Shown here: positions 1-64,000 of the stretch, piece after piece | Numbering within the stretch: the first letter of the stretch is position 1 | Layout: each line of letters begins with the position of its first letter | Assembly (NCBI GenBank): GCA_023374025.1 | Contig: SIJG01000002.1 | Span: 1,523,790-1,587,789, forward strand | Direction: 5' to 3' | Source: Heterodera schachtii | Taxonomy: Eukaryota; Nematoda; Chromadorea; Rhabditida; Heteroderidae | DNA: 64,000 nucleotides | Notes under the pieces: model-generated | Database searches by the model: none | Told to the model about the DNA's origin: nothing | What the model saw: only the letters and a program-made list of their open reading frames with translations | Translations under genes and position numbers: made by a program

Positions 1-38
1 CAGTGACATCTGAACCCACCAAACTGTTTTCGTTTCAC

Positions 39-595
39 TTTAATTGGCCCGAACCTTCCAATTGAATGAATTCCTTTGGTGGACCTAAATTTGGTGAACC
101 TTCAAACAAACAAAAAATAAATGATGAATGCCATCAAAAATTTTTGTAATTTTTTAGTTAAAACCATTTTCGTCCAATAAAATCTGTCGGCATCCGTAAA
201 ATCGGGGGATGAGCATGGCCAACTCCTTCAGCAGTGTGCCCTCCACTTCGTCCGTTTCTTCGCAATTGATCCCTTGGCCCTCACAAATTGCTGCGATCCG
301 TCGGTAAAATCCTATCTCACGTTGGCCTCGAATTCCCTCCTGAACCAACTTCAGAATTACATCGGTTCGGCCACGTTCGTGCAAAATGCCTAAAAACCAA
401 AAATTTTCAAATTTTAAAAGAAATCAAAAACCCACCAATTTGCCTTACGCCATTACGTATAACAGAAGGAAGATGACCCGCTATTTGATTTTGATACCAT
501 CTGCCATAATTAGGGGAAAAGAAAGGGCATTTATTAATGAGCCTTAAATTTGAGTCAAACTCGAAGTCCGGCGGGAGTTCGGCGTTTACATCCAT
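39..595 (-). CDS. Inositol polyphosphate (multi)kinase-like protein, 5' part, runs off window
   Basis: Three minus-strand exons join in phase: 436-595 (ATG at 595), 165-389 and 39-99, where a donor GTGAAACG at 31-38 leads off the window. The peptide has an N-terminal stretch with QIAGH, then IGIL, a VILKLVQ segment, the block RGQREIGFYRRI and later IPRFYG. These correspond in order to the IPK-superfamily N-lobe (Q-V-A-G-H, LKP-Q, RG-REI-FY, P-YYG), the ATP-binding half of kinases that phosphorylate inositol phosphates. The catalytic P-x-x-x-D-x-K-x-G segment would lie beyond the left edge and is not seen. Seen: frames and motifs. Inferred: the family. A choline-kinase-like protein is the main alternative, but the RGQREI-FY block fits IPK better. 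Confidence 0.5.
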
Positions 596-724
596 AAGCC
601 ACAATTAAAAGAATTTAAATAATAGATTAACAGCACCTAACTTTATTGGAATTCGAATTTCATCTAAATGCTTAGGTATTCACTTTATGCAATTTTATTG
701 TTTGTACTTTGTTTTGTAGGTAAA

Positions 725-1364
725 CACGGCGATTCAATTTTGGGCTCCAAGTACAATTAAGTTGGTTTTTTCGTCTTAGTGGTCTGTGAGTTAGTCATCA
801 AAAGGGGGGTCTCAGGTTCAAATCCTCCTTATGTTGTGTGTTAATTCCAATTTCTGCTTTTAAAGAAGAAGGAAGAATTATTTTTTATTAATAAAAGTTT
901 TCGTGTCAAAAAAAAATCATATTCAAAAAGCGTTGGTTACGTACAGCATCGACAATTTTATGTAATTTTTTTAGCTTATAACTTTGTCAATAATAGATCA
1001 AATAAAACCATTTTATGCTCATTTTGAAGGGAAAATTCTGAAGAATCTGCATAAGTTAACCTCATGCTTTAAGAAAATAGCTTATTAGCTGAAAAATGAT
1101 AGAAAACATTGAATTTGTTGTCCTTGAAAAAAATTTTTTCCTATTGACCAATTTTCTTGAAATTTTGCATAGGCCCATATTTTGACCTCCTCTATCGATT
1201 CTAAGTTTATTTTGTGAAAGTTAAGTTTTTAACTCGAGATCGGCTCTTCTATTTTATCAAGGGAAAACCCAAAAAAAATTTAAGTTTTGCAAAGTTTTGG
1301 CGTTCTGATTACTAAATAAATAATAAACTTATTTGCACTGGGAGACCAAAATTGAATCGCCGTG
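725..1364. mobile_element. 640-bp non-autonomous DNA transposon (MITE)
   Basis: Two 24-bp terminal inverted repeats with one mismatch bound the element. The left end begins CACGGCGATTCAATTTTGG and its reverse complement closes the right end at 1364. TAAA occurs directly outside both ends (721-724 and 1365-1368), the expected signature of a target-site duplication (TAAA, or TA within it). The interior is AT-rich with no open frame of note, so it could only move using a transposase made elsewhere. TA-type flanks suggest a Tc1/mariner relative, but the family is an inference. Confidence 0.75.
777..835 (+). other. tRNA-like (pol III B-box-like) segment inside the MITE
   Basis: The segment ends in GGTTCAAATCC, one mismatch from the tRNA B-box/T-loop consensus GGTTCGANTCC, at about 812-822, and has a weak A-box-like TAGTGG upstream at about 780. 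No cloverleaf can be folded by eye. It may be a decayed tRNA or SINE remnant, or chance. Confidence 0.2.
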
Positions 1365-1413
1365 TAAAAGAAAAGGCGCGCTGACAAAAGCACTACATGA
1401 CAAAATCACTACT

Positions 1414-1495
1414 GACAAAATCCCTACATGACAAAATCCCTACTCAGCAAAAATTGACAAAATCCCTACTCAGCCAAAAATGACAAAATCCCTAC
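1414..1495 (+). repeat. MULE terminal inverted repeat, left arm
   Basis: This 82-bp segment is the exact reverse complement of 4494-4575. It is made of four copies of GACAAAATCCCTAC separated by CATG, TCAGC and similar spacers; further looser copies continue to about 1590. Confidence 0.85.
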
Positions 1496-1722
1496 TGACA
1501 AAATCCCTACATGACAAAATCCCTACCCAGCAAAAAAATGACAAAATCCCTACTAACCTTGAAAATGACAAAATCCCTACCAAAAACACCGACAGTTAAA
1601 AAAGTTCTTTTTTTCGAATATATTTTTAAACCAAAAAAGTGAAAAAAGCAGTAACAACGGGATAATGTGATAAGAAAAATAGGGTTTAATATTAAAAAGG
1701 CGCATCAATCTTATCAATTTGC

Positions 1723-3966
1723 TTAATCATCTTCCGAATCGACATCGCTTTCATTGTTCCTAACATGGAGACCACCAACGAAGCCCTGCATCACCAAGCC
1801 CAAAAGATTGCACACTTCCATCAGTTCTTCATTCGTTCCGAACCTTGCTGTTTCCAAAATTTCGACCACTCGCTGCTCTTTGATAACGTATTTGGGCCGA
1901 CGATTTCTGATTTTGCCTAAGCGTATAGCTTGCGCAATGTCTCTCTGTTTGTCGATGTCCTTGACGAACGCTGCCAAGAAAGCACCCAGTGAAGGATGAT
2001 GATTTAGGTCACGCTGAAACCAATTTGTCAAAACAGCGAGCATTGTAAAAAACGAACCGCAAATTGGCCATGGGCGGACTCCATCCCGTTGTTTGTGCGT
2101 TCGAGTGCCGCCTGTGCTCTGTCGTAGACGTTCCAAAAGTCGACATTGTATTTTGGAGGCCGGGTGATTGGAAGATTCCATCGGTGTCCACGTCCAATTC
2201 CGTCGTCTATGGATGACATCGTGGATGTTGAAGGTCCTGGGGAAGGACGCCCAAACTGGACCACATACGAGTGGTCTCCGGACAGAGTTGAGAAATCAGT
2301 CGATTCCATCGAAAGTGTGAGGAGGCGACTACCTAAAATATTTTGATTTTTTCATTGCTGCTTGGTTAAAACATATGTATTGTATTTGAAGACCTGCTCA
2401 AGAAGGAAATGTGTTGGGGCTCAAAAGCCACAATACCGAGCCTTTGTTCAGCTTGCGTGAGACCAATGAACGTTTTGGCTACGTAGGACAGCCACGCCTG
2501 CATACCCAGTGGCGCCCTTTCTGTTGTCAAAGCAAACGCTCTGCGCACGTGCATGGGTGGCAGAAGTGCCAATGTCAAAACTTTCCTAAAAAGAAAAACC
2601 AACCAAAATTCGTGTGAAATTTTTAAAAGGTACCTGAAAGTCCGGTGGACATTCTTCCTTTCCTCTTCCGCTTCCTCATCATTCCCATTGAACAGGTTGA
2701 AAATCCCTAACGATTTCGCCTTTCTGAAGAGACACTGCGCCCAGTGGAAATTGCAGCCGCTCTGCAAAGCCTCCGGGAAGACTTCACGCGCGGCTCTCAT
2801 CATACTCTTTTCAAAATCTGTGATAACTAGATGGAGGGGGGGGGGCGAGTGAGTGAGTACAAAATTAGGCACAAACTTCGTGCGGGAGCAGATGCGACGG
2901 CGTTCCCGATGGCACTGAGCGCTTCTCGATAGAAGCGGCTGTTCTTCCCTGGGAGGAGTGCTTGCGCACAGACGACCATCCGTTTGTCAACGTACGCTCC
3001 AACGATGAAGACTTGCGTCCACTGTGTGGGAGCTGAACGAAAAGTCCCGTCCAAACTCCAACGGCGGTTACGTCTCAATACGTCGAGAAGCTACAAACAA
3101 AACAAAAATAAATAAAGAAAATTTTAAACAAAAAACTTTTGAATGGCTGAACACCTAACAACAGCCGCATCGTTTATGCGCCGCGTCCGACTGTCATATA
3201 TCAGTACTGATTCACCGTCCTTATTCAACAACTCTGGCGCAAGTCTAATTTCCAGTGGATTTGCTCGATTCACAGCTCAAACTAGCTTGTTTTTGGCCCT
3301 TAAATTATTTGCTATTGGCTATTAAACAATGGATTATAACCGATATGCCATCCTATCCAATGCGTCGTTGGTGCCCATCTGGTCAAAGGTTTCATCGGCA
3401 GTTCCTGCTTTGACATGTGCTCGCGTTTGGGATGGTTTCATTTGTGGGTTGTCTTTGATGGCCTGTTTGATCTGCGCTCTTCCCGTCTCTGCTGACTGTT
3501 GTGCCAAAACAGCGCAATGATTGTGTTCGTCAGGGCCTAATAGTCCTGTCATTATTTGTTCATCATCGAGACGTGCCGTCGCCCGGCATGTTTGTTGACA
3601 ACAACTGAACCACTTGAACCGGTTTCTGACGAATTTGTATCCTAAAAACCACCCCGCCCTTTACCACCCCGCCCTCAGCCTTCACCTCGCGAATCAGGCG
3701 CTGCGCCTTCTTAATGCTGGCCAGGGTGCGGGAGGGCCACCCCTTCTTCTTCGCCTGGGCGTCAAACACGGCCACCTTCTCCTGGCTGAACTGCCCGGCC
3801 ATCGTCTTCTGTGTTGATTAAGTAAGGAACCGATGCTGATGCTTTTCGGCACACAGACTTTCAAAAATGCCTCCTCCTCGTCCATCCACGGCGTGCCACA
3901 GAGGCCTCCACCCGTCTTCGGAACAAAACGGGCCGCGACCGGGCTCTGCTCTCCTTTCTTTGGCAT
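1723..3966 (-). CDS. MULE transposase with SANT-like and FLYWCH domains
   Basis: The ATG at 3966 opens a Lys-rich N-terminus. A 52-bp intron joins MDEEEAFLK to a segment containing KKKGWPSRTLASIKK, together resembling a SANT/Myb DNA-binding domain. A FLYWCH zinc-finger-like block follows (about 3420-3640: GYKFVRNRFKWFSCC, then C, then HNH). The MULE catalytic core comes next: SLDGTF (first Asp, about 3050), VITDFEKSM (second Asp, about 2820), the C-x2-H-type GCNFHW, and the conserved RTNN-GMESAH region near 2080-2100. A 44-bp intron then leads to RDLNHHPSLGAF and the acidic C-terminus, stop at 1723. The remaining introns near 2310-2370, 2600-2640, 3080-3130 and 3310-3340 were not resolved. 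No disabling stop was found in the exons I traced, so the gene may be intact. Confidence 0.7.
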
Positions 3967-4010
3967 TTTTTAATAATTTTGCTATAAAGCAATGATTAAG
4001 TAAGGAACCG

Positions 4011-4328
4011 ATGGTCACTCAGCCGCTTATTCCGAATCCTAGTACTTATTTCTGTGCTTAATCCCAGCATGGGCATGTGCTTGCGACACTTTAATGCTTG
4101 CGACACTTTCAAAGCTATGGTCACTCAGCCGCTTATTCCGAATCCTAGTACTTATTTCTGTGCTTAATCCCAGCATGGGCATGTGCTTGCGACACTTTAG
4201 TGCTTGCGACACTTTTAAAGCTATGGTCATGCAGCCGCTTATTCCGAATCCTAGTACTTATTTCTGTGCTTAATCCCAGCATGGGCATGTGCTTGCGACA
4301 CTTTAGTGCTTGCGACACTTTCAAAGCT
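4011..4328. repeat. 106-bp tandem repeat, 3 copies
   Basis: Copies at 4011-4116, 4117-4222 and 4223-4328 differ at only a few positions (for example CACTCAG versus CATGCAG). They lie between the transposase start and the right terminal repeat. A 20-bp direct repeat beginning GATTAAGTAAGGAACCGATG also occurs at 3816 and 3994. Confidence 0.9.
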
Positions 4329-4493
4329 AATTTAGACTTTCTCAAACCAGACTTGCACAAATATACAAAGCGCTAATCTTTTTCAATAACTTATACTTCA
4401 TGAACTTGTAACAGATTATTTCCAGTCCTAGTACATCCTAATACTTACATAACCCCTCACCAGTCCACGGAAGCATCGTAGGGATTTTGTCAT

Positions 4494-4575
4494 GTAGGGA
4501 TTTTGTCATTTTTGGCTGAGTAGGGATTTTGTCAATTTTTGCTGAGTAGGGATTTTGTCATGTAGGGATTTTGTC
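4494..4575 (-). repeat. MULE terminal inverted repeat, right arm
   Basis: Exact reverse complement of 1414-1495, with repeated GTAGGGATTTTGTC units. One more partial unit lies outside at 4478-4490. Confidence 0.85.
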
Positions 4576-4589
4576 GGCACACGAAAGAA

Positions 4590-5356
4590 AAATTTAAAAA
4601 CAAAATTTATTCATTATTTTTTTACTTTGGCGTATCGCTTAAATTCAAAGTGGGGTTTCAGCGGTCCTCTTCTTTTTGAAGATTAGCAAAAAGAACGATA
4701 CTTATTGTATTGAAATCTATCTATACATTAGAGATAAATTTTGTATCTACATATAAAACAGTAGCGATTTTAACAACAAAAAAAAACAGTTCTGTTTTTC
4801 CAATTAAATAAATACCAAAATTAACAAATTTAATAAATGCAAATAATTAATCCAATGATGGCATTCGCTGAAGCCTTTTCACTTTTCATTTTTTGCTTCT
4901 CACGGCATGGCATTCCGCCGTTGGATGAATGATAATCAAACAGCATTTTCGGACCGTAAACAAAAAGTGTGTGACACGCAGCGGCGGGCGGTAGCAGTAC
5001 TTCGTGTCGTGTTCCCCCTCCTCCTCCTCCTCTGTTGTGCTCTGTGGTGCCCCCTTTCCCTCTGATAAGGGAAAATGGTGGCGAATTTTGTCGGTCCGTC
5101 CGTCTTTTCTAATCGTTCATTCTCTCAATAATTTTTCTCCTCCATTGATTAAGCCAATAATAAAAAGATTGTGTAACAATTTATGAAAAATAATAAATTC
5201 ATTGGAATTGACCAACAAAAGTTGCTTAAACTGTGAAAATGCCAACCAATCCGAATTGCCTTTTAATCACTTTGATCTTCTGATTGTGAGTTTAGCTTTG
5301 TTTCTTCCAACAACACATTAATTAATTGTTGTCCTAATTAAAAATAACATGTAAAA
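4590..5356. other. Intergenic, likely promoter side of the MARVEL gene
   Basis: AT-rich DNA with a GC-rich patch near 4980-5060. No open frame with coding character was seen on either strand. Confidence 0.5.
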
Positions 5357-6432
5357 ATGGCAGCAAAGGAACTGTTCCTTGCCCAGCAGCCCGACCTGTT
5401 CAAGCCGATTCAATCCGTAAGTCACTCTCCCCCAAAAGCCCGACCTGTTCAAGCCGATTCAGTCCGTAAGTCACTCTCCCCCAAAAGCCCGACCTGTTCA
5501 TGCCGGTCTCCTCCCCCCCCTCCCATCCCTCTCATTTTCTGTCGCTTCTCCCTATTTTCAGCCCAATTGTGATGCCATTATATGCCACTCCTCCTTCTCA
5601 GATCAATGCCGTGCTCATACTGATCTGTCTCGGCTCCTCCACCGCCGTGCCGGGCATTGGCGTTCTTTGGTTCATCGGCCTTTGCTCTCTGATCGTCTCA
5701 GTGACCGCCACGGTGATCTTTCTGCTGAACCGTGAAAATGGCTTGTCCGGCGTCACCATCTCCGGCGCTTTTCTCCCCTGGGGCGTCATTGTGGGGACAA
5801 TTGATGACCACTCAATTATTTAATTAACATCGCAGGAATTTGTCTATTCGTCTGTCCTCACGCTGCTCTGCGGGGTGGGCTTTTGGCTTGCATTCGGCTT
5901 TGCCTCCCACGTGCCGGACAATGGCCATTCGGCCGGCTACATTTTCGCGGGGGTAATTAAGCTTTAAGTGAAGAATTGAAATTTACTTCAAATTGTGATT
6001 GGAATACGATACGAATAACCACTGGGGATATCAAAAATGCCAACTAAAATGCCGAAATCTTGGGGATGGAATTGCGAAAGCAAACCATCCTTCCTTCTAT
6101 GCTCTGAGAGTCTTGGTTTTGTCTAATTGATGTGCCGTGGGTCAAACGCTAAACATACAATAATATGCCGGAGGAAATGCCAAAATTGACAGAGTCGCGA
6201 GAATCTCGATGCTTCTTCTCATTTTCACTCCACCCAATCTTTTAAGATTTTCCTGGTGGCCCAAGTGGCCTGCTATGCCATCCCCGTGCTGATCATTTAC
6301 GATCGGAGCCGAACGGACGGCCCGGCAGCCGCCGGACACGAACAAATCGCCAACGTACATCCGTTTGGAGTCACCACGGACGGATGTGAGCAGCACTACC
6401 AGTCAATGCAACATGAACGTCCCATTGTCTGA
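5357..6432 (+). CDS. MARVEL-domain four-transmembrane protein (CMTM-like)
   Basis: Four exons join in phase 0: 5357-5416, 5602-5784, 5836-5952 and 6247-6432, giving about 181 aa. After a short N-terminus (MAAKELFLAQQ) there are four hydrophobic segments: VLILICLGSS, then FIGLCSLIVSVTATVIFLL, then VLTLLCGVGFWLAFGFA, then FLVAQVACYAIPVLIIY. A hydrophilic, His/Gln-rich cytosolic tail ends the protein. The spacing and a polar residue pattern fit the MARVEL fold of membrane-apposition and vesicle-trafficking proteins such as chemokine-like-factor (CMTM) members. The family call rests on topology rather than a diagnostic motif. The exon 1 donor lies inside a 49-bp tandem duplication. It is convergent with the peptide-transporter gene. 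Confidence 0.65.
5390..5503 (+). repeat. 49-bp tandem duplication spanning a 5' splice site
   Basis: Copies start at 5390, 5439 and (partial) 5488. The first two each contain TCCGTAAGT, so the exon 1 donor exists twice, 49 nt apart. Using the second donor would add 49 nt and shift the frame. Confidence 0.9.
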
Positions 6433-7030
6433 CATTGCCAAAGTTCCGTTCGCATTGACTCCTCCCATTTTTGGCCAAATTTCACCATTTTTTTGTTTAT
6501 TTAATTATTAAACAGTAATTGCAATTGTTTAATTATTTCGTTTTTTGCAAATGTCAAAATTATTATTACTATATCCTTCAATCACTCTTTATGATACACT
6601 GGGCCAACAAATTTGAATTTAAACCAACGGTTATGGACTAAAAATGAACACAGAAAACAGTGTTATGTGGTTACGGTATACAATGGTTGGGGTGATCAAT
6701 AATATTACGGTGGGCATTAAATGGGGGAAAATTATGCCAAATAAAAAAAGGAAATAAATCAGAGACAAACAAATATAAAAAGGGGGGGGGGGAGAAGACA
6801 GAACAGAGATGAGATCAGTGGGAGAATGTTTTGCCCATCCCTTTGACAAAAGCGTGAAACAGAGAAGAGAAACAACACAAAATAATAATAATACAGTAGG
6901 AATTAATTTTGAATTCTGTAAAAAATACAAATTTTGAAGGGATTTGCTTAAATTGCTGAAATTTGGCCAACCATTGGCCCAAAAAGAAAGAGTGTGCCGC
7001 TTTCTCTCCCGTGCCACTTTCTTTCGCTGC
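6433..7030. other. Intergenic between two convergent 3' ends
   Basis: AT-rich, with a run of about 11 G at 6782-6792. No supported gene. Confidence 0.5.
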
Positions 7031-10000
7031 TCATCTGTCCGCTTTTTCGATCAGTGCCGGGGGCGGAAGCCCCGCGACGGCGCCTCTGCCCAACTCCAAG
7101 CGGTCGTCGTCGCTGCGCCGGTCGCTGCTGCTGCTGCTGTACTCGTCGCTGGAGCGACGGCTCCGTTCCGGCGAGTCGGGAATTTCCAAATTGTGTTCTT
7201 GAGAAAGGGATAATTAATTAATTACTGTGCAATGATACGGTGTGGAATGTTTACAGTAATAAAGTGGGTGTTTAATTATAGCAATTACCGTCCACATATT
7301 TGTAACGCATCGCCAACAGAACGAACAGACCGATGACGGCGAACATCAAAGCGGCATAGATGAAGAACTCCTCCACCGGGTCGGAGATTTGGACTTGCGA
7401 AATGACCTGATTAAAAGGAATGGAGAGATTAACCGTATAAAAAATAATATTAGAATAAATTTATTAATGGCCCAAAATTTAAAATTAGAGAATTAAAAGA
7501 AAAAAAAATTATTTAATCGTAAAAATATATTATAAATATTAAAATATGCAATAAAAGCATAATCATAATAATATTAATTGGCTGCAATAATTATAGTTTT
7601 ATTTACAATGTCGATGATATTGCCGAAGAAAACAGTCAACAGCCAAAGAGCCTTAATAACATTGGGGGAAAATGTGTAACTAAACTAATTAGCGGATAAA
7701 TGCTTAATTGTTGGCACCTGCACAACACTTTTCATGCTCGGCGCCGCCTGGGAGTAGGAAAATTCCAACCCGGTGACGGACAGCAGAATTTCGCCGACAG
7801 TCATCACGAAAACCTGGGGCATTTGCCAGAGGATGTTCACCGAATTGGGCCGGACCAACTCGACAGGCTGTGGGAGGAGGATAAAGCAAATTGGAAATGG
7901 AAAAGCAAAGCACAAAAGGAGGGAGAGGGGGGGGGGGGGGGGGAAGGGAGACGGATTCCGAAAATAGGGAGGGGGGGGGGAATAATCAAAGTGGCAAAAA
8001 GCATTCAGATTCGAACTTAAATAGTGCCCATCCAATTTTTATACGCACACCGTCCCCCGACCCAAAAAAGATGCCATTTAACGGCTAGGCAAGAGTCTCG
8101 AGTCAGAAATAACATTCGAAAAATTTCCAGACTTTTTTTGTGTCTCAAATTCCCTCATTTTCGACAGGGATAATTCCTCCCCGCCCATTTTTAGGTGATT
8201 TGATTTGATTCTGTCCATTCGTGTTCACTTCGCTGTTGTTGGACGACACCAAATCGACCACATAAGCGGCGCCCATCCGCGCGTGCACTTCGATGCGTTC
8301 CGCGCACTTTGGCCTCTCATCGCCGCCGGCGCAGTCGCCGAACGCAATGTGATAGAATTGGGAGGTGCTGAAGAAGCCCGGCTGAATGTCGACGAACGCA
8401 CCGTTGGCCATGGTGGAGCTTGCGACTGCCTTAAGCGCCACAATTTTGGAAAATTCGGTTTTAATTGTCCCCTAATTGCCCTATGTGTCCTCCCTTCCTG
8501 CCCACCTTTCCCTGGTCGTCGAGTGCGTAACATTTGGCACCGTTTAGCGGCGAATTGGGCAGCAGCAGAAAGTAGAAGCGCGTTTTGCCCACGTCCGTTT
8601 TCTCCGTTGAATATGGAAATTGAACGCCCACCGAACTGAAAAGTGAACAAATGACGGATTAATGAGCATAATTAGTGCAATAATGGCCAATTAATGGTCA
8701 CTGGCCAATACAATAATTGGCCAATTAATGGTCACTGGCCAATTAAATAATTGGGCAATTAATGGTCACTGGCCACCCCATCCCCGTCACTAATTGCCGT
8801 GCCTTTTGTCCTCCAGCAAAAACAGTCCGACCACGCGACTCTTCGGCACTTTGGTGCCCAAATTCAATGAGAAGTTGAAATTGTCGTTGTCTTCTTGTGG
8901 CGTTTCATTGGTGCCGCCGAGTAATGAAAATGTGTAATTTTCTGCTCCGATGTGCACCTTTTGCTTCAGTTCATCGGGCAATTTGGCCGGCAAAATGAAG
9001 TCGGAATTGTTGGCACTGAATTGGCCCGAGTGATTGCCCAAACGTTGCAGAAAAACGTAGCCCGACTCGGGCTGGGGCTCCATCGTGTCGTTGACTTTGA
9101 TCTGATCGAGACGAATTGTTTTAGTGGGAATTTAATTTAAATTATTTTTAAATTAAATGCATTTTTAAATTAATCAAAATATATTTTTAATCGGGGCAAT
9201 TAACAAAGGTAATTACCAAAATTATGTAATTTACCTGCAAAAAGCCGGCCATGCAAAAGGCGACAGCAGCTAAAATTGTGCCGATGGCCATTTTCCGGAG
9301 AGGGGTCACTTTGCACATTTTATTTGTCGCTGCAGGGGGGGGATTTGTTAATTTACCATAATTAATTAGGCAATTAAAAGACAAATTGTTTAGTTTAACT
9401 CACTCGGATAAAGCCAAGCCTCGAAGAGAGGGACCAAAATGAGCACGAGCAGAGGGTTCAGCGTGTTCACTTGGTCGGGCAAAAGTGTAAACCAGCCAAT
9501 TCGGCCATCCATTCGCCGCGCTTGGAGCACCCAAGTGCTGCCCTGAGGGAAAAAGCCATGGAAATGAAAGGAAAAGCCAAAAGAAAAAGGATTTTGGGGG
9601 AAAAGCCATGAGACAATGCCATGAAAAGTGTTTAAAACCGCTTTTCCCACCTGTTGGTCGTACAATGCCCAGAAGAACACGATGGGAATGTACAGCACAA
9701 TAATGGCCAACATGCTTTTGACTCCGGCGATCAGATGCTCGTCGTACTTTGGTCGCGCGTAGTCCAACCAATGGTCGGGCGATCGCCGATGGCTTCGGCT
9801 TTTGCTTCCCCTGACAATTAAGAGGTAAATTATGTTATATTAGGCAATTTTCAGGGTTTAGCAAATGCCATCAATTGCTAAGGATTGGCGGAAACTATGA
9901 GTTTAAGCCCTCTAAGTGACAAAAAAAATTTGAGCATCGATGCCGCCGAATACGATGCGATAGCATTTTCTGATCACTTTGTCTTATCTCTGTGCTGGAC

Positions 10001-11610
10001 TTGATCAGCTCCCCTCCCCCGTTAATTATTCACCAGCATGTGTTGCGCATTTTGCGTCGGAGAGCGAAGAAAATGCAGCGGACGACCTTCCACAGAATGT
10101 TGCCCTTGTTGGCCGGTGTGATTTTGTAGTTGCGCCAGCCAAACAGAAAGGTGAGGAAGGCGACGAGCATCAGAAGGCCGGGGATGGCAAAAGCCAACGG
10201 AAAGCAATGGTCGGCACCAAGGCATTGGACAGTACGGAGCCGAGGGGTGATGCCCATGGCGAGCAGGGAGCCGGCATTGATGGCGAAGTAGAAGAACTGA
10301 ACGGAGGATTGATGATCACTTATATCATGGCAAATTGTATGGCAAACATCACTGATCAGGACCAATACTGATCAGCCTTGGAAAAAGTGGCAAAATTGAT
10401 TTGATTTAAAGGCTACTGATCAACAATTGGTTGTTGGTTCGTTGGCACCGATAACTGACCGAGAAGAACTGCGTTCGCTGCCTCTGCTGGTCGTCGCCGA
10501 ATTGGTCGGCCGCAAATGCCGACACACACGGCTTTATCCCGCCGGTGGCCAATGCGATCACGGCCAAGCCGGAATAGTCCAATGTTTTGCGGACCAAACT
10601 GTCCAAGACGGGAATGGCACCGACGGAGAGCAGCACATGGCCAAACACATAGACAAGGGACACCTGGCGAAGGCATCAACAAATTAAATGACGGAAAACG
10701 ATGTTAATTATAATGTGAAAAATTTAATTGCTTTTTGGTTTGGCCAAGAAAAAAACTCCGACGAAAAAAGCGATGGATTTGGAAAACTAAAAAAAGGGAG
10801 ATCAATTTGATCAGTTTAAGTTTAAAATCATTCCGTTTTTGCTCATTTTCTGTATTTATGAGTATAATAAAAATTTGAAAAATGGAATATTTTGCGCACC
10901 CAAAGAATGACGCGAAAACGGCCGAAGAAATTGTCGGCGAGAATGGAGCCGAACAGAGGGGAAAAGTAGGCAAGTGAGACGAACGAATGGTAAACGACTT
11001 TTGCAACACTGAAAAAACGGCACTTTTTTAAAAATGATTAATTAGGAAATGTTTAAAATTATTTTTATTACGTTTGCCCAGGGCATTCGATTAAAAAATG
11101 AGTTTCGTTTTTTAAATGCTCAAATTGTTATAATTAATAGGGATACGATTTATTAGTGCTAAAAACTGCCAAAATAGTTAGTTTTTAGGTTCAAAAAACC
11201 AAAATAGGTGCAAAAATGGGAAAATCAAGAAAAATAGGTAAAACCTAAAAAAATAATATCCCTAATAATTAATGGGTTAAAATTATTTAATTATATTTAT
11301 TAATAATATTGGTTTACTTGTCCGACAGTTTGTGGTCCACCACCAAATAAATGATCAGAATGGCACGCATGCCGTAGAAGGAGAAGCGCTCGCAAAATTC
11401 GTTGCCCAACATGAAAAAGACGCCCGTTGGGTACGAGCGGAGACTCTGCAAAATGCCCTCCTCTTTCTGCGGCTGCCGTGCCGCACCTTCGCACTCCGTC
11501 GAGTTGGGGCTGTATTTGCCTTTCTTCCGCCGTTGGGTGAATTCGGCGGCGCCATTGCCCACGGCATTTTTCAGTTGTTTTTGGGTGCTCAGATCGCCGA
11601 TGACAGTCAT
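7031..11610 (-). CDS. Proton-coupled oligopeptide transporter (PTR2/PEPT, SLC15 family)
   Basis: Fourteen exons keep phase throughout: 11318-11610, 10900-11008, 10460-10663, 10034-10296, 9651-9810, 9404-9542, 9235-9329, 8791-9101, 8506-8635, 8166-8429, 7718-7867, 7607-7651, 7289-7406, 7031-7197; 2448 nt, 815 aa. Signatures in order: NEFCERFSFYGMRA (helix 1), LATGGIKPCVSAFAADQF (PTR2 signature), FWALYDQQGSTWVLQARRMD (helix 7), then a long glycosylatable loop with several N-x-S/T (NHS, NNS, NYT, NET), the SMKSVVQALWLL helix and a final helix before an acidic Ser/Arg/Asp-rich tail. The family imports di- and tripeptides with protons at the gut apical membrane. The start at 11610 is the first in-frame Met, but a TTACAG acceptor at 11629 leaves an upstream exon possible. 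Confidence 0.93.
8691..8790. repeat. 34-bp tandem repeat in a transporter intron
   Basis: TTAATGGTCACTGGCCA recurs at 8691, 8725 and 8759, within the intron between exons 8506-8635 and 8791-9101. Confidence 0.8.
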
Positions 11611-11619
11611 TTGATTGGA

Positions 11620-11745
11620 GTAGTACTGTAAATACGGTAAATGAGAAAATAAATTAAACAGGTAATTATTATTATTGTAGAATACGGTAAATAATGAAAC
11701 AAATTAAATAGGTAATTGTGATTACTGTAAATTACGGTAAAATTA
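11620..11745. repeat. Degenerate short repeat with TACTGTAAA/TACGGTAAA
   Basis: Three loose units of about 45 bp contain TACTGTAAATACGGTAAAT-like words and AATTAAA-AGGTAATT. Located just upstream of the first transporter exon. Confidence 0.6.
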
Positions 11746-12160
11746 AAAACAGGTTCAATTTAATGTCTGAAAGGTTAAATTTAAAAAGAAAATTTAGAAA
11801 TGAAAGGCTTAATCCTTTGAGAATTGTGAACGCCTTAAATAGAATATATTTTTTACAATTATTATTATTTTGTTAATTGAGTTTTAATTTCGTCAACATC
11901 TTATGACCATTAGTAAATTATTATTATAATTATTATTTAATTGATATTAATTGATTTGAATGATAAAAACATAATTAGGAAAATTTGTTGTTAATTTAAT
12001 TATGAGTTGGCGAAATCACTTAATGATCAGTCAGTCAATCAGCAGTAATTATTTTAATTGTTCATAATCGGCGGTTGTTTTCTTCCTCTGACCTCCAATT
12101 GTTTTTTTAAATTATTATTTTCTTTCAATTCCCAAATTTAATTTTATTCAATTAATTTTA

Positions 12161-12348
12161 TTATTTTTCGCTATTTAAACTCGCTTCTTCTTCCGCTTCT
12201 TCCTCCGTCCCTTTGCTTTTGTCGCTTTTCCTTCGTTTGGACACTTTTCGGACGGGCGACGGCGCTTCAACAATTATCAGCGGTTCTGCAGCGGCGGTGA
12301 AGTAAAGGGGCCGTTGTTGGTGGACAAAGGATTTTTTCCTTATGTTAT
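12161..12348 (-). CDS. Candidate terminal coding exon of an unidentified gene
   Basis: A good acceptor (poly-T then TTGTTCAG) at 12349 opens a frame of 62 codons to a TAA at 12161. The peptide is hydrophobic at first (PLYFTAAAEPLIIVE), then basic (VRKVSKRRKSDKSK) and acidic (EEEAEEEA). GC content and frame length stand out from the flanking DNA. Its phase does not fit onto the first transporter exon, so it would be the 3' end of another gene whose upstream exons I could not find, or a non-coding island. Confidence 0.25.
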
Positions 12349-15300
12349 CTGAACAAAAAAAAATGGGAGGGAATTTTTGAAAAAAAAAATTTTAAAAAAT
12401 TAAAAATAAGCAAATAAATAACGAAAATATTCGGCGGAAATTTGCGGAATTTGTAGGAAATAGCCCAAACTACAGAAGAAATTAATTGCTGATCTGTGTG
12501 CTTTGTATTTGTCTGATCAGTGATCAAAAAATCAAGTTTTTTTTTTTGCTGGTCATTTCGGGAATTTTGATGCGTAATTTAAAGAAAAATGTCATTACCC
12601 CCCCCCCCCCCCACCGCACCCCTAAAATATGGCAAAATGTCAAACGGTTGTTGGCTTTTTTGCCGTCAAAGAGCCGAAAAAGCGAAACTTTTGAAAGAAA
12701 TGCAAAATTCAAATTGAAAATTTTGCGTGTGTTCTCGTAACAGAATCCATTTTTAAATTTTTCCGCTTATGCAAATCGTTTCGTCGGCACCGCCGTCCCC
12801 CCCCCCCCCTATTTTCCTAAAATTGTGAAACTTTTGTCATTAACTTCATAAATTAATTGATTAAAACGCATTTTATGAGATTTTTTTAATTTGACAACAA
12901 TTTTCTGATGGCTTATTTGTTAGTGCATTATCAATCGGTAGAGGAGGATGTTGTCAATGTCCAATTAAGAAGAAGTTAATTGAGGGGAAATCTCGTGGAA
13001 AAACAATCAATTAATTAATTTACACTTTTTTGTGCCTTGGGGGGGAATGGACAACCTTCGCCCCGCGGGGGGGGGGCGGGCGACCGGCGAATTTCGGCGG
13101 CGACCGTCAAAAAACCACCGCCGCGGCAGAACTTCGTTCGCCACAATAATCACTTCACATCTCTTCCCCCCCCCGCGATTTTCACCAAATTGGGCAGCAT
13201 TAATTTTATTGGGGGAAAGGACCGATTGGAAATTGAAAAGGTGAAAAAATGGTGAATGAAATTGATCGGACGGACGGCGAAGGCCACAAAATTTGAGGGG
13301 GGGGGGAGAATTTTTAAAGATGCGCCGCACGACACACGCAAAATTAGTGAGAATGTCGGGGCGAATTCCAAAAATGGAAATGGCGCGCAAAGAGTGCGCA
13401 GTCGGCGGAGATTCGAAAAAATTAGTGCCAATTGGAAGAATTGAAATGTTAAAAAATGATTAAATTAAAATAAATATTTTTGAAAAATCTTTGATTTTTT
13501 ATTGGAAAGTCCCTCGTGGTTTGGTCCCGGCTCAGTTGAAAATCATGGTCCCAATCTCGGCTTTTTTTTTCTCCCGGCATCTACCGGTCCCACATTTTTT
13601 GCCGGAAATTCCCGGCCCCGAGTTGCTCTTCTGTTTCAAAGTCCTTATAAATTAATTTTGCATCCGTTCGTTTTCTTCCTAATTTTGTTGTCCAATTTTC
13701 AATTACTTTAAATAAACTGCAAAATAACAAAACATAGAAGCGAAAAAACCAGCACAAAAGCCCATGAAAAAGCTCTGCTGATTGTGCAGCATAATTACCA
13801 CTTCATCATCAGATAACAGTGACCAAAACGGACGACCAATTTTAGGGGGGGAAAATGGGGACAATTTGCCCAATCCGCGCATTTTAAAAGCGATGGCCCA
13901 ACAATTAGTGGGCAGAGGAGGGGCTTTATGGGGGAGAATTGACGACGATGACGAACTCGAAGTTCAAAAATTTTTTAAAAAATCACCCCTCTCCCCCCTC
14001 CCGCCCCCCCCCCCATAAAATTGGAACATTCTCCCGCCCCCCCCCCTTTTTTTGAGTTTGCCCTTTCAGCGGAATGTTCTCATAACCTTTAGAAAACGAG
14101 TTTCTTCTATGGTATTAGTGGGCGAATTTCTGCTAATTTTCGATGGATTTGCACGACAAATTGTTGAGGAAAAAGACAAAAAGGTGAACATTTATTTGTT
14201 TTTGTGGTCGGCACCGGTTTTTGAAGAAAATTTAATAAAAATGCAAATTTTATGAACAAACAAACAAATTAAATTTATTATTTTTTAAATTAAGTATTAT
14301 TCAATTAAAATTCTAATAATAATTTTTACAGAAATAAAAAAAATAATAAATTGAAGAAAAAATGGAAAAATATAAACTCGCGAATTTACCCAACGGAGTT
14401 GGAAAAGAAAATGTGCATAAATGAAGCAATTATTGCTTTATTGGTCATTGTTTTGTCGCACCCATCACAACGATTACCACACACATAAATAAAAATATTG
14501 TTCAAAAATAATCAGCAAAAATAGAAAAAAAAATTGGAAAACAAATTAAAAACGAAATCCCATTAATTAAGGGAATAAAACAAAATGGAAAAAATAATTA
14601 AATTATCAAATTTTAATCCGGATTTAAATACCGTTACTGAAAAGCATAGATTAAATAAATGCATTCACAAACAAAATTAACCCCACCAAAAAAGGGGGGA
14701 GGGGAGAAAAATTCGAACATTTGTCGGCAAAGTACAAAGAAATGCATTTGCGATAGAGTGGCCATTAATTAATTAATGAGTGCGGTAAAATGGGGCCAAA
14801 TCACTGCGCGCCGCCGCCTCCTCACTAATTTCCCATCAATTCTCTGCTAATGATCCCCCGAACATATAATAACAAAAAGGGGGAGGAGAGAATGGATGGG
14901 ATGGGCAATGGACCCGTGGGGTATTTTCGTTTATACTTTCTGAGCGTGGCGGCGCCCTAAAACGAGTTTTGTGTCCCAACATTGCGCACCTGTTTTTGTT
15001 TTCCTCCCCCGCCCCGTCCCCGCAACAATTCTCTCCCCCCGGGCCCAATCCATCGGCCCATCCATTCCCCGTTTTCACCCCTCTCTTTTGATCACTCCTT
15101 TCCCTTCTGCTGATCACTCACTCGGCTCCGTCCCCGCAACAACTTTCTTTTTCCTTTCATTGCCCCCACGGGCCAATCCCCTCCATTTTCCCTTTTTTGA
15201 TCACTCATTCGCCCACCCCAGCCCCCAACCCCGGCCATCATTGTTTATCCATCCCTAATCGTCGTCGTCCTATCCTCCGCTTCTTCTGGTTGTCCTTCCG

Positions 15301-15528
15301 CCCCAACAACTTTTTTCCCTTTCATTAGAGCCCTCTGCCCCCCCCCCCGCCCATTCATCGTTATTACCCCGGCTGAATGCACAACAAAAAGCAGCCAACG
15401 CACAACATGGCCCAATAGGCCGAAAATGTGTCCACGACTAACTTGTGGAGCTGATCTGCTGATCCAAGCACAAAAAGTCCGTGTGTATTTATCGCTCTGC
15501 AGACTGATTACTCACTCCTCCGCTGTCC

Positions 15529-15559
<31 letters not shown>

Positions 15560-15564
15560 TCTTA

Positions 15565-15600
<36 letters not shown>

Positions 15601-18600
15601 CTCTTATCCCTCTCTCTCTCACTCTCTCTTTATCCCTCTCTCTCTATCCGCTGATTTTGGGAGCATTGGCCCGCCGGTTTTAAATGGGAATTAAATATGA
15701 AATGTCTGCTGCACAGTGAGCTCACTCATTCCATCCACGTCACACACAAAAAATGGAAATGATAATAAATTACAATAATTCTTACAACAATTGAATTAAT
15801 TGGGAATGAATGAATGGGCGGAGGTGAGGAGGCAAAAAAGGGTGTGCACGGAGAAAGGCTATGACCCGTTTTGGAATTGCATAATCGGGCGAAAAACTCA
15901 TTGGGCACAGTACGACGGGGAAGGGAAAGAAAGGGTTTCTCCCTCACTAATTAGTTAATTGGGTGAGGGGAGTGGGCGAATCCGACCAGTGATCCCCATC
16001 AATTAGCAGCAAAATGGTCACCCAACCCCGATCATTCGATTTATCCTGTTTATTCACGTCCAATTTGGGTGAACGAACGCAACGAAACGAATACCACCCA
16101 AAATTTTTTTTGCAAATATTGCTGCTAAACATTCGGAGTCCCAATTAACTAATGGGAGGAGGAGCTCCATTTAGTAGTTGTGCTGCTATAAATGATGAAT
16201 TATTTTCAAACCAATTTTTATTATAATTTTGAAGTTCAAAACATTTTGATCTGGTGTCCTTGGGTGCCTAATTTCCAGGGATTCGTTAAAATCGCTGAAG
16301 GGAATGGTTATTAAAAAAATGTCGAGAAAATTAACTCCAAGAAAATTTTGAACATAATAAATCAACAACAAAATTAGAAGGCAAATGACATATGAATAAA
16401 TTTTATTTGAAATGTAAAAATGGAATTTCGTTAATTTATTTCAGTGAGTTGTTGAGAAAATTGAGATAGAAAAAATGAAAAAAAAATAAACGAGGAAATG
16501 GCAAAATTGTGAACGAATGGCGTTAAAAATTGTGTGCTTAAATTGGAAGGCCCAGCCCAATTAAAAAGGGACAGGCCAACCCATTAGTGCAAATTAACAT
16601 TAATAATGACGGCAATTATTACTTGTGATGATGGGCCAGTGACGCAAAATTATTTACGCCTCCACCAAAATTTGGGAGGAATGCGCGACATTTTTTGAGG
16701 GTGGGGGAAAAGGGGGGGGAGGGTATTTGTGCAATTATCAAATGGGACGGACGGGGGATGATGACCGACGAATTAACGAAATTAATGACAAAATGGACGC
16801 AAAATGGGGGCGAACCGAGGCACTAATTGGCGGAGGAGGTGTTGGACGAACAGAGCAGCAGCAGCAGTGAAACTGATCAGCAGATCTGCACGGGAACTTG
16901 TAAGAAAGGGGAGAGAATTTGTGACGAGTCAAATTCCACCAAAACGCAATCCCCGCGGGGGTTTTTCTACCGTTTCATGAGTGGGCGGAGAGAGAGAGGG
17001 GGGGGGGGGAATTATAAAATTATTGCTGCTGCCACTGAAAGGACACATTTTGAAATGGGAAACAGAAATTTGCCGGGAGGGCGGGAGGCGGGGAGGGGAC
17101 CGTGTTGTACATCTCTCATCATCGTCATCACCACCACCCCATCGACCATCGTGACCACATCCACGTCATCAGCAGCAGCAGCAACAACAGAAAAGGCATT
17201 GCTGTACTCGTTGCTGTTGTGTTGCAGTTTTAATGGGCATCGACGGAATTTTGTCGAATGGAAAAATGGGGAAAAAAGTGTTTGTTGTTGGGTGGCAAAT
17301 GGGCGAATTGGGGGGAGGCGGGGGATCAAAGAAGGACACCGCCGTGAAAAAAAATTCAAAAATAGACGGACGGAGGCGTTGGCCTTGAAACAGTGGTGAA
17401 ACGGGGGAAAACAAATTCACTAATTGAGCGAACACTCAAACAAACAGCAAAAGGACGACACAAAAAAACAACAAACAAAACAAAAAAGCCACCGGGAAAA
17501 TCACGGCACAAGTCAATTGTAAAAACATTGCGGAAAACAGATTTACAATAATCCAACAATTACAGTATGTTTTATTTCTTTGGGATTTTGGCGATATGTA
17601 GAAATTATTTAATTTACAAATAGATGCATTTTCCACTGACTCATTTCCCCGGGAACACTTTTAGCCAAGAAACACACATAAAACTTGGATTGGCATCTCT
17701 TTCATGCCGTAACCTTAATTTTTCGGTATTTCAATAAATGCAATGCCTTGGCACCGTCGGTTGACTGTTAAATACATTTTGTTTTAGAAATTTAGGTCTT
17801 AGCGAATTTTGACGAATTTCTGCGCTGAACTCTTTGAATTTAAAATGCCAATGAAATTGCTTAAATTTTAAAATTATTTCTGAATTTTCAAATTTTAATA
17901 GTTTTGAGAGAATAATGTTAGAAAGAATGAATAAATTTGAAATAATTAATCTGTTTAAAGAGTGTTTAAATTTTTAATTTAATTGTAAAAAACGTAAAAT
18001 AAATTACAAAAGGCCAAAAATCATTTGGGGAAAATTTGCAGGAAATTGTCGGGGGTCGGTCAATTGAGTTAATTGAATCAGCAGAAGAGTCGCCCAGCAA
18101 ATTATGGTAATTTATTTATTTATGCACAACACACAAACAATTTTTTGTTTTAGTCAATCATCAAAAATCAAAGTGAAGTGGTTAAAAAACAGAATGACTT
18201 TTGCAAGTGGGGGAAATTGTGCAAAAAAGGGAAGGAAGGGAAGGGGGCTAATTAGCCATAATTGGGCCAAATTGGACACTTTGCCCGCAAAAGAGGAGAA
18301 AATGTTGGAAATGGGCAAATTGAGGCATTAATTCTTTGGATTTTATTTTTAAACAGCGAAAAACCGTCAACATCTTTTTTAAAAGGTATTACACACATAA
18401 ATTAAAAATAAATTTTTCAAATATTTTTTCGTTTAAATTAAATTTAATAATTTAAAAAATTTAAGGAGTTGCTTTGATCGGCGCGGGATTTAGGGATTTG
18501 GAGGGTCCCATTATTGTCCCGGGTTTGGATTACAATTTTATGCCGGATCTCTTAATTGCGGGCATTCGTCACCATTATAAATAATAATTTAAATTAAAAT

Positions 18601-21051
18601 TAAATTCCTCACCTTTTTCCACCTTTGGAGACATTTTTTTGTCTGGCTGTCGCATTTTATTGGAGCTGATGACAACGGGAGAAAGAAGGGATCATCGGCT
18701 GAAAATGGGGGCAATTGGTGCGACGACGGCGCCGCAAAAAGACGAAAAGGCGGCAAAAGTGGGAGGAGCAAAGGGAAGGACGGAAGTGATGTCGAAGCAG
18801 ATGAAATTTTTGTTGATACGCGTACTGCTTGAAAATGTTGGCACGGAAGGAAAGTGAATAAAAGTGCACTAAACAAATGCCAGGGCACGCGTGCAACCTT
18901 AAATGGCACTAAAGGGGCAATTAAAGGTCGGCAAATAATGATGCTCGAGAGTCCTTATCAGTGTCGAGTATTCTGAGACTTTACTGATGGGGGGGGGGGA
19001 GAGCAAGGCATTACAAATGGAAGAAGCTCAGTATTTGAAGTTTAAAAATTAGAGAATTTTGAAAAGTCAGCATTGGCATCCACGCCATAGAATTTTAGTA
19101 AAATTGTCAAGAAATGGATAATAATTTTAATGATTAGTTTCATTCCAAAATAAAAATTTTTTAGCAGATTTCAGCAAACCTCACTGCTGGGTGTGTTTTT
19201 GATCAGAAATGGCATTTAAAAACGGATGCGAAAGCTATGCAAAAGTCACCCCCCCCCCCCCGGTTAAAATGCGAGCAAAACAATGTGGGATCGATCAGTA
19301 AACTGCCGATGGATTGTGGTCTTTGGCTTATTTTAAACAAATTTTTCTGCTGATTGGAACCATCGGGAGCAGCAGATGTTCGTTTTGGAAATGAGCACAA
19401 AATTTATTAGTAATTAATAAATAATTAGGGGAAAAAACAACAAATGATGATTAATTGTTGATCAAAATTGGAATCATTTTTTAAATTAAAAATTTGTTGA
19501 AAATTGTTTATAATAATGACGCCATTGATCCATTGATTCAGCTTTTCAACTCAATCAAAGCCATCCTCTTCAAAAAAAGTTAAAGCAAATCGACAAAAAA
19601 TTAATCGGCTTCTTCCCATCAAAAGGACCGAAAGTGCAAACAGAAGAAAAAAGACAGTCAGTGCACAGAGAGCGAGGAGCGACTGATCAGAAGTCCCCGG
19701 GGGGACACTTTGAAGGAATGGGCGGAGAAAGCAAATGGAAAAGCGTAACTACTCAAAGTTGGACCCCCCCCCCCCCCCCCGGTGGTTTGGCATTGGCACA
19801 CAACGGAAAATGCCATCCCAATAAAATGCGCAAAAGTTTATTTTTTTAATTTAAAATTTTAAATGACAGTTAATTGCAAGTAAATTTAAATTTGAAAGTG
19901 AATTCAAAAACAATCGCTTTCTTTTTTTTGCATCTGTTTCTCTGTCCAACAATCTCACCCAATCCTAAAGCATTGGGAGCGGAAGCGGAAGCATTCCGTG
20001 ACATTTCCTAAATGTTTTATCTTTTGGCGTCCCCCCCCCCCCCGCCGCTCCTACCCGTCTTTTTTCATTTGTTAAAAATTTAACATGTCAATTTGGCCAA
20101 TTGCTTCACAATTTGATTTCCGGCCATATACATAGGCTGCAGCGAAATGGACCATTCGAACATTTTCGACATGAGAATTGGGAAAGGATTGAGAAAAAGG
20201 GCCATCGACGGGTGCATGGGGGACGGACGACCCCAACTCGTACTTGGCCAAAATGTACTGCTCCGACTCGTACTTTTTTTTTTGAAAAAAATCCATAACT
20301 TTTCTCAGAGCCATCCAAATCAAATATTCTTGGTGTCATTCGATTGCTCATAATGTTCTCTATAACAATGAAAATTCAAAAAATTTGACCTTTAAAAAAG
20401 TATGCCCAAATATTCAAAAGAAATTTCTGTAAGAGTTGGGCTTTTACCGTGGGGGAGGCAGTTCTGACTCTAGCAGTTTATGTGACCAAAATTGAAAATA
20501 ACCCATAATTAGGATCTTGTAAACCGAAAAATTGGAGGCAAGAGTCGTGCCAACAACATCAAGATACCGGAGCACGAAACATCACCAACCCAAGGGATCA
20601 AAACTCATATCCGCAAATGATTTTTCCGATATTTGAAAATTGATAGTGCGATCAGCGGCTTTGATCTGCTGGTGTAAACTTTGATCACTTGACAAACAAT
20701 CAAAAAAGATATCCAAATTTGTTGCAAATTGCAACACTTTTTTAAATTTTGTTTGTTTAAAAAATTTAAATTCATAAAATTTAAATTTTAGATAATTAGC
20801 CAAAACAAAATGACCAAAATTATCAAATTTAAAATGCGTAAAACTGAAAATTAAAAAAAGAAAATGATTGGATTGCATGTGATTTTGCTAATTTTGCAAA
20901 CTACAAAGCATGAAGTTAACCAATTCTCCATTCTCTTAAGCTATGAAGTTCTTAATTTTTTATTGAAAAACATAAATTAAAACCATTTGCTATGGTTTTA
21001 GAATAGTTAAATTTTGATTGATAAATTTTTGCATTGTTTTGTGATTCAAAA
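12349..21051. other. 8.7-kb stretch without a supported gene
   Basis: AT-rich DNA interrupted by homopolymer C/G runs (12598-12612, 19764-19780, 20032-20043), CT microsatellite (15527-15650) and pyrimidine-rich patches. Several open frames (for example 16827-17399) are low complexity and lack splice context. It probably contains the upstream regions of the transporter (minus) and tbc-2 (plus). Confidence 0.5.
15527..15650. repeat. (CT)n microsatellite
   Basis: CT repeats interrupted by TTATCC and CACT. Confidence 0.95.
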
Positions 21052-24000
21052 ATGACAGAAGATGAGATGGAAGACACATCAACATTTGGGAGCTCAAGAA
21101 TCGATGGCTATCTTTACAAGGCGAGTTTTGAAGCAATTTATTTCCAAAATGGGAACGGTTTGTGGTCCCAAATTATGGCACCCAAACAAAATCACCTTTT
21201 TGTCCCTTTATTGTTAACTGTTTCAGTTGGAACAGCGTCCATTCGTTGGCCAAATGCGCAGAAAGTATTGGTTTGTGCTGCCTCGCGATACTCCCGTTTT
21301 ATATTGGTATGGCGAACGAAAAATTTAAAATGAACGTCTAATTTCAACCGTTTTCCCTCATTTTCAGGTACAAATCGCCCACTGATTTTAATTGTGCGGG
21401 TCGCATTCTTCTCACGGGCGCTGCGTTCCTTTACAACCCCAGGGAGCAAGGGATTTTCGAGATTCAGTGAGGAAGTCTCGATTTTATACGATGAATATTT
21501 TTGGGTCTACTTTTCCATCCTTCCGTATTCGTTTTTCTCGACTAAAATTTCAAAAAAATGAAATTTTCTACTTATTTACGATTTATTGAATTTATAGGAC
21601 AATGAAATTTAGTCAAAACGGATGAATCCGACATAATCAATTCCCCAATTATTTTCCTGAGGAGTAAAATTTCTCCATTTTTAGCGTCGACAACAAATGC
21701 TATCTTTTGGAGGCGCCGAACAGCCGTGCCCGGTTGGATTGGCTCAGCGCCATGCAGCAAAGTCGACGTCGGCACTACCGTCGCGAGAAGGAGGACACCA
21801 AAGAGAAATCATCAGAGAGGGAAGGGGAGGGAGCCGACCGACCGAATGCCAATGAAAACGACGACGGAGACCAAATCCAAGGCAATTTGCCATCGACCTC
21901 AGCAGCCGAATCAGTGCCAGACGAAGAGGTGCCATTTGGGATTGAAAAATATGCTTCAAATATCAAATTGAATTTTTAAAAGTCCGAAGACTCCGCCCGG
22001 TCAGTGTTTTACCTGCGCGAGGACGGCGAACTCCACCCCGGCAGTTTGGAAGTGCCGCCGGCCATTTACACCGTTTGTGACGCGGTGGAATTGAAAATTG
22101 ACACGCTGCTCACCCGTGGTGTGGAGGAGACCCAGCAGTTCGAGGTGGCCACCAAAAAGTTACTGCACAAGGCCAGGAGCTCGTTCAGGTTCAGTTGGCG
22201 TGTGACATTTGGGAAGGGATTTTCGGGCGAATTTCTTTTTGGATTTGGCGTCTAATGGGACCCGAAAACAAAGTTTTCAACCCCAATTTTTTAAAGTTTT
22301 TCTGTTTGCACTCATGGTTTAAATTTCACCGATAAGGGACGAATTATGACCATTTTTGGATTATTTCCCCGGGAATTTACATTGACATTTTTCCACGTTT
22401 TCCTTCTCCCCCAACAGCAATTCGTTCCCATCGCATCAGCAGCCCAGAGAGAATTGTGCTCGTTGTCAAGAAGTTGTTTTCCTAATTTTAATTGCCCATT
22501 AAAAATAAATGACATTTTGCTGCAGTTGACCGAGTCGTTGGAGCAGTTGCGCAACCGCTGCTACTGAACTCACCGACGATTTGGTGGTTCACCAGCAGTT
22601 GGTCAAATGTCTGAAGCGGGGCGTTGTCGCTGCACATAATCAGCGGGACGCACTGTAAGCATTTGGATGGACCATGGACAATTGTTGTTTAGGGAGGGGA
22701 GGGGAGCATTTGTAATTTCTAAAATTAAAATAAGAATTTTAATTAAAAAATAAAAATATTTTAGCAAACGTTGCTGCGTGGACTCGTCGACCGACGCGGA
22801 AAAGGTGGAGTTCATTTTGGAACGTGAAAGTGCGTTGGCCAAGGCGCAATTTGCCATTTCGGAACTGAGCCGAGACAACGAGACGCTGAAGGAAGAGAAC
22901 AGGTGCTGTTTTTAAATCATTTTAGGTAAATTAATTTTCCAATTTCAAATTTTTCTGGATTTATTCGACCCTATCCATTGGAGTTTGGGACTGAACGCAT
23001 AGAAATAAAATGATCCATTCAGTTGCATTAACGCCCATTTTCCCAATTTACAGACGCCTTGAGGCGGAAAACAGCTCTTTGAACATCACCGTGGATGCCT
23101 ATCAGGAGTCGGTACGCACCAAAGACGAGCTAATCATGAAGTAAGCGTCCATTAGTGGATTAATTACCAAAATAGGGACATTTCTACCGCTTTGCAATGT
23201 TTTTGTCTGTTTCTTCAGCATGGTTACCAACGCGACCAATGCCCTGCCATTTCCCTCGTCGAGTGTGCCGTCCACTTCTGCTGCGACCGGTGCCATCGCC
23301 ACCACCACTCCGGTCGGCACAAGCGGAACTCCGCCACCGCTCGCGACCCTTCGAAAATCGCTGATTGGGTCGTTCATCGGCAAGGGCACCTCTTCGCCCG
23401 CCGCACAAACGACGCCCACTGCTCCACCGGTTGGGGACAAACAGTCGCCAGCAAATGGGAACGGAGGTGGTAAGTCAAACAATGGCATTTAAATGTTTAG
23501 AAAAACATTTCAGCCGAAGCGACTGAAGCATTGCTCGTCGACTTTGGCACTCCGACGGACGTGGCGGCAAAGAATTTGTTCACCGAAACGGCGGTGAACG
23601 ATCTGAACGAAATGAAGGACCTGGTGGACGGATACCGGAACCAAAACAAATTTCTGAACAACGAAGTGTTGGGTGTGTTCAAAAAATTCTGCAAAAATTC
23701 TTTGAGGAATTTTCCATTTGTTTTGTCCCTCAAGAACTCCAACAAATTGTCCAATCTTTGGAGGACCGTGAGCGAAAACTGATCCGACAAAACTTTAACA
23801 TCGAAGCTGTTTACTACCAGTTGAAAAGCCGCTACATCATGGTAGAAAATGCAAAAGCCGAACAAGTTTGAAATTTCTTTTCCATGACTTACAGTTGCTC
23901 AACCATTTCCAACCGTCAATGGACCGCCAAAAGCGTCTGCCGGTGGAACCGTCGATGATCCAAGAACTGATCGACGAGGTCACCAGGCCACACTCTCCGA

Positions 24001-26537
24001 TGCGTACACACAATGCCAATTCGCTGGCGGTGGAGACGGTCAGTAATTTGGTGCGTCGGTCTTCTAATTTGATCAGAATTAGGCAAAGTCTTCGTCCACT
24101 TTGGCCACATTGGTCGCCTGTCCGCGCAAAGCCGTTGCGATCATCGACGCCAACACGGACGGCGGCGGTGTTCCGCACCACAACGACCCGGAGACGGACT
24201 CGCTGGGCTTCTACCTGAGCTCGCCCCGGACGCGCAAAGCGATTGCCGACTTTTTCGCGAAGGCGGCAAATTCCGCCAGCGGCGAGGAGGGCGACGGAAG
24301 CAACGAAGACGAACGGACAACGAAGGCGGAAGGAACGCCAGGAAGTGGGAAAAGCGTAACATTTGCGAGTCAATAGAGGGAAATGGGTTTTTTTTTTGCC
24401 AGCCGGACCATCGGGAGGCAACCGAAATGCCAACCGACGAAACAGTGGGACCCACGGATTCCGCAGCAACAGTGCCAACAGACGCAACGGCCGTCTCCGG
24501 CAGGTTGTTCAAATGTGCCAAGATTTTCGAAAAATATAATCGAAAACACTCGAACTCCTTCAGCCCGTCGACCTCACCCTTTGTGCCGTCCTCCTCCTCC
24601 GCTGCTTTTGCTTCTCTTTCGTCGTATGAAAATGCCGGCGATGCACTCAAACAGGACGATTGGCTTCTTCGGTTGGCCGCCGACCATCAGAAGCGATCCG
24701 ATGACATTTTCGCATCCATTGAGCTGAGCAACAACCAGGTGGACAACCACCATGTTTTGGTTTAGCTGGTATACTTTTGAGAAAACGGTTTTCTCGCTTA
24801 TTTTGGATTTTCTTACATTTTTCGACCCTTTGAGGCATTCGTGCCAATGTCACGTGTAATCCCATCCCTGGCATCATTAACAACACTTCCCCCCTTTTCA
24901 GAATCTCGTCGAATGGCTGCAGCGTTGGGACGCCTATTTGGTTAACCACGTGCTCCAGCCGATGAGTCCGAATCCGCAACTGAAAATGTTGGTCCGCTGT
25001 GGCATTCCGAACACTTACCGTGCTCGGGTTTGGAGCAGGTTTTACAGTGCCATGCCAAATAAATGCTTTTTCTAAAAATTTCTCCAGTCTCGTCGATTTT
25101 CTGGTCGGGTCGACCAAATCCGAGACGGGCAAGGGCTATTACGACTGTTTGTTGCGCAAAGCTCAACGCATTCAGGAGCAAAGCGCTGCCGGCACGGCGG
25201 AGGAGGACGCAGCACTAAAACAGGTACAGTAACAACGGACCTGGACTGTTCCGCTTGTTTTAATTGCATAAATGTGCAATTTTAATCGAAAATAGCATTT
25301 TTTTTTGCCAAATATCCCAATTAATTAGTCAAACTTTTTAATTGTCGTTCATTTAGTCCGACCGTTTTGTTTGTTTTTGTAGATCGACCTCGACTTGGTC
25401 CGTACGTTGCCCAACAACAAACAGTTTGAGGCGGAACAAAGTCCACGGGTGTCGTCGCTGAAGCACATTTTGTACGCCTTCCGCTTCCACAACCGCAGCG
25501 TGGAGTATTGCCAGGGGCTGAACCGACTCGGCGCCATCGGACTGCTTTACCTTGACGAGCCACAGGTGGACCAACGGGATGGGGAAAATGGTCGATTTCC
25601 TCTCCGCCTCTATCACCCAAATCCGATTTTTTTTGTTTCAATTTCCTCAGATGGATGAAATACACCCCTAATTTTTTGTAGGCCTTTTGGTTCCTGGTCG
25701 CTTGTGTCGATCATCTTCAGCCGCCCAATTACTACTCGCCCAGTCTGCTCGGTGCGGTGGTTGACCAGCGAGTACTGCTCGACCTTGTCCAGGACAAAAT
25801 GCCTGCGTTGCACTCGCACCTGCACAAGTTGGAGGTGGACCTGTCGCTGTTCACTCTCTCCTGGTTCCTCACCATTTTCGTGGACGTACTTTCTCACAAC
25901 GTGTGTTTTTGCCCAATTGATCGAAACTCATTTTTAGTTAAAATCAGATTCTTTATCTCATTTTAAATCCCTTTTCAGATTTATATCAAAATCTTCGACG
26001 TCTTTTTGCTGGAAGGAAACAAAGTACAATTAAAAACCCACATTTCCTTCTTTAATGAATGTTTGCCATATTTTTTAAATTGAAATTTCCTTTTTAAATT
26101 TGATTATAAATTATCCCCCCCCCCTAAAGGTGCTTTTCCGTTTTGCGCTTGCCCTCCTAAAAATGGCTGAACATCGTTTGTTGGAGTGCGCTTCGTTGTC
26201 CGGCATTCAGAGCTGTCTGAGCAGTTTGTCCACACTGATCACGGACTTCAAAACACTTGCCCATGTCAGTCCGTCCGATTTTTCGGCACCGAATGAATGC
26301 CATTATTTATTTTTGTAAATTTGAATTGTTGCTTTTCCTACAGATTGCCTTCAATTGTCTCAACCCATTCCCAGCTCGTTCAATTGAAAATCGACGCCAG
26401 TTTTACTATTCTCTTTATAAGGTGGGAAGGTGTAAAATGAATTTATTGTTTAAATTTTATTATTTTTCCGTTAGTCGTCCCATTCTATTTTTCATTTATA
26501 AATTGTTCAAATTTAGAACGGCAAACTCAAATGCTGA
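21052..26537 (+). CDS. tbc-2: TBC1D2/Armus-type Rab GTPase-activating protein
   Basis: Twenty-three exons: 21052-21120, 21227-21306, 21368-21466, 21685-21928, 21983-22188, 22418-22472, 22526-22654, 22765-22902, 23054-23140, 23219-23469, 23514-23672, 23735-23841, 23895-24038, 24083-24355, 24403-24738, 24902-25038, 25088-25223, 25383-25565, 25682-25900, 25979-26023, 26130-26264, 26344-26421, 26517-26537. Order: PH domain (GYLYKLE then RKYWFVLPRDTPVLYWY), coiled coil (EKVEFILERESALAKAQF, and NKFLNNEVLELQQIV as in TBC1D2), then TBC domain with arginine finger IDLDLVRTLP and glutamine finger YCQGLN, both intact. The family inactivates Rab7/Rab5-type GTPases on endosomes. Intron 1 uses a GC donor (AAG|GCGAGT). 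Exon 7 contains one extra base: all phases close only if a base near 22563 is skipped (CDS length is 1 modulo 3). Confidence 0.92.
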
Positions 26538-27196
26538 TCATCGGTGTACACTTTGTTGTCCTTCCCGGTCGGTCATTCCCAAGAAGTGCCCAGTAAAGAA
26601 CATTTCGTTGTAACCGCCCACCAAATTCCATTTTAATTTCACTTTAATTTATTTATATAAATCGGTGTTTGTTTGTCTGTCTCTCAATTGACGCTTTTTC
26701 TCTCTCTTTTCCTGTCAATTGTGTTACTTTCTGTCTATTCTCTCTCCATTTCTCTGTCTCTTCTCGGCTATCACATGAAAGTGCGCTTTTTGAAAAGTGT
26801 GATATTATTATATTTATGTTTGTTTTTCTTAATTGCTTAATTCTCTTGATCACTTTTTGTTTCTGTGTTAGCATTAATCACTTCTTTTTTAGTCTGTTTA
26901 TTTTTTGATCGCTTTTCAGCATTTTTATTTGTTTCGTATTTCTTCGTTATTACCACCTTATTTGTCTTTATTTTTGAATCGTATGCCTTCTGAAATCATT
27001 TACACTTCGGTGATAAATGCTCATAACTGAATAAAATGAGAATACATAAATTTAATATTGGTTAATGGCTTTCTAAACATATAAAATCTCAATGATCAAG
27101 GCCATTAACTCGATTATCGCTAATTAGGTTAAAAGAACAATTAATGGTGGTGATCTGATTATTTGCTTAAACGTTGTTTGTCTGTCCAGTGGGTGA
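26538..27196. other. Intergenic between convergent tbc-2 and RGS genes
   Basis: T-rich on the plus strand, no coding signal. It probably holds both 3' UTRs. Confidence 0.5.
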
Positions 27197-30100
27197 TCAG
27201 TGCAGTTTGGCCAACAGATCGTTGTATTCTTTGGACTGCAGAAATCGCACATATGGGTCATTTCTGTGATCAAAATTTATCATCAAGAAATGAATCCAAT
27301 CGTTAAAAAATTCGAATCCCTGTCCGACCATTTAGACAATTAATTAACCCGTCGAGAACTTAAAAATTAAAATTAATTTTTTGGAATATTTTGACTATTT
27401 TTTAACATTGGTCCACCAATTTAATTAGTTAATTTACTTCAATATCTGTTCCACGTGTTTGACCGCTTCGTCGAAAAGTGTTTCGTCCACGTCCTTTTCC
27501 CGAATTCTCTTCTCCACCCGTTGCCGAAGCCCAAACGGCAAAAACACCTGCAGCAGAACGGTTTTAGCATAATTTCCATAAATATTCTAAAGTAGTTGGC
27601 CTACGGTAGGAATTTGCTCAAATATTATACTTGTGGTTGGCTACAGTACAAATTTCCATAAAATTCCTACTGTAGTTGACCTACAGTACCTCGTTGTGGG
27701 CGCCCTCCCGCAAAAATTGCTGTTGTATGGTTTTGCCCATGTTCTGAAGTAAAAAAAACTAATGTTGAATTTTCTTTTTCCAGCATTTGCCTGCATTGCG
27801 GTGCTTTTGTTTTTCAATTGGCGAAATTCGATGACGGACTCCTTAATTAGTTATGAACAAAATCCAATTAAGGGTAATTAGTCGTAATGCCTTAGTAATT
27901 ATTGTTTTTTATTATCGCTCGAGGAAAAATTCAATAATTTTTGGCACTTTTTCTCCATAAGCTCAAAATTTCACTCACCCAAAAGCGTAGATTTTCTTCC
28001 GCGTGAACATTGAACAGAAATTGACGAAAGTGATGGCGACCGACCTTAAATTAAACTAATCATTTTGCTTGGATTTTGCCCTTTCTCGTTCTCTTTGCCC
28101 CCCCCCCCCCCCTCTCCCACTAATTACTCAATTAAATTGAGTGTCATCATTTTGCTTGGCTTTTTTGCCTTTTCTCGACCCCTTTGTCCGTCCATTAGCA
28201 ATGCTTCTCCCCTTTGTCCTCCCCCCTTCTCCCACTTGGTTGCCCAACAATGCGTCAAATGACGTCGTCCACCGTTCGGCGTACGAGCGGGGCAGCAGCG
28301 CCTCAAGAAAGCCGAGGTAAAGCGGAGAACGGCGAAAGCGCGGGAATTGGTCATTCTCGAGCAATTTGTAAATCTCCTGGGAAAGGGGGGGGGAAATTGG
28401 AATGCCGGGATTTGGACTGATTTAACATCTTTACGCCCCACTGATCAGAGAGGGCTTACGTTTTAGGACGTGGTTAACAAACTTTTCAAAAGTCACAATA
28501 TGAAAAATATCTGCTAGTCGGCAGAAATTTGGGTCGAGAACAGACAGGATTGGATAAACCGGTGCTAATCCCCGTGAGCTCGGCTTAAAGACATTTATTT
28601 TAGAGCAATTAACCGAAAAAGCTATTGTGCCATTGATCGGTTGTTCATCCCCCCCACCTTGTGCGCCATCTCCAAGCACTTCGAGTCGGGCATTTCCTCT
28701 TTGGTTGCTTCGCGGAGTTTCTGTGACGAATTTTGGTGCCATTCATTTCCATGCCTTAATTGCCTTTGCCCCACTTACGCTCATGGCCACCGAGCTGAGG
28801 TTGATGTACGCGCCGTATTTCTCAAGCAGTTTCTGCACTCCGTTGCGGATCCGCTCCGGCTGCTTCTCCTTCTTCAGCTTCTCCACCTCTTCCACAAAAA
28901 GCAGATTCTCTTCCGCTAGCGCCTCGTGCAGAAAACAGCGGAACACTTGACGGCCTGAAAAGTGATCAGAACCACATAACTGATCAGCAGAAGAAGCAGA
29001 AAAAGCATCAAAGGGACGAAAGAAAGACATGGAACGGCACAGAAACGCTCAAAAAACAAACACTGACCAATTGAATCACGCATAATCTCGGCTACGGTGG
29101 ACGAACTCCAGGAGGCCGCACGCGGGTACTGTAACAGCATGTACAATTATTAGAGACCGAGATTTACAACTCTGCCGGGCCGGGCCGGAGCGGGGGGTTT
29201 GGAGACGCCGAGAAAAGGCCCAAAATTCCGAGGATCGGGATTACTGAGCCCGCAAATGCTCCCACCTCAATGCCGTCAGTGGTCGGCATTATTGGCGACG
29301 GTCCGGCACTTTTTCCGTTCCCTTCCGTCGGGCGCTCGAAAATGTTTGCGTTGGCATTCCCTTCGCCGTTGTTGCTACTGTTGGCATTTTGCTTTGTCGT
29401 TGCCTGTGGGAAAGTTGGCCGATACGAAATGACTTTTGGTGTTTGGTTTGCCGTCATTTTAAATATTATGCCTCGGTCGCGCCCATTTCGGCACTTCCAT
29501 TCGCGTCCATCACTGGCGGCATGCTTCTGCTCCGCTGCTGTTGCTGCAGTTGGCCCAGCGGCGGTGTTCTCAGTCGGCACTCGTCGTCAGCACTCGCGGC
29601 ACTTTCCTTTCGTTCGCTTTTGAGCGCGGACGATGGCACAGCCAAATGATTGGTGCCGCTATTGCTACCGTTAGCCTAAATGGTGCGCAATTTGGTGGGA
29701 AGGACAATTGAGGGATGAAAGAAATGCCAAAATTCCACAAATAAAGTGCCCATTTCTCCGCTCCCTACTCTTCCGTTTGCCTGTTGATTTTGCGAATGCT
29801 TCCGCGCGACAAAAAGTGCCGGCGGCGAAGTCCGTCGCTGTGCCGAATGGACGGGCCCACTGATGGACGGCGCGGTGGGGTCGAAGAAGGCGAAGTTGGG
29901 CGAGGAACGGTGGGACGAATGGACTGCTGATGGACTGGGCGGAGGGACCTGGACAGGGTGGACGGACACTAATGATCATGCCGAGGTGAATGTGATCAAA
30001 CTCTGCCGATCTCCCAACTCTCCCAAATGCGTAATCCGTAATTGCGCCACCTTCGCTGGTGCGATGAATGGACTCAATGATTTTAGACTAGGATAATTTC

Positions 30101-30595
30101 AATTCAATTTGCGCTTTTATTTGAATAGTTTTTTGTTTTTCTAACTAATTTTCGGCACTTAGATGTCTGATCAGTGTCATATAATCAGTCACTGAACTCA
30201 TTCCCACTTTTGGGTGTCGTCTAATCACTTTCTGTTATTCATTTAATTTTTGTCATTTGATCATTCAAATTCCCTTTTTTTCATTTTATCGCTTTATATG
30301 ATCACTTCTGCTGATCAGCAACTTCCTTTGTTCCACTTGATTACTTTCTCCGATCACTTCCATTCCCTCCCCCACCTCTTTCTCCGCTTCCGCTTCTTCC
30401 GCTGCGTTTCCGTTCGCTTTTCCGCTTTCCCTTTGCTTCTGCTGCTGCTCCTCCCGTTTGAGCAGTTCCTCAATTGACGCCGAGATTGAGAAGGACCCGT
30501 GCCGTTCTTCGTTTGCGCAATGCTTTTGCTCGGCGCTGGCGGGGCGTTCGTTTGTTTCGGCGGCACGCGACGAATGGGCGACGGCGGAACCTTTT
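27197..30595 (-). CDS. rgs-3: Protein with two RGS domains (RGS-3-like), 5' end unresolved
   Basis: In-phase exons: 30376-30595, 30051-30087, 29769-29968, 29472-29675, 29266-29403, 29068-29128, 28779-28954, 28658-28720, 28236-28376, 27979-28044, 27791-27841, 27690-27743, 27438-27547, 27197-27263. The N-terminal 250 residues are low complexity (Glu/Lys, Ser/Pro, Gln and Asn runs). RGS domain 1 runs from FRCFLHEALAEENLLF to LLENDQFPRFRRSPLY; RGS domain 2 from FRQFLFNVHAEENLRFW to NDPYVRFLQSKEYNDLL, ending 6 residues before the stop. RGS domains accelerate GTP hydrolysis on Gα. C. elegans RGS-3, which acts in sensory neurons, also has two RGS domains, hence the symbol (inference). Two introns seem to use GC donors (after 29472 and after 27791 on this strand). 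The exon at 30376 begins at an acceptor, so at least one upstream exon is missing. Confidence 0.85.
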
Positions 30596-31714
30596 CTGAG
30601 AATGGTGGGCAAAAATTATTGGCAAATTCATTTTGAAACGAACACCAAAAAGGAGGAGGGAATTGTTTAAGCAAAAATTTACTATTTATTCTTAGTTTTC
30701 CTTTTTCGGCGGCTGATAAAAGGAAAAGAATGGCAAATGCCATATTTTATTGGCATCGCTTTTTCTTTTTTATAATTCAGAAAATGCCAATTTTTGGCAA
30801 TGTTTTCCATTCTCAACAAACGAAGAATGAAAGAATGAATTGTGAGAGAATGGCTTTCGTTCGCTGTTGGCACAAATGGTGGCAAATGAAAAAATGCCGG
30901 ATGGACGGCGCGGATTATTGCGGCCGATAAACGCGCCCATTTGGCCATTTTGCGGTGAGTAATAAATAGCCCGTTAATTGCGCTTGTGTCTTGGCCATTA
31001 ATCCAGCCAAAAAAAAAAAACAAAGGTACCGGAAATTATTTGTGTGTCCCCCGGCGGAGGAAAATCCACGTCAAATTTTTGTCCCTAGAGGGTTAATTAG
31101 GCACCAAAATTATTTTTATTTAATTTCCAAATTAAATTTAAAAATATTTAAAATTTATTTGATTAAAAGTGAAATAGGTAAATTCATTTGAATCAGAACA
31201 GCTTTGTTTTAAAAATAAAATGAATATTCATACATAAGTCAACGATATATATAATTTTACACTAAATTTTGATACCATAATTATTCAAGCGTAATTAAAC
31301 AGTGCATTATAATAGCTTTGCTCATTAGCGTATAATTACTTGGTAATTAAATTACCTTTTATGGCACGGCCATACAAAAATATTTTATTTCCTTTTTTCT
31401 CCTCGTATTTAGCTAATACGTACAGCAATTAAAATAATTTTTCTCTTTTTAATGGTCAATTATTCTTAAGCACCCAATAAAGTAATTTTAAGCCAAAAAT
31501 TTAAACGATCGCCGGAGAGGAAATTAATAACATCGCCGCCATTTTTTACCCATGGGACGGACGACGAAAGAAAATACAATTGGCATTGTGTTTAAAGGCA
31601 CCAATTTTCAAAGTAACCTGGGCAACTGCTGCGCTAATGATACCTTTTCTTAAGCGTAACAAACAATGGAAAGGGATAACCGACGGATAATTGAGGGGGG
31701 GGGGGGGAGGAAGT

Positions 31715-31915
31715 GATCGGATCGGAATGGTAAATGATCAATGATCAGAGCACCAATGGGCATTTGCTACCGAAAGTAATCGTTTTTTTTTGACAAATTA
31801 TGAGTTAATAAACCTTCATTAGTGGTCGGAATGGTAAACGATCAGTGATCAGTGTGCATTGCTCCGAAAGTATCCGGTATTTAAAACAAATTTATTGGGT
31901 CAACCAATCTTCATT
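31715..31915. repeat. Degenerate ~95-bp tandem repeat, 2 copies
   Basis: Both copies share CGGAATGGTAAA-GATCA-TGATCAG, then CCGAAAGTA, then a TTCATTA end (copy starts about 31723 and 31817). Confidence 0.6.
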
Positions 31916-32036
31916 AATCCTCCCCATTTTGCCAACCTTTTCGGCGTGAAAGTGCCCGCATAAGTGCGCCACATCGCAACACAGCAGAAGAAAATTAATA
32001 CAATAAAAGAAGGGAAATGAGGGACATCAGAAAGAG

Positions 32037-32038
32037 AG

Positions 32039-32074
<36 letters not shown>

Positions 32075-32080
32075 GAGAGG
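32037..32080. repeat. (GA)n microsatellite
   Basis: GAGAGAGA tract with two GGG interruptions. Confidence 0.9.
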
Positions 32081-33739
32081 AAAAGGCAAAAAGCAAAAAG
32101 AAAGCAGCTGTTCAGAGGGGGGATAATTATGAGTAAATCATTGCCAAAAAAGAAAGTGCCAATTGGAAGGGAAGGCGAATAATTTGGCACATTTTAAATT
32201 GGGCCGTAAATGAAAAGGGGGAAAAAAAAGCAATTTTTGGGGAAGGTAATTCGAGGCAATTAAAAACAAAGCGAATAATGAGACAGGGAGATAATATGGT
32301 AGGTAAATCAATACGGTAATGAAATTGGACGGACATTTAATTGTCGGAAATTATCAAAAATTAAAAAAAATGGGAGGAAAAACGGAAAATAAATAAAAAT
32401 TTATTTTTTTTTTTTGTTTGTATTCGTTTGCTCGGCTTTTGCAGCGCTCGCTTCGATCCGATCCGTCGGTTGGCCTTTGAAATGGCAATTACCGACGCCG
32501 CCGTGCCTTTGCCATGTTCCCCACTGCTGCTCCCCCCCCCCCCACTTTTTTCTCATTGCCACCAATTCCCGTGCCAATTCCCTCGCCCATTTTCCCCCCA
32601 TTAATTTGTCGCCCAATAATTAGCATTGGCCCAAGGGGAAAAACTCGATTACCATTTTATAATAATTATCCATATTTTTGTATTATTAGCTGTTGCCCAT
32701 AGCGATGCAAAGGCAAATTGGGGGCAAAAGAAAGGAAAAGAAGGGCCGAAGGACAGAAGAAAAATTGAAAAATGAAATCGAAATTTGAAAAACGAAAATA
32801 TTTAAATAATTTTTAAAAGAATAATTATTAATTTTAAATTAATTGTTTAATTATCTTATAAAGTACTTTTCGCTCGAGCATTTTTTTAATGATCCGAGCA
32901 AAGGGCGGTGAAATCAGAAAAAAAAAGCGAAGGAAAAGGCCAATCGAGAACTTAAATTTTATTTTATTTAAAAATAATATTGTTATTTTTAATTAATAAT
33001 TTAAAAAAGAAATGATTTTTTTACTCTTTTTTGTTATTTGCCATTCCCGTGATACGGCACATAAAACGCCGGCATTGTGCCATCCTTCCCGTCCCCCAGT
33101 ACCAAATGACAAATTTAATCCATTCGTTTTTCAAATATTTATACAATAAATAATATGAATCTTCGCACAATAAATACGATTATACAAAAATATTTTAAAC
33201 GATTGCTGGCTGGTGAAAAGCAATAAATGTAAATAGAAAAGTAATAATTGGCATAATTAACATTAATTAACACCAAAAAGTAATTAATTAAATTTTTGGA
33301 ATGAGAGAAAACGAACGAATCGACCTGCTGAAAAGAGAACGGACCTGTATTATAATAAAGTAGAGAAGAAGAGTCAAACCGGTGGGATAAGAAAATTGAA
33401 ATGGAATAGGCAAATAAATTAGAAACTAATGGAATAATTAACTATTAATCATTGCTAATTTGTGAAATTATTAGAAATAAACGATGGACGGACACGAAAA
33501 GTGAAAAAACAAATTGGGAGTTTTGGGAGTTGAGGGGGGGGGGGGGGGGGGCTGAGAGAATGGGCCGAGAACTCGTCTCAATTTCCGTAATTTCCGCTTT
33601 ATCTCTCTGCTTCACCGTTTTCCGCTTTATCTTTTCGAGGCTTCATCGTTTCCTTTTCTGCTTCTCCGTTTTCCGCTTCATTCCAGCTTTTCCCTTTCTG
33701 CTTCTTCGTTTCCATTGCTTTTCCGCTTTGTTCATTCTT

Positions 33740-34012
33740 TCCCTTCCCGCTTTATCTTTTCGGCTTCATCGTTTCCTTTTCCGCTTCTCCCTTTCCGCTT
33801 CATCTCTCTGCTTCTTCGTTTCCGCTTTTCCGATTTAATTCAGTTTTGCCTTTTCCGCTTTATCTTTTCGGCTTCATCGTTTCCTTTTCCGCTTCTCCCT
33901 TTCCGCTTCATCTCTCTGCTTCTTCGTTTCCGCTTTTCCGATTTAATTCAGTTTTGCCTTTTCCGCTTTATCTTTTCGGGGCTTCATCCTTTCTTTTCCG
34001 CTTCTCCCTTTC
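33740..34012. repeat. 108-bp pyrimidine-rich tandem repeat, about 2.5 copies
   Basis: The word GCTTTATCTTTTCGG recurs at 33749, 33857 and 33965. The surrounding 450 bp is almost pure C/T with a CTTTTCCG motif. The period is a multiple of three, so long open frames exist by construction on the plus strand. Confidence 0.9.
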
Positions 34013-34016
34013 CGCC

Positions 34017-37000
34017 TTATTCCTCCTCTTCGTCCTCCTCATTTTCAAAGTCCGACTCCGTGCCAAATTCGGAAAGGGGCCGTGGGCAGACGAAGTCCCC
34101 GTCCACGAGGCGCACCTGCTCTCGGCTTTCCGAAGCATTGACGGCACAACTTTTGTTGAAATAGTAAATGAACGGCGCTTCAATTGGCGAACCCATTCGG
34201 CCCAAAATTTCTTGCGAATGGCGAGCCTCGGAAGGCGGAACCTGCGCAAAAGAAGGCAATTAAATAATGGGAGACGACGGTCAATTAGCAGAGGGATCGG
34301 AAAATGCGATCAGACATTTTTTAGGAGGAGGGGGAGACTACAAAAAACAAGTTCAAAAAGCATGTGCTAATGGGCCAAAGCTTTTTAATAGGGTGCCGCC
34401 ACTTACGTAGACAATTCGGATGCCGAAGCGCCACTGCTCGCGCAAAGGGCCGCCCCTGCGGCCCTTTGGCCGTTTTCCTCCGTTTTTTCTGTCGCTGTCG
34501 CCGATTCGCTCCTCCGCCACCGCCACAATTGTGAGCTGACGGCGTGCCAATCGCTGCTGAGCAGTGTCGGCGCCATTGTCGCCAACGCCGCCGACACTTT
34601 GCGATGCGTCGGCCGCGCCGGTACTAAGCGGCGACGGGTGCCGGGGGCACTGCCGCGGCGGATGCGGCACACATTCGCTGCTTTTACGGCATGGCATGGG
34701 ACGGAATGCGCCCAAAGTGCACCTGGAAACGAAGAAGCATTGATCGGAAAAGCTAAAGTCTTATATGAAATGAAGAGGGAGGGGGGCTTCGGCGCTATGA
34801 TAGGTGCCGTCAAAAAAATCCAAATTTGTTTCAAAATTTAAATTTCGGTAATTAGCGACAATATTCTTTCGAAAATGGGGACCCGGCATGATCAAATTTG
34901 ACCACTCAAACACTGACCATGTGCTCGAGACGGACATTGCGCTGGTTTTTTCTGTGCCGCGTTTTGCCGGCGCGCCGCGCACCGTGCCGTCGCCACCCAA
35001 AGAGAACGATTTGCAGCGGTATTGGCCAATCGTTGGCGATGCCACCGTTGAAAAGGGCAAATCGCCGCAGCCAAGGGACGAAGTGGACGAAGCGGAAGAC
35101 GAGTAAGTTACGGTGGAGGAGGAGAAGGAGGGGGAGGATATGGTAGCGGCGCCAGTTATGGTAGAGGGGGACGCCGCGGCGTCGTCGGCGAGGCGCGGTT
35201 GGAAAGGACGGCGGAACGGAAGGACTGAAGCGGAGGAAGAGGCGGCGGATCGGAGAGAGACGGACGAACGACGGAAGGGAAAAGCGGCGGCGGAAGAGAA
35301 CGAATCGGAACGGACGGACGACTGGGAGGAGCTGAGCAGGGAGGAAGGCTGGGACACGATGGAACCCTTCTTTTGGCGGTGGAGGGGGCCACTGAAAGAG
35401 GCGAATTAAAATTGAAATTTAAAATTAAATTGAAAAATGCCAACCGCTGACTGTCCGGAGAGCCGCCGGCGGTGCCATGGCTAAACAATGTGAACACCGA
35501 GCGGACGGACTGTGCCGGACGCGGACTTGGCACATGGGCGGAGAAAAAAGAAGAGGAGGAGGGCGCAGAGAAGGCAGGGGAAGGCGGATGGCCGAGCTGG
35601 GCAAAGTTGGGCATCCGATGGACACTGTGATGGACGCGCAACGCGGTGATCCGATCCGGCAGATGGAGCTCAATGAAGCGGAACAGAATGGACGATTTGA
35701 AATGTCTGAAGCGGAAAAGGAGAGGTGATGGATATCGGGACATTTCGGCATTTTACAGCTAATGACCCCCCAATCAAAGTCAGTGGCACAGAAATAGGCA
35801 AATGCGGGCCATTTTAATCGGGTCCATTGTCTAATCAATTTTTATAATTGATCAAACCAAACTGATCATTCGAAAGCAAGTTTCTCGAGTCGTTGGTCCA
35901 TCCAACGCTTTTTTTTTGGTCAGCGGATAATTAGGATAATTACAATGCTAATAGGGGGAAAATTGATGATTTTTTGGGCCAATTTCTCGCCTGAATCCGA
36001 TGGCCTTCAGCCTCGTGAGTTGGTCAAACAGCTGCTGCATTTGCGGGTCGGGCTGGTCGTGGTCGACCAGGCAGAAGAGGAACGGCGGCAAGTCCAGGTC
36101 GGCCAATGTGTGGAATTGGCCCAACTCGCGCAGGTACAGCTCGCGCTTGCCCTCGCTGCCCCACACGCAGCCGATGGCCAAGCGGCGCAGCGAAAGGGCG
36201 CAACGGAGGCGCAACTGACGGAGCGCACTGAGCGGCAAACGGCACGCGGTCAGCTGCAACTCCTCGAGGGGCTGAAGGGGGAATGGCACAAAATTTGAAA
36301 AATGATGGCAGAATGCCAAAAAAGGTACCGCTTTAATTTTTTTCGCCAATAACTCGGAAAAGTCGGGAAAATGGTGACCAATGCCCTCGGGCGTTTCGGT
36401 GTCGAGAATGAGCAGCTGACGGAGTTGGGGCAGTGCGAGCAGAGCGGACAGAAGCGGACGTCGGGGGCGAAGTGAAGCCAACGGACGACGGCGCTTGCCG
36501 GAGGAGGCGAAGTCGGACAGATAGCGCGAACAGTTCCACAAGCGCAAGGTGCGCAACGCGGGCGCACAGCAGTGACTGAGCACCCCACGGAATCTGTACA
36601 AAGGGGGAGAGGTACTGTAAAGGACAATTAAATGCATGCGGGACGAATAAAAAAGGGAATACGAAAAATAAGGGGTGAAAGGGGTACTGTATAAGGAGGG
36701 GTACTGTAAAGAGAATTGAAAACGGGGGTAGAGGGAGTACAGTATTGGGAGGGGTACTGTAAATGGAAACGAAAAACGTGCTGCAAACGAATACTGTAAA
36801 GGTAATAAGAAAAATGAGGGGGGGGGGGTAAAGGGGTACAGTGGAGGTACTGTAATGAAAATTGAAAAACGAGGGCAGAGAAAGCACTGGTTGGGAGGGG
36901 TACTGTAAACAGAAATGGGAATTAAGTGGATGTATTAATATAAAGGAAATAAAACATTTAACTGGGGTAATTAACTAAATGGGAGACTGTAGAAAGAGGA

Positions 37001-38301
37001 GACTGTTTGGGTTGGAAAGAGAACTGTCGGTGAGAAGGAATGAAAAAAGGAAAAGATAAATTAGCGGTCCTTCCATCGACTAAATCGTGTAAGGTTAATT
37101 AAGGGTTAATTAGTAACAATTGCCCTCAGCTAATTAACTGGCAATTAGTCCCCGACAACAGCAACCACCTGTCCGAGAGGCAGCCGTTCCAAATGGTCAG
37201 CTCGCGCAATGCCTCGCCGTCAATGCGTCCCAACAGCGTCTTCAGCTGCTTTTCCGCGTCCTCCGCGCCTTCCTCCGTGCGCAGTCGAAAGGCGCGTCCG
37301 TCCGCCAGTGCCATTTGGACGCGGAATGCCTTTCTTGTAGTTGAAGCGATGCCGCCGCGAAGGGAAACGGACGCGGCGGAAGACAACGAAGAAACGGAGG
37401 GACGCGGACGGAGGGAGGCGGAGGAGGGCACAGCTGAAGCGGTGGGAAGGGTGAGGGAAGGGTGACCAAGAGCAAGAAAGGGCTCCCGATTCCGGCCCGG
37501 ATGGGCAGTGCCGATATATTCCAGCGGGAGTCTCGGCACCCGCCCGATCTCAAAAACTTTTGATCAGTCCCAGTAAGACGGATTTTTGGGGTAAGCACTA
37601 CGACCAATAAGTGTGTCTGTCCGCTTTGATCACACGCACCTCTACTGCCACCGTTTGTGTTCGCCGTTGGCGCCGTTTCGTCCGTGCCAATCGGTCGGAT
37701 TGTCAACGCCACCACATCCCTCCATTTTGTGCTGTCCATCGCCTCCCGTGTCCTTTTGCTGGATTGTCCGATGCGAATTCGATCCAACGGCGATGCCTAA
37801 GGCAAGCACATACATTAGGCCAAAACCTCTCAATTTTTAATGGCCCACCATTAAGCCAATCCGTTGCCAAACTTTCAACGGCAAATCGTCCCCGGTCAGC
37901 TTATTCATTTGCTTCAGCTGTTTTTTGGGCTGTTGGGTCGAGTTTGGCAGCTCATTGACTGCTTTTCCTTGCTGCTGCTGCCCTCCCTCTGAAAAGCATT
38001 GATTAGTCTGATCAGTGATTGTGTTTGATCCACGGGAATCGCTTTTTTGGTAAAACGCCAAGCAAAAGAAAAAAGTGCCAATTCAAAAAACCCTACCCGA
38101 CGCATTGCCATGATCTTTGGCCAATGCCGACGATGAAGGCACAACGCTCTGTTGCGGCTGATGGTTCCGCAGATGTTGCTGTTGTTGTTGTTGGTGTTGT
38201 TGGAGTTGATTATTTGGCATTTCAAGGACCAATGTTGCGGAGGGTCGCCGCTGTGCCACGCCGCCAGCGGCACCACCGCCCACCAGCAAAGCGGCAGTCA
38301 T
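34017..38301 (-). CDS. F-box / leucine-rich-repeat protein with long Ser-rich tail
   Basis: Ten exons with perfect phase: 38097-38301 (ATG at 38301), 37849-37988, 37640-37796, 37169-37433, 36329-36593, 35991-36271, 35445-35705, 34918-35391, 34407-34722, 34017-34241; 2589 nt, 862 aa. After a Gln/His-rich N-terminus comes an F-box (DDLPLKVWQRIGLM, then STKWRDVVAL), which in SCF ubiquitin ligases binds SKP1. Leucine-rich repeats follow (ALRELTIWNGCLSD, ALRTLRLWNCSRYL, LPQLRQLLIL, LEELQLTACRLPL, RLAIGCVW). Then come a 150-residue Ser/Arg/Pro-rich region, a Cys-containing segment and an acidic C-terminus (EEDEEEE). The intron after 35991 starts with GC (CAG|GCGAGA); without it the gene would end after the LRRs with a stop at 35948. 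I do not recognise the orthologue. Confidence 0.75.
36600..36915. repeat. Minisatellite-like GGGGTACTGTAAA array in F-box gene intron
   Basis: At least eight GGTACTGTAAA or GTACAGT words are spaced 20-60 bp in G-rich sequence, inside the 575-bp intron 36594-37168. Confidence 0.75.
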
Positions 38302-41300
38302 TTGGCAACAATTAAAAAGCAATAAAATTAAAAGCCAAAAAATATATGTAAAAATAGAAAATGGCAGTTAAATTGGGCAAAAATCGAAAATTAATTTGAG
38401 GAAAAATGGAAAAAATGGGAGAATTGTGAATGATGAATGATGCTCTTTTTCTGCAAAATTTTGCAAAAGCAAAGAAAGAAAGAAAAAGAAATAAAAGATT
38501 TTTATTTGAAGAAGCGAAGGGAAAAGCCGAGTCAAAAAGTGACGTCATAATCAAAAAATGACAAATGAAAAAAAAACTTTTGTGGGGGGAGGGTAAATAA
38601 AATGAGCATAATAATTAAAGACTAATTGACCCAATTTAATTACCCTTTTAAATTTAATTCTCTCTTTCTCTCCAATATTTTAATATCAGGCAATTCCAAA
38701 CTGAAGAAGAGAAATCTTCTTTGAATTAAATTGCATTCCAAATGCGCCAAATTTAGGCGCAAAAGGTATTTTTGCACTTTTATTTCCCCCGAGGCGCACA
38801 AAACGGCGATGGACTTTTTTCCCTTTTCAGACGGATGGACTTTTCGCCATTTCTGCAAAATGCGAATATAATGGGGGGAAACTGTGCAAAAGAGTAAAAT
38901 AATTGTGGGCAAATAATGGAGGAAACGGAGGCGGGGGGGGGGGGGGGAGGGGGAGGGGACAGACCGACGGACGACGCCGCGGGGGGGGGGGGGGGCAAAT
39001 TGTGTAAAATTGGAAATGGGGGGGGGGGAGTGGGAGGAGCATCATTTGTCCCCGGCGGCAGCAGCATTTTGTCCATCGCAGCTGATGGGAGAGACAAAAA
39101 CGAACGAACGGCTCAAAAACCCCCGGGGGAAAACCGCGACGAATGAAATGAAATGTCCCCCGGGGCAAAAAGTGATTTATTGCGGGAGATTAAGAGGGCA
39201 GCAGAAGTGGTGGAATGTCCGTAATATTAATTATAAAATACTGTTAATCGGTTTAAGTCGGCGGCACTTTATAGGCCTTGTGGCACAAATTAATGTGTGC
39301 CATAAATTGGGGGGGGGGGGGCATATTTTTTGCGTTTTGGCTCTGAGTGACCTGCCTAAGTACACTTCGAGAAACCTAATTAATATTAATGAGCAGACAG
39401 ATTGGGGGGGGGCAAAGGGTAATTAAATTCAATGGAGGGGGGGGGCAATAAAATTTTGGGTCATTAAAAAAAGGTTGATCAGCTGATCATTAATTGTTAA
39501 ACGGTTTTCTGTCGGTGTTCCGTCTGGTCGCCATTTGACGACCTTCCCCCAATTAATTAGTCTCGGTCTATCCTATTTTGCACAAAATTCTTTTTTTTTT
39601 ATAGTAAACTCCAAACCAAAGGGAAAAGGTCAAAAAATTGAAAGTTTTGGTCTATGCCTATGGCCTCTGACAAAGTGCCTAATGTGCTTAATTGGCCATC
39701 CGCCTTCCACCACCGCTTAATGCCCTCCGCTTGTTGACACAATTTGTGCCATATTGGCCAGCAAATGCGTGGCTCTGTCTCTTGCCGCCCCCCGCGGCGT
39801 TGGCACCGGCAAAAGCCCCCAAACAAACAGACAAAAAAAGGAGCAAGCACACTGATTGCTTGAAGAAAAAGAAGCATAAGAAGAAGAAGAAAAAGCAGAG
39901 GAGGCATGCCGCGTGACAACGGTGTCGCCAATGGCAATGTTTTGACGGCATTTGTTTATTATCAGTGATGGCCGGAAAGGGATTCATTTATTACACTTGG
40001 GGAGTGGGGATTAATCCTTTGCTGTGTGAAAAAGGAAACCCGCGGCTTTATGCAAAAAAAGGGGGTGGGGGGAATCCGCTCATTTCTCTAATTTTGCAGA
40101 GAAATGCCTCTGGCGGGGGACAGACAAATTAACGAAGCGGACGACGAACGAACAAATTACAGTGCAAAATTTGCACGCGGAGAAAGTCAAACGGATTTAT
40201 TTCTTTTTCAGGGACGGAGGCGGAGGGATTAAAGTGCCAAAAAAGAAAGAAACGGACGGCAAACTGACGACGGATTACGGTAATGTGTCTCTGTGATGAT
40301 GACGGATAAGCGCCGAAGAGACAAATCCGAGAGTCGGGAAAAGGGAAAGGGAAAAGGGGGGACCAATAAACGGATGGATGGGGCCGGAGATCGCTGCCAA
40401 ATTCTTAATGAAATGCGATTGGCCTGCTATTTATTTATTGAAAAATAATTAATTAATTAGTGAATGAATTGGTGATTCGGCTTGGGGAGCGTATGACCAA
40501 TCAAATGATTCGCCCCTCTCCCCGCCCCTAATTTACTTCCCCTAAATGCTAATTGCAGCAGAGGGAGTAAGGGAGCAGCAGCAGCAACAGCAATTGCCAC
40601 AGTGCGCTTTTTGTGTGGTAATTTCGGGGGGGGGGGGGATGAGAAGGGATATATGTGCCATGCCGTTGTTGCTGATTTGTTGTTGTTGTTTTTGGTTTCT
40701 TCCGGTGAGTGGAAAAACGCACTCGGAGGGGGGGGGGGGGGGGGTAATTATGCAAAATTTGGGTTCGGGCCAAACACGTAAACAAATTGTGATGCTAATG
40801 CATGATTAAGAAGGCGGAGGTGGGGTGATGATGATGAAAAAAGGAAGAAGCTGCAAAACAGCAGCAGCAAAAGAAAAAATAGGTTGGCAAAAATCATTTG
40901 GCAAGGGCAATTAAGGACGAACATTGGTTCCTAATTAATCAATTAACTAATTAGTAGTGCCCGGATGTCCGAGCAGGGGTTTTATTTGGAATAAAATAAA
41001 GTGTTTTAAATGCCAAATTCTTCTCAATTAGTCCCCGCGTTTTCCCCGTGCCAAATTTGGGCATTTGTTGGCATTTGCTTATTCATTTGTTCTGTTGGTG
41101 CTAAAAAAGTCACAAATTTCCTTCATCATTTGCCGTGCTCATACTTTTGCCTGTTTCACCTCTTTATTTGATGCCACCTGCTTCCAAATTGGGACAAAAT
41201 GTGGCGCAATGCCGTGACAAAAATGGCACTTTCATTCATTTCGGCACCAAAGGGCAGAAAATTGAAAATGGGAACGGGGCGATGGTAATTTGGCAGGTGA

Positions 41301-44300
41301 AAAGTTCAAAAATAATTAATGAAAAATCCGAAAGTGTCAAACAAACAAAAAAGAATTAAAAAAAAACGGGAAAAATTGCCAAAAAAAAAAAAAAGAGAAG
41401 AGAAGAAGCAATCAACTTCCTTATTAGATGACGGAGAGGAATTAACATTAATGTGCATCTTTTTTCGTGTCTGTAATCCTCCGCTAATGATATAAGCGTA
41501 TCGCCAAAAAACAAACCCCCGGGGGATTCGGTTTTTAATCAAATAGGAAATTGGAATTTTTTGTTCTTATTTGGCCAATATTTCTGCTGCACTTTTGCCA
41601 TGGCACGCGAATGCCACCATTCCAGCAGCAGCAGAACACATTGACCATTTGAAAATGACGCCATTTTCAAATGCTTTTGCACCGTTGGTGGGGGGGGGGG
41701 GGTGAGTAATTTGGTGTCGAATGCTTTGGCATTCCGTGTCAAAAGGTTTACTGTACAATCGCATTTTGTAGGGGGAGGGAAGGCATTTGCAAGCAGCACA
41801 AATTACTACCATCACACATTGTTAATAATAATGAACCAAAAAGAAAAGTCCTTCCGTGTGTGCACCGAACGAACGAATGAATGTAATTACAGCGGCGCCT
41901 CGGGGGAAATGAAACGAAAGGGAAAAAAAAAGGGGGGGGGAATTTGCGCGGAATTTTGTGGCAAAAAAGAGATGACAGAGAAAGGAGCGGCACAACCGAA
42001 CCCAATGCTTAGAATTGAGAAATGGCAATTAGTGAATTTGACGAAGACGATTTTTGGAATGCAAAAAATGACATCGAAAAAAAAGGGAAAAGAGGGACAA
42101 TCGGTACAGAGAAATGGGCAAAAGTGCGCGAAAAAGGCATTGACAAAGTGCCAACCCAACCATTTGACAAATGGAAACACATTCCATGCCGAGAAGGGGA
42201 GACAGACAAATTTTGATTTGAAATGCCATTTTGTTGAGAAATGAAAATGAAAAAGGGCATTCCACTTAAAATGGGACGGCGGCGAAGACATTTGTACGGT
42301 TATTTATGCTTAATGATGAAAATGCTTAAAAGGTTTTACGAGACAAAACAACACATTGACATTTCATAAAAAATGATGCGATGAAAAGCCAAAAAAGAAA
42401 AAGAAAAAGTTGCGGGAGGGAGTGACTGAGAAAGATTAAATGCAAAAAGTGATGTGAGGGGATAAAGCGGATGAAAAAAGGATCGAACTTTAAGAGGGGG
42501 CGGGGGGAAGCCGAAAGACCGGCCGATGAACAGCCAACGGAATTAGCCATAAAAAGGGATAAAAAAGGGCACCGCAGCAGTGCCAAAAGCATGGCGTGGG
42601 TTGGGAGGCGCGCGGCATTATTAGGGAACGAATGACCGAACGGTGACAAATTGGGGGATGAACAAACAGACAGAGAGAAGGGGTTGAGGTTGATCCGAGA
42701 AGCTTTTCAGGGCTTTTCAAAAAATTCACAAATTTAATAAATTCACAATTGAAAGTTTAGCCGAATTTTAATGGCTTTTCAAATTGCCTCCTCTCGTCAC
42801 AATTTGGGTGGGGGGAGGATTTCCATTCAATCCCGGGCCCTCCCTCCCTCCCTCTGCTTTTCCCTATTCAATGCCTTTAGGTGGCCGATCTACGGCGTAA
42901 TCTTTAAAATAAGGGCATTAACTTTATGCCACTTTTAACTGATCATTGACCCAAAAATCGGTTTACTGCCCCAGGGGTAAAGGATTATTTGGCATTGGCA
43001 TTTTGTTTATCTGTTCCTATGTTACACGGAATAAGGAAGAGGGTTTTGCAATGGCACTAACACTCGAAGATCACAATTCCCGAGTCTTGAATTAAGCGAT
43101 ACCAAAAAAATAAAGAGGAGAGACAAGAAATTAATTTGAATGCCGCCGGCATCGTTCTCGACGGAGCTTTTTACAAGTTTTTTTAATGATGAAACGCGGA
43201 TGAAAAAGGAAAAGCCATCGCAGACAAAAAGCAAAGGAAAAGCAATTGGACAAACGCACTATTACAATATTATGGAAAGGCTAATGGAAGCCAAGGGGTG
43301 CAAAAGTGAAGCCAACAAATTGGAAATTAAACAGGGATTAGCAAAAAAGGGCAAAAAAAAAAGAGAAAATAAATTTATAAATAATTTATAAAAAATAGCG
43401 AATTTTATTAAACTGAACATTGGAGAAAAGTGTCGTGAAAAGAGCTGACAAATGAGTGATTGCTATTTCAATGAGCAATAATTAAGAAGAAATAATACTG
43501 ACAAAAGGGGGGAAATTTGAGCAAAATACAAAAATTTGATAATGAAAAGCGGGGGCGATAAATATGCAAATCAATTACTTCTAATTATTGCCTAGAATTG
43601 GGCATCATTATATTTTAGGATTTCAATGTCAAATGTGCCTTAACAGAGCAACGGCACCCGGGAAAAAGTGCCCATTTGAGAGAAATGCAAAAAAATAAAA
43701 AGCCAATTGAATTTATTGTCAATTTTAGTGCATTTTTAACAAATAAATATTCGTTTTTTTGTGGAAAAAATGAGAAGAAATTGCTGCAAAAAGTGTCACA
43801 CGTACATAGAAATGAAATAAATGTGAAGCATTTATTTATTTATTTGCAGAAATGGGAGGGAATGTCTGGGCTTGGCCAACAGCGGCGGGAGAGACATTGC
43901 CAAGCAAAGGCAAAAACAGAGCAAAAGCAGCAAAAGAAGGAAGGGGGGGGGGGAAGGATAAAAAAGGAAAAGCGAAGGAATGTTGTGAGAAAGGGGATCA
44001 ATGATCAGAAAAAGCAGGGGAAAGAATATGGATAAAAGCGCATTCTGGTAAACCCGGTCTCGAGTCGCGGAACCCTAACTCGAACATCACGAAAAAGTGA
44101 GCGATCTAAAATGAATTACAATAAGCACCATCGCAGGCATTCCAGGAGGCACTAATCGCTTTCTCGGAAGGCGGCTTATCTCATGACAAGGCAAGAAAGG
44201 CACTTTAAAATGCTTTTTGATATAATCGGGACGCGAAACATTTTCGTGGTCGCGGGGCAAATTAAAAACTTGCCGCGTGGGTTAGCTCCAACAGAAAATG

Positions 44301-47247
44301 CACTTTTTCGCAGCAAAGGCACCGACGGACGGACGGACAAACGGTGGTCGGCACATTTCCGTCATCAAACGGCGGGGGGGGGGGGGCGGGGGTGAAGCCC
44401 CGGCGGAGCGCAATTTTGTTTTGTGCCGCTGCTGCTCATTGGATTTTGCACTATAAAATGGGATAAAAAATGGGGAAATGTCAAAGGAAAAGAAATGCCA
44501 AATTTGAAAGGCTTCTGATGAGATAAATTGCACAAATTCGACAAAATTGCAACAGCTGCTGCTGACCAATGAGCAGTGAATTTTGAGCAATTTTATGCTA
44601 ATCTTCTGTTGACAGATTAACACGCTATTATGGCCAAACAACAAAAAAAGAGATTTTACCAGAGATATGAAGCCGAAAATGTGTCATTCCCTCCAATGGC
44701 ATTGGCATTTTCGAAAAAGTTTTTGAATTAATTTTTAAGTTTAATTTTATCTAAAAGTAGCGCCCATAAATTGTATGATGATTCGTAACTTTGATGCTGT
44801 TAAACTCATTCAGATCATCAAAATGACTCAATTCTCGCCCCGGGGCGGCTTTTAAGCCTTTTCCGTTTGTCAGCCATGCCCAAGCGGAAATTGCCGACCA
44901 AAAGCGGGGCTAATGGGTGCTCCCGGCGTGCCCTTCCTCCTCTGCCCCCCCCGCCCCTTAAAACAGTGAATTCCCCAAATTCCTTCCACGCCTTTCAAAG
45001 TTTCGGGGGCTTCTCCCACGAGGAATTGGCGTTGTGTGCTCCCGAGACAAAACTTCACGCCTTTCACAATGGAATTCAGTCACCAAAATTTTTGCAAAAC
45101 TCCGATCGGACTGACGAAAATTGGAAATGATTTGTGAGTGGTTCGACGAAAGGGGCGGGGGGGGGGGAAGAGAGGGAGGGAATTTGAGGATTTTTGCAGC
45201 AGCAAATCGGCGTGAAAATGCGGGGGGGGGGGGGGGCATAATGAATAGGCGGAAAGATGACACTGATTTGAAATGATTGGGGGGGGGGGAGCAAAACGGC
45301 GCCGCAATTTCAAAAAGCGACGGATTAAATTGCGGCACAACTCACAAAGGACAGCCAAAAAAACACGCCGAAAGCGGCAATTTCGGTTACAAAAACAGTG
45401 GCGTTTGCATTGGCCTTTTGTTCTCGATTCTCGCGCATTGGAGGGACAAAAACAAAGAGACAGTCGGAGTCAGTCACTTAGCCCCATTTAGCCTAATTAG
45501 AGGGAGAGAGGCAAACATTTCCATTCATTTACCAGACGCTTATTTGGTCTCTAAAATGAAACAATGTGAGAAAAGAAAACAAAAATAAAAATGGCAGAAA
45601 TAAATGTTGTTTTTTTTTGTAATCGGCGGCGGATGAAAAGTGGGAAAACAACTAATGACCACTAATGAGTGGATGATGGATGACTCATCCATCCACCACG
45701 GGCCAATCAGCAGCAGTGTGTGTCCACAAACGGCTTTTCATTCCCCACATTTTGCTGCAATGATTGCCCGGAGGGGGATGACCCGTTGCTCAGCATTGTC
45801 AGATGCAATGCCGCAGGGGTGCAAAGTCAGCAGGTAAATATGTAATAAATCCGGGGGGAGGGGGACTTTGTGATCAGTGCGTCATTCATTGCGTAATATG
45901 CGTCCAATGGATGATGTGATGATTCATTCACCCTTTTCCCACATTCCGCCGACGTGTGAATGAAATATGTGAGCAATTTTCGCCAAAAGGTAGGGAAATC
46001 GGCGTTTGCTGATTGTTCCGTTATTTATGTATTGTGGCGGCGTCGGAATGTTCCGGAATAATTTTGCAAGAAAACATTAAAAGAAAGGGCAACAAAATGA
46101 ATGTTCATTTTTTAGTGTTAATTTAATTTGCTAAATGAAAAGTGCAGGGCCAAAAATGGAAACAAATGCAAAATGCAGCCGAAAAAAAGAGGGAGGGGCT
46201 GCGCACTCATTTGTCAGCCAAATCGTTGTAAAAAAAAGTGTCCTATACTTAATTTCACACAAAAGTACAGAAATAGTTTTTTTGTGTCGATAATTGACCC
46301 CAAATTGTTCATGCTCATTAGTGCTATTTGCTCGAAATTGCAAATTTCCCGAAATCTGAGCAGCAATACCAGTTATAAAAAAAAATTAGCGCAAATAAAA
46401 AAATATTTAAAACAAAGCAATTATTGCAATTAACAATACAGAGTCAGAGAATGGCAAATGGGCTATACAATAAGTAAAGCGAACAGCAGAAAATGACTTT
46501 AATATCGTAATGGGAAATGTACAAACATTTAAAAAAGTAAAACAAAACAGAAATATTTTGCACGTTTAAAAATAGAAAAGAGATTGGTTAGTGGGGTAAT
46601 GTAATTTTGGAGATTTACTGTGATATTTGTTACTGTTTGATATCTGCAGAATGGTGAGGGAACAAACACTAACTTAAGTGAGAAAAGTGAGTGTAATGAT
46701 GAAAAGCAATAGATGGTGAAGCTGAAGCGAAAGGCATAAATTTTGGCACAAAGCGAAGGTTTTTTGATGAGAGGCAATTAATTAATTAACTAATTAATAA
46801 ATGGATACGACATAAATGATGAGGATGGAAGAATGAATGAATGAAATGAAAACAAAAATTAATGTAAATAATTTGTGAAAGAATGGAAGAAAAAGAGGCA
46901 AATTTATGGAAAATATGGAATTATTCGGCCATTTGTGGGCAATTGTATGAAAGAATGGGAAATAGCGAGAAAATAGTGGAAAAGAGAAGCAAAAAAGGCG
47001 GATATAGACAACAGAAGTGTGTAAAGTAAAGGAAATGTTGTAATAATATGCACTTGAAAGAAGAATGCAACAAAAAGTACATAAGCGAAACAAAAATGGA
47101 AAACGGAAATGGATGGCATCCGACCATCGTTTTCCGTTTAATTTTTAACTAAAATTCATTCCAACGAAGCAATTTTGGATTAAATAATATGGGATCAGAA
47201 AACGATGAGTCAATGGACCCAAAAAAAAAGAAAACAAAAAAATTATT
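38302..47247. other. 9-kb region with no supported gene
   Basis: AT-rich DNA with frequent poly-G/C tracts (38933-38947, 38981-38995, 40728-40744, 41690-41702, 44376-44388) and no frame with convincing splice context. It lies between the F-box start and the unc-40 3' end, and may hold an F-box promoter and undetected small genes or ncRNAs. Confidence 0.5.
39688..39951 (-). CDS. Possible small secreted peptide precursor (weak)
   Basis: An ATG at 39951 opens 87 codons. A hydrophobic stretch (LLCFFFFFLCFFFF, then SVCLLLFLSVCLGAFAGANA) precedes a short tail with dibasic sites KR, KRR and RR, as in neuropeptide precursors. The hydrophobic part is encoded by a TTC/TTT simple tract, which alone would create it, so this may be an artefact of low-complexity DNA. 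No homologue is recognised. Confidence 0.12.
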   Translation of the reverse strand: MPSKHCHWRHRCHAACLLCFFFFFLCFFFFKQSVCLLLFLSVCLGAFAGANAAGGGKRQSHAFAGQYGTNCVNKRRALSGGGRRMAN

Positions 47248-50200
47248 TTAAGATGCCGACGCGTTGTCGCCACCGGTGAAGTCGTGCTGAAGTTGTTGGA
47301 GAGTTTCAATCTGAAAACCGAAGATTTTAAAAGGGGGGAGTTGGAGAGAGAGAGCCCTTAACAAGCTGATTGTGAGAGCAATTCGAACTTTAGGTTTTAA
47401 GAATTAAATTCGACATAACCAATACTCATTACTAATTTAAGGCATTAAATGCGTTTTTAGGTTACAGAAAAAAGTCTACAAAACTGCGTTTAAAAAATGC
47501 AGTTTCCTCCAACAATTTGGGCTTAAGTTCCCTCCGCCCTTTTCCCCATTTTTCAAATGCAAAAAAAAACGTGGCGACGAGCGACAGACAAACGTTGAAA
47601 AAAGAAATTTAAAAAAAAGATTGCACAAAAAGCCGTCAACAACTGCTGGCCAAACTTTTATTTTTTTGAAATGTGCATTATCCACCCAAATTAATGTAAT
47701 ATTTGTATAAATTAATTAATTATTTTATCAACACACGGAAGCAACGTACAGGTGCAAAAAAACATCAATTAGTCCAAAAAAATTATCCGATGAAACATTT
47801 TAAAATAAAAGTGCAGCAAGAAGAAAAACCAAATTGACATTAATTGCGTAGTTTGAAAAAATTGTTTACGCTTCAGTAACACCTTGCGTCAACCTCGTGA
47901 CAATTTAGCACACCGTAAGTTTTAAGCCAAATTCTTTGAAATTAAAATTAATAAAGCGGGTAAGAATTTTAAAATTTGATTTTTTAAAATTTACTAGAAA
48001 AATTTAAACCAAGTAATTTGAATTATATCCAAAGTAAAAGAAAAAATAAAATGATTTAAATGGAAGTGCTCTCACAGTCAGAATATTTTTAATAGAAATT
48101 TGCCTACCATTTGGTCAATTTCTTGGAGATCCTTCGTTGAGCCGACGGTCTGTTAAATTAATATTTTTACATTTATGTTGCAAAAAATACGACGAGAATG
48201 AGCTACCTTGACTTCACTTTCGTCATTTTCGATGATGGCATTATTGGAAACGCTTCCGGCATTTGAGGGGTTGACACGAACACTCGCGTATTGGGAGGAG
48301 GAAGAAGAACATCCGTAAGGTGTCGCTATGGCATTGGATGACGGCACAGCCAAATTCACACGGGGCTGAACCATCGCACGGCCAACCGGCACTTTGGCAC
48401 CGTTGTTGTTGTAGGCAAACTTATGGACTGTGAGAAGATGAAGATGATTAGTGAATGTTTGACAATTGCTCAAAAACAAAGAAGAGTAAAGTAAGAGAAT
48501 CCTTCAAAATCCAAATAATATTTTTTAAGAAAAAAAGGCGATTCTGGCTTTTCCCACGCTCATTATCAGTTTACGGGCTTGGCTCACAATAATTACCGGA
48601 AGTTGGTGTTGTTTTTTGCGCTTGCGATTGCCCTGTGGCACTTCTTATGGTGGACGGTGAGGGGCTGGCGCCTCCGGCAACGCCGCCACCGCCTCCGACA
48701 TAAACAATGGGTCGAACAATGTGTGCCATCCTTTGCTGTTGGTGGTGCTGATGCTTAGCTGCTTGTTGTTGTTGGTGTTCTCCTGCCGATGTAACTCCGT
48801 GCACCGCTGCGTCACAATTCCCGCCGTCCCCATCCGCCGTCGTCCCATTCACAAAGGAAAGCATTGCAGCGCCGCCTGTTGCATTGGCTCGTCCGCCAAC
48901 GGTTTGATAGCCGTCACTGTCATTTCTGTTGTACTGCTGTGCATTTGCTGCTGCTGTTGTTGTGCCTCTGTTTGCAGCCGTCAACGATGGCGGAGGTGGA
49001 AGCGGTGGCGTGCCACCAGCCCCTGGGGCAGAAACAGTGCCGGAAAACTGATGCCGCTGTTGCGGATTATGTGGCGAATCATGCGGTGATCCAACAACAC
49101 CATTGGACACTGCTGACCCACTGACGGTAAAGTCCATTTTGGCAATGGGCTAAACAAATACATAACAATGCGGTAAATTGAATATTCAGACATTAAACTT
49201 TTACAAAAAAATCCAACAGTCGACCTGTCTGTCCACTCGTGTGTACACCACGTGCGCATTACGCGGTGTCATTGGTGTGCCACCCAAATGTTGTTGCTGG
49301 CCGACCTGCTGCTGCTGGTGTTGTTGTTGCTGGTGAATGTGCAATGGTTGAGGCGCCGAATTCATTTCCAAACTGGCAGACGAATTGTGAAGATGATAAC
49401 GGTTTGAGTGTCCGCGGGGGAGTGTTTCGACCGAATCCACTGAATTTACTTATACATTAAAATTTTAATGTTCTATTGTTTGTATGTTATGTAAATATTT
49501 TTAACACGCGTAAAATGGGTTAGAAAATGTTAGAATGTTATGAAAAATTTGAAGGCCAATAAAAAAATAAACACGCATAAAATCGCGGATGCGTTTCAGA
49601 ACAACAACCAAATATGCAAGCAACGCAGAACTGATTTGTGAGGAACACAACGCTCGCATGAACACTCCAATGGCACATACACTTACTAGCCAAATCAACG
49701 GCTGATTGCGGCGGCACAATTTTTGATCCATCATCGGATTCGTTCAGCTTTTCATCGGCGGCATTTCCTTGTTGCTTTTTCATTGTTGTGTTAGCATTTT
49801 CAATCTCCGTTTCTTTCTTCTGCTGCCGATTCGGCTTAACCGCATTGGCATATTTATCATCTTCTTCAGCGTCATCGACCAGCGAATTGTCAATGAACGA
49901 AATCCCTTTGTCGTCTTTACTTCCGTTCCATTGGCGTTTTGTTTTGCTCCATTTGTTGTAGCCGCCGTTGTCGTCATCGTCCGACGAGACAATGACCAAT
50001 TTGGAAGCAAAATTTACGCTTTTCGTGGGTGCTGTTTGCTTTCGTGTCACCGCTGTTGTTGCTTCATAATGAGCGGTTGTTGTTCGCTTTGCTTGTTTGA
50101 CTTGTAACGGCATCGATGGAAGGCCAATGCCAATTCGAAAGCGTTGCTGTGGCAGAACGGCTTCGTGTTCGTCTTGTTCGTTCAAAAACGCTGCAGTTCG

Positions 50201-53200
50201 CTCAATCGAATTAGGTCCACTTGATTGCCGAGGTGTATGGCCAAGACGAGGAGAAATGCTCAAATCCAATGCGTTCAACGAGCTAAGGTGTCCACAACAA
50301 TGTGTTCGAATGCCGGCCACTCGTTGCTGGCATGGAGAACGAGTGCCATACGGAGAGTCACTTCGCCGTCCAAATTTCGTTTCGGCAATATTTTGCGCTC
50401 CTCCCCTAACACCAAAATGGTCAGGCTTGCCAAAAGCATGGCAATTGTGTTGCCAATATTGGTTCTGTTGTGGGCATTTGTTGTTGGTGGCAAATGGTGG
50501 CGACATCGTGGTCGAATTGGACGGACAAATGTGTGGCGGCAAGGAGTTGCGGTGCAACTTGCGACTTTTGTTGCCACTTTTTGGCGAGTCACCGACGGTC
50601 GTCATCGAATGGAATGACTCCATTAGGGAGCCGCCCCCGTAAAATTCACCTCCTCCGACAGAGATGCCTTTCTCTCTGTCTTCAGTCCTCCCTGATATGC
50701 AATTATAATATCACAAAACAGCCAATTTAATCGATTTCCCAGAATATTTGTATGATTAAATACATCACCAAGGGGCAACATGTCAACAATTCGAGGACAA
50801 AGAAAAAGGTACTCATTAGAAGAGAAAAGACGAAATGATTACTTCAAAATAATAATTAATAAGACATGTCACTAAACTACCGTGGCGTTGTGTCGCCGCA
50901 TGGTACGCATTTTGCTGGTAGTGTTTTGGCGTTATACATTCCATTTGGGCAGATTGAAAGTTAGGCCCGCCTGTTGCGTTTGCGGGCGCAAAGAAGGCCC
51001 TCTGTTGTCCGTCAATTAGAAGAATGCCCGTCTCGTCATCAACGGACGAACCATAACCCTTTAAAATGTTTAGCAAATGGATCAAATGGCCAAACAAATT
51101 TGGGGAAAAAATATATATTCACGTCAACATTGGCAGCATTGACAATAGTGGCAAAACGTGCGCCAGTGTTTGGTGCAGAAGTTCGCTGCTGATGGACCAG
51201 CCAAAGATCGTCGTCCAACTCGGCAACGGCGGACGGAGTGGAGACGGACATTTTGCGGCCGGGGATGTACGCCTGTTGGTGGTGTTTGGACCGTTTGTTG
51301 CGCTGCTCTTTTTTGCTTCTCTGTTGCGGTCGATTGGCCGTTGCAGCGGTGGAGGCGTTATTTTTGTTGTGATAGAAACAAAGTGAGCACAGAGCAATGA
51401 ACAGCAGCAGCACAACGACGGCGACAACAATGCCAATGAGTACGAAGACCAAGTTGGACCTGTACAAGCAGTGCAAAATGACAAATTATATGCATTTGAG
51501 AAATGTTTGCCAACCCACCTCAATCCACTTAAAAACTGGCCCATTAGAATCTCAAATGCTTCCGAATTGCTTCCGGCATTGACGGAATTCCTTGGTCCAT
51601 TCGATGTCGGATTGGAAGTGAAAGTGTCCGCGGTGGTGAAGCTGGTCACAGGCGTAAACGGACCGTAACCCTTCACATTGCGGGCTTGCAGCTTGAAATG
51701 GTAGGTGAGGCGGGGCCGAAGATTGCGCAGTTCAATCGAAAGTCGGTCGCCCTTCACACTGTCCATAATCCAATCCCTGTCAGGCAAATGTGGCCGATCC
51801 GAAAAGAGCACAATGTATTCTGAAAAGCAATAAAAATTTGTACAAATGTTATGTTTCCGGATTTAAGGCTTTTAAGCCATTTCAAATACAGTTTAAGAAA
51901 GGAATTTATTATAAGAAAAATCACTAACAAAATCATTATGTAATAAAACTAAAAAAGATTAAAATTTGAATGTTGCAAAAACAGCACAAACAATAAACAA
52001 AACAATAAGGACCTTGAATTTCTCCATTTGCATATTTTGGCGGTTGCCATGTAAGCGTTATCGTGCCGGGATCAGCATTCTCGTGTTGGTTGTTGAACTG
52101 GGGACCAATGACGGTTAAATCACGTGGTGGCGAGGAGGGCGGTGCCGGATGAGTTCGGTTGAGCGCGTTCAAACTCCAATGAGAAGATTGGGCCAGTCGG
52201 ACAGCAAATTCGTACAAAGTGTCCGGCCTCAGTCCCTCGAAGATTTGCTCAGTTTCTGTGATGTTCAGCTGCTTATGCTGAGACTCATCAGAATTGCTGA
52301 GAAAAATCCGAAAATTAATTTTAAAAATTTTGTAATTATTCGTACCTTATTCCGTATTTGATGGTGTACATTTGGTTAAATGCATTCTCATTTGGGTCAA
52401 TCCATGAAAGTCGAATTTGTGAGGACGAAACTGTCTCTGCAACTACGCCAACTGGAGCCGATAAACCGTTGGAATTGCTTGGCGGCTGTTGTTGTCCACC
52501 AAATCCGGCAAAAGTGGACTTTGGATCAGAGATCGAAGCTGACTTCGACGAATGGACGCCATACGAAGACGTTCTTTAAGTACAACCAAATAATTATTTA
52601 TTTTACGTGTCCATGAAATGATAAAAGGAAAGAAACACCACCGACTTGACAGTCTCATAGATGGGGAATCCGTGCCCAATTTTATTGAACGCCCGCAACG
52701 AAATCACATATTCACGGTTCGGTTTGAGCCCTCGAATAGTAAAATGCCGAGCCACCGGTTCAACCGTCGCCTTTTCCACGTCCGGTATGTTAATACCCCA
52801 ACCGATCTTTGGAAAAAAAATATGGCTGTATGATTGTTAAATCGCCGACCAACCAAATATCCTCTGATCAGCACATTGTCATCCCGCGGTGGTAACCATG
52901 ACACTTGAACCGAGTCGTGGGTCGCCATGACCAACAGCTCCGATGGCGCACCAATAATTTGAGACTCCTCTTTTTCCTCATCCTCCAGCGCTTCATTTTC
53001 ATCCCATTCGCTCGATGAATCAGTTTCGTTCTGGAAATTTAAAATGATTGTAATTTGAATCATGACATTTATAGAAAATTTCTAGACCTGGTTAACAGCT
53101 CCATTTGACGCAGTGTAAACGGCAAAAATCAGCAATAAAACGTGCGAATAATGTAATATCATGATGAGAAAAACAACTTAAATTGGGGGTTCAATTTGTT

Positions 53201-53306
53201 AACCTAATTATCCTGTCGAAAATCACTGTACCTGATTATCTTTTGCACATGACACATTGAAAATGGCAAAAACAATAAATAAAATATGTGAAAAATGCGC
53301 TGCCAT
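47248..53306 (-). CDS. unc-40: UNC-40/DCC/neogenin-type netrin receptor lacking Ig and FN3 1-3
   Basis: First exon 53088-53162 or 53232-53306, then 52854-53030, 52637-52806, 52346-52573, 52013-52296, 51537-51819, 51123-51459, 50881-51058, 49687-50691, 49225-49439, 48597-49149, 48207-48427, 48108-48149, 47248-47310; 3831 nt, 1276 aa. Order: signal peptide, acidic linker, FN3 (SWLPPRDDNVLIRGYL to YVISLRAFNKIGHG), FN3 (SSSQIRLSW to TLYEFAVRLAQ), FN3 (ITLTWQPP to DWIMDSVKGDRLSIELRNL and FKLQARNVKGYGP). These match DCC FN3-4, -5 and -6. A transmembrane helix (NLVFVLIGIVVAVVVLLLF) follows. The tail has a P1-like DDLWLVH, Gln/His/Pro-rich segments and a C-terminal IETLQQLQHDF that may be P3. DCC normally has four Ig and six FN3 domains; none of the Ig or FN3 1-3 region is present before the signal peptide. 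Confidence 0.9.
52013..52524 (-). repeat. unc-40: Inverted segmental duplication, unc-40 copy
   Basis: Covers most of unc-40 exon 4, the 49-bp intron and all of exon 5. The matching copy is 55115-55628 on the opposite strand. Over the FN3-5 start (about 100 nt) I count only a handful of differences. The introns share GTAC-A-TAATTACA at their 5' ends. Confidence 0.9.
53088..53162 (-). other. unc-40: unc-40 alternative first exon 1a (signal peptide)
   Basis: Twenty-five codons, start MILHYSHVLLLIFAVY, end NQ, donor CAG|GTCTAG, phase 0. Confidence 0.75.
53232..53306 (-). other. unc-40: unc-40 alternative first exon 1b (signal peptide)
   Basis: Also exactly 25 codons, start MAAHFSHILFIVFAIF, end NQ, donor CAG|GTACAG, phase 0. 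It resembles exon 1a residue by residue (M..H.SH.L...FA.....), so the two arose by tandem exon duplication. Either can splice to 52854-53030. Confidence 0.75.
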
Positions 53307-54059
53307 GACAAATGAGCTAAAAAAGGAGCCAAAATATATTTTTAATTAAAAGTATTTTATGACTGTTACTCACAATATCGCGTTTTATTTGTGCCAAAAT
53401 TGCAAAGGAAGTCGTCGTTAAATGCCCATTCTTAGCCGCGAGTAAAATTATGCTAATGAAAGGCAAAACAAATGGAAGAGAAAGGGCAAAGAAGGACGAA
53501 TGAGTGAAGAATGGATGACAATGGATTGAAAACAAAAAGAGAAGAAAGGAGAAGCGGTTCAATGGGAGCAGAAGAAGCGGAAGCTAATGGGCCAAAGCTA
53601 AAGGCAATGGCCACTGGCCAAAAGCAAAGGGAAAGGGCAAACAAAACAAGGAAAAGCGTGGAAGGACAATTTACTACTTTTCCGTTTCTTTTCCTTTTAT
53701 TAAAGCGAAGAATTTTAAATTTTAATAAATAAAATGCCATAAATTATTTATGCGTTATTACTGTACTTTTGGCGTGGGTTTACACTTACGCAATCGTAGT
53801 GTTTGGTCTGGGAATGAGCAACCGTTGAAGAAAAAGAACAAACGTTCACGCGTCGCTTTTCACGTCCTTTTCCCTTTTATTTGTGTTTTGACTTGTTTAA
53901 TTAATGCTTGACCTTGATAAAACATTAATTAATCAAAATGACGTTGTTTTTGTGTGTTCGTCACTTCGCATAATCTATTCAATTTTGACGTTTTTACACT
54001 TTTAATTGTCATATGGCTTTTTTTTATTTGTTTATGCATTTTTCTCTTTAGATAAAAAT
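53307..54059. promoter_or_regulatory. Divergent intergenic region between unc-40 and the nucleoporin-like gene
   Basis: A 753-bp head-to-head spacer. At its right end TTTCTCTTTAG lies 8 nt before the ATG at 54060, the usual position of a spliced-leader trans-splice acceptor in nematodes. No core promoter motif could be identified. Confidence 0.5.
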
Positions 54060-55992
54060 ATGTCGAAAGAACTCTATCCTCTTTATCCATCCAATTCAAG
54101 GGTTATTGACCTGAGAAGTAAAATAACTCCTGCGCCTATGTCAAAAACCAAGCAGTTTTTTAATGAGTTGCAAAGAATTGCTGGATCATCGCCAACAAAG
54201 GTAAATTACTTTTCCATTACAAACCTAACCATAAACAACAACAAAATGACATACTAAATTAGCCAAAATTAGATCATTAATTAGATATAAGCATTAGTTG
54301 CAAGGCGATATACTGATAGAAATCATTTTTCTTTTAAGTCATCATCGTCGCTACACATGAAAAGGGCTTACGAAAGTGAGCGTTGGTTTAGCCCACGGGT
54401 CGATTCTGACCAGGCAGACACTTCGGGACCGCCTCGTCGTTCAATGTTAACACAATCAAGACTTCAATTATTGTCGGCACAGCGAGGACGTGAAACGAGA
54501 AAACCATATTGGTTAGTTTTACTATTTAAATTCGGTATTGTTATAGTTGTTAACTGGGAATAACTTGTGACGAAGGTTTTGACCTTAAACTTATAATTGA
54601 CACACTCACAATTTTAGGCGTTGTCCGATGCCATTAGCAAGACCCATTGATACGGAAATTACGCAGCCTTCACTTGTTGACATTATTGCTACGCCGTTAG
54701 CGCGACAGGGGCCGATTAAGCCATTTCGACACCGAGAGCCGGAGACAGGCAGAAAAACGAATTCGTTTGCTGTTGATGAAGATATCTTAACCGTTGAGGA
54801 AAAAGAAAAGGTACCTTTTCTGAAAAATATTCCATAACAAAGTATCAAAATAGGAGTTGATGAGCAAAGTGCAACCTCTGAAAGCACCGAAAGCTGGTTT
54901 TCTTGGAACGCCTCCTCCTCCTCTTGTGGATTTGTTCGAATTTTCGGACATTATTATGCGTGGACCTCAACTAGAAACAAAAGACATTGGAACGCAAATT
55001 TCATTCCCTGAACCGAGTTCCGCTTTTGGTGGACAACAACCTGCAAGAAATTTCAACGGGTTTTCTGCGCCAGTGAACCTTGTTGCGGCCACTCAAGTCC
55101 CGTTCTCTGAACCACAGTCAACTTTTGTGGGATTTGGCGGACAACAACAACAGCCGCCAAGCAATTCCAACGGTTTGTCGGCTCCAGTTGGCGTAGTTGC
55201 AGAGACAGTTTCGTCCTCACAAATTCGACTTTCATGGACTGATCCTAATGGAAGTGCATTTAACCAAATGTACACCATCAAATACGGAATAAGGTACAAC
55301 TAATTACATTGTGATTATTTACATTTTTTTCTCAGCAACTCTGATGAATCTGAACACAAGCAGCTGAACACCACGAAAACCGAGCATATCTTCGATGGAC
55401 TGAGGCCGGACACTTTGTACGAATTTGCTGTCCGACTGGCCCAATCTTCTCATTGGAGTTTGAACGCGCTCAACCGAACTCATCCGGCACCGCCCCCCGC
55501 GCCTCCGAGCGACTCAATTGTTAATGCCAATGGCCCTCAGTTAAACAATCAACAAACGGACACTGGTCTCGGAAACATTGTTCCGCTTGCATGGCAACCG
55601 CCGAAATTCACAAATGGCGGAATCCAAGGTTCTTTATTATACAAATATTTGTACAGTCGGTAATTGTAAGCTTTTTCTTTTTAAATATCCTCTTCCGATA
55701 TCAAATACACTAAAACTGATATTTAAGGACAATCAGAATCGAATCCTATGCCATTTGGTGGGGGATTTTCATTTACGACTACTGTTCCTCCAGCAGCTAA
55801 CGGTCCTTTCCAATTTGGTGCTGCACCTCCAGTGGCCAACGGAAATGTGTTCCAGTTTGCTGAGACGACTGATTGTAAGGCAATTATTACTTTCTGTTAG
55901 CATTATGAAATAATTTAGCTGCTGTTTCTACGAATGTTCGACATGGTGTTACGGCAAGGAAATTGCTGCACGCTCGAAGGAAGAAGCGTTGA
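54060..55992 (+). CDS. FG-nucleoporin-like protein with embedded UNC-40 FN3 exons (chimeric)
   Basis: Seven in-phase exons: 54060-54200, 54339-54511, 54618-54810, 54854-55293, 55336-55628, 55728-55874, 55919-55992; 1461 nt, 486 aa. The N-terminal half is basic/proline-rich (VIDLRSKITPAPMSKTKQFF, RRSMLTQSRLQLL, VDIIATPLARQGPIKPF). FG-type motifs follow (SAFGGQQP, FVGFGGQQQQPP), then an FN3 domain nearly identical to UNC-40 FN3-5 and the first half of FN3-6, then more FG motifs (PFGGGFSF, PFQFGAAPP, VFQFAE). The C-terminus ARKLLHARRKKR resembles the basic end of NUP153. The nucleoporin call is from these features only. The FN3 part is a duplication of the neighbouring gene, conserving intron position and phase. 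Expected location would be the nuclear pore basket, where an extracellular-type FN3 domain is out of place. Confidence 0.7.
55115..55628 (+). repeat. Inverted segmental duplication, nucleoporin-gene copy
   Basis: Counterpart of 52013-52524. Similarity begins at STF-GFGGQQQ and ends at the exon 5 donor; the following introns are unrelated. Confidence 0.9.
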
Positions 55993-56243
55993 TTGCATTC
56001 AATGTTAGAAAAATCACCGGTTTTGTTTTTGTTCGTTAGAATATGTTATTTTCATGGAATATTATGTCCAGGAAAATAAATTTATTTTTGATTTTTTTGC
56101 GAATAAATTGCTGAAATTCTGTTGTTGTGTTTCTTTTGTCGGCCGATAGGTTAGCATGTTTTGTAAATGTTGTGCATTTTGACATAAAACGAAAAGGTAT
56201 AAATAAACGCAACTCCTCCCCATCTTAACCTAATTCATCCAGG

Positions 56244-56711
56244 GGTAATACTGTCGATGGTACCCCCCCTTTTTTGAAAAAAATTATTTTTGTTTTCAAA
56301 AGACATAAAAGCATGTTTCCTAGGGTTTTCGGGGTCGCTGATCACGAATCCGGAATCTATTCCGACCAATTCCGAACCCCGGACCTGAATTCGAACCAAA
56401 GTTCGAAAATTAAAATTTTCCGAATTTCAGATTTTTCGTTCAAAACCGGCTAAATACACTGAATCAATTAGGAACTCATTAATACTTCAATAAAAAATTA
56501 TTTAAACCATTTAGGATCAAAAATCTGAAATTCGAAAAATTTTAATTTTCGAACTTTGGTTCGAATTCAGGTCCGGGGTTCGGAATTGGTCGGAATAGAT
56601 TCCGGATTCGTGATCAGCGACCCCGAAAACCCTAGGAAACATGCTTTTATGTCTTTTGAAAACAAAAATAATTTTTTTCAAAAAAGGGGGGGTACCATCG
56701 ACAGTATTACC
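56244..56711. mobile_element. 468-bp fold-back MITE with 8-bp target-site duplication
   Basis: Two 193-bp arms (56244-56436 and 56519-56711) are reverse complements with about one mismatch, separated by an 82-bp loop. Ends are GGTAATACTGTCGATGGTACC and its complement. The 8-bp direct repeat CATCCAGG flanks both ends (56236-56243 and 56712-56719), as produced by hAT-type transposases. No coding capacity. Its near-perfect arms indicate recent origin or insertion. Confidence 0.92.
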
Positions 56712-56719
56712 CATCCAGG

Positions 56720-57172
56720 CATTTGATTACGACGACGGCACTCATTGTGCCGTGGATGAGTTGGGCATAAATATTTATCATCAAAAAAAGAAAACATTTT
56801 AATATTTATTTGATAGATTCTGGCCCAAATGATCAATAGGGCTGCAAAAATATGGCAACGAACGCAATTTCGGGGACTGATTTTGAGAAGTCAGAAAAGA
56901 ATGTTTTTTAGTTTTGGCGTTGTGTTCTTTTGGCTAGTTTTTTGAACGCTTCCCCCCCCCCCCCCTATTGAAGCGGCCCTTTTGACCCATCAAAATTGGA
57001 GAATTTCCTTGGAAAAGCATTTTATTTGCTATTGCAACCTTATTAATCACTCTGAGCAGTGATCAGTCTGATCAGAAGTGGTCGTTTTCTCCTCCGTCCC
57101 CATGGCATTGGCATTTTCTCGTGTCTTTTTTTCTCTGCCGTCTCTTCCATTTGTCCTATGCTCTGTGTCCTC
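56720..57172. other. Intergenic between MITE and astacin gene
   Basis: Contains a C-tract (56952-56964) and AT-rich DNA; probably the astacin 3' UTR. No gene seen. Confidence 0.4.
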
Positions 57173-60100
57173 TCATCTCCGCCGCTTCTCTTCCGCCCTC
57201 TCCGTTTTTTCCGCTTCGTTCTCCGCGTCGTCGCGCGTTTCCGTTGCGTTGCCGCCGCAACGGCCGCACGTGCGGGGGCAATAGGAGCGCATGATAAAGT
57301 AGAAGGAGATGCGCTTGCAATAGTCGCGGAACTGCGGGCAGTCCAAAAAGTGGTCGCGGCATCGTCCGCCACCGCCCGTCCGCCGGCGGCTCACTTTGGC
57401 ACAAAAATTAATTAACCAATTCCCTAATGCCGTTGGGAGGAGGAGGGGATGAAGACTGATTGTAATTTGTGAGTGAAAAATGCCGTCCCCCAATTTGGAA
57501 AACTAAAATGTCAATGAGTGATTTGCGGGTCTCATGGCGTACAATGGGCAGTTCGTACAATAAAACATTTGAGGAAGCCTAAGCTAAGCCAAAGCCCAAG
57601 TTAGGCCGGAGCCTAACTATTGATGGTGTCTGTTGCACGGATGTGGCATAGCCCACACATTTTTATGGTCCTTTTTTTGCCCCAAAAATTCATATGTCCG
57701 CGCATTTTTTCGCCATTCCGCCCGCTTCCACTCACAATGTCCCGCTGTTTGCTCCCCGCTTTCGCGCGTCTCTTTCTCTGCAATTGCGCGTCGCGTGGTC
57801 GTCACCAAAAACGCCCCACTCGGCGGCCCACCGCCACCCAATTCTTCGGCATTTTCTTCCCCCTCCGCCTCCTCGTCGCCGGGGAGCACCGGTGCCGTTT
57901 CCGTGCCGCCGTCTTCACCGCCTACTTCCACAAAAGGCAACGTCGGCGGTCGATGTGTGCTGCTCGGGGAGGTAAGAGGCAACTGATTGTTGTGGTTGTC
58001 CAGCTGATGACGGTCCCCAACAGTTGAAGGCCCCGATGACGTCATCTTCCTGCGGGTTGAATTCAGATTTGGCACTTTTGGCGTTGTGCCTTTCTCGTCA
58101 GCCTACCGTTTCCGCCATGGGCTGAAACGGCGCGCCGAACCGAACATTCCCCCAGAAGTTCTGCTTGTGCTCTCATGGCGCAGCTTGCAACGGTACAGTT
58201 TCATGATCTAAAGTTTTATAAATTACCAAAGACAATTAACAAAAAAGCGTTTGTTGGTTTATGGTTAGACTACCGTAACCCCCCGTATCCTTTTTGATAT
58301 TCCATGCCCGATTATTATTAATTCCATGAAAACGAAGCATTCGGTCATGACGTGACGACATTCTATGTAATTAGTCCCTCCCCCCTCATTTACCTTTGCC
58401 ACGTCCATTTCACTGAGTTCCATCGCTGTGCCGATTACATTTGTGAACTGTAAACATTCGCATTATGAATCCTTTACATAATCATTTTCAATAAATCATT
58501 TAAAAATGCATTTAATGATTTTTAAATTAAAATAAAAAGCCATTAATTTTATGACTGTGCTGCTTGCTAACTTCGTCAACAACTGCTTCCAAAGTGTTGC
58601 GACCGTTTCGACTGAATGCCGACGACCCGTAATGCATAATTGACCTGAAAGATGACAGCAAAGAGTTTAATAATGCCATGATAACTTATCAGTTAAAACA
58701 TATCAAATAGACCTGTAATCGTACGGCTCGCCAAGTGTGTCCTGAATTGCCGAGGAAACGATGTCAAACTGCGAGTCCATCCCTGGGAAAGAAATAATTA
58801 AAAACTATGGATTAACTAGATATTTAATTTATTTTTTTATGATTAGATTATTCCTTTAAACATGCCGGGCAAAATGTTCTCCCATCGGATGACAATGTGT
58901 TCGTCTCTGTCTTCATTTGCTTTTACAGTGTTACCGTACGCCCACCATTACCGTACCTGCCCGGCTGTGTTCGTGCCAAAAGCCCAGTGAATGCATTAAC
59001 TAATTGTAAGAAAGAGAAATATTTTTTGTTAGAATTTATGGTTAGTGTTCTTTGTAGCTGAAAATATCAAGAATTGAGACCGAATCCCCCCCCCCCATAA
59101 CTCCGTGAATTTAGGCCGACACTTTTTGATCCTAATTAAAGGGTAATTAACCGAAAATGAACAACAAATTTAATTGCCCAGTGTTATATTTCTGACTCAA
59201 ACATTTTTTTCACTTCGTGTGTTATCGTTTCGTTGAACAGACAGCCGCGTCCCAGCGACAGCTCCTGCTTTCCGCCTGTTCTGCCCACCTGTGAATAGCA
59301 TCTGATCCGGGAAGGGGAGGGGAATGGAATTGGCACGGCACAAATGCCATTTTTTGAGCGATGTACGCAGGGGAAATGCCGCTTTGAATTCTGTGGGTAT
59401 TTTTTGGCGATTAATCCCGATTCTTTTTTAGCCCTTTTCCAATTTTTTGATCGGGTTGGAATCATTTGTAAAAAGCATTCTGAATTTCCTGGCACCCAAG
59501 CGACCGTGCCCAAACATCCCGGTCCGCTTCGGTCGTGCCCAAATGTCCCGGTCCGTTTTCGGGCCACATAAAGCATTGCCATTTCAGTCCCAGTTTTCTT
59601 CTGTTCCAGCCCACCCGTTGCCCTTCACAATGCTCAAATAGTCCGTTTCGCCGCTTCGCCTCGGTCTGAAACGGATGCAGCCGAAGGTGCGGCGGCGGTA
59701 CGTGCGAAAGACGCGCTGCAGAAGACGAGCCTCACTCAGTGCTATGTGTGTGCCCAAGGCAATTGTCGGGGTACGGTCGGAGGAGAGCAAATACGGTATA
59801 GACTTACGTACAGAATGCCACGTCCAACTCGTACGGTACAACGCCTTTGGGCCTGAACCGGGGGAAGGCGATCAATGTATTTGATAGCACACATGTGCGA
59901 CCTTTTATTCAAAATCTTCCGATCAGATCTGCTGATTATTTACCGCTGTGCCCTGACTTTTATGCCAATTTTTACCATTTTTCATAGTGCCAATGCCAAT
60001 TTTTTCGGGACTCTTTCTAAGAAGGCACCACCCTTTTCTCCCCTGTTGGTGATTAAATTTTCTGATCTAATCTGTTCCACAATTCTCTTCATCAATTACC

Positions 60101-60825
60101 AAATCAGCTGCCGATTTCGCAATGCGTTGAATTGTATGGCCGGGTTTTGCAGCTTCAAAGTTCAGGGAAATTTGCCAAAATCTCATCATTTTGCCAATTA
60201 TTTTATTTACTTGGCGCAGCAAATGCTCATCAACGCCATCGATGTCGCCTTGGAATTTCCCTTAAATTTGTTTTATTTTATTTGTTTATGCTTAATTTTT
60301 CTATACATAGAAAGTAATTAATGAGTTAATTTGATCAGTTAAAATAGGAAAGTGTTTCAATTAAAAATAAGCGAAAACGAAGTGCCAAATTCTATTTACA
60401 ATGTCAATGGTTTGGAAAGGAACGGCATTTGAAATTGCTGACCCGATCGAAGCCAAGCCGGCTCTCTGACAATGGCAGTTGATGCCGGAATTGGGTTCAT
60501 CTCTTCATAAACTTCTATAGAAGCGGAGCTTTCTGCGGAACTTTTTAATTGCTCTGTCGGCAAATTCCGATGGGACTCGGAAGTGATCGGAATTGAGTCG
60601 GGAATGATTTGGTTGTTTTTCTGATCAGTTGGTGGTCCATTCGGGCGCTGAATATCGTCCACCCGTTTTGCTCCGCCATCGTCAAAATTTCCGCCGTAAG
60701 AATTGAACGCATCTGACGGCGAATTGGACAAAAGTTGCGCAACGGCGCCACCAGCGGAAGAAACGGACGAATCACCGGCAGAGGAGGAAAACATCGAATT
60801 GCGCACCTTTTGAACATTTTTGACA
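57173..60825 (-). CDS. Astacin metalloprotease with C-terminal ShK domain (NAS family)
   Basis: Exons: 60400-about 60825 (5' end unresolved), 59812-59852, 59615-59741, 59214-59301, 58957-58999, 58866-58919, 58713-58782, 58572-58644, 58394-58447, 58107-58207, 57736-58049, 57173-57393. Catalytic features: LPKGVVPYELDVAF (usual start WP-G-IPY), FGCIRFRPR, GCYSQVGRTGG, then the zinc site HE|LMHSLGFWHEHSR (HExxHxxGFxHExxR complete, split by an intron), the Met-turn SIMHYG, and AMELSEMDVAK then LYRC closing the domain. A 150-residue Ser/Gly/Glu-rich linker leads to a six-Cys ShK-like domain (GRCRDHFLDCPQFRDYC to SYCPRTCGRC). Secreted or cuticle-acting proteases of this type act in moulting, hatching or digestion. 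No signal peptide was found, so a first exon is missing. The intron 58920-58956 is only 37 bp, and the intron next to 58866 appears to use a GC donor. Confidence 0.88.
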
Positions 60826-61931
60826 CTGATCAGACATTTTTAGAGAAGGGGATTTTGATCAGCCAAAAGGAGAGGGATGGAAAAGTGAACAAAACAAACC
60901 GATAAAAAATGGCGTTGATCGGCCCAAGCGTTGTGAAGCGGTACAAAATGGAGGAGCAGACGGATGAATTTGGAGATCATTGACAAAAAGGGGGAAAAAT
61001 GGGAAGAAAAAATTGAAATGAATGGCCAAGGAATGATCAGCAGCAGAACACCAACTGATAATTGAATGAGCTGATGATGAGTGATGGCGATGGAACAGAA
61101 GAAAAACGGCGGCGACGGCGTTCACAGAAAAGGGACCATCGGCGGATGGAGAGAGAGAGAGGGGAGGAAATGGGGGGGGGGGAGAAGTGCGCAAAAGCAG
61201 TGACAACAAAGGGTCAATTTTGGGACTATCGGAGGGGGGGGGGGTGAGAACGAATGGACGAATGAATGAATGACCGGATTTAGAGGGATTTAGAGAGACC
61301 GGGCGGGAGAGCGGGGCGGGGGGACAATGACTGCTTGCAGTAGCTGCAGCAAGCCGCTTAATGAGGCTTGATGGGTCGCCGGAGGTCCGCCGGTGATCGG
61401 AGGTTCCCGGATCGCAGACGGACGGACGGACGGGCGGGGCCTAGTTTTTGGCTCGACTGATCATCGTCCGCTTCGCGCCGGTCAGTCCCCGTTTTTTGTT
61501 TGCCTTCCCTCCCCCCCTCCCCTCCCGTCTTTGCTTTGGTCCCCAAATTCCCTCTGGGGTCACATGCCCCGGGTAATTTCGGGCCCGCCGATTCTCTGCT
61601 GCTTTTTGGGCTTACAAATTAACAAAATTTTTAAAATGCTTTGTATTTCGCTTTATGTCAACAATTTCGCGGATTTTTCTGAATGATTTTGACCAATTGC
61701 GAAACTCCGTCTCGCATTTCATTTTCCCTCTTGGCCCATTTGTTAAGCAAATTTGAAAGTAAAGTTAATTTGGCAAAAGACGCACAGATAAAATCTAATT
61801 ATTGTTCAATTTTAATGTGATAAATAAATTAACAATAATTTAATATTTCATAAAAAACAGAAATTTATGTGCCATGAGCAAATTGATCAAAAAATGATTG
61901 TTCATTCATTTATTTCTCTGTCCATTTCTTT
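60826..61931. other. Intergenic / 5' region of astacin gene
   Basis: Purine-rich on the plus strand with G-tracts near 61163 and 61232. The signal-peptide exon of the astacin gene is expected here but was not identified. Confidence 0.4.
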
Positions 61932-63773
61932 TCACGATTTTGGCGTGTCAATGGATCGATTGATCAGAGATTTTGTGGAGTAATAGGAGGACAAATAATA
62001 GCTGAAGGACAAATGCCAAAAAAGTGATCAGTGAGTAATTCAAATTTTTTGCTGGCCCATTAAGTGCCTTGGTTTTGTGCCAAAATATGACAAATCAGCT
62101 CATTTATGCCTCATTGAGTTTTCAAAACTCACGTCCAATAGCAGGCATTAAAGATCGCGAAGGCCTAAAAGTTAAATTATTAAAACCATAATTATTCGCT
62201 CTCTTTAAATATAAAAAGGAAGTGATTTATGCTCAAGAATCTCAGTAAAATTCTGGGGGCGAGCATTAATTAGTGAAAAGGCCAATTAATTATGGACCTC
62301 GTTTTACGGAAATTAGGGCAGTTTTGGAAATGTTAATATATTAAGAATTATCGTAAATATACCAAAAAAAAAAGAAATGTCTTTAGCATCTCATTAGGTC
62401 TAAAATTACAATTTTAAGAGTCAAATCCCAACAAAAATTGTCAAAAAAGTTCATTTAATTCTCTCTTACTGACCATCGGAAAAGCAAAGCTTGAGAAGCG
62501 GTCCACCGCACTGCCCAACTCGGAGGACGGCTTTTTGTTCTTTGGCGTCCCCACGCCGCTGCCGGCGATACCCTGGGGTGGAAAGGGCGGCATCAAGTTG
62601 GCACCGATGCCATTGTTTGAGGACGGAAGTGACGGAAGCTCAGTCTCCGGCACCGGTGCCAAACTGCCGCACCGCGTCGCCTGCGACGGTTTGTAGCGCG
62701 AGAGCTCGCGCGACGCGTAATCGTAGCAAAAGTCGGCTCTGATCAATGGGTTGGATAAGTTGGATCTTTTGCGGAAAACTGGCTCGGCTCAAACGTAAAC
62801 AATTAATTCATTCAGATTTAAATACAATTTGATCCATGGGATTTTTGGGGCATAATTTACGAATGAAAATTTGTGCCACCAACCGATTTTTTATCTGACC
62901 GTTTTAATGAAAAGTCTATATAAATGTTGTTAGTTGATTATTAATTGATTGGGGGCTTAATTAAGGTGATTGGTCGCTCCTCACCTGGTCGACCGTCGCC
63001 GCTTCATCAGCTCCGAAAATGCGATTGCGCCCGCATTTGTGGAGATCGACGCGCGTGCCAACAAATTGCCAACCGCGGACAGACGCCGTCGGCGCTGCTT
63101 TTGGTCCTCCATTTTGTCATTGTACGCCACCACGGCCAATTCGACCAAAGCGGCCAAAAAATAGGGGGGGGGGAGGATTAATAAGTCAATCAATCACCAT
63201 TAATTAATAATCATTAATATATTTTAAATGAATTATTTATAATCTATTTAAATTTTTCGAACTAATGTAAAAACGTATCAAATAAATATTTAAAATTTTT
63301 GTCAATTAATAAATTATTTTGAGATTTTAATTTATTTAAATTTAATTTAAAACATTCCTTCAATTGATTTTACTTTTAATATTGAATTTAAATTATTATT
63401 TAAGTTTATTACAAAAATAAAGCCGACACAGCTGAACATCTTAAACAAATTATTGTAATGAGAATGAGAATTTCTCTCTCATTAAATTAACACAAATTAC
63501 CCAAAGGTCAATGGCTTTTACGTAGCTTGCCTGAGCGGGAATAACAGAAAAAGAATGATCAGAAAACAATTTATAGATAATTGATTGCTAATTAATTAAT
63601 TAGTGAGTGCCTTTGGCAATGTCCTGACAATCGTTCCAAATTGGAAAGTCAGAGCCATCAGAGAACTGAATGATACGCAATTTGCAATTGCCAAATCAAA
63701 ATTGGCACAACACCTAACGGAGAGTGTGATGCGTGCCGGCAAAGCGCGCGTGTCCATCCAAAAAGCGATCCAA
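61932..63773 (-). CDS. Anion-selective Cys-loop receptor subunit, 3' part
   Basis: Exons: 63714-63773, 63611-63665, 63501-63530, about 62985-63165, 62474-62738, 62133-62164, 61932-62001. The peptide starts in M1-M2: [19 protein letters not shown], then [13 protein letters not shown], then SYVKAIDLW. The M3 end [16 protein letters not shown], a basic and Ser/Pro/Gly-rich M3-M4 loop, M4 [14 protein letters not shown] and a short C-terminus follow. The PAR at the inner end of M2 marks chloride-selective channels. M2 with LTFQFG and the SYVKAID block resemble the nematode acetylcholine- or serotonin-gated chloride subunits (ACC/MOD-1/LGC); the ligand cannot be told without the extracellular domain, which lies beyond the window. 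The intron after 63611 seems to use a GC donor. The acceptor before the M3 exon was not found. Confidence 0.82.
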
Positions 63774-64000
63774 CTGAACGAAAAAAGTGAGAGAAAGAAA
63801 GAGAGTGGGGAGGGAAAAAACAGATACTAGTGTACCGGAATACGGTGATAAAGAAGAGCTACCCAAGCAAGGGCAGCAAAAACTTTTTTTAAATTTAATT
63901 CAAAAATTTTATGAGCAACATAATAAACTAATGAGTCGATATGGAAAATACGGTAGGAAATGTTGGAGGTGATACGGTATATACCTTATAAACACGGAAA

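What the first reader, a model, noticed from the sequence alone, without database searches (positions are those of the whole stretch)
54060..55992. Nucleoporin-like gene carrying an FN3 domain copied from the adjacent unc-40 gene
The gene keeps an open frame through seven phase-consistent exons. Between its FG motifs it carries two exons (with their intron) almost identical to unc-40 exons 4 and 5, on the opposite strand 2.6 kb away. The start of FN6 is included but cut in half, and the FG end with an ARRKKR terminus continues after it. That gives an apparently expressed chimera of a nuclear pore protein and an extracellular receptor module. High identity suggests a recent event or ongoing gene conversion between the inverted arms. 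I know of no nucleoporin with an FN3 domain of this origin.
Basis: partly seen in the sequence, partly recalled or inferred. Interest (0 to 1): 0.88.

Follow-up and report, generated by a model that had tools for sequence, protein, structure and literature searches.

The report
Nucleoporin-like gene with captured receptor domain
In a cyst nematode, a gene that looks like a nuclear-pore protein has taken up a folded domain from its neighbour, the netrin-receptor gene unc-40, and keeps it in frame; this looks like a real and unusual gene chimera, but whether the domain does anything is not known.

Summary
At 54060-55992 (+) a seven-exon gene reads 486 aa without a stop; its middle is a copy of FN5 (plus a stub of FN6) of unc-40, next door on the minus strand. 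A Heterodera schachtii protein in the databases (niasHS_006523) has the same chimera with six amino-acid differences, so an assembly artefact is unlikely. Seven related predicted proteins (two Globodera, two Meloidogyne, two Ditylenchus, one unnamed metagenome record) carry no FN3, so the piece went from unc-40 into the other gene. In C. [quoted passage not shown] here the pair is head to head, so position supports an npp-7/NUP153-like host gene, though sequence tests for that family found nothing. AlphaFold models the FN3 as a folded bead in a mostly low-confidence chain; Foldseek's best match is FN5 of human DCC. Constraint on the copy is suggested, not proven; expression could not be tested. 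In passing: Heterodera unc-40 seems to lack its Ig and FN1-3 ectodomain.

The parts
54060..54200 (+). nucleoporin-like gene, exon 1 (start ATG; conserved N-terminus)
   Evidence: 81% identical to G. pallida P0002 residues 1-48
54339..54511 (+). exon 2 (ERWFSPR...PPRRSM motif)
   Evidence: 78% to P0002 47-96; motif conserved in the alignment
54618..54810 (+). exon 3 (YWRCP motif onwards)
54854..55293 (+). exon 4: native part to about 55000 (matches P0002 184-229 up to 54997), then unc-40-derived linker and first half of FN5; exact border inferred
55025..55074 (+). extra, more diverged copy of the unc-40 FN4-FN5 linker
   Evidence: 42 of 53 columns identical to unc-40 exon 4; 0 of 2000 dinucleotide shuffles reach the score
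55101..55634 (+). main copied block: end of unc-40 exon 4, intron, whole exon 5, first six bases of the next intron
   Evidence: 453 of 542 columns identical
55144..55238 (+). near-identical tract 1 (94 of 95; gene-conversion candidate)
55336..55628 (+). exon 5: second half of FN5 and cut FN6
55397..55495 (+). identical tract 2 (99 of 99; gene-conversion candidate)
55728..55874 (+). exon 6, FG/FxF segment
   Evidence: 48% to P0002 320-362
55919..55992 (+). exon 7, basic C-terminus RHGVTARKLLHARRKKR, stop
   Evidence: 71% to P0002 368-388; AATAAA at 56075
52346..52573 (-). unc-40 exon 4 of this model (linker, first half of FN5): donor
52013..52296 (-). unc-40 exon 5 (second half of FN5, start of FN6): donor
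47248..53162 (-). unc-40 gene model, 14 exons, 1279 aa: FN4-FN6 by alignment to G. pallida UNC-40; signal peptide and transmembrane stretch by eye
   Evidence: 893 of 937 aligned residues identical to H. trifolii P0011
53307..54059 (.). stretch between the divergent genes
   Evidence: C. elegans unc-40/npp-7 promoters overlap (passage of PMC9453034)

Best explanation
The gene is the tylenchid npp-7/NUP153-like FG-protein gene, head to head with unc-40. In the Heterodera lineage, after its split from Globodera, a partial inverted duplication put the end of unc-40 exon 4, its intron, exon 5 and the next splice donor inside an exon of the neighbour. The copied splice sites and a matching phase keep the downstream FG/basic end in frame, so the predicted product is one protein: N-terminal part, folded FN3, cut FN6, FG segment, basic tail (shown by sequence and model only). 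The copy diverged for long (Ks about 0.8) while short tracts were overwritten between the inverted arms by gene conversion (inferred from the identity pattern). Most likely function: an ordinary FG nuclear-pore/basket-type protein in which the FN3 is a tolerated, perhaps mildly constrained, spacer or binding module (inferred; not shown).
For: Open frame, splice sites, phases. Same chimera in H. schachtii P0001, 460 aa, 6 aa differences. fn3 in 1 of 6 family proteins scanned (P0001) and in 0 of 7 relatives without P0001. FN5 is in place in UNC-40 of all 7 relatives that I aligned, some with gaps, and G. pallida UNC-40 has a like linker. Of 31 aa differences between the copies, unc-40 agrees with G. 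pallida UNC-40 at 23, the copy at 3, neither at 5. Tracts: Ks 0.04 and 0 against 0.82 outside; longest identical codon run reached in 1 of 20000 permutations, top two together in 0; silent codons only: 159 and 44 of 20000. In the codon alignment the three gaps are 1, 2 and 1 codons; the intron differs 42 vs 49 nt. FN3 block-mean pLDDT 80-97, most of the rest below 55; top Foldseek hit DCC FN5. [quoted passage not shown] elegans; in Ditylenchus destructor the relatives of both genes list a contig of 204655 bases.
Against: No transcript or protein data. No Pfam or PDB match names the native part a nucleoporin. A neutral copy is not firmly rejected: P(nonsynonymous differences no more than observed) at omega 1 was 0.008, 0.033, 0.10 with equal mutation shares and 0.15, 0.36, 0.61 if the copy took 30% of mutations. 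The exons outside the tracts (80% identical) are no better conserved than the intron (79%, plus 7 gap columns). The DNA alignment also places a compensating pair of one-base gaps at 55251-55254. An open frame could be kept for the C-terminus alone. 'Same contig' in Ditylenchus rests on equal contig lengths; 'head to head' in C. elegans is inferred from overlapping promoters.
Confidence: 0.75

Rival explanations
1. Assembly artefact: the second arm is a misassembled or duplicated piece of unc-40.
For: Inverted repeats 2.6 kb apart can confuse assemblers. I saw no reads.
Against: P0001 shows the same chimera with 6 aa differences, which suggests a second assembly or allele; most of the copy outside the tracts is diverged (Ks 0.82), which a misjoin does not make; both arms span 3.6 kb, while published H. 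schachtii PacBio data have fragment N50 16 kb (passage of PMC9582021) or mean 10.2 kb, N50 17.25 kb (passage of PMC11817004).
Confidence: 0.03
2. The FN3 stretch is spliced out: the real messenger joins exon 4 to exon 6 from an earlier donor and the copy sits in an intron.
For: GT sites in the fitting phase exist (55028 score 3.2; 55172 score 4.9) and the used donor 55874 scores only 3.4.
Against: Donors 55293 and 55628 score 7.1 and 7.7 in the same crude matrix (built partly from them); skipping exon 5 alone (293 nt) breaks the frame; the frame is kept over the whole copy; the P0001 model includes it, and the annotation of PMC11817004 used RNA-Seq and Iso-Seq (passages; that niasHS belongs to that paper is inferred, the tag was not found in its text).
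Confidence: 0.12
3. The copy is a neutral passenger: part of the protein, with no function of its own (overlaps with the best explanation).
For: Neutral simulations only weakly disfavoured; 23 of 26 polarised changes fall on the copy; exons no better conserved than the intron; FN6 is a half domain.
Against: omega outside the tracts 0.22 (bootstrap 0.10-0.40); FN5 still matches PF00041 and is modelled well.
Confidence: 0.4
4. The native gene is not a nucleoporin but another low-complexity protein.
For: No Pfam or PDB match; only 2-8 FG per protein in 7 proteins counted; no RanBP zinc ribbon at the locus.
Against: FxF/FG segments, basic end, and a place beside unc-40 like that of npp-7 in C. elegans.
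Confidence: 0.25

Closest known systems
Chimeric partial gene duplicates of C. elegans (PMC2728529, passages seen)
   Same: Partial/chimeric structure, adjacent loci, inverted orientation.
   Different: Here the piece lands inside an existing gene and adds a domain of another compartment; the copy is old and partly homogenised.
NPP-7 / NUP153 (nuclear basket nucleoporin)
   Same: Position beside unc-40, FG/FxF segments, basic C-terminus (the last recalled for NUP153).
   Different: Short (relatives 293-550 aa, some models perhaps incomplete), no zinc ribbon seen, no detectable family match, and an FN3 in Heterodera.
FN5 of DCC/neogenin/UNC-40
   Same: Sequence origin and predicted fold (best Foldseek hit 2edd).
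   Different: No signal peptide or membrane anchor seen in the chimera (by eye); expected to be intracellular.

Membership tests
FN3 domain (PF00041) | Profile match over the curated cut-off | tested here: met
   43.7 bits vs 25, residues 278-357 of the 486-aa product
FN3 domain (PF00041) | Beta-sandwich fold | tested here: met
   Predicted only: seven strands, block-mean pLDDT 80-97 in P0001; Foldseek
NUP153/NPP-7 | Family profile match (Pfam) | tested here: not met
   No Nup family among matches of 7 relatives or of the chimera, both at E up to 10
NUP153/NPP-7 | RanBP-type zinc ribbons (defining feature recalled) | tested here: not met
   6 matches in the assembly at E 0.1, none on this contig
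NUP153/NPP-7 | FG/FxFG repeats | tested here: inconclusive
   2-8 FG and 4-9 FxF per protein in 7 proteins; some FG of P0001 come with the unc-40 linker
NUP153/NPP-7 | Neighbour unc-40, divergent | tested here: met
   Window arrangement; overlapping promoters in C. elegans
NUP153/NPP-7 | Localisation to the nuclear basket | not testable with these tools
   needs cell biology
NUP153/NPP-7 | No other NUP153 (PF08604) gene in the assembly | not tested
   request not answered four times
Inverted partial (chimeric) duplicate | Piece of one gene plus unique exons, opposite strand, nearby | tested here: met
Gene conversion between paralogous arms | Clustered identity beyond chance, also at silent sites | tested here: met
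   equal rates along the gene assumed

The most novel reading that the evidence does not exclude
A nuclear-basket protein has recruited FN5 of its neighbour, a netrin-binding domain in DCC, as a working folded binding bead, and gene conversion keeps a nuclear-pore protein and a cell-surface receptor evolving in concert.
Probability: 0.12. Interest if true: 0.8.

Novelty: new variant of a known kind. Interest (0 to 1): 0.52.

Why it matters
It shows how a gene can gain a domain from another cell compartment through an inverted duplication of its neighbour, with donor, recipient, approximate breakpoints, a sister-genus 'before' state and traces of later gene conversion all visible. It would also let one test whether a folded domain is tolerated inside a disordered FG-type chain.

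Tried and rejected
Recent event: rejected, Ks about 0.8 outside the tracts. FG protein as donor of the FG-like linker in unc-40: disfavoured, G. pallida UNC-40 has a like linker. Naming the native part by Pfam or PDB: nothing. RanBD1 label of P0002 (source name): no RanBD found at E 10; 4 RanBD matches in the assembly lie on other contigs. Other copies of the host gene: none found, 3 of 3 matches at this locus. The foldback element at 56223-56732 as cause of the duplication: no evidence. A bootstrap of omega for FN5 alone came out unsorted because of undefined values and is not used. Literature: searches (1, 1 and 3 papers, listings only) showed none that by title or start of abstract treats an FN3-bearing nucleoporin; only open-licence papers are held. 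One search (unc-40, cyst nematode, netrin; 12 of 283 listed) showed none on Heterodera unc-40. C. elegans npp-7 = T19B4.2 is recalled; the term was not found in the library. One search was partly wasted: its alignment had a 47-aa exon as first row.

Full report
What is there. The window lies in a 178.5-Mb, 356-contig assembly. Size and the protein P0001 (99% identity over 95% of the query, H. schachtii niasHS_006523) point to Heterodera schachtii (published: about 179 Mb in 395 scaffolds, passage of PMC9582021); this identification is an inference. The gene reads through seven exons to 486 aa. P0001 begins 26 residues later, but G. pallida P0002 shares the longer N-terminus. Window and P0001 differ at 6 residues: 49, 111, 204, 218, 245 and 261; only 261 lies in the main copied block, in its linker.

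The copy. The block 55101-55634 aligns in inverted orientation to 52535-52007, 453 of 542 columns. It comprises the end of unc-40 exon 4, the intron (42 vs 49 nt), all of exon 5 and six bases beyond its donor. A further, diverged piece of the same unc-40 linker lies at 55025-55074 (42 of 53 columns; 0 of 2000 shuffles). Two places in the assembly match the block, itself and unc-40; the search with P0002 gave 3 matches, all at this locus.

Direction. One search gave 8 proteins (7991 candidates scored): the chimera P0001, five family proteins P0002-P0006 and two others, P0007 (neogenin-like) and P0008, that carry FN3 domains. fn3 was found in 1 of 6 scanned, P0001. One search added two Ditylenchus proteins; 0 of the 7 relatives without P0001 carry fn3. 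The FN4-to-membrane part of unc-40 matches 233 proteins, 120 of them listed; all 7 that I aligned over FN5 have it, some with gaps. At 31 differing residues, 23 show unc-40 and 3 the copy in agreement with G. pallida UNC-40, 5 neither. At those 3 sites H. trifolii UNC-40 shares the state of the window's unc-40, which hints that the copy predates the split of the two species; the hint is weak, because at two of the sites D. destructor UNC-40 has the same residue as Heterodera unc-40.

Age and conversion. By Nei-Gojobori counts two tracts of 32 and 33 codons have Ks 0.04 and 0, Ka 0; the 91 codons outside have Ks 0.82, Ka 0.18. I chose the tract limits after seeing the data; the permutation test does not use them. 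It assumes equal rates along the gene; restricted to 121 codons with the same amino acid in both copies, 159 (longest run) and 44 (two longest) of 20000 permutations reached the observed values. An old duplication plus later conversion fits; the direction of conversion is open.

Constraint. omega outside the tracts is 0.22 (bootstrap 0.10-0.40), but simulations with a neutral copy reach the observed count in 0.8 to 61% of runs, depending on mutation share and transition bias (120 runs for each of 18 settings, 6 of them neutral). Exonic bases outside the tracts (222 of 279) are no better conserved than the intron (33 of 42, plus 7 gap columns). Gaps in the codon alignment are whole codons, though the DNA alignment also places one compensating pair of one-base gaps. 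So the stretch is probably translated; constraint on FN5 for its own sake is possible but not proven.

Structure. AlphaFold2 on P0001 with 13 rows: mean pLDDT 53.8; confident only at about residues 251-350. Foldseek's best of 670 hits at E 0.001 or less is human DCC FN5 (E 5.1e-9; rmsd 9.9 over the aligned columns), and the top 19 are all DCC or neogenin entries. The UNC-40 rows in the alignment help this outcome, and Foldseek also uses sequence.

Host gene identity. [quoted passage not shown] elegans. Here the two genes are divergent with about 750 bases between the upstream signal-peptide exon of unc-40 and the ATG. NPP-7 is named as NUP153 of the basket in PMC10355831 (passages). Against: no profile match, no zinc ribbon here, and the search for another NUP153-family gene did not complete. 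I therefore say npp-7-like by position, not a proven NUP153.

Comparison. In C. elegans about half of young duplicates are partial or chimeric, and newborn ones are often adjacent and inverted (passages of PMC2728529). The present case is of that kind, with the unusual result that an extracellular receptor domain sits in a protein without an evident signal peptide.

Verdict. Very probably real, unusual, largely explained in origin; function open.

Noticed in passing
47248-53306 (-): unc-40 here encodes signal peptide, FN4-FN6, a membrane stretch and tail only. The Ig1-4/FN1-3 part of G. pallida and D. destructor UNC-40 found only weak matches (24-38% identity) elsewhere in the assembly (22 of 37 and 28 of 50 candidates scored). 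H. trifolii P0011 has the same short form, M. javanica P0069 a similar one. A netrin receptor without its Ig ectodomain deserves its own study.
   Followed up: partly
53306-53232 and 53162-53088 (-): Two signal-peptide-like exons in tandem, both 75 nt and followed by GT, resembling each other and, by eye, the G. pallida UNC-40 signal peptide (the second matched it at E 0.048).
   Followed up: partly
56223-56732: Foldback element (234-nt arms, 93% complementary, 42-nt loop) just after the gene; 92 matches on both strands with 40 of 2468 candidates scored: a MITE-like repeat family.
   Followed up: partly
1414-1495 and 4494-4575: 82-nt perfect inverted repeat, 3 kb apart, enclosing a 106-nt tandem repeat at 4006-4329.
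   Followed up: no
57173-57502 (-): Open frame with a cysteine pattern like a ShK-type domain (recalled pattern, not scanned).
   Followed up: no
33731-33946: Two 108-nt tandem copies, 95% identical.
   Followed up: no
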